From assembly GCF_947387555.1 (NCBI RefSeq), contig NZ_CANDNZ010000009.1, positions 62,001 through 126,000 of the forward strand: a stretch of 64,000 nucleotides of DNA, read 5' to 3'. Numbering within the stretch: the first letter of the stretch is position 1; the number at the start of each line of letters is the position of its first letter. A program made the translations under genes and the position numbers. Below are positions 1 to 64,000 of the stretch, piece by piece. Source of the stretch: Thalassomonas sp. RHCl1 (lineage in GTDB: Bacteria > Pseudomonadota > Gammaproteobacteria > Enterobacterales > Alteromonadaceae). The notes below the pieces were generated by a model, which saw only the letters and a list, made by a program, of their open reading frames with translations, was not told where the DNA came from and did no database searches.

Positions 1-1641
1 GTTGACGGTCAGGTAAGCATCTCTATTGATGAAACCACCACCCGTGAAGACATCAACACCTTATTCGATATTTTATTGGGTGAAGGCCACGGTTTAGATG
101 TTGCCGCATTAGACAGCGAGATTATCGCCAACGGCAGCCAGTCAATCCCGGCGTCATTAGTACGTGAGTCGGCGATACTGACCCATCCTGTGTTTAACAG
201 CTACCACTCGGAAACCGAGATGTTACGTTACATCAAAAAGCTGGAAAACAAGGATTTGGCCCTGAACCATTCGATGATTTCACTGGGCTCCTGTACCATG
301 AAATTAAATGCCACCGCGCAGATGATCCCGGTTTCCTGGCCTGAATTTGCCAATATGCACCCGTTTGCCCCGAAAGATCAGGCACAGGGCTATAAGCAGA
401 TGATCGACGAGCTGGGCGACTGGCTGGTAGAGCTAACCGGTTACGACAATATTTCCATGCAGCCTAACTCGGGCGCGCAAGGGGAATACGCCGGTTTGGT
501 AGCGATTGCCAAATATCACGAAAGCCGCGGCGAAGGACACAGAAACATCTGTTTGATCCCGTCGTCTGCCCACGGCACCAACCCGGCTTCAGCGCAAATG
601 GTTGGCATGAAAGTGGTTGTGGTAGACTGCGACAAGCAAGGTAACGTCGATATGGACGACCTGCGCGCCAAAGCGAGTGAAATGGCGGACAGCCTGTCTT
701 GTATCATGATCACTTACCCGTCTACCCACGGGGTATATGAAACCACGATTGCCGAAATTTGTGATGTGATTCACGAGCACGGCGGCCAGGTATACCTTGA
801 CGGCGCCAATATGAATGCCCAGGTAGGTTTAACCTCTCCGGGTTTTATCGGCGCAGATGTATCGCACCTTAACCTGCACAAAACCTTCGCTATTCCTCAC
901 GGTGGCGGCGGACCGGGTATGGGACCTATTGGTGTTAAGAAACACCTTGCCCCCTTCTTACCGGATCATGCCCTGGTTAATGTGGATGAAAGCACCCAAG
1001 GCAATGGCGCGGTTTCTGCGGCTCCTTACGGTAGTGCCGGTATTTTATGTATCTCTTACCTGTACATTGCTTTATTAGGCAAGCAAGGGGTAACAGACTC
1101 GACTAAGTATGCCATTACCAATGCTAACTATCTGGCCCACAAGTTAAGCCAGCATTACCCGATTTTATATACCGGGGCCAATGGGCGGGTGGCGCACGAA
1201 TGTATCGTAGACCTTCGTCCGATCAAAGAAGCTTCCGGCATTACCGAAATGGATGTTGCCAAGCGTTTGATGGATTACGGTTTTCATGCGCCGACTATGT
1301 CGTTCCCGGTTGCCGGTACCTTGATGATAGAGCCGACAGAGTCAGAAGCTAAACCTGAGCTGGACCGTTTTATTGAAGCCATGACCTGCATCCGCGATGA
1401 AATTCGCAAGGTAGAAGCCGGTGAGTGGACGCTGGAAGACAACCCGCTGCACAATGCGCCGCATACTTTAGCCGATATCACCGATACCTGGGAGCGTGGT
1501 TATTCCGTTGCCCAGGCGGTATTCCCGGTACCGGCTGCTGCGGCAAATAAGTTCTGGCCGACGGTTAACCGCATCGATGACGTGTTTGGTGACCGTAACC
1601 TGATTTGTTCTTGTCCTGCGGTTGAGACTTATAAAGATTAA
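1..1641 (+). CDS. gcvP: Glycine dehydrogenase (decarboxylating), P-protein, C-terminal part
   Basis: The frame is open from base 1, so the true start lies upstream and 546 C-terminal residues are visible. The P-protein decarboxylates glycine with PLP and passes the aminomethyl group to the lipoyl arm of the H-protein in the glycine cleavage system. The PLP-lysine motif [16 protein letters not shown] is present, as are the conserved [13 protein letters not shown] and [10 protein letters not shown] stretches. The protein ends normally (CPAVETYKD). A strong hairpin terminator follows, so gcvP is probably the last gene of its operon and the chromosomal border of the integron. Confidence 0.97.
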
Positions 1642-1660
1642 TGTAAATTGATTTTTGTTG

Positions 1661-1694
1661 AGAAAAGCGAGCTTTGGCTCGCTTTTCTGTTTTT
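1661..1694 (+). terminator. Rho-independent terminator of gcvP
   Basis: Perfect 12-bp stem (AGAAAAGCGAGC / GCTCGCTTTTCT) with a TTTG loop, followed by a T-rich run, 20 bases after the gcvP stop. It also faces the end of the convergent integrase gene. Confidence 0.9.
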
Positions 1695-1722
1695 GAAAGA
1701 TAAGTTATCTGTGCTGTTATAT

Positions 1723-2691
1723 TCACAAGTCACTCAATGGACTGCGTACACCATTGGCTCCGGCCTGGATCACATGGGTATAAATTTGCGTGGTACGGAT
1801 ATCGACATGCCCCAATTGTTCCTGTACGGTGCGGATATCACAGCCACGCTGCAATAAATGAGTAGCAAAACTGTGGCGAAGAGTGTGGCAGCTTACACTT
1901 TTATGAATACCGGCCCTCTTGGCTGCTCTTTTAACGGCTCTTTGCAATGATCTTTCGTCAATGTGATGACGCCTGGTTACGTTATTGGCATGAGGATCCC
2001 GACTCAACCGGGAAGAAGGAAATAGATAATGCCAGCCAAATTCCTTTGCTGCAGTGGGATATTTTTTTGCCAGAGCATGAGGTAACCACACTCCTTGATA
2101 GTCTTTATTTTTTATATCCAGCTCATAAAACTGTTTGCACACGGTGAGCTGCTGTTTTAGCGGTTCTACCAACTCCTTGGCTAAAGTGACCCTTCGGTTT
2201 TTATTGCTTTTACTTTGCCATACCAGAAGGCACAGATAGTCGAAATCAATATCTTGAATGCGCATTCTTAAGGTTTCCATTAACCTCAGACCGCTGCCGT
2301 ACATGAGTTTGGTCATCAGTGAATACTGGGCGGTTACAGCATTTAATAAGGCAGTTACTTCCTCCGGGATGAGTACCGTTGGCAGTTTTGCCTGGCGTGA
2401 TGATTTATTAAAATCAAGATTCAATGATAACGGTGCCTGGATAATTTCTTTATACAGAAACACCAGTGCGTTTAGGGCTATTGCCTGGGTACCAGGAGCA
2501 ACATTACTGTGTGATGACAGGTAAGTTAAAAAATATTCTACCTCTTGATTCCCTAACTCTGACGGGTGCTTTTTATTGTGAAAAAGGATATATTTTTTTA
2601 TCCAATAAATATATGTTTCAATGGTTCGTTTGGCATATCTACGCGTAATCATGAATTCGCTGATGTAGGTGAGAAATAGGGATTGTGGCAT
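1723..2691 (-). CDS. intI: Integron integrase (tyrosine recombinase)
   Basis: 322-residue IntI-type tyrosine recombinase that catalyses attI x attC and attC x attC recombination. Catalytic residues are all visible: Arg in [24 protein letters not shown] (His and Arg), His in [11 protein letters not shown], and Tyr in TTQIYTHV. The integron-specific extra helix region that sets IntI apart from XerC/D is present ([18 protein letters not shown]). The N-terminal SAM-like core-binding domain spans roughly residues 1-90. The gene is transcribed away from the cassette array, as in most integrons. Length and motifs suggest it is intact and active. A LexA box lies 22 bases upstream of the ATG, so SOS control is likely. 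The ribosome binding site is weak. Confidence 0.96.
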
Positions 2692-2713
2692 TTGAATTTA
2701 CTTAGTATTAGTG

Positions 2714-2729
2714 CTGTATGTTTATACAG
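2714..2729. promoter_or_regulatory. LexA (SOS) box of intI
   Basis: CTGTATGTTTATACAG matches the gammaproteobacterial LexA consensus CTGT-N8-ACAG and sits 22 bases upstream of the intI start. On the minus strand it overlaps a TATAAA that could be the -10 element. LexA repression of intI, relieved by ssDNA/RecA, is established for integron integrases. Confidence 0.85.
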
Positions 2730-2818
2730 TTTAGGTGCTATTTATAAAAATGCTTTGTTAGACGGAGAAAAGTCGTATTTCACTTATTTCTCTAATATTC
2801 GAAATAAGAGTGAAGAAA

Positions 2819-2847
2819 TTGAATTAATGGGGTAACCTGTTTATTTT
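2819..2847 (+). promoter_or_regulatory. Candidate cassette promoter (Pc)
   Basis: TTGAAT, a 17-base spacer, then TATTTT, pointing into the cassette array about 75 bases upstream of attI. This is the only reasonable sigma-70-like pair found here on the plus strand; the assignment is by position and motif only. Confidence 0.4.
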
Positions 2848-2868
2848 ACATTTTATTAAATTCAGTAA

Positions 2869-2910
2869 AGACGACAAAGTGTCGTGTTTAATTACGACAT
2901 TTTGTCGTCT
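2869..2910. repeat. Double palindrome / 17-bp hairpin next to attI
   Basis: Arms AGACGACAAAGTGTCGT (2869-2885) and ACGACATTTTGTCGTCT (2894-2910) pair over 17 bp with one mismatch and an 8-base loop. Each arm is itself a palindrome of the form ACGACA-N3-TGTCGT, with centres 23 bp apart. The element lies between the putative cassette promoter and the attI core. It could be a pair of operators, a 5' UTR hairpin, or part of attI. Confidence 0.8.
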
Positions 2911-2925
2911 GTTAAGCTGTTAGGT
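2911..2925 (+). other. attI recombination site (core)
   Basis: GTTAGGT at 2919-2925 is a perfect GTTRRRY core, placed just before the first cassette ORF. A second core-like GTTAAGC lies one base upstream (2911-2917). Insertion of cassettes would occur between G2919 and T2920. The site is assigned from the core and from its position between intI and the first cassette. Confidence 0.75.
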
Positions 2926-2938
2926 AACTCAATAAAGT

Positions 2939-3418
2939 ATGCAATCACCTTTAGACAAAGTTGGCTCTTTTTATGTTTTTTTAGAGGCAATTCATTATGA
3001 CGTAAATGAAGAGTCTTTATGGATTGAAGTTTCCTGTGCAAAACTAGCTGATGAAGTTTATCGTGCAAAACCTAAATCAGGTGATGAGACGGAAGATAGA
3101 ATCGAAAAAGTATTGGATGGGTGCCGGGAGATAATTACTGACGAAAACAGTCCTCGCTATAGGATCAGTTTTGAGCATGTTTTCTACCACCAAGTTTGTG
3201 AAGAGTTTGATTATGATATGTCAAAAGAAAAATGCGATGATAATGGAGTTGTTGGAATCATCGAAGATTCATCACTATTGGCACATTTAAAAAATGATAC
3301 TGAAGTATTTTGGCATTGTGAAAGATCCAAAATGTACGTAGTAGCAACATCAAGCAAATGGTTAAGAGTAGTAAGTTCAGAGCCTCCTGAAATAACGTTG
3401 GTGGAAAGCGTTACCTAA
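2939..3418 (+). CDS. Cassette 1: hypothetical protein (159 aa)
   Basis: Unrecognised soluble acidic protein of the first cassette, the one most exposed to transcription from the integron promoter. No signal peptide or membrane segment is seen. It has several cysteines (VSCAK, DGCRE, HQVCEEF, KEKCDD, WHCER). The ATG lies 20 bases after the attI core, the usual compact cassette layout, but the upstream ribosome binding site is weak. The stop codon lies inside the R'' box of attC1. Confidence 0.75.
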   Translation: MQSPLDKVGSFYVFLEAIHYDVNEESLWIEVSCAKLADEVYRAKPKSGDETEDRIEKVLDGCREIITDENSPRYRISFEHVFYHQVCEEFDYDMSKEKCDDNGVVGIIEDSSLLAHLKNDTEVFWHCERSKMYVVATSSKWLRVVSSEPPEITLVESVT

Positions 3419-3484
3419 CAAGCGCAATCACGCGGAGCAATTTTCCGCTGCGCTTCAAATTGCCCGGTGTTGCGGGCGTTAGTT
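3413..3484 (+). repeat. attC1
   Basis: R'' ACCTAAC and R' GTTAGTT flank a 72-base imperfect inverted repeat. Almost identical in its body to attC3 and related to attC14 and attC16 (family A). Confidence 0.93.
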
Positions 3485-3509
3485 TTCCTATCACATGGAG
3501 AGTGTTATT

Positions 3510-3791
3510 TTGGCTGAATATTTTGATAATAGAGAAGAAGAGTACCTTAACTGGGTAAATACACATCAAGATACTGGTTATGTTGTAAATGTAGATGATC
3601 CTCAAAAATTTAAAAACTACCCAATGGTTCATTTGGCGAAACATAAATTAATATGGGGCCCAAGTAGAACTAACTATACGACAGGTAGATATAAGAAATA
3701 TTGCTCTACGGATCTAAAAGAATTAGAGTCGTGGTCACTCACGATTCATAAAAAAGAGCTAACTTTCTGTAAGGCTTGTTTTAATAAATAA
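3510..3791 (+). CDS. Cassette 2: hypothetical protein (93 aa)
   Basis: Unrecognised small soluble protein rich in Tyr, Lys and Asp, with a C-terminal CKACF motif. A TTG at 3510 is preferred as the start because GGAGAG (3497-3502) lies 7 bases upstream; the in-frame ATG at 3495 overlaps that ribosome binding site and would give 98 residues. Single gene of its cassette, with the stop 10 bases before attC2. Confidence 0.7.
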   Translation: MAEYFDNREEEYLNWVNTHQDTGYVVNVDDPQKFKNYPMVHLAKHKLIWGPSRTNYTTGRYKKYCSTDLKELESWSLTIHKKELTFCKACFNK

Positions 3792-3801
3792 TGGAGTCAA
3801 A

Positions 3802-3857
3802 AACTAACAAATTAAGCCAGCGGATTCGTAAACTCACCGCTGCTTCAGGCGTTAACT
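3802..3857 (+). repeat. attC2
   Basis: Short 56-base attC (family B) with R'' AACTAAC and R' GTTAACT, body like attC5 and attC8 (AGCCAGCGGATTCG ... CCGCTGCTTC). R' departs from GTTRRRY at one position. Confidence 0.88.
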
Positions 3858-3862
3858 GTACT

Positions 3863-4231
3863 ATGAAAAATTCTACTTATATTCCAAATTACATCCCAAA
3901 GTCAGAGCGAATAATTAATTTTATCTGGGGCATTTGTTTAGTGATATATGCTATCTATGGTTACTTCATGGGGGAGTTATATATGCCTGGACGAAGAGGG
4001 ACTGAGGGAACCACATTCACTGGCGATAACTTGGTTATGATAATTGTAGCTATGTTTTTGGGGGCTCTGAATCTCTTTATTACTATTGTCGATCATTATG
4101 ATAAACGAGATAATGAAAAAAATTACAAGTTCATTAGTCGAATTATAATGTTTTTCTCGATATCATTGATTTTAGGTGCTTTTTATGAAGGTTTTTTCCC
4201 TAGTATAACTGTCACGGTTATTCAATCATAA
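3863..4231 (+). CDS. Cassette 3: small membrane protein (122 aa)
   Basis: Unrecognised inner-membrane protein with about three membrane segments (near residues 18-38, 55-75 and 90-110). The ATG at 3863 just after the attC2 core is preferred. An in-frame ATG at 3791 overlaps the stop of the previous gene but would translate the whole attC2 site, so that longer form is probably only read-through. Confidence 0.75.
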   Translation: MKNSTYIPNYIPKSERIINFIWGICLVIYAIYGYFMGELYMPGRRGTEGTTFTGDNLVMIIVAMFLGALNLFITIVDHYDKRDNEKNYKFISRIIMFFSISLILGAFYEGFFPSITVTVIQS

Positions 4232-4236
4232 AACAC

Positions 4237-4308
4237 AGTTAACAAGCGCAATCAAGCGGAGCAATTTTCCGCTGCGCTCCAAATTGCCCGGTGTTGCGGG
4301 CGTTAGTA
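4237..4308 (+). repeat. attC3
   Basis: 72-base family A attC, R'' AGTTAAC, R' GTTAGTA, body nearly identical to attC1. Confidence 0.92.
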
Positions 4309-4487
4309 GGCCACCACTAGTCAAGCTGAATTATTGTAAAAATAGCTGTGTAGAAAGCGGGCTGGTGGTTGGTACTTAGCTCAATATTCACGGTTTGGTG
4401 GGTAGTGGTGGTAGGTGCAAATAGCATCTTCCGTATATCCCCCAAACCATTATTTAAACAGTTAGTGTGGTGCAAATAACCAGCAAC
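4309..4487 (+). other. Cassette 4: ORF-less cassette
   Basis: No ORF of cassette type on either strand. Its sequence is related to the body of cassette 10: both share a GGCCACC(A/G)CTA start, a stretch around CTCAA-ATTCAC, TTGGTG-GTAG-GGTGGT, and TAGCATCTTCC or GGCATCTTCC. Where cassette 10 keeps a short open frame, this copy has two in-frame TAG codons, so the shared signal is unlikely to be protein. It could be a promoter, an RNA or an old remnant. Confidence 0.7.
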
Positions 4488-4568
4488 CACTAACAAGTAA
4501 AATCACCCGACAAAATACAGCTGGCCGTTCCGTCCAGCCGCATTTTTCAGGTGTTTTAAGCGTTATGT
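4488..4568 (+). repeat. attC4
   Basis: 81-base attC, R'' CACTAAC, R' GTTATGT, with a central stem around CAGCTGGCCG / CAGCCGC. Confidence 0.85.
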
Positions 4569-4600
4569 GTTTCTCTAGCTTTGGTGCTTGCAATTAGTAT

Positions 4601-4912
4601 ATGGATAGCATTGTCTTTATTTTAATTAGTGCAGTTGGGCTTTGCTTAGCAACTTTCCCATGCATGGGGCTTTTATATATTCCAAATTTATTCTTCAGCC
4701 CTAAATGGTATGTTCCTTTTATCTGGTTAGGAGGATTATCAATGCTATTAGCCATGCTTACAGCTATTGTAATCAATCTGGAACTAGAAGCCGGTGTGTT
4801 CTCTGTAGGCATATTTTTGATAGCTGTATCATGTGTATGGGCATTTATTATTCTACCTATTTTCTTTATATATAAATGGGTTACTATAAGGGGGAGGTGT
4901 TCAAACACATAA
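4601..4912 (+). CDS. Cassette 5: small membrane protein (103 aa)
   Basis: Unrecognised, very hydrophobic protein with three predicted membrane segments (about residues 3-28, 37-60 and 67-92) and a short basic tail (KWVTIRGRC). ATG at 4601; no clear ribosome binding site is seen. The stop codon overlaps R'' of attC5. Confidence 0.7.
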   Translation: MDSIVFILISAVGLCLATFPCMGLLYIPNLFFSPKWYVPFIWLGGLSMLLAMLTAIVINLELEAGVFSVGIFLIAVSCVWAFIILPIFFIYKWVTIRGRCSNT

Positions 4913-4963
4913 CAAATTAAACCAGCGGATTCGCTACGCTCTCCGCTGTTCAAAGCGTTATAA
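4907..4963 (+). repeat. attC5
   Basis: 57-base family B attC, R'' ACATAAC, R' GTTATAA. Confidence 0.9.
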
Positions 4964-5030
4964 AGAAAATGGAGTGTGCAGTTTCACTCCCTAATTGAAG
5001 TAACTTAACTTTCAAGATAGGAGAAATGAA

Positions 5031-6032
5031 ATGTCAAAACTATTATTTTCAACTGACACTGATTCGGGGACTATTACGGTTCTAGATCCGACGGCCTCAA
5101 TGAAAACCGTTTGTAAAATCGCTGTAGGAAACGGACCACGAGGGCCAGTCAAATTTACAACAACTGGAAGGGGGTTTGTGGCAAACCACGCTGGAAATAC
5201 CCTTTCAGAAATAGATGCGTATTCGCTTCGAGAATTATCAAGAATAAAAGTCGGAAATGCGCCTATTGGCGTGGCCATAGTTCCTGGTGATAGATATGCT
5301 CTTACTTCTTGCTCAGGCGACAATAATATCGCCGTTATCGATCTTGATAGCCGAGAAGTCGTTCATAGTTTAGTTACCGGTAGAGAACCCAGACATATGG
5401 ATATTACTCCATGTGGAAAATATGCATATGCCGCTGTATCAGGAGGAGACTATATTTCAAAAATAAATGTCGAGGCGCTAAGTCAAAATAATAAAAAAAA
5501 TATATCCGATACCGTCAGAGAGGAAAAGCGAATTTTTCTAGGTGAAGGTACAATGCCTTATAGTTTCGCAATAAATTCAACTGGCGAATATGGTTTGGCT
5601 GCAAACAATCAGACGGAGTATGTGTCCATCGTCGATCTTAAGAACGACAAGGTTTTTAAAGAAGTTAAAGTAGGAAACAAAGGAGCTAGGGGAAGCGTTT
5701 TTTCTCCAGATGGAGACAAAGTATTTGTAACGATTGAGGATATAAACGAAATTCTCGCTATAGATGTTTCAACTGGAAATATAGATAATAGGTTCCCAGT
5801 GGGGCCAGGGCCTAGAGGGATTATTCTGGATGAGCAAACAAATACATTGTTTGCTTCGGCTTTCGCTAGGAATAAAGCCGTTTCTACATCGGCAATAACG
5901 AAGCCTAACAGTGTTTCAATAGTTGAGTTAGGTTCTGTGACTACCCTCAAGGCACTAAGTAGCGCAACACCAAGCTTTAAGGAAGTTAGTGTTGGTGCTG
6001 GGCCATGTAGCGTTAATATTTTCACGAGATAA
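5031..6032 (+). CDS. Cassette 6, gene 1: YVTN-type beta-propeller protein
   Basis: 333 residues with repeated beta-propeller blades of the YVTN/surface-layer type, about 40 residues each (for example TITVLDPTA, IAVIDLDSREVVHSL, VSIVDLKNDKVFKEV, ILAIDVSTGNIDNRF, each followed by a G-N/P-R-G or G-P-turn). No signal peptide is visible, which is unusual because most YVTN proteins are exported. AGGAGAAATGAA precedes the ATG, a good ribosome binding site. It shares one cassette with the next gene, 18 bases downstream, so the two are probably co-translated partners. Binding partner unknown. Confidence 0.85.
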   Translation: MSKLLFSTDTDSGTITVLDPTASMKTVCKIAVGNGPRGPVKFTTTGRGFVANHAGNTLSEIDAYSLRELSRIKVGNAPIGVAIVPGDRYALTSCSGDNNIAVIDLDSREVVHSLVTGREPRHMDITPCGKYAYAAVSGGDYISKINVEALSQNNKKNISDTVREEKRIFLGEGTMPYSFAINSTGEYGLAANNQTEYVSIVDLKNDKVFKEVKVGNKGARGSVFSPDGDKVFVTIEDINEILAIDVSTGNIDNRFPVGPGPRGIILDEQTNTLFASAFARNKAVSTSAITKPNSVSIVELGSVTTLKALSSATPSFKEVSVGAGPCSVNIFTR

Positions 6033-6050
6033 AAAGGGAGGTGCCAGAAG

Positions 6051-6692
6051 GTGATGCCTTCTGGCCAAATTCCAATGAAATTTGAACAACTTTATGATTG
6101 GTCGCTGGTTCCAGAAAAACATAAGTTTGATTCGAACAATGAACTCTTAACCAAAAAGGTATACGAAGAGAATTTTAGATGGTTAAGAAATGACAGAACC
6201 CCAGCTCTTTGCCCATCTTATAGAAAGGCTTTTGAGTTAGGCTGGATAGTGAGAAGTCCTGTGGACATAGTATTGTGTCCTATACAAGAAATTCAACTTG
6301 CGAATAGTGAAGACAAAGCCGAAATCATGTCTCTATGTAATTTTGATTCAATTTGGACTAGAGATTCGAATGCGTTTGGCATTCGAACAGACATGAACTT
6401 TGCAGCTTACGAATTTAATGATGCAGGAAAATGGGAGTCTATGTTTATTGTAAACGGACACTCTTCGCTTGAATGGAGGCTCGGTTTTAAATGTGTACCA
6501 GATAAAGAGGAATCTATTTTAGTAATTGAGGAATTTGGAACACAGCCAATTGGCATAATACCAGGGCTTTTAAGTATGAAACATGTAACCTCAAAAACCG
6601 GTATGTCTGTTGCGATCAAGCCTCTAGAGCAACGTAAAATATCTAGAGGGGATATCATTGCTCGGCTAATTCCTGTGGCAAATGCTTTATAA
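6051..6692 (+). CDS. Cassette 6, gene 2: unknown soluble protein (213 aa)
   Basis: Second gene of the two-gene cassette. GTG at 6051 follows GGGAGG (6036-6041) by 9 bases; ATG at 6054 is an alternative. No signal peptide or membrane helix. The pattern RWLRNDRTP, then YRKAFELGWIVRSPVDI, then a C-terminal GDIIARLIPV, is reminiscent of the DUF6065 family, but this is an impression, not an alignment. The stop falls just inside attC6. The pairing with a beta-propeller suggests a joint function. Confidence 0.75.
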   Translation: MMPSGQIPMKFEQLYDWSLVPEKHKFDSNNELLTKKVYEENFRWLRNDRTPALCPSYRKAFELGWIVRSPVDIVLCPIQEIQLANSEDKAEIMSLCNFDSIWTRDSNAFGIRTDMNFAAYEFNDAGKWESMFIVNGHSSLEWRLGFKCVPDKEESILVIEEFGTQPIGIIPGLLSMKHVTSKTGMSVAIKPLEQRKISRGDIIARLIPVANAL

Positions 6693-6767
6693 CAAGGCCA
6701 TCAAAAATCGCGCACTTCGTGCGCTGGACTCGCAACAAGTTGCTTGCCTTTTATGGCGGCGTTATAA
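6687..6767 (+). repeat. attC6
   Basis: 81-base attC of family C (with attC7): CGCGCACTTCGTGCGCTGGACTC body, R'' TTATAAC, R' GTTATAA. Confidence 0.9.
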
Positions 6768-6785
6768 GCCTTCGGTGAGGATATC

Positions 6786-7064
6786 GTGGAGTTAAACAAA
6801 ACTTACGAAAATGTGGTTGTAGATGAGTTCAACGTTAAGCGTGAGAATGATACTTTTACAGTGACATTCGAATTTATTTCTGAGAAAAATCCTACCAAAG
6901 TTACATTAAAAGGAATCCGAGTAGCTGATAACTTATGTGAATTGTTGGAAGCTGAAAGGCTATGGATTGAAGAATGCGATAATGGGCAACTTGAATTTGG
7001 CCGTTTTACGCTAGGTATTTCGCATGAATCGTATACAGAAGTTACGTTTGATGAATTGGGGTAA
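6786..7064 (+). CDS. Cassette 7: hypothetical protein (92 aa)
   Basis: Unrecognised small acidic protein with mostly beta-type pattern in its first half. GTG start at 6786 with GTGAGG five bases upstream. No signal or membrane segment. Sole gene of its cassette. Confidence 0.7.
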   Translation: MELNKTYENVVVDEFNVKRENDTFTVTFEFISEKNPTKVTLKGIRVADNLCELLEAERLWIEECDNGQLEFGRFTLGISHESYTEVTFDELG

Positions 7065-7070
7065 TGTAGC

Positions 7071-7151
7071 TTATAACAAGGGCCTCAAACATCGCGCACT
7101 ACGTGCGCTGGACTCGCAACAAGTTGCTCGCCGTTTAGGCCTGCGTTATGT
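7071..7151 (+). repeat. attC7
   Basis: 81-base family C attC, R'' TTATAAC, R' GTTATGT; body close to attC6. Confidence 0.9.
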
Positions 7152-7176
7152 GTTTCACTAGCATGGAGTAATTGTC

Positions 7177-7407
7177 ATTATCCCTCGTAGCTATATTAAT
7201 TCTAGTGAATGTAAGCGTTGTCGTCTCCAGTTCAACGATAGGGAGCCTCATTGCCCTCATTGTTCAGGCCTTTCTGACTTGGAAGCCATGAAATTGAAAA
7301 GTGAATTCCAAAAGAATGTATTACAACTAAATGAAGGTTTAGGTAAAAATTTTTCACTGTTGTTTATACTAATTATCTTTTTGATGTTATTGTTATTTTT
7401 TGTATAA
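7177..7407 (+). CDS. Cassette 8: zinc-ribbon, C-tail membrane protein with non-standard ATT start
   Basis: 76 residues read from ATT at 7177. The frame encodes IIPRSYINSS, a two-knuckle zinc ribbon CKRC-N(16)-CPHC, a charged helix, and one C-terminal membrane helix (about residues 59-76). An in-frame TAG lies at 7159 and no ATG, GTG, TTG or CTG occurs between it and the conserved N terminus; the first in-frame TTG and ATG (7279, 7288) come after the zinc knuckles. GGAG at 7165-7168 is 8 bases before ATT 7177 (ATT 7171 is also possible, but too close). The stop is 5 bases before attC8. Function unknown. Confidence 0.65.
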   Translation: MIPRSYINSSECKRCRLQFNDREPHCPHCSGLSDLEAMKLKSEFQKNVLQLNEGLGKNFSLLFILIIFLMLLLFFV

Positions 7408-7411
7408 AAAC

Positions 7412-7468
7412 ACATAACAAATAAAGCCAGCGGAATCGCTACGCTCTCCGCTGCTTCAGGCGTTATGT
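7412..7468 (+). repeat. attC8
   Basis: 57-base family B attC, R'' ACATAAC, R' GTTATGT. Confidence 0.9.
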
Positions 7469-7482
7469 GGTAAGGAGAGTGC

Positions 7483-7899
7483 GTGGATTTCAAAATTGAT
7501 TATACAAGATATTCAAATGAGGAACTTAGGGATGCACTTGCTCATATTGATAAAGATAAATATCCTGAACGAGCCAAAGAGAAACGAAGTACTATTCAAG
7601 TAAAAAGAGCGGAGAAAATAAAAAAGGAAAAGTACCATGCTGAAATGGGTAACTTGGTAATTGTGGTATTTTTGATTTTTACAGGTTTGTTTGCCTTGAT
7701 TACTGGGTACTTTGATTGGTACGACGGAGTATCAACTGGACGAAACGGAACTCTTTTAAGAGCCGATGATTATGAAAAGTTTGATTCTTTAATACGTCTT
7801 AGAGTTTTAGTGGGTTTTGCTTGTTTAAGTGGTGCTGCTTATAAAATACTTAATAAAAGTGGGTTACTACATAACAAAAGCAGTAAATGTGACCGCTAA
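7483..7899 (+). CDS. Cassette 9: membrane protein (138 aa)
   Basis: N-terminal YSNEELRDALAHIDKDKYPER motif region (acidic helix ending in KYPER) followed by a basic stretch and two membrane segments (about residues 57-75 and 108-124). GTG start with AAGGAG 7 bases upstream. The last ten codons run through the R'' and L'' boxes of attC9, so the C terminus is partly set by the recombination site. Function unknown. Confidence 0.78.
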   Translation: MDFKIDYTRYSNEELRDALAHIDKDKYPERAKEKRSTIQVKRAEKIKKEKYHAEMGNLVIVVFLIFTGLFALITGYFDWYDGVSTGRNGTLLRADDYEKFDSLIRLRVLVGFACLSGAAYKILNKSGLLHNKSSKCDR

Positions 7900-7925
7900 A
7901 GCGGCACTTTCTGCAAGCGTTATTC
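7869..7925 (+). repeat. attC9
   Basis: 57-base attC, R'' ACATAAC, R' GTTATTC, central GACCGCTAAAGCGGCAC stem; overlaps the 3' end of the cassette 9 gene. Confidence 0.85.
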
Positions 7926-8216
7926 GGCCACCGCTAATTCATATTTAATATTTTGGAAATAGCATTATTCCCTAACTCAGTTTGGTGCGTGATTCCGGTG
8001 GGTTTTCGCCGAAACGGTTAGGTGTTCCCGCTAATAGACTTTCCTCTTTCTTTTTCACAAGCGCTAAAGGTGGTAAAGTCATTAGCTTGTTCTGGCCGTG
8101 GTGCTAGGCTCAAAATTCACTGCTTGGTGCGTAGCGGTGGTGGGTGTCTTTGGCATCTTCCCTTCACGCCTCAAGCTATTTTTAACGTTGTTGGTTCTGC
8201 GGTTACAGCAAGCAAC
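7926..8216 (+). other. Cassette 10: ORF-less cassette related to cassette 4
   Basis: About 290 bases without a convincing gene. Shares a long stretch with cassette 4 (CTCAAAATTCAC ... TTGGTGCGTAGCGGTGGTGGG ... GGCATCTTCCC). It also repeats TTTGGTGCGTGATTCCGGTGGG within itself near 7981. A 66-codon GTG frame at 8022-8222 is open but its counterpart in cassette 4 is broken by stops. Confidence 0.7.
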
Positions 8217-8287
8217 CAATAACAAATGGCATCACCAGAAAAATTAGTCGCTGCGCGCCAAATTTTCTGTCGTGCCAAGCGTTATGT
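8217..8287 (+). repeat. attC10
   Basis: 71-base attC, R'' CAATAAC, R' GTTATGT. Confidence 0.88.
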
Positions 8288-8314
8288 GGCTAAAGCTTCT
8301 AGATGGAGAATGTA

Positions 8315-8560
8315 ATGATTTCCTGTGATCAGCATGATTACATAGAAATAGTGTGTACGTTCCAATACCCTATTAAATTGACGATGAAGACTGGTATCGT
8401 AGTTGAGTGTATTGCTCTTGATACTAAGTTGAATGAAAATAGAGACGAGTGTATTAAAGTCGATCTTAATGGGGCTGAGAGACTGTTTATTTTAGACAAT
8501 ATCTCAGTATTGGAAGTTTGTGTTGATAACCCACACTTCCATACCGTTTCTTTTAACTAG
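8315..8560 (+). CDS. rof: Cassette 11: Rho-binding antiterminator, Rof/YaeO family
   Basis: 81 residues. The N terminus MISCDQHDYIEIVC aligns with the INCDDYDNLELAC region of E. coli Rof (YaeO), and the small beta-barrel pattern continues (LTMKTG ... ECIALDT ... FILDNISVLEV). Rof blocks the primary RNA-binding site of Rho and so inhibits Rho-dependent termination. ATG 8315 is chosen over ATG 8303 because GGAGA lies 5 bases upstream. In an array of stop-rich small cassettes transcribed over kilobases, a Rho inhibitor could favour read-through; this role is inference. Confidence 0.82.
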   Translation: MISCDQHDYIEIVCTFQYPIKLTMKTGIVVECIALDTKLNENRDECIKVDLNGAERLFILDNISVLEVCVDNPHFHTVSFN

Positions 8561-8568
8561 GTTGCAGC

Positions 8569-8643
8569 ACATAACAAGAAAATTAACTACGCGCCTTTGG
8601 CGCCGGACGCTCGTACCTCGCGCCGGTTATTTGGGCGTTATAC
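8569..8643 (+). repeat. attC11
   Basis: 75-base family D attC (with attC13; shared GCCGGACGCTCGTACCTCGC), R'' ACATAAC, R' GTTATAC. Confidence 0.9.
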
Positions 8644-8657
8644 ACCACAGGAAACTC

Positions 8658-9113
8658 ATGCGCACTTTAATATTATTTCTAATCTTTTTTAGTTTTAGCG
8701 CCTTAGCATCAGAGCCAGAAAAGAATAATGGACAACCTCTTTATCACGTTCACACGCCAGAAGGCGGAGTAAAAAAGCAGAGTGGTCCTATAAAAGTCGT
8801 TAATGTTCAACTTTTAACCCACGAAAGCATTCTAGAAAAAAACATCAAAACCGAAGATCTCGTAGAATTTATGAAAAGCCTCGAGCAAGCAGTTAAAAGC
8901 AGTTATTTACAAAATGAAAAAGGTGAATTACTAGTTAAAATACAGCTTGTTAAAGATTCTGAGTTCGGGTTTAGGTTTCAAACCCGTGGAGACTTAACAA
9001 ATGCATTCTTACAACGCGTATCTGACAATATCGTAAAGTTAAAAAACTTAACTCCTCTAAATGATAGTGTGTCTTTCCAAGTTCATTATACTATTGGTGT
9101 AAGTGGTGTATAA
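8658..9113 (+). CDS. Cassette 12: secreted hypothetical protein (151 aa)
   Basis: Starts with a signal peptide (MRTLILFLIFFSFSALA, cleavage likely before SEP). The mature part is unrecognised: a basic, mixed alpha/beta protein ending FQVHYTIGVSGV. ATG 8658 is used; an upstream in-frame start at 8520 would read through attC11. Its final residues resemble TonB-dependent or AgmX-like C-terminal domains in pattern, but not convincingly. Confidence 0.75.
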   Translation: MRTLILFLIFFSFSALASEPEKNNGQPLYHVHTPEGGVKKQSGPIKVVNVQLLTHESILEKNIKTEDLVEFMKSLEQAVKSSYLQNEKGELLVKIQLVKDSEFGFRFQTRGDLTNAFLQRVSDNIVKLKNLTPLNDSVSFQVHYTIGVSGV

Positions 9114-9208
9114 CAAGGCCATTAAGTCGGATTCGTAACAGTTTGCCCGGTTCCGCTTCGCTACACATTTTGGCAAACTGTCACTCACCGCTTATGGCGT
9201 CGTTAGTT
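9108..9208 (+). repeat. attC12
   Basis: Longest attC of the array (101 bases), R'' GTATAAC, R' GTTAGTT, with a long stem ACAGTTTGCC / GGCAAACTGT. Confidence 0.88.
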
Positions 9209-9224
9209 TTCAAAAAAGGTTTCG

Positions 9225-9539
9225 ATGCATCATCACTCATTTAACAAAATCGATTGGCCGTTTAGCTGCCCTGAAAACATGGGCTGCATAACTACCAAGC
9301 AAGTAATAGAAAAAGGCTTTCCAATTCTAGCGGTGCTTCACGATGAAGAAGGTACTTGGCAAGTGCTTTGTGATACGACAGAAGACCCTGATGATGGGAA
9401 AGTTATTTGTTTAGGTTGTTTGTTCGAAAAGTTCCCGATTATAGGTCAATTTGCGAGTTTAGAACCTGGATATGAAGCGTATAGAAAATCAGAAGACGAA
9501 GAATGGGTCATTGAAAAAACAGAGTATGATGGTCAATGA
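9225..9539 (+). CDS. Cassette 13: hypothetical protein (104 aa)
   Basis: Soluble acidic protein with a motif ILAVLHDEEGTWQVLC and a C-terminal EAYRKSEDEEW. The HDxxGxWQ pattern is seen in a group of small uncharacterised bacterial proteins, but no function can be named. ATG at 9225, AAAGG upstream. Stop directly precedes attC13. Confidence 0.75.
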   Translation: MHHHSFNKIDWPFSCPENMGCITTKQVIEKGFPILAVLHDEEGTWQVLCDTTEDPDDGKVICLGCLFEKFPIIGQFASLEPGYEAYRKSEDEEWVIEKTEYDGQ

Positions 9540-9540
9540 A

Positions 9541-9615
9541 AACTAACAAGTTTCACCAGTTTGCACTTTCGGTGCCGGACGCTCGTACCTCGCGCCGTTG
9601 TGAAAAGCGTTAGTT
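9541..9615 (+). repeat. attC13
   Basis: 75-base family D attC, R'' AACTAAC, R' GTTAGTT. Confidence 0.9.
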
Positions 9616-9622
9616 GTACATC

Positions 9623-10030
9623 ATGAACCTAGAACAGTTCAAATTATCAAAGGATGAGCGAGCATTATTGATCGAAATGACTGACTTCGGAGTGCCTCTC
9701 TATGAAGTTCTGAGTGTCGTGCGTTTAACATATTCAGATAGTGCTAACAGCGAGCAGCTAGATATTGCAAAAAACTTGGTCCTAGCTGTAGTAAAGAAAG
9801 GCTTGGTAAGCCTTTGTAAGCTCACTCTTGAGAATACTAGAGATAATATCTATGAGGTTAGTGACTCTACGTCAATGCCTGTAGAGGATGTTAAAAAGCA
9901 TATGTCTCAGCTAGTTAATTGGGAGCAAAGCTCTGATTCATTTGATAGTACAATCACCTATGAATTAGCTCCAACTGAGCTAGGTGAAAAGGCTTTGGAT
10001 GAAATATTCAATATCAAGCAAGACAACTAA
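9623..10030 (+). CDS. Cassette 14: hypothetical helical protein (135 aa)
   Basis: Unrecognised, mainly helical soluble protein. The C-terminal ELAPTELGEKALDEI pattern is like that of winged-helix proteins, which is only suggestive. ATG 9623 is preferred; a TTG at 9614 lies inside the attC13 core. Ribosome binding site not obvious. Confidence 0.7.
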   Translation: MNLEQFKLSKDERALLIEMTDFGVPLYEVLSVVRLTYSDSANSEQLDIAKNLVLAVVKKGLVSLCKLTLENTRDNIYEVSDSTSMPVEDVKKHMSQLVNWEQSSDSFDSTITYELAPTELGEKALDEIFNIKQDN

Positions 10031-10102
10031 CAAGCAAAATCACTCGGAGCAATTTTCCGTTGCTTCGCAACTACAAATCGCCCGGTGTTTCGGGCGTTAG
10101 TT
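10025..10102 (+). repeat. attC14
   Basis: 78-base attC related to family A, R'' AACTAAC, R' GTTAGTT. Confidence 0.88.
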
Positions 10103-10133
10103 TACTCATAAAATTTTGTTGCGAGGTCCACTA

Positions 10134-10367
10134 ATGACAATTTTGATTTTGATGATCATTGTCTTTTTGTTGTATGGGTATTACAAATTAAAGTTTAAGA
10201 ATTTCTCTTCCAACATAGAACTTATTCTCCTAACACCCTTGTATTTCTTGATTTTTCTTGTGTTTGAGACGTATTTATTTAGTGATGAAGGGAATACCTT
10301 ATTCGGAATTTTAGGTATAGTAGTGTTGTTTACCACACTCTATTTGTCCTTATTGCAAAGAAAATAG
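10134..10367 (+). CDS. Cassette 15: small membrane protein (77 aa)
   Basis: Almost wholly hydrophobic, three membrane segments (about residues 2-20, 30-50, 58-73) separated by short charged turns (KLKFKN, SDEGN). ATG 10134 follows GAGG by 8 bases; TTG codons further up at 10116 are less likely. Function unknown. Confidence 0.7.
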   Translation: MTILILMIIVFLLYGYYKLKFKNFSSNIELILLTPLYFLIFLVFETYLFSDEGNTLFGILGIVVLFTTLYLSLLQRK

Positions 10368-10373
10368 AGCGTA

Positions 10374-10457
10374 AACTAACAAGGTAATGTTATCGGAATT
10401 TTATTACTGGGTGTTCCGCCAAAAATGCAATAAAATCAGCAAATTAAGGCGTTAGGC
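10374..10457 (+). repeat. attC15
   Basis: 84-base attC with an AT-rich stem (GGAATTTTATT / AATAAAAT), R'' AACTAAC, R' GTTAGGC. Confidence 0.85.
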
Positions 10458-10461
10458 GATT

Positions 10462-10749
10462 ATGGGCACTGAGATATTATCAATCTTTATATTTGCACCA
10501 ATGGTATTGGGTGTAGTTGATATGATAAAGATAATACGAAACAAAAATAGGCTTAAACACCTAATTTTGCTTATTATCGGATTCAGTACAATAGGATATA
10601 TGGCGTATTCATCTTATGCCGGAGGCTGGAATCCGATGCAAGGTGTAGTTATCGGTAGCTTTTTTTATATTCCTGGTTATTTAGTTCTTTATTGCGGCTT
10701 AACGTATTATTTTAATAAAACGGCAAGCAGTAGAGAAGAAATCACCTAA
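10462..10749 (+). CDS. Cassette 16: small membrane protein (95 aa)
   Basis: Three predicted membrane segments (about residues 4-22, 31-50, 62-83). The ATG is only 4 bases after the attC15 R' box, so the AGGCG within R' must serve as ribosome binding site or the message is leaderless or coupled. The stop lies in R'' of attC16. Function unknown. Confidence 0.7.
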   Translation: MGTEILSIFIFAPMVLGVVDMIKIIRNKNRLKHLILLIIGFSTIGYMAYSSYAGGWNPMQGVVIGSFFYIPGYLVLYCGLTYYFNKTASSREEIT

Positions 10750-10820
10750 CAAGCGCATATTTCGGAAAAATTTCCGCTGCGCTCCAATTTTCCGCAAATG
10801 CGGGCGCTAAGCTGTTAAGC
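10744..10820 (+). repeat. attC16 with doubled R' box
   Basis: Family A-like attC, R'' ACCTAAC. By alignment with attC1 the R' is GCTAAGC (10806-10812), a T-to-C change from GTTRRRY; one base further lies a perfect GTTAAGC (10814-10820). Confidence 0.82.
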
Positions 10821-10846
10821 GACCCCTTTGACCTCATGGAGACCTG

Positions 10847-11221
10847 ATGGAGAATTGCCCGCTCTGCGGAAAAAAAGCGTCTATAGAGTTACCCGAATGG
10901 AGCGGTGGTAGGTTCTCGATTGAGTGCGCTGATTGCGGTGGATTTTCTACCAACCAGATCGTTATCACAGAACTCGAGCGACTTAGAAAAGAGGGAAGCT
11001 CAAGGATAGGTGAGATTCAGTACACAATTGATATCGCAGATCATCGTTGGTACTTAAACTGGTCGCAGAGATTACAGGCTATTTTCTTTGAGCTTGAGAC
11101 GCCGCGAGTACTGACGAAGCGTGACAAAAAGGGCCTTAGTAAGGATGCTCGTAGAGGTCGGAGCAACCCTACTGGAAAAATATTTCGTATACAGAGTGGC
11201 GGCGATGCTGAGGACGCTTAA
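10847..11221 (+). CDS. Cassette 17: zinc-ribbon hypothetical protein (124 aa)
   Basis: N-terminal zinc ribbon with two CxxC knuckles (CPLCGKK at residue 4 and CADCGG near 27), then a helical region and a basic tail. Zinc ribbons of this kind often bind nucleic acid or protein. ATG at 10847 with GGAGA 7 bases upstream. The stop overlaps attC17. Confidence 0.75.
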   Translation: MENCPLCGKKASIELPEWSGGRFSIECADCGGFSTNQIVITELERLRKEGSSRIGEIQYTIDIADHRWYLNWSQRLQAIFFELETPRVLTKRDKKGLSKDARRGRSNPTGKIFRIQSGGDAEDA

Positions 11222-11300
11222 CAAGTTTAGCCAGAGCGACAATTATGTCGTCGCTTGAAAAACAGCAACAAAAAAATTGCGCCTGCTAAAGGCGTTAGAT
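11216..11300 (+). repeat. attC17
   Basis: 85-base attC with perfect R'' GCTTAAC and R' GTTAGAT. Confidence 0.9.
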
Positions 11301-11316
11301 TATCTAAGGAGTAGTG

Positions 11317-11979
11317 GTGAGGTTAATTTATATTTTTGTTCTACTGACAAGTTCTTTGAGTGTATTTGCTAGCAATGAGAAGGAAGTATATGTTGAGTTT
11401 ATGAATAAATGCTTCTATCACGGGAAAAGTATTTGCGAAAAAAATATATTAGGTGAGTCTAAATTGAAAAAACAATTTTTAGCCTATTCTGAGTTCATCT
11501 TTTTATCAAAGAAGTTAAATAAAATCCTAGAAGAACAATACAGCAGAGATTTTGTAAAAGAATTATCAAGAAACTTAGCTTTTAATCCCTCTAAACCTGA
11601 TGGAAGTGACCTAAAATTCGAACGTGTTAATCAAAATGAAATAAGGGGGAAATTCAACGGAGTTGATGATGTTTACCTGGTTCGAAAAGGCGATAACTGG
11701 TTACTAGATGCAAGTAAATCAAACCTACTAAACTATATTAATTTTGAAGGCGAGGAAACGGATATTTTGTATTTTTTTGTTGGTTTGTATAAATCGATCC
11801 TTAATAGAATTGTAAATGAAAAACCAAATAGAAAAAGCATTGTTTTGCAAAGATCTGTAGCTATTGCATCTTACTTTCCTGATAACTTTCCTGATTTAAA
11901 ACAGGTTAAAGAGATTGCTGGAATGTCTGGGTTTACACTGGAACAAATAAAGAACAATTACATTGAGCATGGGCGATAA
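11317..11979 (+). CDS. Cassette 18: secreted hypothetical protein (220 aa)
   Basis: Signal peptide MRLIYIFVLLTSSLSVFA, cleavage before SNEKE. Mature part unrecognised, lysine-rich, two cysteines (KCFYHGKSIC) that could form a disulfide. GTG at 11317 has AAGGAG (11306-11311) 5 bases upstream; a GTG one codon earlier is the alternative. The AT-rich codon use resembles other cassettes rather than the chromosome. Confidence 0.75.
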   Translation: MRLIYIFVLLTSSLSVFASNEKEVYVEFMNKCFYHGKSICEKNILGESKLKKQFLAYSEFIFLSKKLNKILEEQYSRDFVKELSRNLAFNPSKPDGSDLKFERVNQNEIRGKFNGVDDVYLVRKGDNWLLDASKSNLLNYINFEGEETDILYFFVGLYKSILNRIVNEKPNRKSIVLQRSVAIASYFPDNFPDLKQVKEIAGMSGFTLEQIKNNYIEHGR

Positions 11980-12050
11980 TCTAACAAGTCACTGCACACA
12001 GAAATTTTACTCGCTACGCTCCCAAAATTCTGGTGAGTGAGGCGTTAGAA
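11979..12050 (+). repeat. attC18
   Basis: 72-base attC, R'' ATCTAAC, R' GTTAGAA. Confidence 0.88.
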
Positions 12051-12060
12051 GTATCCAGAA

Positions 12061-12534
12061 ATGAGCAATATTGAATACTTGACTTTTGAGCAAGTTGATC
12101 CAAAAAATTTGATGGACATTGTAAACGAGGATTCTTTGCGGGCACATCTGATTCATCATCCTTACTTCGATATCACGAGTATTCAAACTTGGATCGAAGA
12201 TAAGATTGAAACTGACGCATTGCGGGGTTGTAGAATTCGTGTCGTTTCTATAGATGGTGCGCTAGCCGGCTGGTGCGGAATTCAGCCGGATGAAAATGGC
12301 TTTGAAATAGCTATTGTTATTTCCCAAAAATTTTGGGGGGCTGGCATACCCATTTTTAAAACTCTCCAGTGTTGGGCTGGCGAGCTCGGACATAAAGAAG
12401 TGCTGTTTCATCTATTAGACACTAGGCGCGAATATAAGGCGCTGGCTAAGATGGCTACCAAAGTCTGTCGCACTCAACTTTTAGGTCGCAGTTTTACCAC
12501 TTACTATTTTTCGGTAGGCCAACAAAATGCGTAA
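12061..12534 (+). CDS. Cassette 19: GNAT-family N-acetyltransferase
   Basis: 157 residues with the GNAT pattern: an acceptor-side N terminus, IDGALAGWCGI (strand 4 region), then EIAIVISQKFWGAGIPIF, which stands at the acetyl-CoA binding motif A but without a full Q/RxxGxG/A. Substrate unknown. Acetyltransferases are among the commonest recognisable cassette products. ATG at 12061. Confidence 0.75.
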   Translation: MSNIEYLTFEQVDPKNLMDIVNEDSLRAHLIHHPYFDITSIQTWIEDKIETDALRGCRIRVVSIDGALAGWCGIQPDENGFEIAIVISQKFWGAGIPIFKTLQCWAGELGHKEVLFHLLDTRREYKALAKMATKVCRTQLLGRSFTTYYFSVGQQNA

Positions 12535-12537
12535 TAT

Positions 12538-12611
12538 TTCTAACAAGTTAAAGCAGTTCGCAGCTAAAGCTGCCGGGCTCACCACGTTCACCGCTGTTTA
12601 AGGCGTTAGTG
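12538..12611 (+). repeat. attC19
   Basis: 74-base attC, R'' TTCTAAC, R' GTTAGTG, stem GCAGCTAAAGCTGC. Confidence 0.87.
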
Positions 12612-12617
12612 CTCAAT

Positions 12618-12941
12618 ATGAACCTGATACTTAAGTGGAAAATTTGGAGGATTGAATCCGCCCTCAAACACCTTGTAAGAATTGAGGGCTTTAAACCAGT
12701 GATTTGGTCTTTTGGTGCGTATTACATTGACCCAAAGCACCTTGTTTTTGTTGTAGGTGTGCCGACCGATGAGGCCGAGGAAAACTTAAAATCTAACAGT
12801 TCTTTTATTGCGTCAATGAAAAATCTGCTTGCTAAATTTAATTGGCCAACTCAGGCAAGATCAGCAGTAGTATTTGATATTGAATCTCAAGAAACTGTAG
12901 ATAGAGAAAATAATAGAAGTTGGTGGTACCACTACAAATAG
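12618..12941 (+). CDS. Cassette 20: hypothetical protein (107 aa)
   Basis: Unrecognised soluble protein with a basic N-terminal helix (LILKWKIWRIE) and an aromatic C terminus (WWYHYK). ATG 12618 follows the attC19 core; GTG 12609 lies inside that core. Confidence 0.7.
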   Translation: MNLILKWKIWRIESALKHLVRIEGFKPVIWSFGAYYIDPKHLVFVVGVPTDEAEENLKSNSSFIASMKNLLAKFNWPTQARSAVVFDIESQETVDRENNRSWWYHYK

Positions 12942-12993
12942 CATTAACAACTAAAGGCAGCTGATTCTGACTTCCCTTGCTTTAACGGACACT
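12942..12993 (+). repeat. attC20, decayed
   Basis: R'' CATTAAC and a body that still reads AACTAAAGGCAGCTG ... TTGCTTTAACGG, but the R' position is CGGACAC, not GTTRRRY. Probably no longer recombinogenic. Confidence 0.55.
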
Positions 12994-13013
12994 AAAATTT
13001 AACTAAAGATGAG

Positions 13014-13385
13014 GTGTACGTAAAACCAGATGGCCAATTTATGAGTATTCCGCGAGAAACCAGTAACGCAAAACCAATCCCCCGCCAGTATCCGTTTTGG
13101 AAAATATGCTGGCTATTCTGCGTACCTATTGCGGTCGTCTACCAGGCAGTTTGGGGGGCGTATTTTAAATATGCCCCTGAGCAAATTTGGCTTGATGGCA
13201 CGTCACAGCAAATAATTGCAGGCAAGTTGGCCAGTGAGCTGGTACTTTACTCAGCTATGCTCTGGTTTCTACTGGCTTTTACTGCAGCCAAATATCAAGT
13301 GAGCAAATTGGTAACTTGCACGGTAATAGCGGGGATTATAGGTTATACGGCAGTGGGCCTATTCAATGGGCTTGCCTTGCTATAA
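13014..13385 (+). CDS. Cassette 21: membrane protein (123 aa)
   Basis: Three predicted membrane segments (about residues 29-50, 72-92, 97-120). GTG 13014 is the longest start; ATG 13041 (114 residues) is equally possible as neither has a good ribosome binding site. Function unknown. Confidence 0.65.
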   Translation: MYVKPDGQFMSIPRETSNAKPIPRQYPFWKICWLFCVPIAVVYQAVWGAYFKYAPEQIWLDGTSQQIIAGKLASELVLYSAMLWFLLAFTAAKYQVSKLVTCTVIAGIIGYTAVGLFNGLALL

Positions 13386-13438
13386 GCATCATACGCATAA
13401 TAATGTGCACCAATACACGCTTGCTCCAGCCGTTAAGT
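13384..13438 (+). repeat. attC21, degenerate
   Basis: A perfect R' GTTAAGT (13432-13438) preceded by GCTTGCTCCAGCC, typical of an attC right half; the left half has lost a recognisable R''. Confidence 0.5.
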
Positions 13439-13454
13439 GACAAGGGGGAATTCA

Positions 13455-13658
13455 ATGACACAAAATTGGAGAAGTCCATATAGAATCAGGACATTGCTTA
13501 GGAGTCGTCTTCCCTGGTTTGTTATTGATTTAGGTATTGCAGATAAAGGTACTGATTGTGAGGCCGAAGGAGGTTCGCATGAGTGGTATAATGTCGATAA
13601 TAAAATCAGCGCATGCTACCACTGTAAAGTGGAAAAGGAAGGTCAATTATGGAAGTAA
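13455..13658 (+). CDS. Cassette 22: small cysteine-containing conserved cassette protein (67 aa)
   Basis: N-terminal NWRSPYRIRTLLRSRLPW, then IDLGIADKGTDCEAEGG and a final SACYHCKVEKEGQLWK with a CxxC-like CYHC. Recalled as a protein family that recurs in integron cassettes of marine bacteria; function unknown. ATG 13455 with AAGGGGGA upstream. Confidence 0.75.
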   Translation: MTQNWRSPYRIRTLLRSRLPWFVIDLGIADKGTDCEAEGGSHEWYNVDNKISACYHCKVEKEGQLWK

Positions 13659-13661
13659 ATC

Positions 13662-13716
13662 ACTTAACAAGTGAGCTTGCGGGTTCGTAAGCTCCCAGTT
13701 GCTCCAAATAAGTAAG
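13662..13716 (+). repeat. attC22, right end decayed
   Basis: Perfect R'' ACTTAAC and a good stem (GAGCTTGCGGG / GTAAGCTCCC), but the right end reads CCAAATAAGTAAGG with no GTTRRRY. Confidence 0.6.
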
Positions 13717-13719
13717 GTA

Positions 13720-14085
13720 ATGAATGCGTTAAAAGGAGTTATTATTGCAGCAATATCCAGCCTGTTAACAGCAATATTGTTTGCATATCTATTTCGCTTT
13801 CCTATCCCCATGGTCGGTCATATTGGTCCTTTAGGGGAAGTTAGTACTTATGGGACTAGTATGATTGATGTCGTTAAGTCCGTTGCCATCGCATGGGGAT
13901 TTTACGGCATGCTTGGTGGTTTTATCATTCTATTTTTGTGCGGCGCTATCACTGGTGCGCTAATTGGCCGCAAATATTCCCAAACAAACAACAAAAATAT
14001 CATGATTGTCCTGTGGTCAATCATGATAAGCACAATACCCGTTTTTGTTTTATCAATCCTGGATTACATCATTGGCCCGTGGTAA
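13720..14085 (+). CDS. Cassette 23: membrane protein (121 aa)
   Basis: Hydrophobic protein with membrane segments near residues 5-25, 52-83 and 94-116 and a glycine-rich central helix (GGFIILFLCGAITGALIG). ATG 13720 with TAAGG directly upstream. Function unknown. Confidence 0.7.
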   Translation: MNALKGVIIAAISSLLTAILFAYLFRFPIPMVGHIGPLGEVSTYGTSMIDVVKSVAIAWGFYGMLGGFIILFLCGAITGALIGRKYSQTNNKNIMIVLWSIMISTIPVFVLSILDYIIGPW

Positions 14086-14087
14086 AG

Positions 14088-14166
14088 GTATAACATGAGA
14101 ATTCAGCTAATTGGACAAAGCATGGTGCCACTTTGTTTGTTCAGTCAGCTGATTTACACGTTATTA
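14088..14166 (+). repeat. attC23, last attC
   Basis: R'' GTATAAC and R' GTTATTA flank a 79-base imperfect inverted repeat: TAACATGAGAATTCAGCT at the left pairs with AGCTGATTTACACGTTA at the right, and GGACAAAG pairs with CTTTGT. Shows the array reaches this point despite weak attC20-22. Confidence 0.75.
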
Positions 14167-14234
14167 CGAGAGGGGTCATGTTGCCTGGTGACAATATGGC
14201 TAAACTCGTCGCCAGTGCGCAGGGAGTTGTTAAA

Positions 14235-14831
14235 ATGGATATTCAATTTCAGAAAGGCTGGGATATAGCACAAGCTCATTCAGTTGCCTTGCTTTATGAA
14301 GAGGCATTTGGAGTAAAGTTTAGCAGTGCGATACCCGACAGGTTAAAACGGGTTGAGGTTATCGCTAAAAGTTTTGTCCCTGAGTTTTCTTTTGCTGCGA
14401 TAAATAAAAACGGAGTTGTCGGTTTAGCCGGGTTTCAAGTATTGTCCGGCTCACTCACCGGAGGTATTGGCGCAACACAGTTAATCAATGACCTTGGCTT
14501 TTGGAAAGGAATCTGGGCCTGCATGATTTTCAGCCTGTTTGAACGAAAACCAAGTGCCCGGGAGCTGGTGATGGATGGGATTGCGGTTAATGCAGAGTTC
14601 AGAGGACAAGGCATAGGCTCAGAATTACTTGATCACATCATAAATTACGCATCAGAAAATGGCTTTGAGTCGGTAAGGCTGGATGTTATTGATAGTAATC
14701 CCAGGGCAAAAAAGCTATATGAGTCAAAAGGGTTTGTGGCAATAAAGAGTGAATACTTCCCTTATTTGAAACGGCTGATTGGTTTTTCGGGCTCAACGAC
14801 TATGGTGCTGCCGATCAAAAGCTGTGGCTAA
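14235..14831 (+). CDS. GNAT-family N-acetyltransferase
   Basis: 198 residues. Clear acetyl-CoA site: VMDGIAVNAEFRGQGIGSELL (motif A R-G-Q-G-I-G) followed by VRLDVIDSNPRAKKLYESKGF (motif B). ATG 14235 is chosen because AGGGAG lies 8 bases upstream; a longer in-frame start at 14133 would run into attC23. It is the last gene after attC23 and has no attC behind it, so it marks the end of the integron or a cassette that lost its site. Substrate unknown. Confidence 0.88.
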   Translation: MDIQFQKGWDIAQAHSVALLYEEAFGVKFSSAIPDRLKRVEVIAKSFVPEFSFAAINKNGVVGLAGFQVLSGSLTGGIGATQLINDLGFWKGIWACMIFSLFERKPSARELVMDGIAVNAEFRGQGIGSELLDHIINYASENGFESVRLDVIDSNPRAKKLYESKGFVAIKSEYFPYLKRLIGFSGSTTMVLPIKSCG

Positions 14832-14852
14832 TAAGTTCATTGATAAATATAA

Positions 14853-14870
14853 ACAACAACTAGTTGTTGT
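14853..14870. repeat. 18-bp perfect palindrome
   Basis: ACAACAACTAGTTGTTGT, a perfect palindrome, between the GNAT gene and mscS. No T run follows, so it looks more like a protein-binding site than a terminator. Confidence 0.7.
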
Positions 14871-14954
14871 GCGTTTCATCCGCTATTCTTTTTATGATGC
14901 AAAGCGCTAACTCACTGAACTTACATTGATTCTCAACTACAGAGGCCACTAACT

Positions 14955-15767
14955 ATGCCAGAACTCATGGATAAATATATGCCGGTTTTAATCGACGGGG
15001 CGATAAACGTATTACTTGCTGCCTTGATTTTAATTGTCGGGCTTATGATCGCCAGCAAAGTAAACACCCTTATCTGTAAAACCGGCGAGAAATACGAGAA
15101 CCTGGATGATACGCTGTTTCGTTTTTTAGGTAGCCTGGGCAAGTATATTATTCTTGCCTTTGTGATCATTGCCGTGCTTAATCGCTTTGGCGTACAAACG
15201 GCATCTATTGTGGCTTTGTTGGGTGCTGCCGGGTTAGCGGTGGGGCTGGCGCTTCAGGGCACATTAACCAATTTAGCCGCGGGTGTAATGTTACTGTTAT
15301 TTCGGCCGTATAAGGTGGGTGACTTTATCGAGGCTGCTGGTCGCTTTGGTAATGTCACGGAAATAGATTTATTCACCACTATTTTGCAAACATTTGACAA
15401 CCAACAAATTATTATCCCCAACAGTCAAATTTGGGGTAATCAGATCATCAACCATTCCCACCATAACGTGCGTGGTGTCGACATGCACTTTGGCGTGGCG
15501 TATAAAGAAAATACTGATGCCGTTCGGGAGGTAATTGACAGTGTTCTGGAAAGTCATCCCCACATTCTGAAAGACCCGGCGCCTTTTGTTGAAGTGGAAA
15601 CCCTGAATGACAGCTCGGTCGATTTCTTGGTGCGTCCTTTTTGTATGGGGGAAAACTATTTCGATATTCTCTATTCTGTTCCGGAAGCGATAAAAAAGGC
15701 GCTTGATGAAAAGGGCATTGAAATTCCCTTTCCCCATAGAAAGTTGATTATTGAAAAAGAAAGTTAA
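14955..15767 (+). CDS. mscS: Small-conductance mechanosensitive channel MscS
   Basis: 270 residues, close to the E. coli MscS length. Three N-terminal membrane helices, the pore helix TM3 with the AAGLAVGLALQGTLTNLAAG glycine/alanine pattern, then the MscS beta domain (PYKVGDFIEAAGRFGNVTEI, ILQTFDNQQIIIPNSQIWGN) and an alpha/beta cage. It opens on membrane tension to release osmolytes in the inner membrane. GAGG precedes the ATG. Its 3' end is repeated near 19063. Confidence 0.96.
   Translation: MPELMDKYMPVLIDGAINVLLAALILIVGLMIASKVNTLICKTGEKYENLDDTLFRFLGSLGKYIILAFVIIAVLNRFGVQTASIVALLGAAGLAVGLALQGTLTNLAAGVMLLLFRPYKVGDFIEAAGRFGNVTEIDLFTTILQTFDNQQIIIPNSQIWGNQIINHSHHNVRGVDMHFGVAYKENTDAVREVIDSVLESHPHILKDPAPFVEVETLNDSSVDFLVRPFCMGENYFDILYSVPEAIKKALDEKGIEIPFPHRKLIIEKES
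15729..15764 (+). repeat. Direct repeat, left copy (mscS 3' end)
   Basis: 36 bases that match 19063-19098 with a single difference (CCCCATAG here, CCCCAGAG there). It encodes the C-terminal RKLIIEKES of mscS. Confidence 0.9.
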
Positions 15768-15777
15768 TATGGCAGGG

Positions 15778-15813
15778 CAGCGGGCACAAAAGTTCTAACT
15801 TTTTGGTCCGCTG
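15778..15813 (+). terminator. mscS terminator hairpin
   Basis: CAGCGGGCACAAAAGTT / AACTTTTTGGTCCGCTG, an imperfect 17-bp stem with a 2-base loop right after mscS. A related hairpin follows the second mscS tail at 19109. Confidence 0.7.
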
Positions 15814-15842
15814 TTATTCGCTTTCATTTCCCCGTCATCTAC

Positions 15843-15914
15843 TTAAGTTAAAACATAGATGGCTTCACCAGTTTCTGAGTCTTGCCCCGCGGTTAGTACT
15901 ATTATTTCTCCTGA
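15843..15914 (-). pseudogene. 5' remnant of a ribbon-helix-helix-like gene
   Basis: On the minus strand this reads IIVLTAGQDSETGEAIYVLT then stop, aligned codon by codon with the start of the intact gene at 19172-19357 (IMVITVRLDTETGETIHALA). The start codon is lost (TCA in its place) and the frame ends early. Confidence 0.65.
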
Positions 15915-15925
15915 ATTTAGCAAGT

Positions 15926-16141
15926 TCAGCAGTAATTAACTTTTATCTTCTGTAATAAGTCCTTTTTTTCTTCATCAGGCAGAGTATCCAACAACTCAAG
16001 TAGGCATGACATTATCCTTAACTCTTGCCTTTCAAAATTAGCCTTTTGGGCGGGACACTTCACCTTTATCAGTTTCAGAACAACACTGTCATGTGCTCCA
16101 TTTAACCCCATAATAGCTGTAATTGTCGGGCTATATATCAT
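15926..16141 (-). CDS. Hypothetical protein, second gene of a minus-strand pair (71 aa)
   Basis: Unrecognised small protein with an acidic helical C-terminal half (LLELLDTLPDEEKKDLLQKI). The start overlaps the stop of the upstream gene by 4 bases (ATGA), a sign of translational coupling, which is the main reason to accept it. Lies inside the segment bounded by the mscS-tail repeats. Confidence 0.6.
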   Translation of the reverse strand: MIYSPTITAIMGLNGAHDSVVLKLIKVKCPAQKANFERQELRIMSCLLELLDTLPDEEKKDLLQKIKVNYC

Positions 16142-16635
16142 GTGTTGTCCTCTGGCGTGTAATTTAAAAACTCAAAGAAAGATGGGTCACCCGCTCTGTT
16201 CCTATTAGCTAATCTCTTCAGGACGGTTTTTGTCCATAACCATCGGGGCGACCATACATATTCCAGCTCCCCGTCAACTTCAAGTTCCCGGCTGATGTAT
16301 TTGAGTTCATGTAATATGCTCTCTATTTCTATCTCCGGATCACTGAAAAAATAACGCAGCTCTGACCAGCGAAAGACAGGGTAATCGGCAATAAAATATA
16401 ACAATGCGGTTTTTAGCTCTGCATCGTAACGGTCTAACTTAAACTCATAGAGTACAAGGGCGCGCGCCTCTACCAGGTGATATACGTTAATACCGGATGA
16501 ACGGGTGATACCCGCCTTGCTGATTATCTGCTCTATGCAAGGAACCGATATAGCGTCACTGTCCGTCACACTGCTTTTTACTACCCTTACCAGTGCACTG
16601 GTTAAGTCCTTTTCCTTGAATGCTGCACCTTGCAT
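16138..16635 (-). CDS. Hypothetical protein, first gene of a minus-strand pair (165 aa)
   Basis: Unrecognised soluble protein, mixed helix and strand, with conserved-looking tryptophans (FRWSELRYFF, YVWSPRWLWTK). The second half (IEIESILHELKYISRELEVDGE) could be winged-helix-like, but this is only a pattern impression. Two dyads lie upstream (16675-16731) and may be its operator. Confidence 0.65.
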   Translation of the reverse strand: MQGAAFKEKDLTSALVRVVKSSVTDSDAISVPCIEQIISKAGITRSSGINVYHLVEARALVLYEFKLDRYDAELKTALLYFIADYPVFRWSELRYFFSDPEIEIESILHELKYISRELEVDGELEYVWSPRWLWTKTVLKRLANRNRAGDPSFFEFLNYTPEDNT

Positions 16636-16674
16636 TACTTTCCTGCCGGTATGTCTGGTTATTAGATGTCGGCA

Positions 16675-16688
16675 TTGTATTGATACAA
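16675..16688. promoter_or_regulatory. Dyad upstream of the 15926-16635 pair
   Basis: TTGTAT-TG-ATACAA, symmetrical, 40 bases upstream of the first gene. Candidate operator. Confidence 0.4.
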
Positions 16689-16699
16689 ATTAAATTAAT

Positions 16700-16731
16700 C
16701 TTGGCATTAATCAGAAAGTGCTAATGCCAAG
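16700..16731. repeat. Inverted repeat CTTGGCATTA / TAATGCCAAG
   Basis: Perfect 10-bp arms separated by 12 bases, upstream of the minus-strand pair. The rest of the 16636-17266 gap shows no convincing gene. Confidence 0.6.
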
Positions 16732-17266
16732 GAATATTTCCCGGACAATAGTAGTGACGATCGCATTGTGATGTTTGTCTTTTAGTTTCTGGCGTTGATA
16801 ACGACTACATCGCCGTAGTTATGCCTGGCAGGTAATATCAACCATTTTTTCTTAGACCTTCCTGGTGTGGTTTCATTTTGTAGAGACATTGGCCTTGTAC
16901 CTCTAATTACAAAGGTTAGGAGTATAAAGCTATAGGTTTATCGCGAGTGGTGTTGGCTGTAATTTTAGCTAGCTGCTGTGTGTTTGAGCAGCTATTATTT
17001 TCTTATTATGAAGTTTGAGGTGTATGAAACAAAGCTTACATAAAGGCATTGAGTATGCGTACGCCGATAAAGTTTTATGTAAAATTGCCAGCTGACCTAT
17101 TCTGCCCCAGAGTTTACGCTGTCTAGAGATTTGACTGATGGTTAATTTAGAGGACATTACACAATAAGAGCGCTTGCCGACATGCCTGTTATTATGTGGA
17201 AGAAAAAGCTCGCTGAATGGGCCGATGTACACGCTATCCATATCAATCAATATAACAAGGTAAAAA

Positions 17267-17446
17267 ATGATGTTTAGTGTAATGGAGCTTAGAGTGATAA
17301 GAACATCTGTTAAAAAAACAATGGAAGAGTTGATAAAACGTAAAGGTATTCTAGATCCTGAATTTGATGATGCTGTTGAAATTACTAATGATCTTATGAT
17401 GTATCAAAATATCATTGAAAAAATAAATGACAGGGAAGAGGTTTAG
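17267..17446 (+). CDS. Small helical protein (59 aa)
   Basis: Short charged helical protein (KKTMEELIKRKGILDPEFDD then ITNDLMMYQNIIEKIN), reminiscent in pattern of small helical regulators but not assignable. ATG 17267 has AAGG six bases upstream. Lies 129 bases before the metallo-hydrolase gene, in the same direction, so it may be its partner. Confidence 0.6.
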   Translation: MMFSVMELRVIRTSVKKTMEELIKRKGILDPEFDDAVEITNDLMMYQNIIEKINDREEV

Positions 17447-17575
17447 CTCTAAAAAAAGATGGCACTGGAAGTAAACTCATCACAGCTTTAAGCGCAGGTG
17501 CATAGCCTACTCGCTCAGATATTCAGTTGCCGCTGCCCTTACCAGAATTGATGAATTAGAAGAAGGAAGAAATCT

Positions 17576-18940
17576 ATGTCTCAATTTATTTACGGGAATA
17601 AACCTGAAACCGTTATTCGAGCTTCTGCACGTTCACGTGCCCGCCGAGTGAACCATGTCCTCCTCGGTTCAATATTGAAGGTTGTTAGCACTGAAGGCGA
17701 TTGGCTGGAAGTGGATTCCCTGGGCAAAGGGGATTCTGGATGGGTGCATAAAGATGATGTCAGAAGCACTCCTATTCTCAAGACCTTCTTTGTCGATGTG
17801 GGACAGGGAGATGGTGCCATCGTCGAATCGCCGGAAGGCATCATGTTGGTTGATGGTGGTCCGAATTCCAACTTATTTAAATTCATGAAGCGCCGTTACC
17901 GCCGCATTCTAAGATCGGGCCAGCAACTCGAAATTAAGGCCATGGTGGTCAGCCACCCTGACTATGATCACTACAACGGCCTGACCGCTATATTGAAAGA
18001 CTCCCGGTTTAAAGTCGGCACGATCTATCATAACGGCATCATTCGTTATGATGACGACAATTTGCCATCGGGCACGAAATTCGACCTTGGTAAACTACGG
18101 CGTAAGAATGTCAACGGCATAAGCAGGCCCGTTCTTACGGAAACGTTCGACACTTTGAGTCAGGCAAAAACACTCGTTGATGGCGGTCACTTGGCGCCAG
18201 CTTTCCGAAGATTCTGGCAAGCTGCCCTTGACGCAAAGCAAGATGGGCGCCTTGGTAAGGCGAAAAGGATAACTATCAGGGACGAGAATCTTCCTGGATA
18301 TGCACAAGATGACGATGACAAGCTCTTTGTCTCGGTGCTGGGGCCGTTACCTACCAAGATGTCAGGGAGTGTGGAGTATGTTGCGTTTCCAGATGCCCAT
18401 GATATCGCCGATGCTGATCCGAGACCGAGCTCTTCACACACTCGAAACGGACATTCGATCGTCCTGAAGCTTAAATACGGCAAACATACTATTCTCCTTG
18501 GCGGCGATTTGAATATTCCTGCTCAACAGCATCTGATGGAGCATTATGGCAGCGACAACCCTTTTCGAGTGGACGTTGCCAAGGCCTGTCATCATGGTTC
18601 GTCAGATTTTCACGTTGAATTCCTGAAAAAGATATTGCCTCAAGTAAACGTCTTCTCATCAGGAGATAACAAGTCTTTCGATCATCCCATGGCCGATGCA
18701 GTCGGCGCTGTCGCTCGTCACACCAGAGGCTCTCATCCACTTCTATTCTCAACAGAACTCGCGCGAGCCACTTCAGCGAGCAAAACCCATTATGGCCTGA
18801 TTAACCTGCGTAGCAACGGAGACGTTCTGGTAATGGCACAGATGAAAGAGCAGCACAAAAACAAGGCGGATATTTGGGATTCCTTTACGGTTCCCTGGCC
18901 GGGAAAGTTTGCGAAAGAAATTAAGGAGTCCGAATCCTGA
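17576..18940 (+). CDS. SH3-like plus ComEC-type metallo-beta-lactamase-fold hydrolase
   Basis: 454 residues. Residues about 10-65 form a bacterial SH3-like domain (VIRASARSRARRVNHVLLGS ... GWVHKDDV). From about 70 there is a metallo-beta-lactamase fold of the ComEC/Rec2 type: FFVDVGQGDGAIVE, metal motif SHPDYDHYNG, GGDLN, CHHGSSDFH, and FSSGDNKSFDHP. No membrane segments, so a soluble stand-alone enzyme, perhaps a nuclease or phosphodiesterase. Good ribosome binding site (AAGAAGGAAG). Its GC content is visibly higher than the AT-rich DNA around it, which fits recent acquisition. Substrate unknown. Confidence 0.85.
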   Translation: MSQFIYGNKPETVIRASARSRARRVNHVLLGSILKVVSTEGDWLEVDSLGKGDSGWVHKDDVRSTPILKTFFVDVGQGDGAIVESPEGIMLVDGGPNSNLFKFMKRRYRRILRSGQQLEIKAMVVSHPDYDHYNGLTAILKDSRFKVGTIYHNGIIRYDDDNLPSGTKFDLGKLRRKNVNGISRPVLTETFDTLSQAKTLVDGGHLAPAFRRFWQAALDAKQDGRLGKAKRITIRDENLPGYAQDDDDKLFVSVLGPLPTKMSGSVEYVAFPDAHDIADADPRPSSSHTRNGHSIVLKLKYGKHTILLGGDLNIPAQQHLMEHYGSDNPFRVDVAKACHHGSSDFHVEFLKKILPQVNVFSSGDNKSFDHPMADAVGAVARHTRGSHPLLFSTELARATSASKTHYGLINLRSNGDVLVMAQMKEQHKNKADIWDSFTVPWPGKFAKEIKESES

Positions 18941-19062
18941 ATTTTTGTCAGAGGCGTGTAAATGATAAAGATGAGGCACTTCTGGATACCCATAGAGTGA
19001 CGCCCTGTAGCTGGTATGTCTAGGAGCTGTGCACAATTGATGGATGTCCTGAAATAATCTTA

Positions 19063-19098
19063 TTTCCCCAGAGAAAGTTGATTATTGAAAAAGAAAGT
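19063..19098 (+). repeat. Direct repeat, right copy (mscS tail)
   Basis: Matches 15729-15764 in 35 of 36 bases. In frame it reads LFPQRKLIIEKESE then stop, so it is the tail of an mscS-like gene whose body is missing here. Confidence 0.88.
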
Positions 19099-19108
19099 GA
19101 ATAAAACA

Positions 19109-19149
19109 AAGCAGCGGACATTAAAAACTTAGATTTTGATGCCCGCTTA
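19109..19149. terminator. Hairpin after the second mscS tail
   Basis: AAGCAGCGGACATTAAAA pairs with TTTTGATGCCCGCTTA. Similar in place and sequence to the mscS terminator at 15778. Also lies at the end of the convergent small gene. Confidence 0.6.
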
Positions 19150-19171
19150 TTTTCATCTTGTGATGAGTCTT

Positions 19172-19357
19172 TTAGCTTTTTCCTGCCTGGTGCCGGTTGC
19201 TTTCCCGGGGAGGTAAAAGTTTACGGGCTGTCAGAGCTTCGGTGATCAGAGTGCGGGCAACCCAGGCAACGCTTCTGTCATCAGCTTGGGCTAAAGCATG
19301 GATTGTTTCACCTGTCTCTGTATCTAGCCTCACGGTTATTACCATTATTTTTTTCAT
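19172..19357 (-). CDS. Ribbon-helix-helix-like small protein (61 aa)
   Basis: MKKIMVITVRLDTETGETIH (strand then helix), then DDRSVAWVARTLITEAL (second helix), the pattern of Arc/CopG-type DNA-binding proteins. Paralogous to 19958-20119 and to the remnant at 15843-15914. The start overlaps the stop of the upstream 67-codon frame by 4 bases. Confidence 0.7.
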   Translation of the reverse strand: MKKIMVITVRLDTETGETIHALAQADDRSVAWVARTLITEALTARKLLPPRESNRHQAGKS

Positions 19358-19557
19358 GCTGACAGCCTATGTATGCTGTTAGCCAAGCCTGTCGGCTCAT
19401 CTTTGTGCCCATTGCTATTGCGGTCAAAGTTAATCGGGCCACTGTAGGTGGTTGTTAACGGCTGGTGGCAGGGGAGCTTAAGATGTTCTTTTGTAAAAAG
19501 AATTGTTGAAAAAACTTTAGCCGAGTTTAACTCTGGCATATCATTATATTTAGCCAT
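19354..19557 (-). CDS. Possible small protein coupled to the RHH gene (67 aa)
   Basis: Unrecognised. Kept only because its stop and the start of the RHH-like gene share ATGA. Ribosome binding site is weak and composition is unremarkable, so it may be spurious. Confidence 0.35.
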   Translation of the reverse strand: MAKYNDMPELNSAKVFSTILFTKEHLKLPCHQPLTTTYSGPINFDRNSNGHKDEPTGLANSIHRLSA

Positions 19558-19957
19558 GATGGATAGTCTCTTTATCTATTTTGGTTAGCTATCTCTGGGT
19601 GCTTCTACACTCAGGGGTAGCGCTTGTTGTTGCTTCATGAATAAATCTCTGCGTTTTTAAGGCCTCTTTTGGTAAAAATATCCTCATCAATTTATAGTAG
19701 AAAAAGCTGGATAAATCCACAGGAAAAAGGCTTTTTTAAGGCTAAAAACCATCTGTTGTTAAGTTTCTTAACCTTATGATATTTATGGTTTAATTTTGGC
19801 TTTGTAAAGGCGGTGACTTGCCGTGCCGGTATTGGCTTTTGGGTATAAAAACAGATCAGAGCCGGCAATCTTGAGTGCATAAATGTTGCCGGCAAATCGG
19901 TGAGTATATACATCAGATCACCGGGTACTTAAGTCTTTGAGTGACGATAATGACCGG

Positions 19958-20119
19958 CTATTTCTCCGGGGGCTTTAACAATTTCCGGGCTTGCAGGGCT
20001 TCCCTTAAGAGTCTGCGGGCCATCCAGGCAATGCTTCTTTCATCTTCCTCGGCTAATAAGCGGATAGCTTCATATACTTCTGATTCAACCCTGACTGTTA
20101 ATACGAGTACTTTTTTCAT
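19958..20119 (-). CDS. Second ribbon-helix-helix-like small protein (53 aa)
   Basis: Reads MKKVLVLTVRVESEVYEAIR then a second helix DERSIAWMARRLLREALQA and ARKLLKPPEK. Aligns along its whole length with the product of 19172-19357 (shared MKK, LTVR, RS-AW-AR, EAL-ARKLL-P). Likely a DNA-binding regulator. The targets are not evident. Region 20157-20449 shows no gene. Confidence 0.68.
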   Translation of the reverse strand: MKKVLVLTVRVESEVYEAIRLLAEEDERSIAWMARRLLREALQARKLLKPPEK

Positions 20120-20449
20120 GCTTATTATTGGCTACTTCACTGTAAAAGATATTTAAAAATTTCAGGCATCCGCTGATGTATGCCGGTTGCTGCATACATT
20201 GAATATTTTTGTTTTTTCGTTCAATACATACTTTGAAATCATTGATTTCGTGTCTTTATTTTTATTTTCGCCATAAAGTTAGCGCCGAGTTAGGGGGAAT
20301 GAGCAAGGAGGGTTTATATCCGGACAGCTTGCTTGTTTTACCAGATTGACAGGGATATAGGCAATGAAAATTTCACCCGCTATTCGTGTCGGACGAAGAT
20401 TGCACCGGATAACAAAAGACGGAATAAGGTAAAAAGATTAGGGATTGAG

Positions 20450-20824
20450 ATGTTTGTAAGATTTATCACCGGAGACGATTTAAGGCGGGCACGTTTATCC
20501 GTTAATTTCTCGACCAAAGAGATGGCCCGTAAGCTTGGGGTTAACCGGATAACGCTGGAAAATTGGGAGAATGAAATAAGTCAGCCAAAAATCAACCAGG
20601 CCTTGGAATTCCTGACTTATGCACGCTTGAATGTACAGCCGTTGCTACAACAGCTTGAGGCGCTAAAAGAGTTGTTCGACAGCTGCCAGGACGGCGATAG
20701 CAATAAGCCGAATCTTTACCGGGCTTCCAAAAAGAAGAACCACCTGCAACAGGCAAAACCATTAACTGACGACACAATAACTAAGGAGCTAAACCATGCT
20801 AATGAAAACATTGACTGCAGCTGA
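20450..20824 (+). CDS. XRE-family helix-turn-helix regulator (124 aa)
   Basis: HTH near residues 8-60 (DDLRRARLSVNFSTKEMARKL, then NRITLENWENEISQP, the typical recognition helix and following turn). The C-terminal half is a polar helix and tail. ATG 20450 is preferred over a longer frame from 20333 because the extra residues are not HTH-like. Its 3' end overlaps the start of the leader-peptide gene by 29 bases, so the two are probably translated together. Confidence 0.8.
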   Translation: MFVRFITGDDLRRARLSVNFSTKEMARKLGVNRITLENWENEISQPKINQALEFLTYARLNVQPLLQQLEALKELFDSCQDGDSNKPNLYRASKKKNHLQQAKPLTDDTITKELNHANENIDCS

Positions 20825-20957
20825 ACTTGTCCGGGTAACCGGCGCAAGCTCGGGACAAAAAGGGGATGATCCCAAAATACAGAGCACGCCGCTGCAACCG
20901 GCCGGGGCTGTACCGGGAAAGGCTTTAAGCCAGAGCAATCAGGAACTTGCCCCTTAA
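20796..20957 (+). CDS. Small peptide with double-glycine-like leader (53 aa)
   Basis: N terminus MLMKTLTAAELVRVTGASSG fits the leader pattern of bacteriocin/RiPP-type precursors (L-T/S-x-x-E-L-x-x-V-x-G-G/A), cleaved after GG or GA. The remaining 36 residues are polar and rich in Pro, Gln and Ser, with no cysteine. TAAGGAG sits 9 bases before the ATG, a strong ribosome binding site. It overlaps the XRE gene and precedes a membrane protein. No C39 peptidase/transporter is in the window, so export or processing is unproven. Confidence 0.6.
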   Translation: MLMKTLTAAELVRVTGASSGQKGDDPKIQSTPLQPAGAVPGKALSQSNQELAP

Positions 20958-20967
20958 GTAATCACTT

Positions 20968-21013
20968 TGACAGCCCGAATGCCTTAAGCGGTTAAGCGGG
21001 GCAAGGGCTGTCA
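20968..21013 (+). repeat. Hairpin between peptide and membrane protein genes
   Basis: TGACAGCCC / GGGCTGTCA, a perfect 9-bp stem with a 28-base loop. No T run; may be a processing or attenuation site. Confidence 0.5.
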
Positions 21014-21046
21014 GGGAACACAGGGAAATTAAAGGAACAGGAATAA

Positions 21047-21667
21047 ATGTTTAAATTTGCAGTTATTATCATCGGTGTTTGTTATGCCATCTTCAGTAAA
21101 AATCACCAGCATGTCTATATCATGATGGATGTTTCCTTGCTGCTGATAATGCTGATGAACCGGCATAATATTAACGTGGTACATTTATGCGCGGCACTGT
21201 TGGCGGTTTATCTGGGGGAAATGCTGGTATTTGAATACTTTATTGATACCACCAGCGACACCCTGAGCGCCATGTGGGTGAATGCCATTATCTTTTCGGT
21301 GCATTTGCTGGTGGACGTGCTGCTGTTCTTTTTGGTGGTATTCAGGGCTCCTGTTACCCGCTGCCTTTTGGCGGCGCGGGATCAGCCTTATGATCATATC
21401 TTCATTTATAATGCCGAGTTTGCCCTCAGCAGTTTATTTGTGGTGTTTATGGCGGTAGATTTGCTGGCGCTGGTGGAAAATTTTATTCGTCATCTGGACG
21501 AGTTAGGTTTCAGCGGGGAAAGCGCACGGTTTTTTAGCGGCTGGAACTGGCTATATCATCAATATGAAAATATTAAGTTTGTCCTGCTGGGCATGACTTT
21601 TTTACTGATATGGATGATGACCTATCCCATCGGGCAGGATGAGTATCAAAAGGCTCCGTTGAATTAA
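21047..21667 (+). CDS. Membrane protein of unknown function (206 aa)
   Basis: About five membrane segments (near residues 1-15, 23-38, 45-62, 78-100, 122-142 and 180-196). Clear ribosome binding site AAAGGAACAGG. Same direction as the XRE and peptide genes, 89 bases downstream of the peptide gene, so possibly one unit. Confidence 0.75.
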   Translation: MFKFAVIIIGVCYAIFSKNHQHVYIMMDVSLLLIMLMNRHNINVVHLCAALLAVYLGEMLVFEYFIDTTSDTLSAMWVNAIIFSVHLLVDVLLFFLVVFRAPVTRCLLAARDQPYDHIFIYNAEFALSSLFVVFMAVDLLALVENFIRHLDELGFSGESARFFSGWNWLYHQYENIKFVLLGMTFLLIWMMTYPIGQDEYQKAPLN

Positions 21668-21732
21668 ATAATTTAAAGAGCTAACAGAAGGGGGAGTAGT
21701 CTCTTCCGCTTAATTCGGCAATGATGAAATAA

Positions 21733-21831
21733 ACGGGGAGCGTCTTAGCAGGCCTTCGCGAAGAAGCCAAAGCACAGGGCAAGCATGTTGCTCCTGTGCT
21801 TGTAACATTAGACCAGCCTGAGTTTGTATAA
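21733..21831 (+). pseudogene. 3' fragment of an unidentified gene
   Basis: Thirty-two sense codons without a start, reading LAGLREEAKAQGKHVAPVLV and ending TLDQPEFV, preceded by an in-frame TAA. The protein-like sequence suggests the surviving C terminus of a lost gene. Confidence 0.4.
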
Positions 21832-21834
21832 GCG

Positions 21835-22914
21835 TTAATTCAACAGCTTCAGTTGGTTGGCCAGGCTTAACAGGTCAATGCCTTTACCGATATCGAACTG
21901 CATAAATGCCAGTATACTGTGCATCACAATAAGCAGACGTTGATAAACGTGTGGCTGTTGTTTCAGTTCATTCACTGCCGCATCAAAGCCGTTTGCATCA
22001 TAGGTCATTAACAGTTCAATAGCATGCTCTTCAGGGGTACGTGCTCTGGTTTTAGGCTGGTAGCCCAGTTCAGCGACAACTTTTTCAGCAAGCCCCCATA
22101 CAGACCAGGGGTTTTGCCCTGTGATCAGTTTGCCGTCTTGGGTGACTTTTTCTAAATAGGTGGTGCCTGCCTGAAATTCAGCGCCTTGTTCAATCAATTT
22201 ATCTTCAAGCAGGAAGGGAAAAATTTCTTTCGCATCGGGAATTAACAACAATTCTTCATCGTTGGTAAAGCCGCTGACTTTTTTGTTGGCAAGCAGCATT
22301 TCACCATTGTCCAATTCAACGTTAACCAGCGCTGCGGGGCCGTGACATACTGCACTGACTACTTTGTTGTTTTGGTACAGGGTTTTGGCAATCTCCTGCA
22401 CATGGGGGTTGTCCGGGAAATCAAACATAGTGCCTTTTCCGCCGACAAAATATACCGCTTCGTAATCGTTCGGGTTCACGTCTGCCAGGGGGATAGAATT
22501 TGCCACTTTTTGTTGGATAGCGTCGTCATTTAAAAAAGCATAATCATACGCGCCCATGTCTTCGCCATCGATAACTACCGGCGGTTTACCGCCTTTTGGA
22601 CTGGCAATATCGACGTCAAAGCCGTTGGCAATAAACACCCAATAGGCACGGGCCAGTTCGGTATGTTCATAGCCGGTATCTTTGTCTTCCCCCATTTTTT
22701 CGGTACTGGTCACTACCGCTAAGATTTTGCCTCTGTTTGCTGGGATATTTTCGGTAACGTAGGGTAAGTCGCTTACTTGTGTGGTTTTTAATGCCACAAA
22801 GTGGGCTTTTTCGGGTAATAAACTTTTTACCCAAGACTTGGCGCCAAATGTTAAGCCTGCTCCAAGGGTGACTAAGGCTACTAAGGTAACTGTTATTTTC
22901 TTAAACATGAGCAT
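21835..22914 (-). CDS. DJ-1/PfpI family protein, membrane-anchored or exported
   Basis: 359 residues. An N-terminal hydrophobic segment (ITVTLVALVTLGAGLTFGA) is followed by a class I glutamine amidotransferase-like domain of the Hsp31/glyoxalase III type: ILAVVTSTEK, AYWVFIANGFDVDIASPKGG, YEAVYFVGGKGTMFDFPDN, nucleophile AVCHGPAALVNV. The last 80 residues are an extra helical tail. The domain in E. coli HchA acts on methylglyoxal and misfolded protein; export makes a stress role in the periplasm more likely here. Single-gene unit, followed by a divergent LamG gene. Confidence 0.88.
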   Translation of the reverse strand: MLMFKKITVTLVALVTLGAGLTFGAKSWVKSLLPEKAHFVALKTTQVSDLPYVTENIPANRGKILAVVTSTEKMGEDKDTGYEHTELARAYWVFIANGFDVDIASPKGGKPPVVIDGEDMGAYDYAFLNDDAIQQKVANSIPLADVNPNDYEAVYFVGGKGTMFDFPDNPHVQEIAKTLYQNNKVVSAVCHGPAALVNVELDNGEMLLANKKVSGFTNDEELLLIPDAKEIFPFLLEDKLIEQGAEFQAGTTYLEKVTQDGKLITGQNPWSVWGLAEKVVAELGYQPKTRARTPEEHAIELLMTYDANGFDAAVNELKQQPHVYQRLLIVMHSILAFMQFDIGKGIDLLSLANQLKLLN

Positions 22915-23128
22915 GATTCCTTTTATTTCGTTGAAGCAAGAATAAAAAACCGTCTGTGAAATGAATGTGAAACGCTGCGCCCAGGGAAGAATAAGAAGTA
23001 AAAATTGATAGCCGTCAAAGGCGGGGGATATTTCTTTATTGGTCTCGTTTTGATCGTTGAGTTCAGCTAGTAAGGCTGTTTTGCTTTTGATATAAAGGTA
23101 AAGCTTTCATAAATAAAAGGAAATTATT

Positions 23129-23860
23129 ATGTATAAAAAGTTGTTGAGCCCTGTTGTTGTCTTGGCGCTGGCTTCGCCTTGCGCTTTTGCCGAAGTTGAA
23201 TTGCTGGCGCATTTTGAACTAAATGGTAATGCCCTAGACTCAAGCGGTAATGTAGCCGACGGGCAAATTTTCGGTAATGTTACTGCTGTGCCGGACAGGT
23301 GCGATAATCCGAACGGTGCCATGTATTTTGACGGCAATAGCAGTTATATCAAAGTGACGGACGGCACCTTCTTAACGCCGCGAAAAGCCGCAACCGTGTG
23401 TTTGCGGGCAAATGTATTGGAGCCCTACAGAATTAATAAAGGTCATGTTTTAGTGTCAAAATATAAGTCGGATTCAAGTTATCAAACAGGCTTTACTATT
23501 TTGGTCGACAATGCTGACAATTTAAGAATGTGGTCTAAGGGGAAAAACTTAACCGAACTGAGCGATTTTCCTGATATGTTAGACTTTAATGATTACGGCA
23601 ACTGGAATCACTTTTGTTTAGTCGACGATAATACCAATATCACCACTTATGTGAATGGTTACCCGTATGATGTTAAAACCTCTCCGGATGGTGTTTATGC
23701 CGACACATCTATTCCCCTGCTTATCGGCGCTTCCCATAACGGTAACGGCCAGCCGTCAAGTCACTCTTTTGCCACGGCGTATATTGATGATGTCAGAATC
23801 TATGCCGACCCGCTTACGAGTAATCAGGTGAAAAACATAGCGTTTGAAGCTTGTCCTTAA
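23129..23860 (+). CDS. Secreted LamG / concanavalin A-like domain protein (243 aa)
   Basis: Signal peptide at residues 1-21 (ends PCAFA, cleavage before EVELL). The rest is one laminin-G-like jelly roll: HFELNGNALDSSGN, AMYFDGNSSYIKV, WNHFCLVDDNTNITTYVNG, AYIDDVRIYADPLTSNQV. Cysteines probably form disulfides. Such domains bind sugars or matrix proteins. No enzyme domain is attached. Confidence 0.88.
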   Translation: MYKKLLSPVVVLALASPCAFAEVELLAHFELNGNALDSSGNVADGQIFGNVTAVPDRCDNPNGAMYFDGNSSYIKVTDGTFLTPRKAATVCLRANVLEPYRINKGHVLVSKYKSDSSYQTGFTILVDNADNLRMWSKGKNLTELSDFPDMLDFNDYGNWNHFCLVDDNTNITTYVNGYPYDVKTSPDGVYADTSIPLLIGASHNGNGQPSSHSFATAYIDDVRIYADPLTSNQVKNIAFEACP

Positions 23861-24013
23861 CCTGAAAATATAAGCGCTGGGGGGATTTGCAACAAGCTGC
23901 CTGCCGTTTAGCTCTTATATTAACGCTGGTGAAATAATTGCTTTATTTCACATCGATTTCACATCAATCACACTACCCTTAACCTTCTTTTAAATGAAGT
24001 TAAGGGGAGTGCT

Positions 24014-24751
24014 ATGTCTCAAAAATATGGCTGGATTTTAGCTGGCATTGGTTGTTTTATTAATGTCCACGCGGCAGAAAACCAGTTAGCAGCGCCAACA
24101 GCAATCGAACAAGAAATTATTCAAGCTATTAACGATATAGCCGAAGCGCCTCGTAAAGAGTGGGCGGTAAAAATATCGCACTTTGAGAATGAAGAGGGCG
24201 ATATTACCAGTAGCATAGAGCGTTACACCCCTAACGAAGACACAAGTAAGCAATGGACCTTATTACGTATTAACGAACAAATACCGAGCAAAAAACAGCT
24301 TAAAAAATTTGCCAAAAAGAAACAGCAAGATGCTGAAGATAAAGCGAAAGGTCAAAGTTACAGCATTAACCTGAAAACGTTAATTAAGCAAGAAAGCCTT
24401 CAACTGTTGAATGAGAACAGCAGCCATGCCCGGCTAGGTTTTCAGGTGCATATGGAAAAGCTGGGAGACGACGCTGAAGGAAAGTTGGCAGGCAGCTTGT
24501 CGTATAGCAAGCAGCACCAATATATTGAAACAATAACCATAGTCAACAACGCTGAATTTTCGCCTGTGTTCAGTGCCACTATTTCAGAGTTAATGCTTTC
24601 GCTTAATTTTATTAAGCTTAATGAGGCGGTATTGCCGCAGCTGATTGAAATGCGTATGAAAGGTAGCTTTGCCTTTTTTACCGAAATAGATGAAGTGTCT
24701 ACAACAACCTATTCCGATTATCAGCATACTGGCAAGCTACTGAGCGAGTAG
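24014..24751 (+). CDS. Periplasmic hypothetical protein (245 aa)
   Basis: Short signal peptide (YGWILAGIGCFINVHA, cleaved before AEN). Mature protein lysine-rich and mostly polar, ending in strands that suggest a lipoprotein-carrier-like or DUF-type beta fold. TTAAGGGGAG precedes the ATG. Not recognised. Confidence 0.75.
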   Translation: MSQKYGWILAGIGCFINVHAAENQLAAPTAIEQEIIQAINDIAEAPRKEWAVKISHFENEEGDITSSIERYTPNEDTSKQWTLLRINEQIPSKKQLKKFAKKKQQDAEDKAKGQSYSINLKTLIKQESLQLLNENSSHARLGFQVHMEKLGDDAEGKLAGSLSYSKQHQYIETITIVNNAEFSPVFSATISELMLSLNFIKLNEAVLPQLIEMRMKGSFAFFTEIDEVSTTTYSDYQHTGKLLSE

Positions 24752-24937
24752 GAAAAACCTTAATATTTTGTAGCATATTAAGGTTTAGCTTGGTGCCATC
24801 TTGCGGTGTAATGTATTAATCTTTCTGTTAAGTTAGTTGTGTATGAAGTAGATGGAATACCACGCAGTTTACTTCATTATCAGTTAGAGCCACATGGCAA
24901 AATATTCAGCATTATAAAAATAAATAAAGGATGTTTA

Positions 24938-25378
24938 ATGAAATTCTTATCAGTATTATTTTTCGGTCTCTTTACTGCGCTTGTTAATGCAAGTGAAGTT
25001 TCGGGGTTGTCTTCTGACGATCTGAAAGCGCGTGTTACCTTTATCAATGAGTTACAAAATAAGATATTGATGAAAGGTTCGCTTGTTAAAGATATTGATG
25101 CACTTTTTAGCAATTTCACTGATGATTTTACTTATGTACACGAAATATATGGCGGCACCTACTCCAGAGAGCATCTTTACAATAACTACGTAAAGTTTTT
25201 AAAAGCTGGAAATTATCAACGTACTGCAGACAGGTACCGCATCGTATCAATGATTGCCGGACATAATGCGATATCGATCGAGAGGGAGCAAACTTATGAA
25301 GGGGTTACCTCTAACCATTTAACTGTATTTGAGTTTAAAGGCAAACAAGTATCTAAAATTATTGAGTATTGGAAATAA
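24938..25378 (+). CDS. Secreted NTF2/SnoaL-like protein (146 aa)
   Basis: Signal peptide MKFLSVLFFGLFTALVNA. The mature part has the cone-shaped NTF2-like pattern: two helices, FTDDFTYVHEIYGGTYSREHL, then strands ending ISIEREQTYEGV, HLTVFEFKGKQVSKIIEYWK. Could be a ligand-binding or isomerase-like protein. ATG 24938 follows AAAGGA by 5 bases; the frame open from 24839 lacks a good start. Confidence 0.78.
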   Translation: MKFLSVLFFGLFTALVNASEVSGLSSDDLKARVTFINELQNKILMKGSLVKDIDALFSNFTDDFTYVHEIYGGTYSREHLYNNYVKFLKAGNYQRTADRYRIVSMIAGHNAISIEREQTYEGVTSNHLTVFEFKGKQVSKIIEYWK

Positions 25379-25578
25379 TAAACTAAAGCGCTAACAAGCT
25401 ATTCGAAAGGGGTCTGCTTACTGCCGCGATCCTTGCTTAGGCAAAAACTGCGCTGGTGCTTGAATGGCCGAATAAAGCTGTAAATCCCTGACTGTCGGGT
25501 GAATGTCGTGTTAAATTCGTACCTGACACTAGGTAAATTAAGGAATACTTGTGATTCTTAAGTGCAGAGGAAAGTTTA

Positions 25579-26046
25579 ATGATTCTTAAAGAATTACGTA
25601 TCAGCCGCCACCTTTCGCAAGAACAGTTAGCGCAAATGTCCGGCTTGAATGTTAGAACCATTCAGCGAATTGAAAGCGGGAAAAATGCCAGTTTAGAGTC
25701 TCTCAAATGTCTTGCTTCTGCACTTAATGTTGAGGTATCAACCCTGAGTCAGGAGAAATTTGTGATAAATAAAAATTCAGAGCATTGGAAAAACTTACCC
25801 CTTTGGTTGAAAGTCTGGTTTGCTTTCAACTTTCTCCAGTTTCGCTCCAGGAGGGAAACGGCGGTTCGAATTGAAGTCATCTCGCATGTTAGCGGTTTTG
25901 TTTTTTGCTGTTTGGGCCTTGTCAGTGAAGCTGCGCTTGTTGGCGGTTTAATGATGCTTACGACCGGCTATTTGTTTCACTTGCTGAAATGGCAGGGGGA
26001 TAAGTACAGTATTTGGTTTGAAGCTGAGCCGGCCAAGGGTAGCTGA
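25579..26046 (+). CDS. XRE-family regulator with membrane domain (155 aa)
   Basis: Residues 1-60 are a textbook XRE HTH (LKELRISRHLSQEQLAQMSG, then VRTIQRIESGKNASLESLK). Residues about 75-145 contain two membrane segments (SGFVFCCLGLVSEAALVGGL and nearby), so the regulator is likely held in the inner membrane. AGAGGAAAG precedes the ATG. Regulated genes not evident. Confidence 0.87.
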   Translation: MILKELRISRHLSQEQLAQMSGLNVRTIQRIESGKNASLESLKCLASALNVEVSTLSQEKFVINKNSEHWKNLPLWLKVWFAFNFLQFRSRRETAVRIEVISHVSGFVFCCLGLVSEAALVGGLMMLTTGYLFHLLKWQGDKYSIWFEAEPAKGS

Positions 26047-26056
26047 TAACTGGCAA

Positions 26057-26101
26057 TTGAGGATTGCCGCTTTGACGCCAAACGGTGACGGCAACCCTCA
26101 A
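26057..26101. terminator. Hairpin after the XRE-membrane gene
   Basis: TTGAGGATTGCCG / CGGCAACCCTCAA, 13-bp stem with one mismatch. No T run, so termination is uncertain. The rest of 26102-26473 shows no gene. Confidence 0.45.
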
Positions 26102-26473
26102 AGTGCTCTGGGGCTATGCCAATAGTGCTTTTATTTTAAATTAGATCTCTGTTCAACCCGGTGACACGCCACCGGCGATAAAATACGACTCAATTCTTGC
26201 TGATCTTTTATTTTGGCAACCCTTCCATGTCGATTGGATTAACTTGGTTATAACCTGTAAACCCCTGCGTTAAAAATTGCTCTGCCTGTTCTTTGCCGGA
26301 TGTCCGGTATTTCTTTGCATGAATGCTTCCCGCATAAAAACAGCTAAGTCATGAAAACCTGGTGAGATAAAAGCTGCGCCGGCTGCACCATCATTAATAA
26401 ACATTGCTATAGGAGACGATAAAAAAAACTGTATGGATGCCCTAATACGCTTCGTACCATCAGGAGAACGACT

Positions 26474-27265
26474 ATGCCAAATCAACCTAAGAAACCAGCT
26501 CCTAAGGGGGCTAAACGCAACCCCGCAAAATTTACCAATCCCGCCGCGAATATCGGCATGGATGCCGGGGAATTCGACCTGCAACTTGCACTGGACAAAT
26601 ACTCTACCGCTGCTGTGCAGTTGGAGGCGGTTTCATCACTTATGGACAAGTTTTTCCTCAGTCAGATCATGATTTTGCCGACACCGCATGAAGACCCGGC
26701 AGTCACAGAAGAAACCCACCAGTTGTTTAATGACGCCATGGAAAGGTTGATCGGCTGGGGCCGGCAACTGGGGGAATACATCCAGCGCGATGTCGGGAAA
26801 AATCCGCTAAACGATGAAGCCAAGGTGGAGGCCCTCAGGGTTAAAAACTTTCTCGATGTTTTTGCCGAAACCGCAGGCGAGCTGGCACGGGATATCCTGG
26901 AGCCCGACAACGCTGCCGGTGTCGAACAAGGAGCCATTCGCGCCCCCTTTGTCCATTTTCCACCGGTTGGCCACCACCATGAGCATTCCTTTAGCAATGC
27001 GGTGGAGTGTGGCGGATGTGCCGTGGTGATCAAGGAGTTTCGCGGTCTTAAACTTTATCGGGTGAAGAAAATTATCACCCGGGTCATTGAGCCATGGACC
27101 AGCCGTCAACGCATTATTAACAAGGAAGTTTGGGTGCTTGAATGGCGGCATGCCCAGTATATCAAGACCATCACCGTTAAGTGTTGCTGTGAGCACCCGG
27201 TTACCGAGGTTACTCATACAGAAGTTGTTGATAAAGGGCTGAGTTGCTTCTGGAGAAATTATTAA
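26474..27265 (+). CDS. Hypothetical protein with cysteine-rich C terminus (263 aa)
   Basis: Unrecognised. Basic, proline-rich N terminus (PKKPAPKGAKRNPAKFT), a central helical part, a histidine stretch (GHHHEHS), and a C-terminal part with ECGGCA and KCCCEHP that may bind metal. AGGAGA lies 7 bases upstream of the ATG. Codon use is more GC-rich than the genes before it. Confidence 0.75.
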   Translation: MPNQPKKPAPKGAKRNPAKFTNPAANIGMDAGEFDLQLALDKYSTAAVQLEAVSSLMDKFFLSQIMILPTPHEDPAVTEETHQLFNDAMERLIGWGRQLGEYIQRDVGKNPLNDEAKVEALRVKNFLDVFAETAGELARDILEPDNAAGVEQGAIRAPFVHFPPVGHHHEHSFSNAVECGGCAVVIKEFRGLKLYRVKKIITRVIEPWTSRQRIINKEVWVLEWRHAQYIKTITVKCCCEHPVTEVTHTEVVDKGLSCFWRNY

Positions 27266-27426
27266 TAGACAGCTCAATGTAATGTTTTATCACATGTAAA
27301 AAGATTAAGTCGGTTTACCTGTAGATCGGCTTTTTCTTGGTGCCGAGGACAATTGTTATTTCTTTTCCTTATCTGATTAATTAACATGAATCGCTTTATT
27401 GTTATTAGGGTCTCTCGGAGGGGGCA

Positions 27427-27930
27427 TTGGATATATTCAAGACTAGCAGATTGACCATCAGAGAAGTATCAAGCAGCGATCTTGATAAATTATCACCCAT
27501 ACTATCTGACGAAGCCACAATGAAATATACCGCAACCGGGGCACAGACTCATGAACAAATGATAGCGTTTGTTGAAAATTGTGCTCGCCAATACCGAGAG
27601 CAGGGGTTTGGTCATTGGGCTATTTTTATTAGCGAAACAAATGAATTGGTTGGGCTCTGTGGTCTGAACCGTCACCAGATTGATGGCGAAGAATATATGC
27701 ATGTGAATTATCGCCTGGGCAGCCAATATCAGGGAAAAGGCTTGGCGACGGAAACGGTAAAGGGGGTGATGGATTATTGTGCAAACTCATTAAAACTTAA
27801 CCATTTATCGGCAATCATCGAACCTTCCAATACCAGTTCGATTAAGGTTATCGAGCGTTTGGGTTTTAAATTTAGAAAACAAACCAGGTTTAAAAACTTA
27901 AATGTGAATATTTACCAGGTAAGTATGTGA
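27427..27930 (+). CDS. GNAT-family acetyltransferase (RimJ/RimL type)
   Basis: 167 residues, N terminus IFKTSRLTIREVSSSDLDKL typical of the RimJ/RimL branch, then GHWAIFISETNELVGLCGL, YRLGSQYQGKGLATETVKGV (acetyl-CoA loop Q-G-K-G-L-A), EPSNTSSIKVIERLGF. TTG start with GGAGGGGG upstream. Substrate unknown. Confidence 0.88.
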   Translation: MDIFKTSRLTIREVSSSDLDKLSPILSDEATMKYTATGAQTHEQMIAFVENCARQYREQGFGHWAIFISETNELVGLCGLNRHQIDGEEYMHVNYRLGSQYQGKGLATETVKGVMDYCANSLKLNHLSAIIEPSNTSSIKVIERLGFKFRKQTRFKNLNVNIYQVSM

Positions 27931-27998
27931 TTTGAGCCCTGATAAAAGCATAAAGCGTAATTTTACAGGCTTAATACCTTTTCAAAAGCGGCAATAAG

Positions 27999-28463
27999 AT
28001 GCCCGATTTACTCTATATCAATGCCAATATGAACCTGAGATTTGAAGTCGCGACAGTGGCGCATAAAAAATTTTTCTGGGAGCATTATATTACTGCCATG
28101 CAGCCGCATATTGAGAAAATATGGGGGTGGGATTTATCCTGGCAGCAAAATGATTTCGACAACAGGTGGTCATCTTGTGTCAATCACTTGCTCGTTTTAG
28201 ATGACACTGTTGTAGGTTATATTCAAAGCCAAGACTTACCCGATAACCAGTACATTATGATGCTTATTATCGTGCCCGAATACCGCAATAAAGGGATTGG
28301 GCAAGAGGTACTGAGCGCATTACGCTCTGATTGTCGAAAACCTTATATTCGTTTAAGGGTATTTGAAAGCAATACCCAGGCATTGAAGTTTTATTGTGCT
28401 CATGGCTATGAACTGGTTGAAAGGGAAGCGTCATTTTATCTCTTACAACAAGCCGTTAGTTAA
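27999..28463 (+). CDS. GNAT-family acetyltransferase
   Basis: 154 residues; IIVPEYRNKGIGQEVLSAL is the acetyl-CoA motif (R-N-K-G-I-G) and FESNTQALKFYCAHGYELVER the following motif B. Different subgroup from the gene just upstream (68 bases apart), so the two are not a recent duplication. Substrate unknown. Confidence 0.88.
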   Translation: MPDLLYINANMNLRFEVATVAHKKFFWEHYITAMQPHIEKIWGWDLSWQQNDFDNRWSSCVNHLLVLDDTVVGYIQSQDLPDNQYIMMLIIVPEYRNKGIGQEVLSALRSDCRKPYIRLRVFESNTQALKFYCAHGYELVEREASFYLLQQAVS

Positions 28464-28552
28464 GCAGCTATGACATTCATGTCGTTTTTCGGCGGTTATA
28501 CTCTCTTGCATGACCACAGGGCTTTCAGGTATAGGTAACTCTTGGCGTCCAT

Positions 28553-29665
28553 TCAAACCGCCGGGTTTGTCCTTACCTGATCCCGGCCGTTTTCTTTGGC
28601 TTGATAAAGTGCACTATCTGCCCGGGCAATAATTTCATCAATACAGTTATCGGTTCTGGTAAATACACCTATGCCTATGCTGACGGTAAATTTACATGCA
28701 CTTTCCTGGGTATCCACGTGCAGTTCGCGGCATTGGCTATTGATGCGCTGCGCCGATGTCCGTGCCTGTTCCAGGCTGCTGTCGGGTAAAAAGAGAATAA
28801 ACTCTTCGCCGCCGTAACGGCCGACACTGTCAATATTGCGAATGTTGGCGGTCAGGCAGCGGGAAAAGTATTTGATGACTTCATCGCCGGTGGCGTGGCC
28901 AAAGTTGTCGTTGATCTTTTTAAAATGATCTATGTCCAGCATCATCACGGCAAAAGTGCCGCCGTTACGTTTAACCCGGTTAAACTCGGTTTCCATAATT
29001 TCAAAGATATGACGGCGGTTAGCGATATTGGTAAGGGGATCGGTATGGGCCAGGGCTTCCAGTTGTGTCTTTAAGTTCTCGGCATTGGTGGCAAAATAGA
29101 AAAACATGATGAAAATAATGGTGGATGTTACACATAGATTCAGGGTGAAGAATAAGATGCTCAGCCCGTAAGTGTCGATACTGTCCGCCAGGAAAATGTT
29201 GGAATCTATGATGCCGCCGGCAATAATCAACGCCAGGTAAAAGATAAACCAGCGCAGGGTGGTAAAGCGGTTTTGAAAGGTAAAACCGACCAGGATCGAT
29301 AATATCGACCAGATGATCACCGCACCGCTGGGAATAAAACCGCCCAGGGATATTTGAAACAAAAACGGCAGCAATACGCTGATGGCCATCTGAATGATAC
29401 GTACTATTTCAAACTTTTTTGAAAAATAGAGGTAGGTAAAATTAACGATAGTGATCAGGGTGTAGCCGTAGGGGATCAGCGACTGCCAGGTTAACCCGGA
29501 AAAAAATGACAGGGTGCCCCAGATAAAGCCCCCCAATCCCATCAGTGCCCCGGTGTAAATTAAAAATCCATGCCCAACTTTTTCCCTTTCTGTATTTCCG
29601 GGAACATTTCCTATGGTTCCCAATTTTTGGAGATAATTGCGTATAGATTTTATCGGCATCAGCAC
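28553..29665 (-). CDS. Diguanylate cyclase, membrane-bound GGDEF protein
   Basis: 370 residues. About six membrane segments in residues 30-195, then a GGDEF domain from about 205 (DPLTNIANRRHIFEIME, MMLDIDHFKKINDNFGHATGDEV, RYGGEEFILFLPDS, ARADSALYQAKENGRDQV). GGEEF is intact, so c-di-GMP synthesis from GTP is expected. No EAL domain. The start may be the ATG two codons inside (MPIKS). Confidence 0.93.
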   Translation of the reverse strand: MLMPIKSIRNYLQKLGTIGNVPGNTEREKVGHGFLIYTGALMGLGGFIWGTLSFFSGLTWQSLIPYGYTLITIVNFTYLYFSKKFEIVRIIQMAISVLLPFLFQISLGGFIPSGAVIIWSILSILVGFTFQNRFTTLRWFIFYLALIIAGGIIDSNIFLADSIDTYGLSILFFTLNLCVTSTIIFIMFFYFATNAENLKTQLEALAHTDPLTNIANRRHIFEIMETEFNRVKRNGGTFAVMMLDIDHFKKINDNFGHATGDEVIKYFSRCLTANIRNIDSVGRYGGEEFILFLPDSSLEQARTSAQRINSQCRELHVDTQESACKFTVSIGIGVFTRTDNCIDEIIARADSALYQAKENGRDQVRTNPAV

Positions 29666-29861
29666 CTCTAATAGCTTACCGGATCACTAACAGGAACTGT
29701 GTAGCAACATAAAACCGCAGATTTGCGGGTGAGATTTTTATTTGTTTTTTTTGTGTTTATATCATTACTAATTTGCGGGTTATTATACCCGCAAAAGTCC
29801 GTTGTGGGGAAATGGCTTTATTATTTCGGGCCAATAGCATGTAACTTGTTTAAAGCATTCA

Positions 29862-30335
29862 TTATTCCCAGCTGCTGTAGGGGCGGCGCATCAATACCGA
29901 GTTATAATATCGGGTCTGGCCGGTGACTTCTTCTGCCAGCCAAAGGGGTTTGTCGAAGCTTTCGTGCTCATGTGTTAATTCAATTTCGGCAACCACCAGC
30001 CCCTGGTTTTCCCCGTAAAATTCATCCACCTCAAAGGTATGTTTTCCTTGGGGAACCAGATAGCGGGTTTTGTCGATCACGCCGGGTTCACACAGGGCGA
30101 GTAAAGCTTTGGCCTCATCAAGGGGGATTTCTTTTTCCCATTCATAACGGCTGGCACCGGACTCGCTGCTTAAGCCTTTGACGGTTAAATAACCCTGATT
30201 GCCTTTGGTGCGCACCCGCACCGTGCGCTCAGGCGCTGAATTTAAATATCCCTGGGTGATACGGACTTTTTCACTGGCATCGCTTTTATATTGCTCATTG
30301 TTGACTAAAAACTTTCTTTCGATTTCTATTGCCAT
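29862..30335 (-). CDS. CYTH-domain triphosphatase/adenylate cyclase-like protein
   Basis: 157 residues from MAIEIERKFLV, the hallmark ExExK of the CYTH/triphosphate tunnel metalloenzyme family (EIERK). Further basic/acidic tunnel strands: RVRTKGNQGYLTVKG, YEWEKEIP, KTRYLV, FEVDEFYG, VVAEIEL. Such proteins hydrolyse inorganic triphosphate. The ATG at 30335 is chosen, since the frame upstream does not fit the family. Confidence 0.92.
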   Translation of the reverse strand: MAIEIERKFLVNNEQYKSDASEKVRITQGYLNSAPERTVRVRTKGNQGYLTVKGLSSESGASRYEWEKEIPLDEAKALLALCEPGVIDKTRYLVPQGKHTFEVDEFYGENQGLVVAEIELTHEHESFDKPLWLAEEVTGQTRYYNSVLMRRPYSSWE

Positions 30336-30512
30336 TATTGGGCCACCTGGAAAGGATAAAACAGACATTATACGGGGGATTTTACCAATACCAAGCTCAA
30401 AGCTGGGCAGGCGAAATGACCTTGATATAAAGTATTTGATTTATAAGAAATATTGAAGGAAAAACAGTAGGAACTAGGTTAAGCTTAGGAAAAAAATAAC
30501 AGGGGCAGCCAA

Positions 30513-33500
30513 GTGAACAGAGCTTTTAACTTTCGCGCTATTTCTTCATTGTTTTTCTTATGTTTTATGTTGCTTACCGGCATATCTTCACTGTCGGCCA
30601 ATGACACCATTCCCGAGTCTTTATCTCCCTGGGGGCCCTGGGTATTAAAAGGCAGTGAAGCCTTAACATGTCCCTTTATTAACCGCTCCGATTTTACCGG
30701 TTTAGACAACCATGTTTGCGCCTGGCCGGGCGCCTTAACCCTGGATGCCGGTGAGCAAGAAGCCGGTTTCGAGCAGAGCTGGCAGGTACTGAGCAAAAGC
30801 CTGGTGCCTTTACCCGGCGATGATGAAAACTGGCCGTTAAAGGTGACGGTAAACGATAAAAAGCTCCCTGTGATTAAACATAAAGGCAGGCCGGCGATTG
30901 AGCTGGAGCCGGGGAATTATTTGATCAAAGGACAGTTTAACTGGCAGCAGCTGCCGGAAAGTCTGGCCGTTCCCGGGTTATATGCCCAGGTAGCGTTAAC
31001 GGTAAATGCTCAGGATGTGGCTTTTCCCCGGTTGGAAAATAATGAACTATGGCTGAGGCAGCTGGATATCCGCCAGGAAAAACAAGACAGTTTGGATATT
31101 AGCGTGGCGCGCCGCATCACCGACGGTGCCTATATCAAGCTGGAAACTTATATCAGTATCCAGGTTTCCGGCAAAATGCGCGAGGTGAAATTAGGTAAAG
31201 TACTGCCGGAAGGCTTCGAACTTACCGGCATTCGCAGCAAAGCCGCCGCTTTCTTGGATGCCCAGGGAATACTGCATGCCAAATTACAGCCCGGCAGCTG
31301 GGAGATTTTGGTTGACGGTTATGCCCGGCCTGAGTTGTTAACCTGGCAAAAGCCGGAGCAAAATTTTGAATTAAGCCCGGGGCACAGCTATTACTGGCCA
31401 AAAGGTGAAATTTGGGTGTTTCAGGGGCAGGAGAACTTGCGGCTGGGCAAACTCACCGGAGCGCAAATGGTCGATACCCGCCAGGGCATTATGCCGCAGT
31501 CCTGGTATGAGTTACCCGGTTACCTGATGCAAAACGGCGATGTCCTCAGTTACGAAGTTCAGCACCGGGGTAAACCGCTGCATTTAGAAAACCGGTTGAA
31601 TTTAACCCGTCAGTTATGGCTGGCTTTTGACAATGCCAGTTATAACTTTAGCGATCAGATCACAGGTTACATGATCACCGACTGGCGTTTGAGCATGCCG
31701 GGTCCTTTTCTGCTGGAATCGGCGGAAGATCAGGACGGCCCGGTATTGATCACCACCCGCCAGGCAGGAGAGCGGGGGGTAGAGAACCGTTATCCCCGGG
31801 TAGACATTCAGGGGCGGGGCAGCACCCAAGCCAAGGGGCAGTTGGCCGTGACCGGCTGGGACAGTGATTTTGAGCAGGTTGATTTAACCTTGAACCTGCC
31901 GCCGTCAAACCTGCTGTTTGCGGTTTTTGGCGCCGATTATGTGTCATCGAGCTGGTGGAGCAACTGGTCTATCTGGGCGAGTTTTATCTTGCTGCTGTCG
32001 GCGATTCTTGCTGCCCGGCTGGTTAACATCAGCGCCGGTATTACCACCGCCTTGATGCTGCTGGCCATCTACCAGGAGGCTCATGCGCCGGTGATCGCCA
32101 TTATCAATTTATTGCTGGCGCTGGCGATAAAAAAATATCAGCCGTTTGAGCGCCTGCAATCCCTGGTGAAAACCTATTGGGCTTTGAGCGTGGCGCTTAT
32201 TGCCGGCACCTTGTTATTTTTCTGTGCCGTTCAGTTGCGTATTGTGCTGCACCCCCAGCTGGATCCGGGCAATACTGCCGGCAGAATAATGAAGGTAGAG
32301 CAAAGCTTGGTACTCGAACACGAGCTGGCGGAGCAAAAACAAGCGGATGACGGAAGAAAATATAAAGCAATGCGACGCCCGCAGGAGCCGATGCAAGCGG
32401 AAATGCTGGATATGGCTGATGTGGAGAGAATGTCGGTCACCGCCGGTAAGGTCAAATCAGCGGATTTATTGATGGAAAGATACCAATCGGATGCCCTGAT
32501 GCAGGCGGGATCCGGCATCCCCAACTGGCAATGGCGTCGCCATCAGATCAACTGGAACAGTCCGGTGGCGAAAGAGCAGGTTTTTGACCTGATAGTGTTA
32601 TCGAAAAACCAGTACCGCTTGCTGAAAGTTTTTGGCGTCGTGCTGAGTTTGCTGTGGTTATACCTGGTGCTAAAAGATGTTGTCCGTATCAAACCCGGGA
32701 GTTTGCAGCCAAAAGCCGCCGCCGCTTTGCTGGCCTTTTTTATGTTGACCCCCGGCTATTCACCCGAGCTGGCAGCACAGGCGTTTCCTGATCAGGCATT
32801 GCTGGCTCAGCTAAAAGCCCGCCTCAGTGAAGCACCGTTATGCGCCCCCCATTGTGCCGTGATCAGCCGCTTGCAGGTAGATGCGCAAGCTAAGGCGCTG
32901 ACACTGCAACTGACAGTTGATGCCGGTGCTAACACGGCATTGGCTTTGCCGCGTTCGGAGTTTTGGCGACCGCAAACCGCTAAGGTGAACGGCAAAACGG
33001 TTACGGCCTTGATTAAACGCCAGGGCTGGATTTATCTGCCGGTGCAGCAGGGGATCACCAATATCCGTTTGAGCGGCCAGCTGGCGCCGGTAGAAGTATT
33101 CCAGCTGGAGTTTAAAGAGAAGGCACAAAGGGTTGAATTGTTACCTTCATCCGACTGGGAAATTGTCGGTACTCAGGGCAGCCGCTTAAGCGCCAATACT
33201 CTGGAGTTTCTTGCCAGGGCGCCGGTAGCATCAGGAGCGGAGCAAACTTCGTCGCGTTACAGCAAGCAGCCGCTGGTGAATGTTATCCGGGAAATCTCCC
33301 TGGATAAGGTCTGGCGTGTCAGTACCCGTGTTGAGCGTATTGCCCCGAGCCAGGGGTCAATTACCGTTTGGGTGCCGACCCTGCCGGGAGAACATATCAG
33401 CAGCGATGATATTGTGCTTGATAATCAAAGCGGTGAAAGCCGGGTACAGGTGAGCATAGCCTCCGGACAGCAGGACTTTGGCTGGCATTCTATTTTACAG

Positions 33501-34643
33501 CAGCAGGAAAACATCAGCTTTAATGCCCGCAGCAATAACCGGGTGATAGAGCAGTGGCTGGTGATGGCCAGCCCGTCATGGCATACGGAGTTTTCCGGCT
33601 TACCGGTGATTTTACAGGATCAGGATAATGACGATTATTTTCGCTATGCCTTCTACCCTTATGCCGGTGAAACCTTAAGCCTGAGCACGACACGCCCGGA
33701 GGCGGTCGCCGGTGATGTGCTGGCCATTGACAGGGTAGAGTACAATATCGACCAGGGCAGCCGCACTGCAACACTGAATTTGACCTTTGATTACCGCAGC
33801 ACCCGCGGCGGCGAGCATGTGTTAACGTTGCCGGAAAATTACCAGCTAAAAGAAATCAGCAGCGACGGCAAAATCATGAATCTGCAGGGAGAAGGGGGCA
33901 AGCTCACCCTGCCGGTTTTCCCCGGTAAGCACAGGGTGAATATACGGATGCGCTCGGCAAGTGAAGAAACTTTCATGATGTCCTCGCCCGCCATTAACCT
34001 CAATGCCCCGGTGAGCAATATCTCAACCAAGATGAACCTAACCTCGGAGCGTTGGGTATTGTGGGCAAAAGGTCCGTTGCTCGGGCCTGCGGTGCTTTAT
34101 TGGGGGGAGCTGGTGGTGTTTTTGCTGCTGGCGCTATTGCTCTCCCGGGTGAAGTTTTCCCCGTTAACCACCATCAGCTGGTTAGTGCTGGGTTTTGGTT
34201 TAAGTTTGAATAACTGGGGCGTGCTGATGCTTATTGCTTTCTGGTTTGCTTCCCTGACGGCAAGTACCTACCGGCCTAAGGCTATGGGGCGGTTATTTTT
34301 TAATGTCTCACAGTTGGGGTTATATGGCTTGTCTGTAATAGCGCTGCTCTCCCTGGTGGCGGTTGTGCCTATGAGTTTATTGGGCACACCGGATATGGGC
34401 ATTAGCGGCAACTACTCTTACGGCAATTATTTATCCTGGTTTGCCGATAAAAGTAACGGGGTATTGCCTGAAGTGTCGGTGATGAGTATTTCCACCTTGT
34501 TCTACAAGGGCATTATGCTCGGCTGGGTGATCTGGTTGAGTTTCGCCATCGTCGGCTGGGTGAAATGGGCCTGGAAAATGCTGGGCAGCCAGGGGTATTG
34601 GCGCAGTAAAATCAGCAAAGAGCTGATAGAGACAAAGAAATAA
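30513..34643 (+). CDS. Large exported/membrane protein of unknown function (1376 aa)
   Basis: Signal peptide (residues about 10-29, SSLFFLCFMLLTGISSLSAN). A long periplasmic part in strands, a cluster of membrane helices near residues 485-570, another near 710 and 735-750, a second periplasmic half, and four to five helices at residues 1190-1360. Ends in a basic tail (SKELIETKK). GTG start with AGGGG upstream. Not recognised as a known family; possibly an envelope-stress or assembly factor, but nothing in the sequence proves it. Confidence 0.75.
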   Translation: MNRAFNFRAISSLFFLCFMLLTGISSLSANDTIPESLSPWGPWVLKGSEALTCPFINRSDFTGLDNHVCAWPGALTLDAGEQEAGFEQSWQVLSKSLVPLPGDDENWPLKVTVNDKKLPVIKHKGRPAIELEPGNYLIKGQFNWQQLPESLAVPGLYAQVALTVNAQDVAFPRLENNELWLRQLDIRQEKQDSLDISVARRITDGAYIKLETYISIQVSGKMREVKLGKVLPEGFELTGIRSKAAAFLDAQGILHAKLQPGSWEILVDGYARPELLTWQKPEQNFELSPGHSYYWPKGEIWVFQGQENLRLGKLTGAQMVDTRQGIMPQSWYELPGYLMQNGDVLSYEVQHRGKPLHLENRLNLTRQLWLAFDNASYNFSDQITGYMITDWRLSMPGPFLLESAEDQDGPVLITTRQAGERGVENRYPRVDIQGRGSTQAKGQLAVTGWDSDFEQVDLTLNLPPSNLLFAVFGADYVSSSWWSNWSIWASFILLLSAILAARLVNISAGITTALMLLAIYQEAHAPVIAIINLLLALAIKKYQPFERLQSLVKTYWALSVALIAGTLLFFCAVQLRIVLHPQLDPGNTAGRIMKVEQSLVLEHELAEQKQADDGRKYKAMRRPQEPMQAEMLDMADVERMSVTAGKVKSADLLMERYQSDALMQAGSGIPNWQWRRHQINWNSPVAKEQVFDLIVLSKNQYRLLKVFGVVLSLLWLYLVLKDVVRIKPGSLQPKAAAALLAFFMLTPGYSPELAAQAFPDQALLAQLKARLSEAPLCAPHCAVISRLQVDAQAKALTLQLTVDAGANTALALPRSEFWRPQTAKVNGKTVTALIKRQGWIYLPVQQGITNIRLSGQLAPVEVFQLEFKEKAQRVELLPSSDWEIVGTQGSRLSANTLEFLARAPVASGAEQTSSRYSKQPLVNVIREISLDKVWRVSTRVERIAPSQGSITVWVPTLPGEHISSDDIVLDNQSGESRVQVSIASGQQDFGWHSILQQQENISFNARSNNRVIEQWLVMASPSWHTEFSGLPVILQDQDNDDYFRYAFYPYAGETLSLSTTRPEAVAGDVLAIDRVEYNIDQGSRTATLNLTFDYRSTRGGEHVLTLPENYQLKEISSDGKIMNLQGEGGKLTLPVFPGKHRVNIRMRSASEETFMMSSPAINLNAPVSNISTKMNLTSERWVLWAKGPLLGPAVLYWGELVVFLLLALLLSRVKFSPLTTISWLVLGFGLSLNNWGVLMLIAFWFASLTASTYRPKAMGRLFFNVSQLGLYGLSVIALLSLVAVVPMSLLGTPDMGISGNYSYGNYLSWFADKSNGVLPEVSVMSISTLFYKGIMLGWVIWLSFAIVGWVKWAWKMLGSQGYWRSKISKELIETKK

Positions 34644-34660
34644 AGAAGACTTTATTTCTA

Positions 34661-34700
34661 ATAGCAACCGGGCTTAAAGAGCCCGCTTGCTATCTTGTTT
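34661..34700 (+). terminator. Rho-independent terminator
   Basis: ATAGCAACCGGGCT / AGCCCGCTTGCTAT stem with one mismatch, followed by CTTGTTTTTCCTTTT. Confidence 0.85.
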
Positions 34701-34931
34701 TTCCTTTTAGATCTTGGGGCATTATTATTCATCTCCGGTAGATAAATTTGTTAATATGCGTTTTGCTCAAAACCTGTTGGCTATATCAATGATGATCCTC
34801 CGCCGGTAATATGGCAGCGCCAGTTTTCAAGAGTATAAAGAAACGGGTGATATTGTTGTTAAAATAAGCATTGTTAAAAGGGATGCCGTTAGCTTATTTT
34901 GCTGTTTTTAATAAGTAGTGGAAATTTAAAA

Positions 34932-36845
34932 GTGAAATTGAATAAAGTTGTTAATCTTGTCTTTCTGACGGTGCTGGGTAGTCAGTTAATGAGTTGCAAA
35001 AGTACAGCTGTTAGTGAAAGAGTTAACAGTGAGCCGAAAAATAAGCCAACCCATGTCGTTAAGCAAGTAAATAAAAAGGTGCCAAGGTTACAGTTGAATG
35101 AGTTGCCTGAAAGTCCTTTTAATAGCGGGTACTATTATACTTCTATCGGCCGTATTTATACTTTATTCGATCGAATGCTTTATCAGGCAGTCGCTTTTGA
35201 TGATAGCTATTCCGAACGGGTTTTTGAAAAACTCCTTGATGCTGTTGATCCTGCCAGGGAACATTTTAGCCGGCAGTTTATTGATGGTTTATCTTCCTAT
35301 AAGCACAGTTTTGATGACATGATCCAGTCCCGGGATTTATCTGGGGCGCATCAGCTAATCGAGGTATTGTTTAATGAAGTTGATACCCGGTTAAAGCAGG
35401 AAATTTCTGCGCTAAGTACCACAGCCCTGCCGGAACCGGCCGCTGATACTTATAAAAGAGTAAATTTATCTGAGCGGTTAGCGAGCCGTGAAGTGCTGGA
35501 TGCGCATTGGAAGAAACGTGTCCGCAGCGATATCAATAACTTGTTGTTATCCGGGCTGGAGAAAGCGCAAGCGATTGAGGTATTAACGCAGAGATATTCG
35601 GCGCTTCAACAAGATTATCTGCAATTAACGGTAAATGAAAAGTATACATTATTAATGAATGCTTACGCCCGTGGCATAGATCCTAATGCCGCCTATTATC
35701 CTGGTGTTGACGATGAGACACTCGATAAATTACAGGAGGACTCCGAAGATGTATACGGCAGATATTTCTGGGATCAGGTACTCAAGGATGATAATGGCAA
35801 TGTGGTTGTCAGGCATCTTGTCCCGCAAACACCCGGTGTAAAAAACCAGTTAAATGGTGGGGATGCCTTGGTTGGCATGATAGATGAGCAGCAAAACTAC
35901 ATTGATTTTTTACCCTTAACGGTGAAAGACGTTTCACAATTACTTCAAAGTAAAGCCGGTAAGGGGATTACGTTAAAAGTCTTCAGGCCTGAAGGAGCCG
36001 GTATCAGGGTTCTCGATATCACTATTGCCGAACAGCAAACTGCCTATGAGCTGTTAAAGGTTCAATCGGGTATTCAAACTGCTGCAAATAGCCAATCTAA
36101 AATTGGCGTTATCAAAATACCATTATTTTATAATGACTTAACTGAAGATGTGCTAACAGAGCTAAAAAAAATCACCGCGCAAGATATCTCAGGGTTAATC
36201 ATTGATCTGCGTAATAACGGCGGCGGCTCTTTATATGAGCCGGCCAAGCTGGCGGGATTATTTATTAACAAAGGACCTGTTGTCCAGGTTCGAGATGGCA
36301 GTAATAAGATTTCCCTGAAAGAAATTAAAAAAGGCAGTGTTCGTTATCTTGGGCCTTTGACTGTATTAGTAAACGGTTATAGCGCCGGTGCCAGTGAAAT
36401 ATTCGCGGCTGCTATTCAGGATTATGGCCGGGGGATCATACTGGGGGAGCAGACACACGGTTATGGAACGGTTCAACAGCACAGATCTATCGGTAGAGTC
36501 TATGATTCATATGATCAACCTATGGGGAGTTTGAAGTTCACCATTGCGAAATTTTATCGGATAAACGGGGATAGCACACAACATACAGGGGTTGTTCCGG
36601 ATATCCCTCTAAAAGGCATTGCTGTTGAATATGACAGGGAGCAGGACAAGGACTTTGCACTGCCTTGGGATGCAATTGCCGGCAGTAACTATCAGTCATT
36701 GCATCAGGTTTATCGTCCGAAAGCGAAAATTGAAGATATAAAAGATGATATGCCCGAGCTGGCAACTCATAAAAAACTTGATGCGCAAGCCTTATTTGAC
36801 ATGGCGTTAAAAGTAACGGCTGCATATGCTAAAAATTTGCAATAG
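34932..36845 (+). CDS. Prc/CTP-like S41 lipoprotein with replaced catalytic residues
   Basis: 637 residues. Lipoprotein signal from GTG 34932 (lipobox LMSC). Then the Prc-type N-terminal helical region (DRMLYQAVAFDDSYSERVF, DPAREHFSRQFIDGL), a PDZ domain (about 290-360), and the S41 core (GLIIDLRNNGGGSLYEPAKL, SEIFAAAIQDYGRG, KFYRINGDSTQHTGVVPDI). In E. coli Prc the dyad is Ser430 in FSASASEIF and Lys455 in FGKGTVQ. Here these read YSAGASEIF (Gly, GGT at 36387) and HGYGTVQQ (Tyr, TAT at 36462). Both catalytic positions are lost, so a pseudoprotease is likely. Followed at 38 bases by the helicase gene. Confidence 0.88.
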   Translation: MKLNKVVNLVFLTVLGSQLMSCKSTAVSERVNSEPKNKPTHVVKQVNKKVPRLQLNELPESPFNSGYYYTSIGRIYTLFDRMLYQAVAFDDSYSERVFEKLLDAVDPAREHFSRQFIDGLSSYKHSFDDMIQSRDLSGAHQLIEVLFNEVDTRLKQEISALSTTALPEPAADTYKRVNLSERLASREVLDAHWKKRVRSDINNLLLSGLEKAQAIEVLTQRYSALQQDYLQLTVNEKYTLLMNAYARGIDPNAAYYPGVDDETLDKLQEDSEDVYGRYFWDQVLKDDNGNVVVRHLVPQTPGVKNQLNGGDALVGMIDEQQNYIDFLPLTVKDVSQLLQSKAGKGITLKVFRPEGAGIRVLDITIAEQQTAYELLKVQSGIQTAANSQSKIGVIKIPLFYNDLTEDVLTELKKITAQDISGLIIDLRNNGGGSLYEPAKLAGLFINKGPVVQVRDGSNKISLKEIKKGSVRYLGPLTVLVNGYSAGASEIFAAAIQDYGRGIILGEQTHGYGTVQQHRSIGRVYDSYDQPMGSLKFTIAKFYRINGDSTQHTGVVPDIPLKGIAVEYDREQDKDFALPWDAIAGSNYQSLHQVYRPKAKIEDIKDDMPELATHKKLDAQALFDMALKVTAAYAKNLQ

Positions 36846-36883
36846 CGTAATCCTGGGATATTAAAAGAGGAAAGGGAGTTTAA

Positions 36884-39583
36884 ATGAAGCTAACGAACGA
36901 ACTTTCCTATTACCGGGACTGCTACAAAGAAGACAGTGCCGATCTAAATCTTTGGAATCTGTCTAAGCTGAAAAAAGAAGATTGCCTGCTACTGAGTGGA
37001 CAAGATGATCTCGGCTCGGGGTTCCTGCCCAGGCTGCCAGTCCCTGAAGAATTTGCCGCTCAAATGCAAAAGCGGGTTGAGCTCTACCGGCGGGAGCGTG
37101 TGTTACTTTATGCCAGCTTTATGCTCGTGGGCAAGCTGGAGGTTAAAGGCCAGTTAATGCCTGTAGTCTCCCCTTTGTTATTTAATGAAGCCGAAATTGA
37201 ACAGGAAAACGGTAATTATTATTTCTCGGTGAATAATGATGTGCCGGAGGTCAATGAATCCTTAACCCAGCTGTTGATGCCGGAAACGAACGGTAGGCCG
37301 GATCTTGATAGCGAAGCTGAGCTGCAATCCCCGTCCTTGTGGACATCATGGTTAAAAGCCAGTCCGTTAGCGTTGAATTTACTGGAGCTGTTGGAATTTC
37401 CTCTATTAAGTCACGCTGACGAGATCAAAAAAGCATTAAGACGGAAAACGCCGAGTTTATTGCCTGCTTCAATGCTGGTTTTTGTTGAGCGTGCTAGCGG
37501 TAGCCGTGGCGTATTGCATGAAATGGATGAGATAATCGCATCAGAGCAGGTTTCTCCGCCCTTATCTGCTTTATTTGCTTCGGCTGGCAAGGGAGCTGAC
37601 ATCCAGCTTGTTAATAAAAACCTGAAATATGATTATTTGCCGGGGTTGTTGTCGATACCACAAAAACAGGTGATTGACATTGCCGCCAATGCCAGTTTGG
37701 GTTGTACCTCAGGCCCGCCAGGTACAGGGAAAAGCTATACCATAGCGGCGATAGCGGCAGAGCATATGGCCAGGGGGGAATCGGTACTGATAGTGGCCAA
37801 CAATGACGCCGCTCTGGATGTGATTGCCGATAAACTTGATAACAACTTTGCCTTAGGTGATGTGTCGATCCGCGCCGGACAAAAAGCCTTCCTCAAACAG
37901 CTTAAAAACTATATTGCCGATTTGCTCGCTGGATATTTTGATGTTGAACAAGCTGTCGACCCTAAGCAAGATGAAGCGCAGTTAAAGCGGCTGAATAACC
38001 GGCTAGCGGGCTTGGAAAAGCGTTTTGTTAAATTTTGTCAAAAAGCTATCGTCCGGGGTCAAAGGTTGCATGCTTTGGAGCAAGGCAACCGGCTTTGGCT
38101 CAAGCGCCTGTATCTGGGACTGGCAAACGGGGGAATACGCCAGTTGGCAAAACAGTGGCATGCCTTAAATGAAATCAATCGTGAACATGTTAACAGGGAG
38201 TCTCTGGCGAGTAGCTATTTAACTTCCCTGAAAAAGAATAACCTGAAGCTTTTGATTGAAACACAACGTAAGTCACTGCAGGCTTTTAATAAGGCGATCA
38301 GAAGCCGAACTTCAAAGCGGCAGTTCGAGCTTTTTGATGAAATTGAATATGCAGCACTGCTGTCCGCTTTTCCGGTATGGCTGGTGAGTTTAAACAGTCT
38401 TTACCGGGTACTGCCGTTAAAGGCGCAAATGTTCGACCTGGTGATTATAGATGAAGCAACTCAATGCAATATCACCAGCTCTCTGCCGGCCTTATACCGC
38501 AGCAAAAGAGCCATGGTGGTAGGCGATAGTAAACAATTAAGGCATTACTCTTTTCTGGCGAAAAACAAAGAAGCAGCCTTATTGAAAAGTCATCAGCTTA
38601 ATCATAGCGCTCCCGGGGTGGTCAGTTACCGGGAAAATTCAATTTTAGATCTCACCTTAGCGACACTGGAAAGTAACAAGCAGCTGGCTTTTCTTGACGA
38701 GCATTTTCGCAGTAAACCTGAGCTGATCCATTTTAGTAATATCAGCTTTTACCAGAATAAATTAAAGATCATGCAGCACAGGCCCTGCACCAGCAGCGGC
38801 CACCTGGAGCTTGAACGGACGCAGGGCAGGCGGGATAAATCCGGGGTTAATCATCTTGAAGCTGAAAAGGTCATTGCTGCTATTCGTCGTCAAATCGCCG
38901 AAGATGCCGTTGCCGGTATGGCACACAGCGTAGGTGTGGTATCGCCTTTCAGACATCAGGCAGAATATATTGCCAAAGAGATAGTAGGACAATTTAGCGA
39001 GTCGGAAATAGACAGACATAAGCTCAGATCGGCTACGCCTTTTGGTTTTCAGGGAGAAGAAAGGGATATAATGCTGATTTCGTTCTCGCTTGATAATGAC
39101 TCGAAACGGGCAGCGGTTTACCTTAATAAGGCTGATGTCTTTAACGTCACTATTACCCGGGCCCGGCAGCGGCAAGTATTGTTTCTGTCTATGGATGAAA
39201 ACCAGCTTCCCGAAAGTAACTTGTTAAGACGTTATTTGCATAACATGACTGATTTTGAAGCCAGGCATTCACTTTCCAGTAGAATAGATAAATTCCAGCA
39301 AAGTGTGATCCGGGAATTAAATGACCATGACATTCAGACTTGGCCGGGTTACAGCCTGGCGGGAACGGAAGTTGATGTTTTATGCCGTTACCAGGGACAA
39401 TATCTGGCCCTTGATCTTATTGGTTACCCCGGTCCCTGGGCCGATTATTTTGAGTTAACCAGTTATAAGTTATTTAAACGTGCCGGCATTGAAGTGCTGC
39501 CGTTAAGTTATGGCTTATGGGTGCTGGATAAAGCATTATGTATTGAAACTGTCACTAAAAAATTTGGCATTAGTAAGTCTTAA
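36884..39583 (+). CDS. SF1 (UPF1/DNA2-like) helicase with nuclease-like C terminus
   Basis: 899 residues. Walker A GPPGTGKS (about 280), Walker B LVIIDEATQCN (about 520), motif III VVGDSKQLRH, motif IV DEHFRSKPELIHFSN, motif V GVVSPFRHQAEYI and FQGEERDIMLISFS, motif VI VTITRARQRQVLFLS. The last 100 residues (VIRELNDHDIQTWPGYSLA, TEVDVLCRYQGQYLALDLIGY) look like a Vsr/DUF559-type PD-(D/E)xK nuclease domain. Such helicase-nucleases act on RNA or DNA, some in phage defence. AAGGGAG precedes the ATG. Sits between a Prc-like and a MepA-like gene. Confidence 0.88.
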   Translation: MKLTNELSYYRDCYKEDSADLNLWNLSKLKKEDCLLLSGQDDLGSGFLPRLPVPEEFAAQMQKRVELYRRERVLLYASFMLVGKLEVKGQLMPVVSPLLFNEAEIEQENGNYYFSVNNDVPEVNESLTQLLMPETNGRPDLDSEAELQSPSLWTSWLKASPLALNLLELLEFPLLSHADEIKKALRRKTPSLLPASMLVFVERASGSRGVLHEMDEIIASEQVSPPLSALFASAGKGADIQLVNKNLKYDYLPGLLSIPQKQVIDIAANASLGCTSGPPGTGKSYTIAAIAAEHMARGESVLIVANNDAALDVIADKLDNNFALGDVSIRAGQKAFLKQLKNYIADLLAGYFDVEQAVDPKQDEAQLKRLNNRLAGLEKRFVKFCQKAIVRGQRLHALEQGNRLWLKRLYLGLANGGIRQLAKQWHALNEINREHVNRESLASSYLTSLKKNNLKLLIETQRKSLQAFNKAIRSRTSKRQFELFDEIEYAALLSAFPVWLVSLNSLYRVLPLKAQMFDLVIIDEATQCNITSSLPALYRSKRAMVVGDSKQLRHYSFLAKNKEAALLKSHQLNHSAPGVVSYRENSILDLTLATLESNKQLAFLDEHFRSKPELIHFSNISFYQNKLKIMQHRPCTSSGHLELERTQGRRDKSGVNHLEAEKVIAAIRRQIAEDAVAGMAHSVGVVSPFRHQAEYIAKEIVGQFSESEIDRHKLRSATPFGFQGEERDIMLISFSLDNDSKRAAVYLNKADVFNVTITRARQRQVLFLSMDENQLPESNLLRRYLHNMTDFEARHSLSSRIDKFQQSVIRELNDHDIQTWPGYSLAGTEVDVLCRYQGQYLALDLIGYPGPWADYFELTSYKLFKRAGIEVLPLSYGLWVLDKALCIETVTKKFGISKS

Positions 39584-39596
39584 AAAGGACGTTTTT

Positions 39597-40298
39597 TTGA
39601 AAATTTTTTTATGCCTGCTTGCTGTTCTGTCATTGTCGGCTAAAGCACAAACGAGTGTTTGCTATGGCACCACCTCAAATGGCCGCATAGAAAATGCCGT
39701 TAAACTACCGGGGGAAGGGGACAACTTTGTCGGTTATAGCACAATTGCCAGTCTTATCGGACGTACTTATGTTCATTCACAGGTAAAGGATATTATTATC
39801 CAGGCTTACCGGCAGTTGGAAACAGAACAGGCGGGCAAAGTTTATAAGTATGCGGAAACCGGTTGGGCACAAGGTGGCCGCTTTAAACCCCATAAAACTC
39901 ATCAAAATGGCTTATCTGTGGACTTTATGACACCGGTTATTGAGGCTGATGGTAAATCTGTCCATTTACCTACCCATCCTTTTAATAAGTTTGGCTACGA
40001 TATTGAGTTTGATGCTAACGGTAAATATGAAGCGTTAACGATTGATTACCTTGCCCTGGCCGCCCATATTGTCGCCCTGCATAAAGCCGCCAAAGCTCAG
40101 GGCGTGGATTTATGGCGGGTAATATTTGATCCTAAATTACAGCCGAATCTTTTTAATACCCGTTATGGCGATTATCTTAAAAAGCATGTGCAGTTCTCCA
40201 GGAAAGCTTCCTGGGTCAGGCATGACGAGCACTATCATGTTGATTTCGCCATCCCTTGTGTTCATAGCGAAACTAAGAATAATGGGGTTATTAAGTGA
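39597..40298 (+). CDS. MepA-type murein endopeptidase (M74 family)
   Basis: 233 residues. Signal peptide (KIFLCLLAVLSLSAKA, cleaved before QTS). Zinc site residues are visible: His in KPHKTHQNGLSVDFMTP (H..H....D) and HDEHYHVDF. The enzyme cuts D-Ala-mDAP crosslinks in the periplasm. TTG at 39597 follows AAAAAGGA; the upstream in-frame ATG at 39510 lies inside the helicase gene and would spoil the signal peptide. 13 bases after the helicase stop. Confidence 0.88.
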   Translation: MKIFLCLLAVLSLSAKAQTSVCYGTTSNGRIENAVKLPGEGDNFVGYSTIASLIGRTYVHSQVKDIIIQAYRQLETEQAGKVYKYAETGWAQGGRFKPHKTHQNGLSVDFMTPVIEADGKSVHLPTHPFNKFGYDIEFDANGKYEALTIDYLALAAHIVALHKAAKAQGVDLWRVIFDPKLQPNLFNTRYGDYLKKHVQFSRKASWVRHDEHYHVDFAIPCVHSETKNNGVIK

Positions 40299-40549
40299 AA
40301 ACTTCGATCTTTCTCGTTTGGGTTAACCCTGTCAATATACGGTAAACTTTTAAATTGACCGCGTTTAGCGCGCAAAGCAGCACTTTTAGGCAACTAGATA
40401 CTGCCCGCTAGTTGATGACCGGGAATTATTTTTCAGCGTAAAAGCGGTTATCTGTGATGAGTGCGTACATTCGTTAAGAACTCAAGAATTATTCTGCCAG
40501 ATGTTGTAGTATGCGCGGTTCTTGAATTAACTTACCTTATGGAAGCTCA

Positions 40550-41794
40550 GTGAACACTCCCACCGAAACATCAAGATCCGCATTAATGCCAATCTTAGCT
40601 GCAAACACCTTGGAAAGAATGGCCTATTATGGTTTCCGCGCGATAATCGTGTTATTTCTTATTGATCAGAGTACGGGGGGATTTGGCTGGTCAACACAAG
40701 ATACCCTGGCTTTTTACGGCACTTTCACTGCTTATATTTATCTGTCAATTTTCTTGGGTGGCTTCTGTGCTGATTTTGTTCTTGGTGCCTATAAAACAAC
40801 CTTGCTTGGTGGCCTGTTGTTGATATTGGGATATGCGGGTTTTTATTTCACCAATGAAGCATACCTGAACCTTGCCATAGGTTTTATTATTGTCGGTTGC
40901 GGTTTATTTAAACCTAATATACCCGTGATGATCACCCATCAATTCAGGAAAACACCGGAACGTTTTGATAGTGCCTTTACCGGGCAATACCTGGGGCTTA
41001 ATTTGGGGGCAGCCATGAGCGGCGTAATGATCGGGTATATGGCGGAAACGTTTGGCTGGCGCTGGGCCTTTTTACTGTGTGCTGTTATTGTCTTGATGGC
41101 CATTGCGGTAATGGTAAGCCAAAGGTTGCTATTTGCTCCAACGACTATGCGGGCTAATATATTCAGTGAGAATAAAGGCTCGTTACTGGCCGGCCTTGGT
41201 GTTGTTTTCTTGGGGTCAGTGTTGGCGACAATCTTCTGGGCCTTATTTGAATTGGGCAGTTCCGAGTTTTATGGGCACTATGCGTCACAAATGAAGAGCA
41301 TAAACGCTCTTGTTAACCCGGTGACTGTGGTGTTTACCTGTGTAGTGACTATTTTCCTCTGGAGATATGTTCGCATCAGCTCCTGGTATAAGGTTGCCTG
41401 TAGTTTTTTCTTGTTTGCTTTAGGCTGGCTGGTGTTTACACAGAAAAGTGAGTTACCTTTGGCCATAGAAGAGGTCTTGCTTGTTGTAATGGTGATACAT
41501 GCTGTTGCCGAAGTCTTGTTCTCTGCTATTTTCCTGTCTCTGATCGCCCGCTATGGTTATCTCGCTTTTATCAGTAGCAGTTTTGCGATTTTTTATTTTG
41601 CGAATTCGATGGCCAATTACTTTAGCGGTCAACTCAGCCAAACCCGGCTTGATCTTCAGCTTTTTGTCTGGCTGTCGCTGTCAATAGGCGCGTTACTTTT
41701 GTTTATTCCTTTGTTGGCTTATATACGAAACGCTTTGGCCATGTCGCGGGAAAAGCAAATAACCACATCCTCTGCTGCAGCTGTAAACGAATAG
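40550..41794 (+). CDS. POT/PTR-like peptide MFS transporter
   Basis: 414 residues, about 12 membrane helices. Shares features with proton-coupled oligopeptide transporters: LERMAYYGFRAIIVLFL in helix 1, VGCGLFKPNIPVM in helix 4, AFTGQYLGLNLGA. The usual ExxERFxYYG motif reads NTLERMAYYG, so its first Glu is lost, and the protein is shorter than typical family members. Start is GTG with GGAAG upstream. Substrate unknown. Confidence 0.8.
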   Translation: MNTPTETSRSALMPILAANTLERMAYYGFRAIIVLFLIDQSTGGFGWSTQDTLAFYGTFTAYIYLSIFLGGFCADFVLGAYKTTLLGGLLLILGYAGFYFTNEAYLNLAIGFIIVGCGLFKPNIPVMITHQFRKTPERFDSAFTGQYLGLNLGAAMSGVMIGYMAETFGWRWAFLLCAVIVLMAIAVMVSQRLLFAPTTMRANIFSENKGSLLAGLGVVFLGSVLATIFWALFELGSSEFYGHYASQMKSINALVNPVTVVFTCVVTIFLWRYVRISSWYKVACSFFLFALGWLVFTQKSELPLAIEEVLLVVMVIHAVAEVLFSAIFLSLIARYGYLAFISSSFAIFYFANSMANYFSGQLSQTRLDLQLFVWLSLSIGALLLFIPLLAYIRNALAMSREKQITTSSAAAVNE

Positions 41795-41801
41795 GTAGAA
41801 T

Positions 41802-44800
41802 ATGTTTAAACAAAAAGAAAAATTTTTGAATAACTGGCGTAAACTCCTTTGTTACTTTTTGAGTTTAGTGGCTTTTTTTCTCTTATTGCCCGGAGTTAAA
41901 AGCAGTCATGCTAATGATATTGAAGATATTCATATCGCGCCGGTACCCGGCTGGGTTAAGATTCGCTCTTTTGAGGCGCTGGCGACTATTCCGGTTGATG
42001 AGATCACCAATGGCATTTATTACCGTTTGCTTGATAATCAAATTCAGGTCTTGGGCAACGGCCAGCAAGCCCGCTATAACAGGTATGTGGAAACGGTTGT
42101 TAATCAAAAGGGGGTTGAAAGCAATTCACAAATTAACCTGAGTTATGATCCCAGCTATCAGAAATTGGTGGTTAATTCGTTATTTATTTTACGAGACGGT
42201 AAACGCCTGGACAGGTTGCCCAGTGCAAAAATCTCCATCTTTAACCGCGAGCAGGAGCTGGAACAGCAAATCTATAATGGCTCGATGACCTTGAATATAC
42301 TCCTTGATGATCTGCGTGAAGGGGATACCCTGGATTACAGCTTTACCCGTTACGGCTCTAACCCGGTTTATCAAAACAGATTTTCGGGTGCTAGAACATT
42401 GAACTGGTCTGTGCCTGTTCATGATCAATATTTGAGAATACTATGGGGGAAAGCTCAGCCGCTCTATATTAACACCCGCAATATTAACCCTGAGGTTCAG
42501 CAGAGAAAACTTGGTGAATTTACCGAATACCAAGTGCATATGCATAATGAGCAGACCCTTGACTCATCAAGTGAAGCACCTGGCTGGTATGATCCTTATG
42601 GGGTTATCTATTTTAGTGAAAGTCGCTCTTGGGAAGATGTAGTTGATTGGGCGCTGCCACTTTATGCATCAAAGGGAATACACCCGACGATTAAAGCACT
42701 GGCTGATGAGATAAAGCAGCAAAGCGAAAATAAAGCTGAGCAAATAGCGGCGGCATTAAAGTATACCCAGGGGAAAATTAGGTACGTAGGGTTGGAAATG
42801 GGGCTTAATTCACATTTACCTACACCGGCCCATGAAACCCTGGCGCTCAGGTATGGTGACTGTAAAGACAAAGCCGTGTTGTTTATCGCTATTTTACGTG
42901 CCCTGGATATTGCGGCACATCCGGCGTTGGTGGATACCGAAGAAACTAAGTTATTAGCCGAAAAACCGCCGGCGGAAAACCGCTTTAATCATGTGATTGT
43001 TACCTTAGTATTTGAAGGGCTGCGATTGTGGCTGGATCCAACACTCCGTTATCAGGAAGGGCCTTTAAATAGCCTGTATCAGCCGGATTATGGCTATGCG
43101 CTTATTTTAGAAGAGGGGCAGAAAGCACTTACTTCAATGAAGCAGGAGAAACACAACTCTTATAGCCATATCCGGGAAAAATATATTATTCCCGAAGATA
43201 GCAACAAAGCCGTGAAATATACCGTAGCTACCGATTACCTTGGCGACATGGCGCAGCAAAAATATAGCCAAATCGAGCGGGACGGTAAAAAGAAACTTTC
43301 CCAGGATTATGAAAATTACTATCAGGGTTTTTATCCCAAGTTGACGGCATTATCTGAAGTGGAAATACAAACAGATAAAACCACCGGTATACTCAGCATT
43401 GATGAACAATACAGCATAGAAGATTTTTGGAACAAAGGGAAAAAAGGCCTGGAAGTGAACTTTTATCCGCAAGATATCCGTAATGAGGTTTTTAAACCGG
43501 AGCAGCTTAAAAGAAATGCGCCATTAAGTTTTGTTTACCCTAATAATATTAATCATCAGCTGGTTTTGGCATTTGAGGAAGATGGCTGGGATTTTACCAA
43601 TGAAGAGCTGGTTGAAGATAATGCCTTTTTCTTTTTTAAGCGCTCTGTTGATTTTAAAGATAATACCCTGACCGTAAATTTTGAGTTCAGTGCGAAAACG
43701 GATCATATCCCGCCGGAACAAGTTGAAAACTATATGGCGGCCCGGAAAGAGCTCAGGCAACGTGCTTATTACGGTATAGTAAAATATGCCAAAGATGAGC
43801 AAGCAGATGAAACAAGTGCTGATGAAGAGAATGAACTGTCTTGGTTCTCGATTATTACTTTGGTATATCTTGGCGGTATTGTTTTTATTCTGATCAGCTG
43901 GCGTTTAGAGTCTGGAAAACGCCCTATGTTTGCTACGAGTCACTTTTACCCGATTTCATTAACCAAGTTTTTGTTGTTATCTATGATGACGTTCGGTATT
44001 TACAGCAGTTACTGGATGTATCGAAACTGGAAATTTATTCAGCGAAAAGATAATGAAGCTATGATGCCGATAGCCAGGGGATTGTTTTCTGCTTTTTGGT
44101 TTTACCCGTTATTTAACGCGCTTAAACAAGATAGTGAGTCAAGGTTCAAAGAAAATAAGGTACTGCCGTCGTTTTTAGCCGCTCTCATAGCCATAACCTA
44201 CTTTGTTATCTCTTTGCTGCTGAGTAATTTGGAGCATATTGCTGTCAGCATTTTGTATTTTATGTTGCCTTTATTGTTTACTCCTTTTGTTCTTTATATC
44301 AATAAGGTGAATAGCGAAGATCGCGAGGGTTATGAATACAACTCGAAATGGCACTTCAGGAGTATTGTCAGCATTGCATTATTTTTGCCTTTATGGGTGA
44401 TCACATTGGCGGAAGAAAGCCATTTAACACCCAGCTCGTCTGTAGTGACCGAAGACGGCATTATGAGCCGGGACATGAACTTTTTGTATCGTCAAAAAAT
44501 ACTGCCCATGAATGAAAAAATTAACTATTTTTATAGCGACGCTTTATTCAGTATCCGTGATGACGGTAATGGTTTTACCGATCAGCGGGTTTTTTCTTAT
44601 TGGCTGGACGAGAGTGATAAATTGCAAAAGGAGATTGTTACCTTTGATCAAATCAAGGATATTGAAGTGAAATATGCCAAAGATGAGTTATCCAATACCA
44701 TAATCACCATTACCCGGCTGGATGATTCCAATTTTATGCTATTTGTGGCGGCGGAGGAGAAAGGAGATCGTTTGTTTGTCGATGAATTAAAAGCCCTATG

Positions 44801-44816
44801 GAAACGTCAGAGCTAA
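41802..44816 (+). CDS. DUF3857/transglutaminase-like membrane protein (1004 aa)
   Basis: Signal segment (residues 15-38, SHA|ND). DUF3857-like strands (residues about 60-250), then a transglutaminase core: LALRYGDCKDKAVLF (Cys), NRFNHVIVTL (His), LWLDPTLRYQEG (Asp), all three triad residues present. About residue 680 onward has several membrane helices and a cytoplasmic tail with a DUF-like domain. Likely acts on peptides or proteins at the periplasmic face. Ends overlapping the next gene. Confidence 0.85.
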   Translation: MFKQKEKFLNNWRKLLCYFLSLVAFFLLLPGVKSSHANDIEDIHIAPVPGWVKIRSFEALATIPVDEITNGIYYRLLDNQIQVLGNGQQARYNRYVETVVNQKGVESNSQINLSYDPSYQKLVVNSLFILRDGKRLDRLPSAKISIFNREQELEQQIYNGSMTLNILLDDLREGDTLDYSFTRYGSNPVYQNRFSGARTLNWSVPVHDQYLRILWGKAQPLYINTRNINPEVQQRKLGEFTEYQVHMHNEQTLDSSSEAPGWYDPYGVIYFSESRSWEDVVDWALPLYASKGIHPTIKALADEIKQQSENKAEQIAAALKYTQGKIRYVGLEMGLNSHLPTPAHETLALRYGDCKDKAVLFIAILRALDIAAHPALVDTEETKLLAEKPPAENRFNHVIVTLVFEGLRLWLDPTLRYQEGPLNSLYQPDYGYALILEEGQKALTSMKQEKHNSYSHIREKYIIPEDSNKAVKYTVATDYLGDMAQQKYSQIERDGKKKLSQDYENYYQGFYPKLTALSEVEIQTDKTTGILSIDEQYSIEDFWNKGKKGLEVNFYPQDIRNEVFKPEQLKRNAPLSFVYPNNINHQLVLAFEEDGWDFTNEELVEDNAFFFFKRSVDFKDNTLTVNFEFSAKTDHIPPEQVENYMAARKELRQRAYYGIVKYAKDEQADETSADEENELSWFSIITLVYLGGIVFILISWRLESGKRPMFATSHFYPISLTKFLLLSMMTFGIYSSYWMYRNWKFIQRKDNEAMMPIARGLFSAFWFYPLFNALKQDSESRFKENKVLPSFLAALIAITYFVISLLLSNLEHIAVSILYFMLPLLFTPFVLYINKVNSEDREGYEYNSKWHFRSIVSIALFLPLWVITLAEESHLTPSSSVVTEDGIMSRDMNFLYRQKILPMNEKINYFYSDALFSIRDDGNGFTDQRVFSYWLDESDKLQKEIVTFDQIKDIEVKYAKDELSNTIITITRLDDSNFMLFVAAEEKGDRLFVDELKALWKRQS

Positions 44817-45958
44817 TGGCTGAAATATCGAATGTCGTACTGGTATTGGGTGGCTACGGCAATTTCGGTAAAAGGATCGTTGAAAACCTGACAGATATTG
44901 AGCATATCACGATATTAGTGGCCGGCAGGAGCCTGGTGAAAGCGCAGTCTTTGGTAGATGAGTTAACACCTGTTGCCAGGGGGAAACTTAAGCCCTGTGT
45001 TATTGACATTACAGCTGATGATATGGAGTCCAGGTTAAAGTCAGTGGCCCCTGATATGGTTATCCATACCGGCGGTCCGTTTCAGGGGCAGGACCACAGG
45101 GTACCGCAAATGTGTGCCTGGGTCGGTGCCCATTATATCGACCTGGCGGATGACCGGCGTTTTGTCTGTGATATCACCGGGCTTGATGCTTTGGCTAAAG
45201 AGCAGCAAGTCTTGCTGGTAAGTGGCGCCAGTTCGGTGCCCGGTTTATCTTCTGCGGTGATTGACCATTACTGCCAGCAGTTTTCTGTGATTAATAACAT
45301 AGATATCGCCATTGCCCCCGGCAATAAAGCCGAGCGGGGCGAAGCCACGGTTAAGGGGATTTTATCGTATACCGGGCATGCCTTTTCTGTGTATAAAAAC
45401 GGGCAGTGGCAAGATGCCTTTGGCTGGATGGAGCCGAGAAAAAAAGACTTTGGCGATATTATCGGTAAACGCTGGCTCGCAAATGTTGATGTGCCGGATT
45501 TGGAGTTATTTCCATCACGTTACCGGGTAACAGACAGTGTCCGTTTTCAGGCCGGACTGGAGTTGCCTTTTTTGCATTTGTCTATGGTCGCTATGGCGTA
45601 TCTGGCTAAAAAAGGCTGGGTAAAGAACTGGTCGCCGTTGTCTAAGCCCATCGTTAAAGCGAGCAATGTCTTTATGCCATTTGGCAGCGATAACGGCGTG
45701 ATGCAGGTGTTGATCAGTGGTTTAGATAGGCAAAAGCAGCGTAAAACCATTAAATGGTCCTTATATGCTCCCGGCGGCATAGGCCCTTATATTCCGACTC
45801 TTGCTGCTATTATTCTGGCGCGAAAATTATTGCTGGAACAAACCGCAGCAGACCCTGTGTTCGGTGCAACCCCTTGTACCGGTTTATTTTCCCTGAGCGA
45901 CTTTACCCCGTATTTTGATAAACTCGGTATCTATCAAAAGGAAGAAGCTTTTGGTTAG
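44816..45958 (+). CDS. Saccharopine dehydrogenase-like NAD(P)-binding protein
   Basis: 380 residues from ATG 44816, whose A is the last base of the previous gene's TAA (TAATG), though ATG 44798 is also in frame. Rossmann motif VVLVLGGYGNFGKRI at the N terminus; GAHYIDLADDRRF and GASSVPGLSSAVID fit the trans-acting enoyl reductase/saccharopine dehydrogenase group. Substrate unknown. Overlaps with and precedes DUF2269 and DoxX-like genes, a set often found together. Confidence 0.88.
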   Translation: MAEISNVVLVLGGYGNFGKRIVENLTDIEHITILVAGRSLVKAQSLVDELTPVARGKLKPCVIDITADDMESRLKSVAPDMVIHTGGPFQGQDHRVPQMCAWVGAHYIDLADDRRFVCDITGLDALAKEQQVLLVSGASSVPGLSSAVIDHYCQQFSVINNIDIAIAPGNKAERGEATVKGILSYTGHAFSVYKNGQWQDAFGWMEPRKKDFGDIIGKRWLANVDVPDLELFPSRYRVTDSVRFQAGLELPFLHLSMVAMAYLAKKGWVKNWSPLSKPIVKASNVFMPFGSDNGVMQVLISGLDRQKQRKTIKWSLYAPGGIGPYIPTLAAIILARKLLLEQTAADPVFGATPCTGLFSLSDFTPYFDKLGIYQKEEAFG

Positions 45959-45959
45959 T

Positions 45960-46436
45960 ATGTTAGACAGCTATTTATTGTTGAAACTCATTCATATTCT
46001 GGCGGCCGTGGTGGTGACGGGGACCGGTGCGGGCATAGCCTTTTTTATGTTTATGGCCAATCGCAGCAATAATGTGCAGGCGATATCGGTTACCACGCAG
46101 CATGTGGTGCTGGCCGACTGGTTGTTTACCTTGCCGGCGGTGCTTATCCAGCTTGTCAGCGGTATTTTACTGATGAGCAGGCAAGGGTATTCTTTTTCCT
46201 CTCCCTGGTTTTATACGGTGATTACCCTGTTTATGGTTATCGGGTTGTGCTGGTTGCCGGTCTTGCGCATCCAGTACCGGCTTAGGGCCCTGGCCAGGCA
46301 GGCGGCAGGGGAGAATAAGCTATCGCCGAAATTTAAAAGCCTGATGAAGGTTTGGACTTTGCTCGGCGTACCTGCTTTTGCCGCCATCTTGGTGATTTTT
46401 TATCTTATGGTGTTCAAGCCGCTGTCGCTGGTTTAA
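45960..46436 (+). CDS. DUF2269 family membrane protein (158 aa)
   Basis: Four membrane segments; start MLDSYLLLKLIHILAAVVVTG carries the LKxxHxxxxV pattern of the family, and ADWLFTLPAVLIQLVSGILL follows. ATG 45960 is 2 bases after the stop of the previous gene, so the genes are likely co-translated. Function unknown. Confidence 0.85.
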   Translation: MLDSYLLLKLIHILAAVVVTGTGAGIAFFMFMANRSNNVQAISVTTQHVVLADWLFTLPAVLIQLVSGILLMSRQGYSFSSPWFYTVITLFMVIGLCWLPVLRIQYRLRALARQAAGENKLSPKFKSLMKVWTLLGVPAFAAILVIFYLMVFKPLSLV

Positions 46437-46458
46437 TTTTGTTAGAGGAAGTGCAGAG

Positions 46459-46845
46459 ATGATCAAGGCAATCAGCCAGGAGCGGTTAATGCTGGCGGCA
46501 AAAGTTTCGCTGGCTCTCTTGTGGATATTCACCGGGTTAACCTCTTTGTTTTTCTCGCCGCAAACCGGCTATCAGGTATTGGCGCAAGGGGGCATTACCG
46601 GGCTTGGTGCGGATATCGCGGTGTATGCCGGTGCCTTGCTTGATATTGTTATTGGCCTGTGGCTGTTAACCGGTATTAAGTCTTATCTGTGCTGTCTGGT
46701 GCAATTGGCGGTGATCCTGGTTTATTCGATATTACTAAGTGTTATCGATGCCAGTTTCTGGTTGCACCCTTTTGGTCCGCTGACGAAAAACCTGCCGGTA
46801 ATGGTGCTGATCCTTATGGTGATGAACGGCGAAAATAAGCCATAA
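46459..46845 (+). CDS. DoxX-like family membrane protein (128 aa)
   Basis: Four membrane segments (residues about 15-30, 45-70, 75-95, 105-122) in the DoxX-like arrangement: LLWIFTGLTSLF, AGALLDIVIGLWLLTG, FWLHPFGPLTKNLPV. Third gene of the saccharopine dehydrogenase-like/DUF2269/DoxX set, likely one operon; some relatives work with oxidoreductases. Confidence 0.85.
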   Translation: MIKAISQERLMLAAKVSLALLWIFTGLTSLFFSPQTGYQVLAQGGITGLGADIAVYAGALLDIVIGLWLLTGIKSYLCCLVQLAVILVYSILLSVIDASFWLHPFGPLTKNLPVMVLILMVMNGENKP

Positions 46846-47076
46846 AATCATTTTCAAGTACTTCTTTCCTTTGAGTCCGGGCAAAACTTGCACTCTAAAA
46901 ACATTAATGTGAGTATTTATTTTTCAAAATGTTTACAGGATGTTAACTCTTTCTGTTTCAGCTTTAGCACGCCGGGTTTAGGGTTTGGATTTTCATTACC
47001 ATTACCAAAAAAGCTTATGCTGTCGCTTAAGGCTTATCTGAAACAGGATAAATAACTCAAAGATTCAAGGAAGTAA

Positions 47077-48918
47077 GTGATGAAAAATAAGTTGATGCAA
47101 AAAGCCGGCTTGTCGGCCACTATGGCGTTAGCATGCGTTTTTAGTCAGGCTGGGCAGGCAGGCACCGTGGTTGCTCCGGTAGAGGTAAAAGCACAAAGTG
47201 GCGTGATAACCGAGCGCAATGTACCGCGAAATGCTGCGGGGGTAAGGTTATTGGACTTAACCAAGCCGACGCATTTTAATTTGGTGAAATCCCGTTTATC
47301 CCGGGGCAATATTGGCGCTGAACAATATCCCTGGTTGCACAAGGCTTTGGATGAGCAAAGTGCTCAACACCCCCTTGAAGCGGGCTTTTTCGGGCAACAA
47401 GCTCAAACACCGCAGTTGGATATTGCGGGTCCAAACCATACTATTTGGCCTATGAATGTCGCTGTTGATAAGGCAGACAATCAGGCTTATCTGGTGGTGA
47501 AGGCGATAAACCCGGTTGCAGGTAAAGGCGAGCAAATTTATTTCGATTTAATGCTCACCGATGAAAATGGCAAACTGCTTGCTCCGGTTGAGAGCCGTTT
47601 GCAGTTTGACCCAAGCGAAAACAATGCCTTGATCGCGAAGGTTTCGCTGGCACAATTAAAGTCTCAGTATCCGCAGCTGGATATGGTTTATGCCAGTTCA
47701 TGGGCGGCTGTTCAGGCTGGCGACGGCACCGTAACTTCGGCGCTAAAACTCAGTCAATATCCTTTTTCCTGGCAGCATATCGAACAGCAATATGCAGATA
47801 TTGGCGGCAACAAAAAACAAAGAAAAGAGCCGGAAAAGCTGTTTGAGCAAAATACTACTTCTATCAGCAGTTACAATCTCACTCATCAATATAACAGTCT
47901 GGCGCCGGTTGACAGCAATGGCGATGATGTGATCAAGGTGTGTTTAACCAGCGCGGATGCCGATTGTGATTATGCCGCAGATTCGCCTCCCGGTTATGTT
48001 GCCGATGTACATATTCCTTTTAAGGGGCAAATGATTGTTCCCCATGAAGTTACCAGGATTTATGCCTCAGATTTAGCTCCCGGGCAAATGCCTTCCGGGA
48101 TTGACGAGCAAACAGGGATTTACCTGCAGGAAGGCAGTTATAACGGAGCGCTCAAACAAAGCTATAAGACATTGGATAACCAGGACAAAACTTTCTCTGA
48201 TTATCTTGTTTTTGATGTCGACTATGTTAACAAGCAAACGATTATTAGCTGGGATATTCCAAGAGACGAAGGCCGCTTTGGCAATGCCCTGCAGTTTTCA
48301 AATAGTGCCGAAACCAACTGGCATTTTACTTTTGCGGTGCAGGGGTTCCCTTATTTCAACCACGGTCGTGGGGGAAGTGCACGTAACTTTCTGTTTGGTA
48401 TAGGCTCTGAAACCTGGGGGGCATATTATAATTTTTATGTGCCGACCCTGCCTAAAATGCAGCTGGGTTATCGCTGCGATGCCTTTATGTCTTCACAGGA
48501 TAGCCAGATAAAGTTGCAGCAGGCACAGCTACAGGCCAGCCAGACACCTGTGTATATCAATGGTGTCCGTTATCAGTTAAGCAAAGCGGATTTTGTCCCT
48601 ATTTATCGGCAAAGGATCGTCAATGAACAATGTGGTGTGGTTAATGCCCTGAGCGGTTATCAAGTGACACTGCCTGTGCTTGGTGATACCGGGCAGGAGC
48701 TGATTTTTGATATCAACGGCCGCTCCGATGGCAAGGTCATGAACTTAACCGCCAGTTGCGGTGATTTTTATGCTACAGATTCAGGGGATAAGTATGTGAT
48801 CACTAAAACCATGGTGACCAATCGCAGCTGCACCAATATGGTATTATCCTTTGAGTTTGAGGACATTAATCCGCCGGTGATAATGGATATTAATCTGCAG
48901 ATCTCTGAGATCTTTTAG
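47077..48918 (+). CDS. Secreted hypothetical protein (613 aa)
   Basis: Signal peptide at residues 1-28 (SATMALACVFSQAGQA). Mostly strand-rich mature protein, Asn/Gln-rich, with a cysteine-bearing middle (KVCLTSADADCDYAA) and C-terminal cysteines (EQCGVV, ASCGDF, RSCTNM). No known domain recognised. ATTCAAGGAAG precedes the ATG. A terminator follows. Confidence 0.75.
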   Translation: MMKNKLMQKAGLSATMALACVFSQAGQAGTVVAPVEVKAQSGVITERNVPRNAAGVRLLDLTKPTHFNLVKSRLSRGNIGAEQYPWLHKALDEQSAQHPLEAGFFGQQAQTPQLDIAGPNHTIWPMNVAVDKADNQAYLVVKAINPVAGKGEQIYFDLMLTDENGKLLAPVESRLQFDPSENNALIAKVSLAQLKSQYPQLDMVYASSWAAVQAGDGTVTSALKLSQYPFSWQHIEQQYADIGGNKKQRKEPEKLFEQNTTSISSYNLTHQYNSLAPVDSNGDDVIKVCLTSADADCDYAADSPPGYVADVHIPFKGQMIVPHEVTRIYASDLAPGQMPSGIDEQTGIYLQEGSYNGALKQSYKTLDNQDKTFSDYLVFDVDYVNKQTIISWDIPRDEGRFGNALQFSNSAETNWHFTFAVQGFPYFNHGRGGSARNFLFGIGSETWGAYYNFYVPTLPKMQLGYRCDAFMSSQDSQIKLQQAQLQASQTPVYINGVRYQLSKADFVPIYRQRIVNEQCGVVNALSGYQVTLPVLGDTGQELIFDINGRSDGKVMNLTASCGDFYATDSGDKYVITKTMVTNRSCTNMVLSFEFEDINPPVIMDINLQISEIF

Positions 48919-48957
48919 TCTTAAGGCAAGCAAGCCCCGTTTTTGTGTTTATCAGGT

Positions 48958-48987
48958 AAAAGCCCTTTATGATAAGGGCTTTTTTAT
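48958..48987 (+). terminator. Rho-independent terminator
   Basis: AAAAGCCCTT / AAGGGCTTTT, 10-bp stem with TATGAT-type loop and T run. Confidence 0.85.
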
Positions 48988-49048
48988 ATCCGCAGATTAT
49001 AGCCGGGCTTGTGATATATTGGCTTTGTTTGACCATAGAGAGGCGGTG

Positions 49049-49345
49049 ATGAGCTCTTTCCTGATGATAGTTATTTTAAGTTTAACTTTAAGTGCATGCA
49101 GCATAAGGGAGGATCAAGCCGAAGTGGTGAATCTTAACCATGATATTTGCCCGGACTATGACTGGGGCAAGGTCGAGCAGCTGGTCAGCCCCCATCTGGA
49201 CAATTTTTTGATGACAGCCCTGGTCATGCAGGGGCAAAGTGCCAATTACCATACTGCCGAGGCGGCATCCCAGGCGATAGCAGATGTTAAGGATGAACAA
49301 GTACGGGCAATACTGGCGCGTATTATCGCCAGTGATTGCGACTAG
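49049..49345 (+). CDS. Small lipoprotein (98 aa)
   Basis: Lipoprotein signal MSSFLMIVILSLTLSAC with lipobox LSAC. Mature part acidic and helical (YDWGKVEQLVSPHLDNFLMT), ending in Cys (DCD). ATG 49049 follows GAGGCGG. Unrecognised. Confidence 0.7.
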   Translation: MSSFLMIVILSLTLSACSIREDQAEVVNLNHDICPDYDWGKVEQLVSPHLDNFLMTALVMQGQSANYHTAEAASQAIADVKDEQVRAILARIIASDCD

Positions 49346-49491
49346 CAAGGTATGAAAAGTAACAGGCGCAGTAAGCCGGCCTCCGCTGCTGGTAGAGCAG
49401 GAAGGGCTGATGTTTACTGCGCGGCGATGGCATTACATGATGTGCTCCTGTTAAGTCCTGTAGCTGTCTTTATGATGGTGATGGATAACTT

Positions 49492-50109
49492 TTACTTTAC
49501 CGGGACGAATTTCTCGCCTTTAAAGGTTTTTACCGGGTTACCCCTTTGCAAGTCCTGATGCTGTTGCCAGCGTGCCTGCTCCTGCTGCGACATTTGCTGC
49601 TGTTTTTGTGACGCCAGTTTTTGCCCGATCAGGGCGATAGCCAGGCGTTTATTGGCATGCTGGCTGCGCTCGCTTTGCACCCGCACCGAAATGCCGCTGG
49701 CGCTATGGGTTGCCTGTACCGCAGAGTCAGTGGTGTTGACATGCTGGCCGCCGGCTCCCGATGCCCGGCAGGTTTTAAAGCTTATTTGCTGATCCAGGCT
49801 GGTTGTATTGACCTCAAACATTTGCCCGCTGAAAAACCAGTTTTTGCGCTTGTGTTTAACCCGATAGGGGCTTTGACAAACCCAGAGCATCACCCCCTGC
49901 CAGTGAGTTGCGATTTGTTTTGCCTGCTGACCGCTAAGCTGCAGCAACACGGATTTAAAGCCGCTTGTTTCCTTATTGGCTTCTTGTGCCAGCACTGACA
50001 GCTTGAGCTGGTATTGCCGGCACTCTTTCTCCAGCGCCTTGAGGGCCAAAGCTACGGCGGTGCAGCACTCTTGCGGTCCCTGGCCCGCGGATAGTTGCAG
50101 TAAGATCAT
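49492..50109 (-). CDS. prfH: Peptide chain release factor homologue RF-H
   Basis: 205 residues with [17 protein letters not shown], the GGQ motif that hydrolyses peptidyl-tRNA, and an N-terminal part that replaces the codon-recognition domain of RF1/2. PrfH with RtcB2 is a known pair: PrfH releases ribosomes damaged at the 16S decoding centre so that RtcB2 can repair the RNA. The ATG shares a base with the rtcB2 stop (TGATG), so translation is coupled. Confidence 0.94.
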
Positions 50110-51257
50110 CAGCTACAGTCTCCGTGGGTTTTAAAGGTTAATACCGGGCGCAACCTGGCGACGACTTCCAGCAAACCGGCATCCGCCATATCGGCAACCA
50201 CAGATTCACATTTTTTATAGGCCTGGGGGGCCTCATCATAAAGCAGCTCTTTATTGCCACAAATGACCCGGCTGCCTAAAGCGGTTTTCACCAAATCATC
50301 CTTTTTATATTTATGGCTTAACCGCCCCTGGCAGTCGCCCCGTTTCCATTTTCGTCCCGCGCCATGGGCCAGGGAGTATAGGCTTTTATCCGAAGGTAGG
50401 GGTTTCACCAGGTAAGTGTAATCGCCGCGTGAGCCGGGAATGATCACATAACCCATATCGCTGGGGGTTGCCCCTTTGCGATGCAGGTAACCTGCCTGAT
50501 TATCCAGGGCTTTAGCTGTGACCAGGTTATGGTTAACATCTAACACCATTTTCCCCTCGCTCCTGGCTGCTTCGAGAAAGCGCCGGGCGATTAATTCCCG
50601 GTTGAGTTCGGCCCAGCGCACCGCCTCGTCATGTTGCTGCATATAGTGCTGACAAGCTTCGCTGCCACTTAGCAAACCCTGGTGATTAAACTGCCGGATA
50701 TGCGCCACTAAAATCGACTGGCCCAGGCCCCTGGAGCCGGAATGCACCAACAGTTGCAGCTGTTTTTTGTCCAGCCCTAAGGTTGCAAGTGCTTCGGCAT
50801 CATAAACCTGGTCTATCGCCTGAAATTCGGCAAAGTGGTTGCCGCCGCCGATCGTGCCCAGTGACAAATCAAACGCTTTGTTGGTGATGCCTTTCTCACC
50901 TTTGCGCCTGTTGATCACTTCACTCCAGCTCTCATCCAACGGCGTTTCTACCCGGTCAAATTTTTTCGCGAATTTATCCAGGTTGATTTTGCTGGCTTTT
51001 AGCGAGCTTTGCCAAAGGGACATACCGCAGCCGATATCATTGCCCACCAGCGCCGGATAGATTTTATCCCGGGTGTAGAAGGCTGCTCCTATCGGATAAC
51101 CCCGGCCGGGATGTAAATCCGGCATACCGGCAACGCGCACCATGCTGCTTAGTTCGGCTGTTTTTTTAAGTTGTTGTATTGCCGCACCTTCGATCCAGGT
51201 TGTTTCGGATGCGATCAAAGATACCTGCTGAGTAATTGTTTGGACGTTTGTGCCCAT
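50109..51257 (-). CDS. rtcB: RtcB-family RNA ligase (RtcB2 type)
   Basis: 382 residues. Metal-binding Cys in [33 protein letters not shown], and the nucleotidyl-transfer His in [11 protein letters not shown]. Joins 3'-phosphate or 2',3'-cyclic-phosphate RNA ends to 5'-OH ends with GTP and manganese. Located directly before prfH, the known partner for rRNA repair. A 13-codon ORF with a strong ribosome binding site lies 148 bases upstream. Confidence 0.94.
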
Positions 51258-51404
51258 AGACCAATTCCTTCATTGTTTTTATGTTGAAAAAAGTAATGAA
51301 AAAGCAGGTCGTCAGCTCTAAAAAGAGACAGTGAAAGCGCCGGAGAAACTGATGGTGATGATTTGGCTCACAGCTTTTGCTAAAGCAAGCCGGGTATAAG
51401 TTTC

Positions 51405-51446
51405 TTAGCGGTTAAGACCTGCAAAGGATAATAATGTAATTGTCAT
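51405..51446 (-). CDS. Candidate leader peptide upstream of rtcB2-prfH (13 aa)
   Basis: Minus strand reads GAGGAG, 7 bases, then ATG and MTITLLSFAGLNR followed by TAA. Strong ribosome binding site and spacing, and same direction as the operon, 148 bases upstream. May couple ribosome state to expression. No conventional gene is seen in 51447-51682. Confidence 0.5.
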   Translation of the reverse strand: MTITLLSFAGLNR

Positions 51447-51682
51447 GATTTTTTCTCCTCTACAGCTAATCGGGTGAATAAGGTGAGTGTTTTTTGCACT
51501 AGGCAAGAACGGGCGCATGATAATGGCTTTATCTTGATTAAGCAAATGGTTAATGAAAATAATCGTGAAAAAGTATCTTGCGGATGTTTGTTGGCCTCCC
51601 TGTTCTATGGTGAAAAGGATTACTATACTGGAGTCACCGGATGTGCAGCACAGCCATATATAAGGGCTTTACAGGGCAACCT

Positions 51683-52429
51683 ATGACTCGGTCTGTCATT
51701 TATGCTTTTTTGATGTACTTTCTTACCGGGGCGTTGCTCAGGGCTGAGACCATTACCATGGCCACGGCGGAATGGTCACCTTTTTATGGCGCAGATCTGC
51801 CAAAACAAGGGGGGGTCAGCGAAATTACCCGCCAGGCGTTAAAGCGCAGTGGCCATGAAGTGACGATACATTTTATGCCCTGGGCCAGGGCGATGCATGA
51901 TGTGAAAGAAGGTAAATACCATGGGGTACTTGGCTGTTGGGCCAATAAGCAGGTCAGAAAAGATTACTTGGTATCACAAGAGGTTATGGGCAGTGGCGAC
52001 GGACATTTTCTGGCTAAAAAAGCGAGTCCGGACACAGAGCTGATCCCGGAAGCGCTCAGGGGAAAAGTTGTCGGTTTTGTCCGTGGCTACCCCGTCAGTG
52101 AAACTTTAAATGGCCTGTTTGGCCGCCGCGAGGTCGGGAAAAGTGAAGTCAGTCATATTGGCCAGCTCTATGGCTTGCTGGAGTTAAAGCGTATCGATTT
52201 GATCCTGGAAAATTACCAGGTGGCAAAATATCACTTTTTCAAAAACTTTCCCGGGGAAGAGTTCGACCTGAAAATTGTCGGTAAGGATTATGTCGATGGC
52301 GGGCTTTATATGTGCTGGAGCAGGAGTAAAGCCGGTATCGAAGCAATTGCCGAAGCATTTGACCGGGCGATACGGCAAATGCGGACAGACGGCAGTCTGG
52401 AGAAGATTGAGCAGGCATTCGGGTTTTGA
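51683..52429 (+). CDS. Periplasmic substrate-binding protein (SBP type 3)
   Basis: 248 residues. Signal peptide MTRSVIYAFLMYFLTGALLRA, then ITMATAEWSPFYGADLPKQGG, typical of family 3 extracellular solute-binding proteins, DVKEGKYHGVLGCWANKQVR, and GLYMCWSRSKAGIEAI at the end. No permease genes nearby, so it may be an orphan sensor-type protein. ATG 51683 is chosen because it gives a clean signal peptide. Confidence 0.85.
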   Translation: MTRSVIYAFLMYFLTGALLRAETITMATAEWSPFYGADLPKQGGVSEITRQALKRSGHEVTIHFMPWARAMHDVKEGKYHGVLGCWANKQVRKDYLVSQEVMGSGDGHFLAKKASPDTELIPEALRGKVVGFVRGYPVSETLNGLFGRREVGKSEVSHIGQLYGLLELKRIDLILENYQVAKYHFFKNFPGEEFDLKIVGKDYVDGGLYMCWSRSKAGIEAIAEAFDRAIRQMRTDGSLEKIEQAFGF

Positions 52430-52551
52430 TGACGGCCAAGGCAGCGCTGTGCAATATGGAGGGAGTTCAGGCCGGGTATATTCATTTTTCCCGGGGCAGG
52501 CAGAAGTGGTACTATGGTGTATTATATTTTTAGCTGTGAGTAAGGAAAATT

Positions 52552-52746
52552 ATGTCCGGCAACAACAGGAGCGAAATAAAAATCGGTGCCAGGGTCTCAA
52601 TCGTTTTAAAGCAAGATCAGCGCAGCGGCAAACTGACCCAGGGGGTGGTAAAAGATATTTTAACCAAATCCCCGAATCACCCCCATGGCATTAAAGTTCG
52701 GCTGGAAAGCGGTGATGTTGGCCGGGTGAAAAACATCGAGGATTAA
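52552..52746 (+). CDS. YwbE family protein (64 aa)
   Basis: Short, basic protein with the YwbE pattern IKIGARVSIVLKQDQRSGKL, then GVVKDILTKSPNHPHGIKV and final SGDVGRVKNI. A small SH3-like/KOW-like barrel; function unknown. AAGGAAAATT precedes the ATG. Confidence 0.88.
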   Translation: MSGNNRSEIKIGARVSIVLKQDQRSGKLTQGVVKDILTKSPNHPHGIKVRLESGDVGRVKNIED

Positions 52747-52937
52747 GTTTTTTATGGCGGCGGATCTGTCGGGGTACTGCTGCCGTTTTCCCCGGTCTTG
52801 TCAACCCCTGACCTTGGCGCCGGCTAACGGTATTTGCATTATAAGCGCTGTTCCCGTTTGCTTTAATCATGCTACCATAAGCCTATTCTTTCTCATTTAT
52901 CCGCCAAACAGACGCGTGAAAGTTGTTGAGATTTTAT

Positions 52938-53657
52938 ATGGTGGTCAGGGGCTTTGTCCGGCTTATAGCTTTTAGTTTGGTGTTTTTGGGCGCTAAGCTT
53001 GCTGCCGCCCCCTTGGTTTTTGTTCTGCCGCATTTTCCTCCTTTTGCTTACCTTGACCAGGGCATAGTCCGCGGTATTGCCGTCGATAAAGTGGTGCCTG
53101 TGCTAGAGGCTTTAGGGCTGGATTATCAACTGACCCTGGTGCCAAATTACGGCCGGGCGCTTGAAGAAGTCAAGCAGGGGCGGGCGGTGGGATTTTTTCT
53201 GGCGTCGGAAAACGCACAGCGCAATAAGGTGGCCCGCTTTAGCCAGCCGGTAATGCTCAATAATTGGAGCTGGTTTTACCGGGCAGATCACCAGGAAATA
53301 ACGGCGCCTGCAGCTGATTTTTCCACGGGATTTGCCATCGGCACTATAGCCCACACCAATACCAGCTATTGGTTGAAAAAGCATAATTATCAATATCAGG
53401 TGGATGGTATTGATAATCTGCTTAAGCTGACTTTTGAACAACAATGGCTTGATGCGATTTTTGTTGCCGAAAGGGTCTTTTTAACAGCGGCGAAAAAGCA
53501 TGGACTGGAAAATACCCGTTATCGGCAAAAGGTTGCCGTTGCTAAACCTTTTGGCATTTATATCAGTAAAGCTTTTTTAGCATCCTCGCCGGATTTTTTA
53601 CCCCGGCTAAACCGGCAAATTGCCAAACAAACCGGCATACAGGGCCCGTTGCCATAA
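52938..53657 (+). CDS. Periplasmic substrate-binding protein
   Basis: 239 residues. Signal peptide (RLIAFSLVFLGAKLAAA), then LVFVLPHFPPFAYLDQGIVRGIAVD, the type 3 binding-protein N terminus, and RALEEVKQGRAVGFFLASENAQR. Paralogous in type to 51683-52429 but not closely similar. ATG 52938; TTG 52923 is less likely. Confidence 0.85.
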   Translation: MVVRGFVRLIAFSLVFLGAKLAAAPLVFVLPHFPPFAYLDQGIVRGIAVDKVVPVLEALGLDYQLTLVPNYGRALEEVKQGRAVGFFLASENAQRNKVARFSQPVMLNNWSWFYRADHQEITAPAADFSTGFAIGTIAHTNTSYWLKKHNYQYQVDGIDNLLKLTFEQQWLDAIFVAERVFLTAAKKHGLENTRYRQKVAVAKPFGIYISKAFLASSPDFLPRLNRQIAKQTGIQGPLP

Positions 53658-53737
53658 AAGGGGAGGGCTAGTGCACTCCCCTTGAGCTATGCCGTTTCGT
53701 CGCTATCACTTGTGCCTGGCTGAACTGTGCCCGGTGG

Positions 53738-54262
53738 CTATTTTCGTCTTTGCGGGACATATTCAAACTCTACCGCCTCGAAATTCAGGCTGAAGCTTTC
53801 CATTGGCACTGTGTCTCCCGCGTTGTTGCTGCCGGGGGCAACACTGTAACTGGTGACTATCACATTGGTGAGCTTATACCTGAGATAGGGTTCGCGTCCC
53901 CGCCGTTTTGATGCGACCACATCGATTATCGCTTCCTCGAAATGGCTGCTGGTACCATCGCAGGAGGCTTGTTGCAGCCTGGCCGAAGACTTATCCAGCT
54001 CCCTGACAATGACCACATCCCCTAAGGTGGTATCGCTTCTGCCAGCAAGCGCAAGCCGGCATTGCCCCGCAGAGTCGGTACTTGCCTGTGTCCTGAACAG
54101 CGGCGAACTCATGGATTCAATGATAATCCAGTCCTTGTGTTCATTGTCGGTTGCTTCGCCTTTGATATCACCAAGTTTCATAAAAGCGGCACCGTTGGCA
54201 TTGGTTATCAGGCATAAGCTGATCACAAAGGCAGTAATGAGTTTTTGAATAGACATGATCAC
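53738..54262 (-). CDS. Exported Hcp-fold protein
   Basis: 174 residues. Sec-type signal peptide (LITAFVISLCLITNANG), then the Hcp (T6SS tube) pattern: AFMKLGDIKGEATDNEHKDW, DVVIVRELDKSSARL, YKLTNVIVTSYSVAP, ESFSLNFEAVEFEYVP. Classical Hcp proteins have no signal peptide, and no other T6SS gene lies in the window. Two cysteines (QCRLA, ASCDGT) fit an oxidising periplasm. Probably a co-opted Hcp fold. Confidence 0.88.
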   Translation of the reverse strand: MIMSIQKLITAFVISLCLITNANGAAFMKLGDIKGEATDNEHKDWIIIESMSSPLFRTQASTDSAGQCRLALAGRSDTTLGDVVIVRELDKSSARLQQASCDGTSSHFEEAIIDVVASKRRGREPYLRYKLTNVIVTSYSVAPGSNNAGDTVPMESFSLNFEAVEFEYVPQRRK

Positions 54263-54462
54263 ACCTCACTGGTTTGAATTAAAATATCAGGTGAGTGCGG
54301 GAATTAACTAGCTGTCTCTTAAAGTAATGCTTCAAGAAAACAGCTCCTTTGTATTCATGGCATCTGTTTTAGAGGGCCGGACAATAACGGCAGAGCACCC
54401 GTGAAGGCTAACTTTTTTAGTATAGACGCTAACGCAGTACAAGGAGGGGTCTAAGGGGATGG

Positions 54463-54484
54463 CCCTGATGCCGCAGCATCAGGG
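54463..54484. terminator. Hairpin downstream of the M16 protease gene
   Basis: CCCTGATGC / GCATCAGGG, perfect 9-bp stem and CGCA loop, 21 bases after the stop; no T run on the minus strand. Confidence 0.5.
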
Positions 54485-54504
54485 GATTATTGCACTAGTG
54501 TGGA

Positions 54505-57402
54505 TTAGCCGCTGGTTTTATCCGAGTCGACCCGGGTCCAGCAGGTTTCTTTGCGACAGACAGAGTCGTCCTTGCTGGCGTTTTGAAAGTCCTGATCCCT
54601 GTGAGCCTTGCCAAAGTTACGGCTGATCAGGCGCTTTTTCATCGGCGCCATCAGCAGGCTTTCATAGCTCTCTACCAGCTCCTGCTTGCTCATGGCTGTG
54701 ATGGCCGCGGCTAACTGCTCTCTTTTGTCGAAGCGGTCAAAACCGTCAGCTAACTCGGCCCATAACCTGCGGGTGCGCTCAAGCAGGTTTTTATCCTGGC
54801 GTTTGATGTTGGTGATAAGTCCGGTTTTATGCTCGGCAAACTCTGCTTCGCTCATGGCCTTGACCACGGCAAACTGCTCCAGGATAAACTGGTCGATGCG
54901 TTTTTGCAGTTCTTTCGGGCCTACCTTGGACGACTGGACGTAGAAATTCAGCGTCGGCATATTTTCAATTTCACCGCCGCCGGCATGCGCAACATAACCG
55001 AGTTGCTGCCGGGTGCGGATATCATTGAAAAACGCGGCGGTCAGTACCTGTCCCAGCATACGGGTTTGCTTTAATCCCGTCAGCGAGGTTTGCGCCGGAT
55101 AGGCGATGGCGATGGCCGAGTCCTGGTGTTTGATGTCCATTTCAATAACGGCTTCTTCACCCGGGGCCAGCTGACGCAGGTTCAACTGGTGCTCCGGTCC
55201 GGTTTTGGCCGAGCTTAGGAAGCTGTCGGCAAAGCTCTGGCCTAAGGCGATGGCTTCGGTTTTATCTGTGTTGCCGTGGGTCATGACCTTTAAGCTGACC
55301 TGAGACAGCATCGCCTGCATATACCGGGTTAACTGCTCCAGGGTGACAGCAGCCAGTGCCTCACCTTTGACCTTGCTGGAGAAGGGATCTTCACCAAAGG
55401 CCCGTTTCATTTTACCTGCTACCTGGCGAATCGGGCGGTCAAGGGCGGAATTTTTCCATTTCCTGAGCAAGGTATCTTTGACCAGGGCAAACTTTTCTTC
55501 GCTGATGTCAAACCGGGTGATGGTGTCGTTAATGGTTTTGATCAGCTCTGCCTGTTTGTCGTGGTAACCGTTGACGCTATATCCTAACCCCTTATCCGAG
55601 GCGAACAGGCGGTAATCCAGTCCGGCGGTTTTGGCATTAAAGCCATAGGCATTTAACTTGTCTTCGATAAGCTTGCTGGCCAGTGTCAGCATGGCCCGGT
55701 TTTCAGTACTGTTGGCGGCAAGCGGCGATTCGATACGCATAAAGACGCTGGCTTTGGGCATGTCAAAGCTGGTGTCCTGGTAGTGCCAAAGTTTGATGCC
55801 TTGCTTATCCACCAGCAGTGCGGGGCGGCTGTTGCTGTGCTGCTCTTTTAGCTGGATATCTTCGGCGATAAAGGGGTTTAGCGGCGGTAGTTTCATATCC
55901 GCATAGGCCTGGGTATTGTGCCATTGGTTCAGCTTGGCTTGCGGCAGTTTACTGACCGAATAGTTTACATCATATAAAGGTTCGTTTTTATCTGTGCTCA
56001 CCCCCGGCGCCACCAGGGTTTGCTGCATATTATGCGGGTTAAGCTCGGACAGATATTGCCGGGTTAAGGCTTCGTTTAAGCCGCTGTAGGTATAATGTAT
56101 ATCTAACAAGTGCTTAGCCGGTGTTTTTTGCAATACCGGGGATAAGCGGTAGACGGTGCGCATCGGGCTGACTTTTTCCTGGAAGGTAAAGTCCAGTGCG
56201 GCAATATTTTTGATTTCCCGGTAATATGCTTCCTTGACCCCCTGTTTTTTGATCAGGTCGATATAGGCGAAGATCTCCGCGGTGATGTCATCTATCCGGG
56301 TTAGACCTTTTTCCGTCAGGTTTAGCGAAATGTGGAAGGCGTCAACGGCATCGTCGTTTTCAACATAGGTGCTCAAAGACTCTACCAGGCCTTGCTGATT
56401 TAAGCGTTGGTAAAGGGAGTTTTCGCCTTCATGACCCAACAAGTGGCTGATCAGCCGGGTGGGCTTTTCATTGGTATATTGCTGGGTATCTGTGATTGGG
56501 AAGGTTAATTTCAGGGTGCGCATTTCCCGAAGCGGTTCTATCAATACCCGGGTGGCAAGCTGCTCCCGGCTTAAAAAGTTTGTCGGCAGTTTCGGGGCGG
56601 CCAGGCCGTTATTTTTAACGGCGCTGAATTTTTCGGTGACCGATTTTTCTATCTGCGGTAAAGGCTGGTTGGATAAGACCACCAGCGCCATGCGGTTTGC
56701 CGAATAATGGCGGCGGTAAACCTCCATCAGATCGTCGTATACCTTATCATCGCCGCGATCCGCCAAAGTGTCTAAGTTGCCGACACTGAACATGCTGCGC
56801 GGGTGAGCCGGGTTTAAGGCCTGGCGGCCGGCTTCGCGGCTTCTGCGGTCATCTTGCTTTAATTTCAGGGAATATTCCGAGTCCACGGCATTTTTCTCCC
56901 GCTCGACAAACTCGGGATCCATGGTGGGGGCGATAAAAAACTGGGCAAAACGGTCTAAGGCCTGGTCAAAGGCGTCATTGCTGACATCAAAAAAGTAGTT
57001 GGTATCTTCTGTTGAAGTATAAGCGTTTGAAGCGCCGCCATTTTTCTTGAGAAATTCGTTATACTCCCCGGCATCCGGGTATTTTTCCGTGCCTAAAAAT
57101 AACATATGCTCTAAAAAGTGCAGCAGGCCGGCACGGTCTTTGGGGGCGTGATAGGCGCCGACGGAAACATCCATGGCGGCCGCCGATTTATCCGCTCTCG
57201 GATCTGAAATCAGCAATACTTTTAAGCCGTTCTCCAGGGTTAAATAGCGGTAATCTCTTTGATCTGCAGGGCTTTTAATTATCTGCTGACTGTTGGTGCC
57301 CGGTTGACTCCCGGTACTTGCCTGATTGGCACCCTGGTGCTGACAACCCGCCAGTGCAGCGGTTAATGCCAGGGCCAGCATAGCAGGTTTGAAATGTTTC
57401 AT
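54505..57402 (-). CDS. M16 (pitrilysin/insulinase family) peptidase lipoprotein
   Basis: 965 residues. Lipobox LAGC at about residue 20 (signal ALALTAALAGC). Active M16A motif LLHFLEHMLFLGTEKYP (HxxEH) with the third ligand E in EREKNAVDSEYS. Length and domain plan match protease III/pitrilysin (four M16 halves). Likely an outer-membrane or periplasm-facing zinc peptidase. The final C-terminal 30 residues (KETCWTRVDSDKTSG) carry two cysteines. Confidence 0.92.
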   Translation of the reverse strand: MKHFKPAMLALALTAALAGCQHQGANQASTGSQPGTNSQQIIKSPADQRDYRYLTLENGLKVLLISDPRADKSAAAMDVSVGAYHAPKDRAGLLHFLEHMLFLGTEKYPDAGEYNEFLKKNGGASNAYTSTEDTNYFFDVSNDAFDQALDRFAQFFIAPTMDPEFVEREKNAVDSEYSLKLKQDDRRSREAGRQALNPAHPRSMFSVGNLDTLADRGDDKVYDDLMEVYRRHYSANRMALVVLSNQPLPQIEKSVTEKFSAVKNNGLAAPKLPTNFLSREQLATRVLIEPLREMRTLKLTFPITDTQQYTNEKPTRLISHLLGHEGENSLYQRLNQQGLVESLSTYVENDDAVDAFHISLNLTEKGLTRIDDITAEIFAYIDLIKKQGVKEAYYREIKNIAALDFTFQEKVSPMRTVYRLSPVLQKTPAKHLLDIHYTYSGLNEALTRQYLSELNPHNMQQTLVAPGVSTDKNEPLYDVNYSVSKLPQAKLNQWHNTQAYADMKLPPLNPFIAEDIQLKEQHSNSRPALLVDKQGIKLWHYQDTSFDMPKASVFMRIESPLAANSTENRAMLTLASKLIEDKLNAYGFNAKTAGLDYRLFASDKGLGYSVNGYHDKQAELIKTINDTITRFDISEEKFALVKDTLLRKWKNSALDRPIRQVAGKMKRAFGEDPFSSKVKGEALAAVTLEQLTRYMQAMLSQVSLKVMTHGNTDKTEAIALGQSFADSFLSSAKTGPEHQLNLRQLAPGEEAVIEMDIKHQDSAIAIAYPAQTSLTGLKQTRMLGQVLTAAFFNDIRTRQQLGYVAHAGGGEIENMPTLNFYVQSSKVGPKELQKRIDQFILEQFAVVKAMSEAEFAEHKTGLITNIKRQDKNLLERTRRLWAELADGFDRFDKREQLAAAITAMSKQELVESYESLLMAPMKKRLISRNFGKAHRDQDFQNASKDDSVCRKETCWTRVDSDKTSG

Positions 57403-57698
57403 CGTTATTATTATTCCTTGTAAATTTGTAGTGATATCTTGCCTTTAAAGCAGCTACCGCAGAGCCTGTTTCGGCAAAAGGACTTTTAATAACAAAGGAT
57501 AAGGGATCAAGGCTTTGATGGTAATCTTTAATTGTAAATCTTTGTGATAATTGCTTTTTAGTTGTTAAGAATTAAGGGCAAAGATGATTTTTTCTACAGG
57601 CCTGTGCCTGAATTCCTGCCGGCGGATAAATCAGTGATATGCCTGCCCCGGATATTCGGGTAAGGTATGGGCAGATTCTTTATTTTAGGTAGTTATAA

Positions 57699-58988
57699 AT
57701 GTCGTTTATCTTGTCCCGGCTAAAGTGGTTTTTAGCTGTTTCCCTGGTGCTGTTGGCGGGCTGTTCACAGTCAAAAGTGACCCCTGTTCATTCAGCCAAT
57801 CCCGTGGTGCTGATTTCGCTTGATGGTTTTCGTTATGACTATATTGAAAAATATCAGGCGAAAAATCTCAAAGCCCTGGCTCGGGGCGGGGTGCGGGCGA
57901 CAAGTATGCAGCCGAGTTATCCGACAAAAACCTTTCCCAACCATTTGACTCTGGTCACCGGCATGTACCCGAGTAACCACGGGCTGGTGCACAATGATTT
58001 TTATGATGTCGAGCTTGATGAGGTTTATGATATGGGCAAGGCGAAGGAGCAGCCTTTATGGCTCTGGGGTACACCGCTATGGACCCTGGCCGAGAAAAAC
58101 AATGTTCGCAGTGCCACTTTCTTCTGGCCGGAATCCGATGCGAGCATTGGCGGTATCCTGCCCAGTTATTATCACGGCTATAATAAATCGATCCCTTACC
58201 AGGAGCGCATCGACGGCATTGTCGATTGGTTAAAATTACCACCAGGGCAGCGGCCAGGTTTTATTACCGGCTATTTTTCCCTGGTGGACGATATGGGACA
58301 TGACTTTGGCCCTGACTCAAAGCAGGTACAAGATGCCGTGACCATGCTTGATGGTTATATCGGCCAGCTCAAACAGCGCATCGATGCATTGCCCTTTAAG
58401 GTGAACCTGGTGGTGGTGTCAGATCACGGCATGGTAGCTATTGATAAACAAAGTAAGATCGACTGGCAAGCGCTGGATGATTTTAACGGTTACAAGGTCG
58501 TGAACGGCTCAACCCAGTTGATGTTATATGCGGGTAAAGAGATCAGCCAAAGCAAGATTGCCGAAGACGTAAAGCGCTTAACTGCAAAAAGCATGGGCCG
58601 CTATCAGGTTTATGCTAAAGAAACCATACCGGCACGTTTACATTATCGCGGCAGCCACCGTATTGCCGATATCCTGCTTGATGTTGCGCCGCCCGCGACC
58701 TTTTCCGATAAAAACCGGCTTGATGATACGGTGGGGGGCACCCATGGCTTTAACCCTTACCGGGTGAAGGAAATGGCAGCGATTTTTATTGCCAACGGGC
58801 CGGATTTCAAACAGGGACTGGAGATCCCCAGCTTTGAAAATATCCATGTCTTTCCTGTACTGGCCAGCATTTTGGGCTTACCCATTCCCGAGAATATCGA
58901 CGGCGACCTGGCGGTTCTGGCGCCGATATTGGCCCAGGCCGGCAAAAAAGCGGAGCCTGCCAACCTGGTCACCCGGGCCGAGCAATAA
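57699..58988 (+). CDS. Nucleotide pyrophosphatase/phosphodiesterase family lipoprotein
   Basis: 429 residues. Lipobox LLAGC. NPP-type alkaline-phosphatase superfamily core: VVLISLDGFRYDY (metal Asp), the Thr nucleophile in PSYPTKTFPNHLTLVTG, DDMGHDFGPDS, VVSDHGM and GTHGFNP (metal His). Cleaves phosphodiester or pyrophosphate bonds outside the cytoplasm. Preceded by an AT-rich 296-base gap in which no gene is seen. Confidence 0.92.
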   Translation: MSFILSRLKWFLAVSLVLLAGCSQSKVTPVHSANPVVLISLDGFRYDYIEKYQAKNLKALARGGVRATSMQPSYPTKTFPNHLTLVTGMYPSNHGLVHNDFYDVELDEVYDMGKAKEQPLWLWGTPLWTLAEKNNVRSATFFWPESDASIGGILPSYYHGYNKSIPYQERIDGIVDWLKLPPGQRPGFITGYFSLVDDMGHDFGPDSKQVQDAVTMLDGYIGQLKQRIDALPFKVNLVVVSDHGMVAIDKQSKIDWQALDDFNGYKVVNGSTQLMLYAGKEISQSKIAEDVKRLTAKSMGRYQVYAKETIPARLHYRGSHRIADILLDVAPPATFSDKNRLDDTVGGTHGFNPYRVKEMAAIFIANGPDFKQGLEIPSFENIHVFPVLASILGLPIPENIDGDLAVLAPILAQAGKKAEPANLVTRAEQ

Positions 58989-59051
58989 CATAGGCGCTGT
59001 GGTATCAGTGCTTAACTGCCTGTTTCACTTATGAGCGGGCAGTGTCTCTCC

Positions 59052-60161
59052 TTAACTTATGCTGTCGATATAACGTCTGGCATTTTCGAGATTGGCTATT
59101 GGTTTAAAGAGGTCATAATCAAAAGTACGCAGCGCCTGGCCGTATTTGATTGCTTCGACCCAGTTTGGATTTGCCAGGGCGGCACGGCCGATGGCGACAA
59201 TGTCAGCTTGCTGGCTTTTCAGAACATCCAACGCCTGCTCGCCTTCCACTATGCCGCCATTGGCAATGACAGGTAATCCCGAGTAATGCTTTGCCAATGC
59301 CGCCAGTGAAGGGCTATTGGCAAAAGCCGGTGCAGATACCTGCGGCTCAGTGGTATGGATATAGTCGACCTTGCAGTTTTTGGCTAAGGTGAAGGTTTGC
59401 CACGCCGCCTCGATTGCTTCCGGCCAGGTGTATTCACTGTCGTTGACTTTTTTCTGGGAAAAACGCACCCCGACGATAAAGTTTTCACCTACTGCAGCTC
59501 TTACCGCCTGTAATATTTCCCGGTAAAGGCGTAAGCGGTTTTCTAAAGGGCCGCCGTATAAATCGCTGCGCCGGTTGCTGTAGGGAGTGAGAAACTGATC
59601 TAACAGGTAACCGTTGGCGCCGTGTATTTCAACGCCGTGAAAACCGGCAGATTGGGCATGCAAGGCGGCAGAGACAAAACCCTCGATCACCTCCCGGATA
59701 TCCTGCACTGTCATTGGCTCCGGCAGCGGATATTGCCCCTGGCCGTAATAAAAAGGCATTTGTTGACCCAAAGGCCTGACAGCAGAAGGGCCGCGGGTAT
59801 GATCCCGGTATTTATTGTACTGCGACAGGGCGCCGCCGTGCATCAGCTGGGCAATGAGCAAGGTACCACTGGCGTTAAGGGAGGAGATTAACGGCTGCCA
59901 GCTCTTTGCCTGGTGGATATCCGACAGGCCAGGCTGGTTGCGGTATGCCTGGCTATAGCCTTTATCTGTATACAGGCCTTCGGTGATGATAAGGCTAAAG
60001 CCGTTATCGGCAAAACTTTGGTAATATTGCGCCATTTCCATGGTCATCAAACCGGCCTTATCGGCGCTGACCCGGGTCATGGGGGCGATGGCCAAACGGT
60101 TTTTTAGGGTGTAAGCGCCGATTTTTTGCGGGCTAAACAGGGCTGAATGTTCAAGTGTCAT
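59052..60161 (-). CDS. Old yellow enzyme family NADH:flavin oxidoreductase
   Basis: 369 residues, TIM-barrel FMN enzyme. IGAYTLKNRLAIAPMTRVSA at the N terminus, QLMHGGALS, GVEIHGANGYLLDQFLTP, NRRSDLYGGPLENRLRLY, and VIANGGIV for the phosphate of FMN. Reduces activated alkenes or nitro compounds. Divergent from the LysR gene 115 bases away, which probably regulates it. Confidence 0.94.
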   Translation of the reverse strand: MTLEHSALFSPQKIGAYTLKNRLAIAPMTRVSADKAGLMTMEMAQYYQSFADNGFSLIITEGLYTDKGYSQAYRNQPGLSDIHQAKSWQPLISSLNASGTLLIAQLMHGGALSQYNKYRDHTRGPSAVRPLGQQMPFYYGQGQYPLPEPMTVQDIREVIEGFVSAALHAQSAGFHGVEIHGANGYLLDQFLTPYSNRRSDLYGGPLENRLRLYREILQAVRAAVGENFIVGVRFSQKKVNDSEYTWPEAIEAAWQTFTLAKNCKVDYIHTTEPQVSAPAFANSPSLAALAKHYSGLPVIANGGIVEGEQALDVLKSQQADIVAIGRAALANPNWVEAIKYGQALRTFDYDLFKPIANLENARRYIDSIS

Positions 60162-60195
60162 GGTAACGACCTGGTTGTTTTAAAGTGGAGCAATT

Positions 60196-60224
60196 TTGAC
60201 ACTTGATTAAAAGCTTGAGAATAT
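60196..60224 (+). promoter_or_regulatory. Candidate promoter for the LysR gene
   Basis: TTGACA, 17-base spacer, GAATAT, located between the divergent OYE and LysR genes. Confidence 0.5.
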
Positions 60225-60276
60225 CGCTGTAAATTGAAAGATTGATAACTTTTAGTTAATAATCCTTGGTGTAAAT

Positions 60277-61176
60277 ATGGTGAAAATAAACCAGTTAGAA
60301 AGCCTGAAGGTGATGAAAGCCGTGGTGGAAGAGGGCAGCTTCACCGGGGCGGCTAAACGACTGGAGATCTCTGCGGCCCGGGTATCTAAGGCGATAGAGC
60401 AGCTGGAAGTTACCCTGGATGCAGTTTTGTTCAAACGCAGCACCCGGCATATGCAGGTGACCGACAGCGGTGAGCGCTGTTATCAAAGTGCCCTGTCGCT
60501 GCTGGGACAGTGGCAAAACCTGCAGCAGGAATTGGCACAAAAGCAGCAAAAGCCGGCGGGGAAAATTCGTCTCGGGCTGCCGATGACCTGGGGCCTGGAA
60601 GTGTTTGCCCCGCTATTAAGCGAATTTATGCAGTTATATCCCGAGATAGAGTTTGATACCCGGCTCAATGATCAGCAGGTGAATGTGCTGGCGGGGGATT
60701 ATGATCTGGTACTGCGCCTGACCGGGCAACTGGCGGATTCAAGTTTGTTATGCCAGAAAATTACCGGTTACCGTTTTGTGGTATGCGCGACCCCCGAATA
60801 TCTGGCGCAATATGGCACCCCGGAGCAGCCGGCTGACTTGCTCCGCCATGCCTGCCTGATGTATCACCTGCCGGGGATGGCTAAAAAGTGGCTGTTTTAT
60901 CAGGGGGATAAAGTCCTTGATATCTACCTTGAACCTAAGCTGGTGGCCAATAACAGCTTGTTGATCAAATCGGCGCTGTTAAGCCACCAGGGGCTGGCCC
61001 ATATCCCGGAATTTCTCGTGGCGGATGCACTGGCGCGGGGTCAACTTAAAGAGGTTTTAACCGGATATAGAACCCCGGCATTAAATCTCTATGCTTTAAG
61101 GGCCAAAGAGCCTGGCTTGCCATACCGGATGCAGGTGTTGATTGCTTTTTTACGTGAGCGCCTTGGCGGCGCTTAA
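60277..61176 (+). CDS. LysR-family transcriptional regulator
   Basis: 299 residues, N-terminal winged HTH ([24 protein letters not shown]) and a C-terminal effector-binding domain. Divergent from the OYE gene, the classic arrangement for control of the neighbour. Its stop overlaps the end of the convergent MCP gene by 4 bases. The effector is unknown. Confidence 0.93.
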
Positions 61177-62867
61177 TTGTCACTGTGGTTGACCAAAGCG
61201 GTTAAATGCTCGGATAAGGCGATAAGTTTATTGCTTTGTTGTACTGTGGCCTCCGTGCCGACCAGGGTTTTCCTGGCATCTTGTTCAACGGCGTCGAGGT
61301 GGCACTTGATGTCTGCCAGGGTCATATTTTGCTGCTCGGCTGCTGCGGCAATCTGGTTATTCATATCGCAGATATTGGCCATACTGGTGGTGATGGTGGT
61401 TAAGAAGTGCTCGGCTTCGACGGCGTAATCGACTGACTCGTTTACCCGCTTGCTGCTTTGGCTCATCGCCATAGTTGCCTGACCGGAGTCGTTTTGCAGG
61501 TCGTTTACCAGCTGGTTGATTTCTTTGGTGGCCGCCTGGGTGCGCTGTGCCAGCGAGCGGACTTCGTCGGCAACCACGGCAAACCCTTTGCCCTGCTCAC
61601 CGGCGCGGGCGGCCTCTATGGCGGCATTAAGGGCCAATAAATTGGTCTGCTCGGCGATGCCGTCTATGGTGGTGACTATATTGCCTATGGTATCCGTTCT
61701 CTGGTGCAGCCGGGTAATGGCAAGGCCGGTTTGGCCGATGTTTTGCTCAAGCGCCTTGATGGCACTGAGGGTATTTTCGACTTTTACCTGCCCCTGCTGC
61801 ACGGCATCGTTGGCGCTGACCGAGGCCATTGCGGTATCGGAGGCGCCGCCGGCGACCTCTTCACTGCTTTGATGCAATTGCGACAGTGCCGTGACCACGC
61901 TGGTGAGGTTGAGCAGCCTTTCATGGATGCTTTGTTTGGTCTGCTCGGCGATGGCTGCGGTTTGTCCGGACGCGGATATTAAGGTTTGCGAGCCTTGTGA
62001 CAGTTCTAGCATGATATTGGCCAATATCCGCATCAGATCGTTAAAATTAGCCGCCAGAATGCCTATTTCTCCCGCCTGCTTATCATCAAAGCGGGTGGCC
62101 AGGTTTGCCTGGTTACGGGCTAAGCCTTCGATGATTTCCCGGGTGCCCAGGTTAAGCTGGTTTAGCGGCTTTGAGACCTTCAGTTTGAGTAAAATAAAGG
62201 TAATGGTAAAAGACAGCACCAGCAGCAGGATAAAATAAAAGGTGGATAAATAACCGTTTTTCGATGCCGTAGCCAGATAGTCTTTTAGCGGAATGCTTAC
62301 CCCCAGGGCGCCGATCAGCAGGCTTTTTTCGGTGGGGATGCCGTGGCAATTGGCACATCCCGGGTGCATATCGCTGGTCAGGGGCACGGCAAAGCGGTAA
62401 TACTGATCGGATATCTCAACTACGGCATCGCGGGAGCCGCTATAAAATGCCCGCAGGGTTTTCTGTTCAAATGCTCCCCGTGCCCGGGTATTTTCCTGTC
62501 CCTGGGGGGCTAGCTTAAGCAGCTTGGCATCGGTAAATAAGCGCACCCGGCTGTGTTTATCGCCAAAGTCATGGGTAACCGCCCGGTCTACCGCGCTGAT
62601 GGTGCGCTGCCAGTCGCTTTTGATTGTTTGTCTGGCTGTTTCGTCGGCGGCTGCCCGGTATTCGTCATTAAAGCGCACCGTGGAAACGATAAACATTTGT
62701 GCGGCTCTGTCGATCAACTCTTTGGCTTTGCCGGAAACTTCCTCTATCGCCATGGCCCTGCTGTTATGGATATTGAGGTAGCCAAGGATCAGGCTGGAGC
62801 ATAAACCGGCTAAAATTAAGATGGCGATGACCTGGCCGTTAATGGTTTTTGGCTTGATGATACTCAT
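61173..62867 (-). CDS. Methyl-accepting chemotaxis protein with haem-binding sensor
   Basis: 564 residues from MSIIKPK. Membrane helix near 10-30; periplasmic DUF3365/Tll0287-like sensor with a haem c site CANCHG; second membrane helix near 205-225; HAMP-like region; then the conserved MCP hairpin ([20 protein letters not shown], then [20 protein letters not shown]). Likely senses redox or gas. The start further upstream in the frame would not give a membrane anchor at the N terminus. Confidence 0.92.
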
Positions 62868-63017
62868 ATTTTCTTTCACTGCTGGCTGATTAAATGGCGT
62901 TGCGATATAGGGAGCATCAGCTCTCCTGCATGAGGTTTTACAGCCTAAAGCAAGCACAAACAGGATACTCGGTGAAAGCTAGGGTCTTAGCGGACAGTGA
63001 TCTTTCGCGGTATGAGC

Positions 63018-63710
63018 TTATCTGCGTTGGGGGGAGTTTTTTGCGCGGTAAACAACAGCGGGAAACGCCTTAAGCAGCGCGAGCACAAAAGGAATGCATA
63101 CTAGCAACAAGCTTTGTTTGAATGCCATCATCCAGGCCATAGCGGCACTGAGCAGACACCAGAGCAAGGGTAAGATCAGGTAATAGCGGCTGCGGCCGGC
63201 TGTCATTAACAAAAGCCCCAGCGTTGCCAGGCAAGTGGCATCGGCACCGACACCGTAATAATCGGCGCTTTCCCAGCCCTGATGTAAATAGGCGGTGAGG
63301 GCGGGGTAAAGCAGTAAAGCGAACAGGTAAAGCAACAATCCGCTATAACCGATAGCGGTGAACTGGGCTTGATAGCGAATGTTATGCTTAAAGACGCCAA
63401 AAAAAACCAGCAGGGCTGCCTGTACAGTAAAAAGCAGGGCAAAAGCCGGCGCCGCCCAATTGATTGCGCTGAAGTAGTGGCAGTGAAAAACTAAACCCAC
63501 CCATAACCAGTGACATGCCAGGCTGAGGTTAACCAGGCGATGCCGGTGTCTGTAGCGTGATTTTATCAGCATCAGATTGACGGCGCCGAGCAATAAGGTG
63601 AGCAGGGGTAATGGCCAGACGGCCTGGTTGTAGTGAGTGAGCAGGCGCACATAGTTCTCCGGCGTAAACATTAAAAAGTCAGATAAAAACAAAAACAAGG
63701 GTTCAAGCAT
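63018..63710 (-). CDS. DUF6064-like membrane protein (230 aa)
   Basis: About seven membrane segments, with VGADATCLATLGLLLM in the last third, like the GV-P-PT-L-T-G-LLL pattern of DUF6064 proteins. Function unknown. The ATG overlaps the stop of the neighbouring aldo/keto reductase by 1 base. Confidence 0.75.
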   Translation of the reverse strand: MLEPLFLFLSDFLMFTPENYVRLLTHYNQAVWPLPLLTLLLGAVNLMLIKSRYRHRHRLVNLSLACHWLWVGLVFHCHYFSAINWAAPAFALLFTVQAALLVFFGVFKHNIRYQAQFTAIGYSGLLLYLFALLLYPALTAYLHQGWESADYYGVGADATCLATLGLLLMTAGRSRYYLILPLLWCLLSAAMAWMMAFKQSLLLVCIPFVLALLKAFPAVVYRAKNSPQRR

Positions 63711-64000
63711 CAGATGCCCTGTATGTCATTGAGCATTTGGGCTCTGAATTTTTCATCCGGAATGGTGCCCTTGAGCGCCGCCATATTTTCCTGCATATGC
63801 GCCACCTGGCTGGTGGCGGGGATGGCACAGCTGATATCCGGGTGGGAGATGATAAATTTCAGGAAATACTGCGCCCAGTTATGGCAATCTATTGCTTTGG
63901 CGGACGCGGGTAAAGCTTTTCCCTGGACACGGCGGAATAACCCTTTACGCTGGAAAGGGCGGTTGGCGATCACGGCGATGCCTTTCTCCCGCGCCAGCGG
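63710..64000 (-). CDS. Aldo/keto reductase, C-terminal part
   Basis: Frame open to the window end, so the N terminus lies beyond 64000. The visible 96 residues (LAREKGIAVIANRPFQR, then FIISHPDISCAIPATSQVAHMQEN) have the NADP-binding end of aldo/keto reductases (I-P-A-T-S). Precedes the DUF6064-like gene, overlapping by 1 base. Confidence 0.88.
   Translation of the reverse strand, partial: PLAREKGIAVIANRPFQRKGLFRRVQGKALPASAKAIDCHNWAQYFLKFIISHPDISCAIPATSQVAHMQENMAALKGTIPDEKFRAQMLNDIQGI

What the first reader, a model, noticed from the sequence alone, without database searches (positions are those of the whole stretch)
2869..2910. Twin ACGACA-N3-TGTCGT palindromes forming one long hairpin beside attI
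Two 15-bp palindromes with centres 23 bp apart, about two helix turns, also pair into a 17-bp stem with one mismatch. They lie between the likely cassette promoter and the insertion point. This could be an operator pair that controls expression of the whole array, a 5' UTR element, or an unusual attI. I know of no described regulator with this site at attI.
Basis: partly seen in the sequence, partly recalled or inferred. Interest (0 to 1): 0.72.

Follow-up and report, generated by a model that had tools for sequence, protein, structure and literature searches.

The report
Integrase-binding repeats beside integron attI
The twin palindromes next to the integron's cassette insertion point look like docking sites for the integron's own integrase, whose presumed DNA-reading helix appears to have changed in step with them, so they probably tell each integrase which integron is its own.

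Summary
The two ACGACA-N3-TGTCGT palindromes (2871-2885, 2894-2908) are real, adjoin the cassette crossover (G2919|T2920), and occur nowhere else in the 7.56-Mb genome. Their letters are not conserved in relatives, but the layout is. In 76 non-redundant attI sites the same places hold lineage-specific repeats: two direct copies 23 bp apart plus an inverted copy joined to the L box. A third palindrome (P0; window 2762-2776, imperfect here) lies at a near-fixed distance from the LexA box of the intI promoter.

The half-site follows the integrase. IntI residue 247 tracks half-site base 4 (S/T-G, Q-T, K-C, R-A) in 167 of 185 loci with no called site dropped, though only 19 of 28 for residues other than S/T; 10 of 14 residue changes share a tree branch with a base change (null 2.1). 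New loci agreed in 32 of 37. Integrons sharing a cell differ (8 pairs).

Best reading: DR1-, DR2- and L-type IntI-binding sites, plus an IntI site at the intI promoter. The long hairpin is mostly a by-product. Arm 2880-2885 does not follow the code and stays unexplained. Binding is untested.

The parts
1723..2691 (-). intI, integron integrase, 322 aa
   Evidence: TIGR02249 integrase_gron, 456.8 bits, cut-off 265; best PDB match 2a3v IntI4, E 1.2e-126
1939..1962 (-). codons for IntI residues 244-251 (IDERSLQR), proposed DNA-reading helix; R247 codon 1951-1953, Q250 codon 1942-1944
   Evidence: top 8-residue window of mutual information with the half-site; residue/base tables
2714..2729 (.). LexA-like box CTGTATGTTTATACAG at the intI promoter
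   Evidence: 64 of 76 non-redundant loci have one with at most 1 mismatch in this region
2762..2776 (.). P0: imperfect third palindrome ACGGAG-AAA-AGTCGT, proposed IntI-binding pair near the intI promoter
   Evidence: 12 of 16 match to the window's own P2; near-fixed distance to the LexA box in relatives. In the window only 3 of 6 positions are palindromic and one half-site keeps the G form
2819..2847 (+). predicted cassette promoter Pc: TTGAAT - 17 - TATTTT
   Evidence: sequence scan; best hit ends its -10 at 61 to 70 bases before the anchor in 45 of 74 loci; not listed by the stricter scan
2871..2876 (+). P1L: DR1-like half-site ACGACA
   Evidence: co-varies with P2L (z 9.1) and L (z 11.9); follows the code
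2880..2885 (-). P1R: inverted ACGACA completing the left palindrome; NOT supported as an IntI-read site in relatives
   Evidence: co-varies clearly only with P2L (z 6.1; P1L 2.1, L 1.2); does not follow the code (p 0.48 and 0.10)
2886..2893 (.). 8-bp spacer (hairpin loop) GTTTAATT; GTTTAA-like in several distant relatives
2894..2899 (+). P2L: DR2-like half-site ACGACA
2903..2908 (-). P2R: inverted ACGACA, outer part of the L binding arm
2909..2919 (+). attI core CTGTTAAGCTG; crossover placed between G2919 and T2920
   Evidence: core profile over 96 loci, window included; first cassette ORF 2939-3418; crossover rule G|TT from general knowledge of integrons

Best explanation
The twin palindromes are part of a double-stranded attI site built from repeated binding sites of the integron's own integrase. 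P1L (2871-2876) and P2L (2894-2899) correspond to direct repeats DR1 and DR2 of attI1, and P2R (2903-2908) is the outer half of the L arm next to the crossover. An extra pair, P0 (2762-2776), sits beside the LexA-controlled intI promoter. Shown by sequence statistics: the repeats share a hexamer specific to each integron lineage, and residues 247 and 250 of IntI track bases 4 and 2 of that hexamer. Inferred: IntI monomers dock on P1L, P2L, L and R to position the cassette for insertion, and IntI on P0 and P1/P2 can shut or tune the intI and cassette promoters. The hexamer makes each IntI recognise its own attI. The long hairpin mostly follows from direct plus inverted copies of one hexamer.
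For: Geometry: of all antidiagonals the long-hairpin register is strongest (sum excess 2.28, sd over registers 0.35), then P2's own dyad (0.93); offset 23 is the strongest direct-repeat offset (76 loci). P1L-L z 11.9, P1L-P2L z 9.1, P2L-L z 7.3. P0 resembles its own P2 more than other loci's: 10.8 against 9.5 of 16, p 3e-12, 71 loci. Two integrons in one genome (8 pairs, 6 genomes) are 0.16-0.48 identical over 25 element positions, none clearly above background at that IntI identity, while the nearest IntI in another genome has 0.60-0.96 in 11 of 13 cases. Residues 244-251 are the top window for mutual information; residues 243-254 against the rest p 0.0009, by a pairs test p 0.004, with control DNA columns p 0.20. 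Code: 0 of 2000 cluster permutations reach the observed agreement (140 loci, 42 clusters); 32 of 37 new loci, 27 of 32 after thinning them at 90% IntI identity; all called sites 167 of 185, and 10 of 14 residue changes share a branch with a base change, null 2.1, 0 of 5000. Q250 goes with C2 in L in 20 of 33, R250 in 2 of 42. At clearly palindromic P0s (49 of 143): S/T-G 88 of 94 half-sites, R250 not C 59 of 62.
Against: No binding or recombination was measured. The rule was formed on part of the same data. For non-S/T residues it holds in 19 of 28, with R247 wrong in 2 of 4 (L186, L223), and the window's own R-A pairing is supported by one other locus (L164). In the pairs test the single best residue is 96, outside the helix, though it is high for control columns too. 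P1R does not follow the code. At P0 the Q-T and K-C agreements come from one locus each (L007, L282), and several K247 loci have a P0 with only one fitting half or none. The window's P0 is imperfect and keeps one G-type half-site. Profile alignment to Cre did not align the helix, so equivalence to Cre helix J is recalled motif reasoning. 27 of the 65 new loci tested had no recognisable site, 10 of them Vibrio (titles).
Confidence: 0.8

Rival explanations
1. A structure-dependent attI: one DNA strand (or a cruciform) folds into the long hairpin and is used in recombination, much as attC bottom strands are.
For: The long hairpin is the strongest complementary register. P1R pairs specifically with P2L (z 6.1) without following the IntI code. 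Outer and inner arms still co-vary where the P2 dyad is weak (z 4.3 and 2.6, 35 loci).
Against: P0 carries the same sequence and lies outside the hairpin. G.T and A.C mispairs are equally depleted, so no strand is singled out. The half-site follows a protein residue. Published work has attI recognised as double strand (PMC8946536, passages).
Confidence: 0.12
2. A 5' leader RNA hairpin that stabilises cassette mRNA or tunes its translation.
For: The likely Pc start is about 15 nt upstream of the hairpin (inferred). Stable fold, z -7.1. Top-strand folds are stronger than bottom-strand folds in 52 of 76, and the mean difference (-2.84 kcal/mol) exceeds that of chimeras of arms from different loci (-1.30, sd 0.16).
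Against: G.T is not enriched over composition (0.87 of expected; A.C 0.85). The top/bottom ratio is similar in the chimeras (1.19 against 1.24), so the larger difference may only reflect stronger folds. No Rfam match. P0 is upstream of the predicted Pc.
Confidence: 0.06
3. An operator pair for a host transcription factor unrelated to IntI.
For: Palindromes two turns apart, with a third at the intI promoter.
Against: The motif is nowhere else in the genome. Integrons sharing a cell have different elements (8 pairs). The half-site tracks IntI residues.
Confidence: 0.04
4. A by-product of quasi-palindrome correction (template switching), which keeps hairpin arms matched without selection.
For: Would explain P1R-P2L matching that does not follow the code.
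Against: Does not explain P0 matching at a distance, fixed spacing to the crossover, or agreement with IntI residues.
Confidence: 0.1

Closest known systems
attI1 of class 1 integrons (DR1, DR2, L, R; passages in PMC8946536, PMC8191803, PMC4792948)
   Same: Two direct repeats upstream of an L/R core with the crossover in R; repeats described as extra integrase-binding sites.
   Different: Here the repeats have a lineage-specific hexamer, 23-bp spacing, and P2L forms a dyad with L; an extra pair lies at the intI promoter. attI1 was not fetched; from recall its repeats do not obviously fit the residue rule.
attIA of the Vibrio cholerae chromosomal integron
   Same: Chromosomal integron, LexA box at Pint, Pc upstream of the crossover (PMC8876359, passages).
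   Different: Reported to lack direct repeats (PMC8191803, PMC8946536, passages). V. cholerae itself was not examined; the V. mimicus locus L263 has no called site and only a weak hairpin (8.4, shuffles up to 7.4).
Cre/loxP specificity by helix J (R259, E262; PMC7438526, passages)
   Same: Tyrosine recombinase; the proposed equivalent helix positions are the ones that track site bases.
   Different: Natural co-variation across many lineages, in an integrase; structural equivalence not shown by alignment.
attC sites
   Same: Long imperfect dyad beside a recombination core.
   Different: attC is used as a folded bottom strand (PMC8946536, passages); this site carries sequence-specific repeats and a distant third copy, with no clear strand bias.

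Membership tests
attI1-type site with DR1/DR2 | two direct repeats upstream of the core, same orientation as R | tested here: met
   offset 23 top of all offsets; P1L-P2L z 9.1; orientation relative to R judged by eye
attI1-type site with DR1/DR2 | L arm as inverted partner at the crossover core | tested here: met
   P1L-L z 11.9 and P2L-L z 7.3; core profile ending CTG|TTA
attI1-type site with DR1/DR2 | repeats are bound by the cognate integrase | not testable with these tools
   indirect only: residue/base co-variation
attI1-type site with DR1/DR2 | same repeat letters and spacing as attI1 | not tested
   attI1 was only recalled, not fetched
host transcription-factor operator | same site upstream of other genes in the genome | tested here: not met
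   exact pattern at two places only, both here; inexact copies were not searched genome-wide
host transcription-factor operator | same site at every integron in one cell | tested here: not met
   8 same-genome pairs in other genomes, element identity 0.16-0.48
folded single-strand site (attC-like) | pairing kept by compensatory change | tested here: met
   long-hairpin register z 12.1 for Watson-Crick pairs, but largely explained by repeated half-sites
folded single-strand site (attC-like) | bias towards one strand | tested here: inconclusive
   G.T and A.C equally depleted; top folds stronger in 52 of 76, difference larger but ratio similar to chimeras
structured RNA leader | member of a known RNA family | tested here: not met
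   no Rfam match at E up to 1 in window 1600-7000
structured RNA leader | G.U-tolerant pairing on the transcribed strand | tested here: inconclusive
   no G.T excess over composition;

The most novel reading that the evidence does not exclude
Integrase-specific direct repeats are common in gammaproteobacterial chromosomal attI sites but have been overlooked because their letters change with each integrase. IntI reads them by a near one-residue-to-one-base rule (247 with base 4, 250 with base 2), which gives each integron a private address. The same sites at the intI promoter make IntI its own regulator.
Probability: 0.6. Interest if true: 0.8.

Novelty: new variant of a known kind. Interest (0 to 1): 0.68.

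Why it matters
Integrases are known to prefer their own attI (Collis et al. 2002; only its title and citing text seen), but the paper listings and passages I saw gave no residue-level basis. A passage in PMC8191803 states that direct repeats are absent from most attI sites and may have been selected on mobilisation. If the reading here is right, such repeats are widespread in sedentary integrons of this group and hidden by co-divergence with IntI. That would make integrase/attI specificity predictable from sequence and testable with single substitutions, explain how several integrons in one cell stay apart, and add IntI autoregulation to the SOS control of intI.

Tried and rejected
Operator for a host regulator: rejected. 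RNA leader: no clear support. Pure hairpin/structured attI: tempting, because relatives keep the hairpin with other letters; weakened by P0 and by the residue code; kept as a rival because of P1R. Left palindrome as a conserved dyad: weak in relatives (z 2.4).

hhalign of IntI against Cre gave probability 4% and did not align the helix. The first detector of half-sites outside the family excluded two-letter hexamers, so L171 was missed, and placed L169 one base off; both hexamers were then set by eye. The prediction note named the detector as the site finder; in fact used the core profile first and the detector second, so the test was fixed in its rule but not in its site finding. The 103 new loci are 80 named and 23; 37 were skipped as at least 95% identical in IntI to earlier loci, and the 38 with a site are not all independent (33 after thinning).

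Rows dropped: L120 and L090 (core uncertain) and five loci under 50% IntI identity (L025, L028, L029, L030, L032) before the 76-locus statistics; six further loci (L214, L225, L235, L302, L312, L313), five of which disagree with the code and one of which has a residue outside it; that run gave 9 of 11 shared branches. One search put back the six and the two; one search put back all, without by-eye frames (167 of 185; 10 of 14; with the two by-eye frames 169 of 186; 9 of 13), and is the one quoted. Loci were taken from the best-scoring listed matches, whose lists were capped; 156 were read.

Literature searches: on integrons and 62 on Cre (open-licence PubMed Central only, top rows shown). None of the listed titles and abstract starts described this. 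Gravel et al. 1998 is not held.

Full report
What is there. Two copies of ACGACA-N3-TGTCGT lie at 2871-2885 and 2894-2908, with arms 2869-2885 and 2894-2910 complementary at 16 of 17 positions. They sit 5' of an integron crossover, G2919|T2920, between a predicted Pc (-35 2819-2824, -10 2842-2847) and the first cassette (ORF 2939-3418). The divergent intI gene is 1723-2691(-), with a LexA-like box at 2714-2729. The exact motif occurs at these two places only in the 7.56-Mb genome.

Relatives keep the layout, not the letters. IntI searches covered 59 relatives, 395 genomes of the family, 369 of the class and 394 of the order, with overlaps. Of 156 loci read, 133 had a recognisable attI core and 83 remained after removing those at least 75% identical in the element; 76 of these, after leaving out two with an uncertain core and five under 50% IntI identity, were used for statistics. 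Their sequences at the same place differ widely, yet the complementary register of the long hairpin is the strongest of all (sum excess 2.28, sd over registers 0.35). The second is P2's own dyad (0.93), and offset 23 is the strongest direct-repeat offset. The left palindrome as such is weak in relatives (z 2.4).

Which parts co-vary. Splitting the element into four half-sites, P1L, P2L and the inverted L arm co-vary with each other (z 7.3 to 11.9), while the fourth arm, P1R, co-varies clearly only with its hairpin partner P2L (z 6.1; 2.1 and 1.2 with the others). G.T and A.C mispairs are depleted alike (0.87 and 0.85 of expected). Top-strand folds are stronger than bottom-strand folds in 52 of 76 loci. 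The mean difference is -2.84 kcal/mol against -1.30 in chimeras of arms from different loci, but the ratio is similar (1.24 against 1.19). So there is no clear sign that an RNA or one DNA strand is what is selected, and it is not excluded.

A third copy. In 71 loci the stretch between intI and the hairpin holds a match to the locus's own P2 better than to other loci's P2 (10.8 against 9.5 of 16, p 3e-12). It is a palindrome at a near-fixed distance from the LexA box (best registers s=108, then 110; 64 loci). In the window it is ACGGAG-AAA-AGTCGT at 2762-2776, imperfect (3 of 6). It lies outside the hairpin, so the shared sequence needs a reader, most simply a protein.

In eight pairs of integrons sharing a genome (six genomes), the elements were 0.16-0.48 identical over 25 positions, none clearly above other pairs of that IntI identity. 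Their nearest IntI in other genomes had 0.60-0.96 in 11 of 13 cases; the exceptions are 0.24 for L135, whose neighbour is the uncertain L120, and 0.44 for L089. One more genome (G372) dropped out because L092 had no site. Multi-integron genomes were those I had fetched, not a full list.

The code. Mutual information between IntI columns and the half-site (126 loci, effective number 74) is highest in residues 244-251. Residues 243-254 exceed the rest (p 0.0009), also by a pairs test (p 0.004), but not for control DNA columns (p 0.20). In the pairs test the best single residue is 96, which is high for the control columns too. Residue 247 goes with base 4 (S/T-G, Q-T, K-C, R-A) and residue 250 with base 2 (Q-C; R-not C). 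Permuting half-sites between 42 IntI clusters never reached the observed agreement (0.86 against 0.51; 0 of 2000). I then wrote the rule down and fetched new loci. Of 103, 37 were near-duplicates of earlier ones, 1 was short, 27 had no site, and 38 had one. Of the 37 with a residue covered by the rule 32 agreed, 8 of 10 for non-S/T residues; after thinning at 90% IntI identity 27 of 32 and 7 of 9. Many are related to earlier loci, so this is a partial out-of-sample test. With every called site kept and none set by eye, 167 of 185 agree (non-S/T 19 of 28), and 10 of 14 inferred residue changes fall on a branch with a base change (null mean 2.1, 0 of 5000). In the window's genus the swap is visible directly: R247 with ACGACA here, T247 with ACGGAA and S247 with TCGGCA/ACGGGA in the two nearest relatives. 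L, P2L and P1L follow the rule in decreasing strength; P1R does not. At P0, in the 49 of 143 loci where it is clearly palindromic (loci not thinned), S/T goes with G in 88 of 94 half-sites, R250 with not-C in 59 of 62 and Q250 with C in 28 of 36; the Q-T and K-C cases (2 of 2 each) are one locus each.

Scope. The architecture appears outside the family too, for example in L163, L172, L178 and L181. The strict repeat detector finds it in 15 of 89 outside loci at a threshold that 2 of 231 shuffles reach, and in only 27 of 142 family loci, so it is insensitive; some of the 15 (L214, L225, L235) look like chance hits. Among 18 named loci chosen by me, mostly Vibrionaceae, four had a strong hairpin at the crossover (V. 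fluminensis 12.8, Grimontia hollisae 14.2, Shewanella fodinae 13.0, Rheinheimera nanhaiensis 13.7); the other 14 scored 4.5 to 8.4, near their shuffles. Ten of the 27 loci without a called site are Vibrio. This agrees with published statements that attIA has no direct repeats (PMC8191803, PMC8946536, passages).

How it most likely works. P1L, P2L and L are DR1-, DR2- and L-type binding sites of IntI; P0 is an additional IntI pair at the intI promoter. The repeats give the integrase its own address and probably help to build the insertion complex; IntI bound there could also damp Pint and Pc. Binding, insertion and regulation are inferred, not shown. Equivalence of residues 244-251 to Cre helix J (R259, E262; PMC7438526, passages) is from recalled motif pattern; hhalign did not align that helix. 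The alignment to the integrase of PDB entry 2a3v, by contrast, is clear.

What remains. P1R and its pairing with P2L, and the GTTTAA-like spacer kept in distant loci, are not explained by the code. They may be a real structural feature, a pseudo-core, or quasi-palindrome correction.

Noticed in passing
window 2886-2893; L163, L166, L179, L181: The spacer between the two palindromes (GTTTAATT here) is GTTTAA-like in several distant integrons although the arms differ.
   Followed up: partly
G000 contig C4, 85615-86248: A broken second intI-like gene in the same genome, matched in three pieces (72% identical in the first, which holds two in-frame TAA).
   Followed up: no
L186, L192, L223, L240: A group with attI only about 120 bp from intI; its R247 members (L186, L223) do not fit the residue rule.
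   Followed up: partly
L159, L160: A different short hairpin (TTTTGTGGGA...TCCC.AAAACA type), in L159 directly before a CTG|TTAG crossover.
   Followed up: no
genome G954: Three intI matches with identical scores in one genome, two on one contig.
   Followed up: no
window 76-1641 and 1723-2691: The intI gene lies next to the 3' end of gcvP (glycine dehydrogenase).
   Followed up: no
L298 (Shewanella fodinae): Carries the window's half-site ACGACA with K247, an exception to the rule.
   Followed up: no
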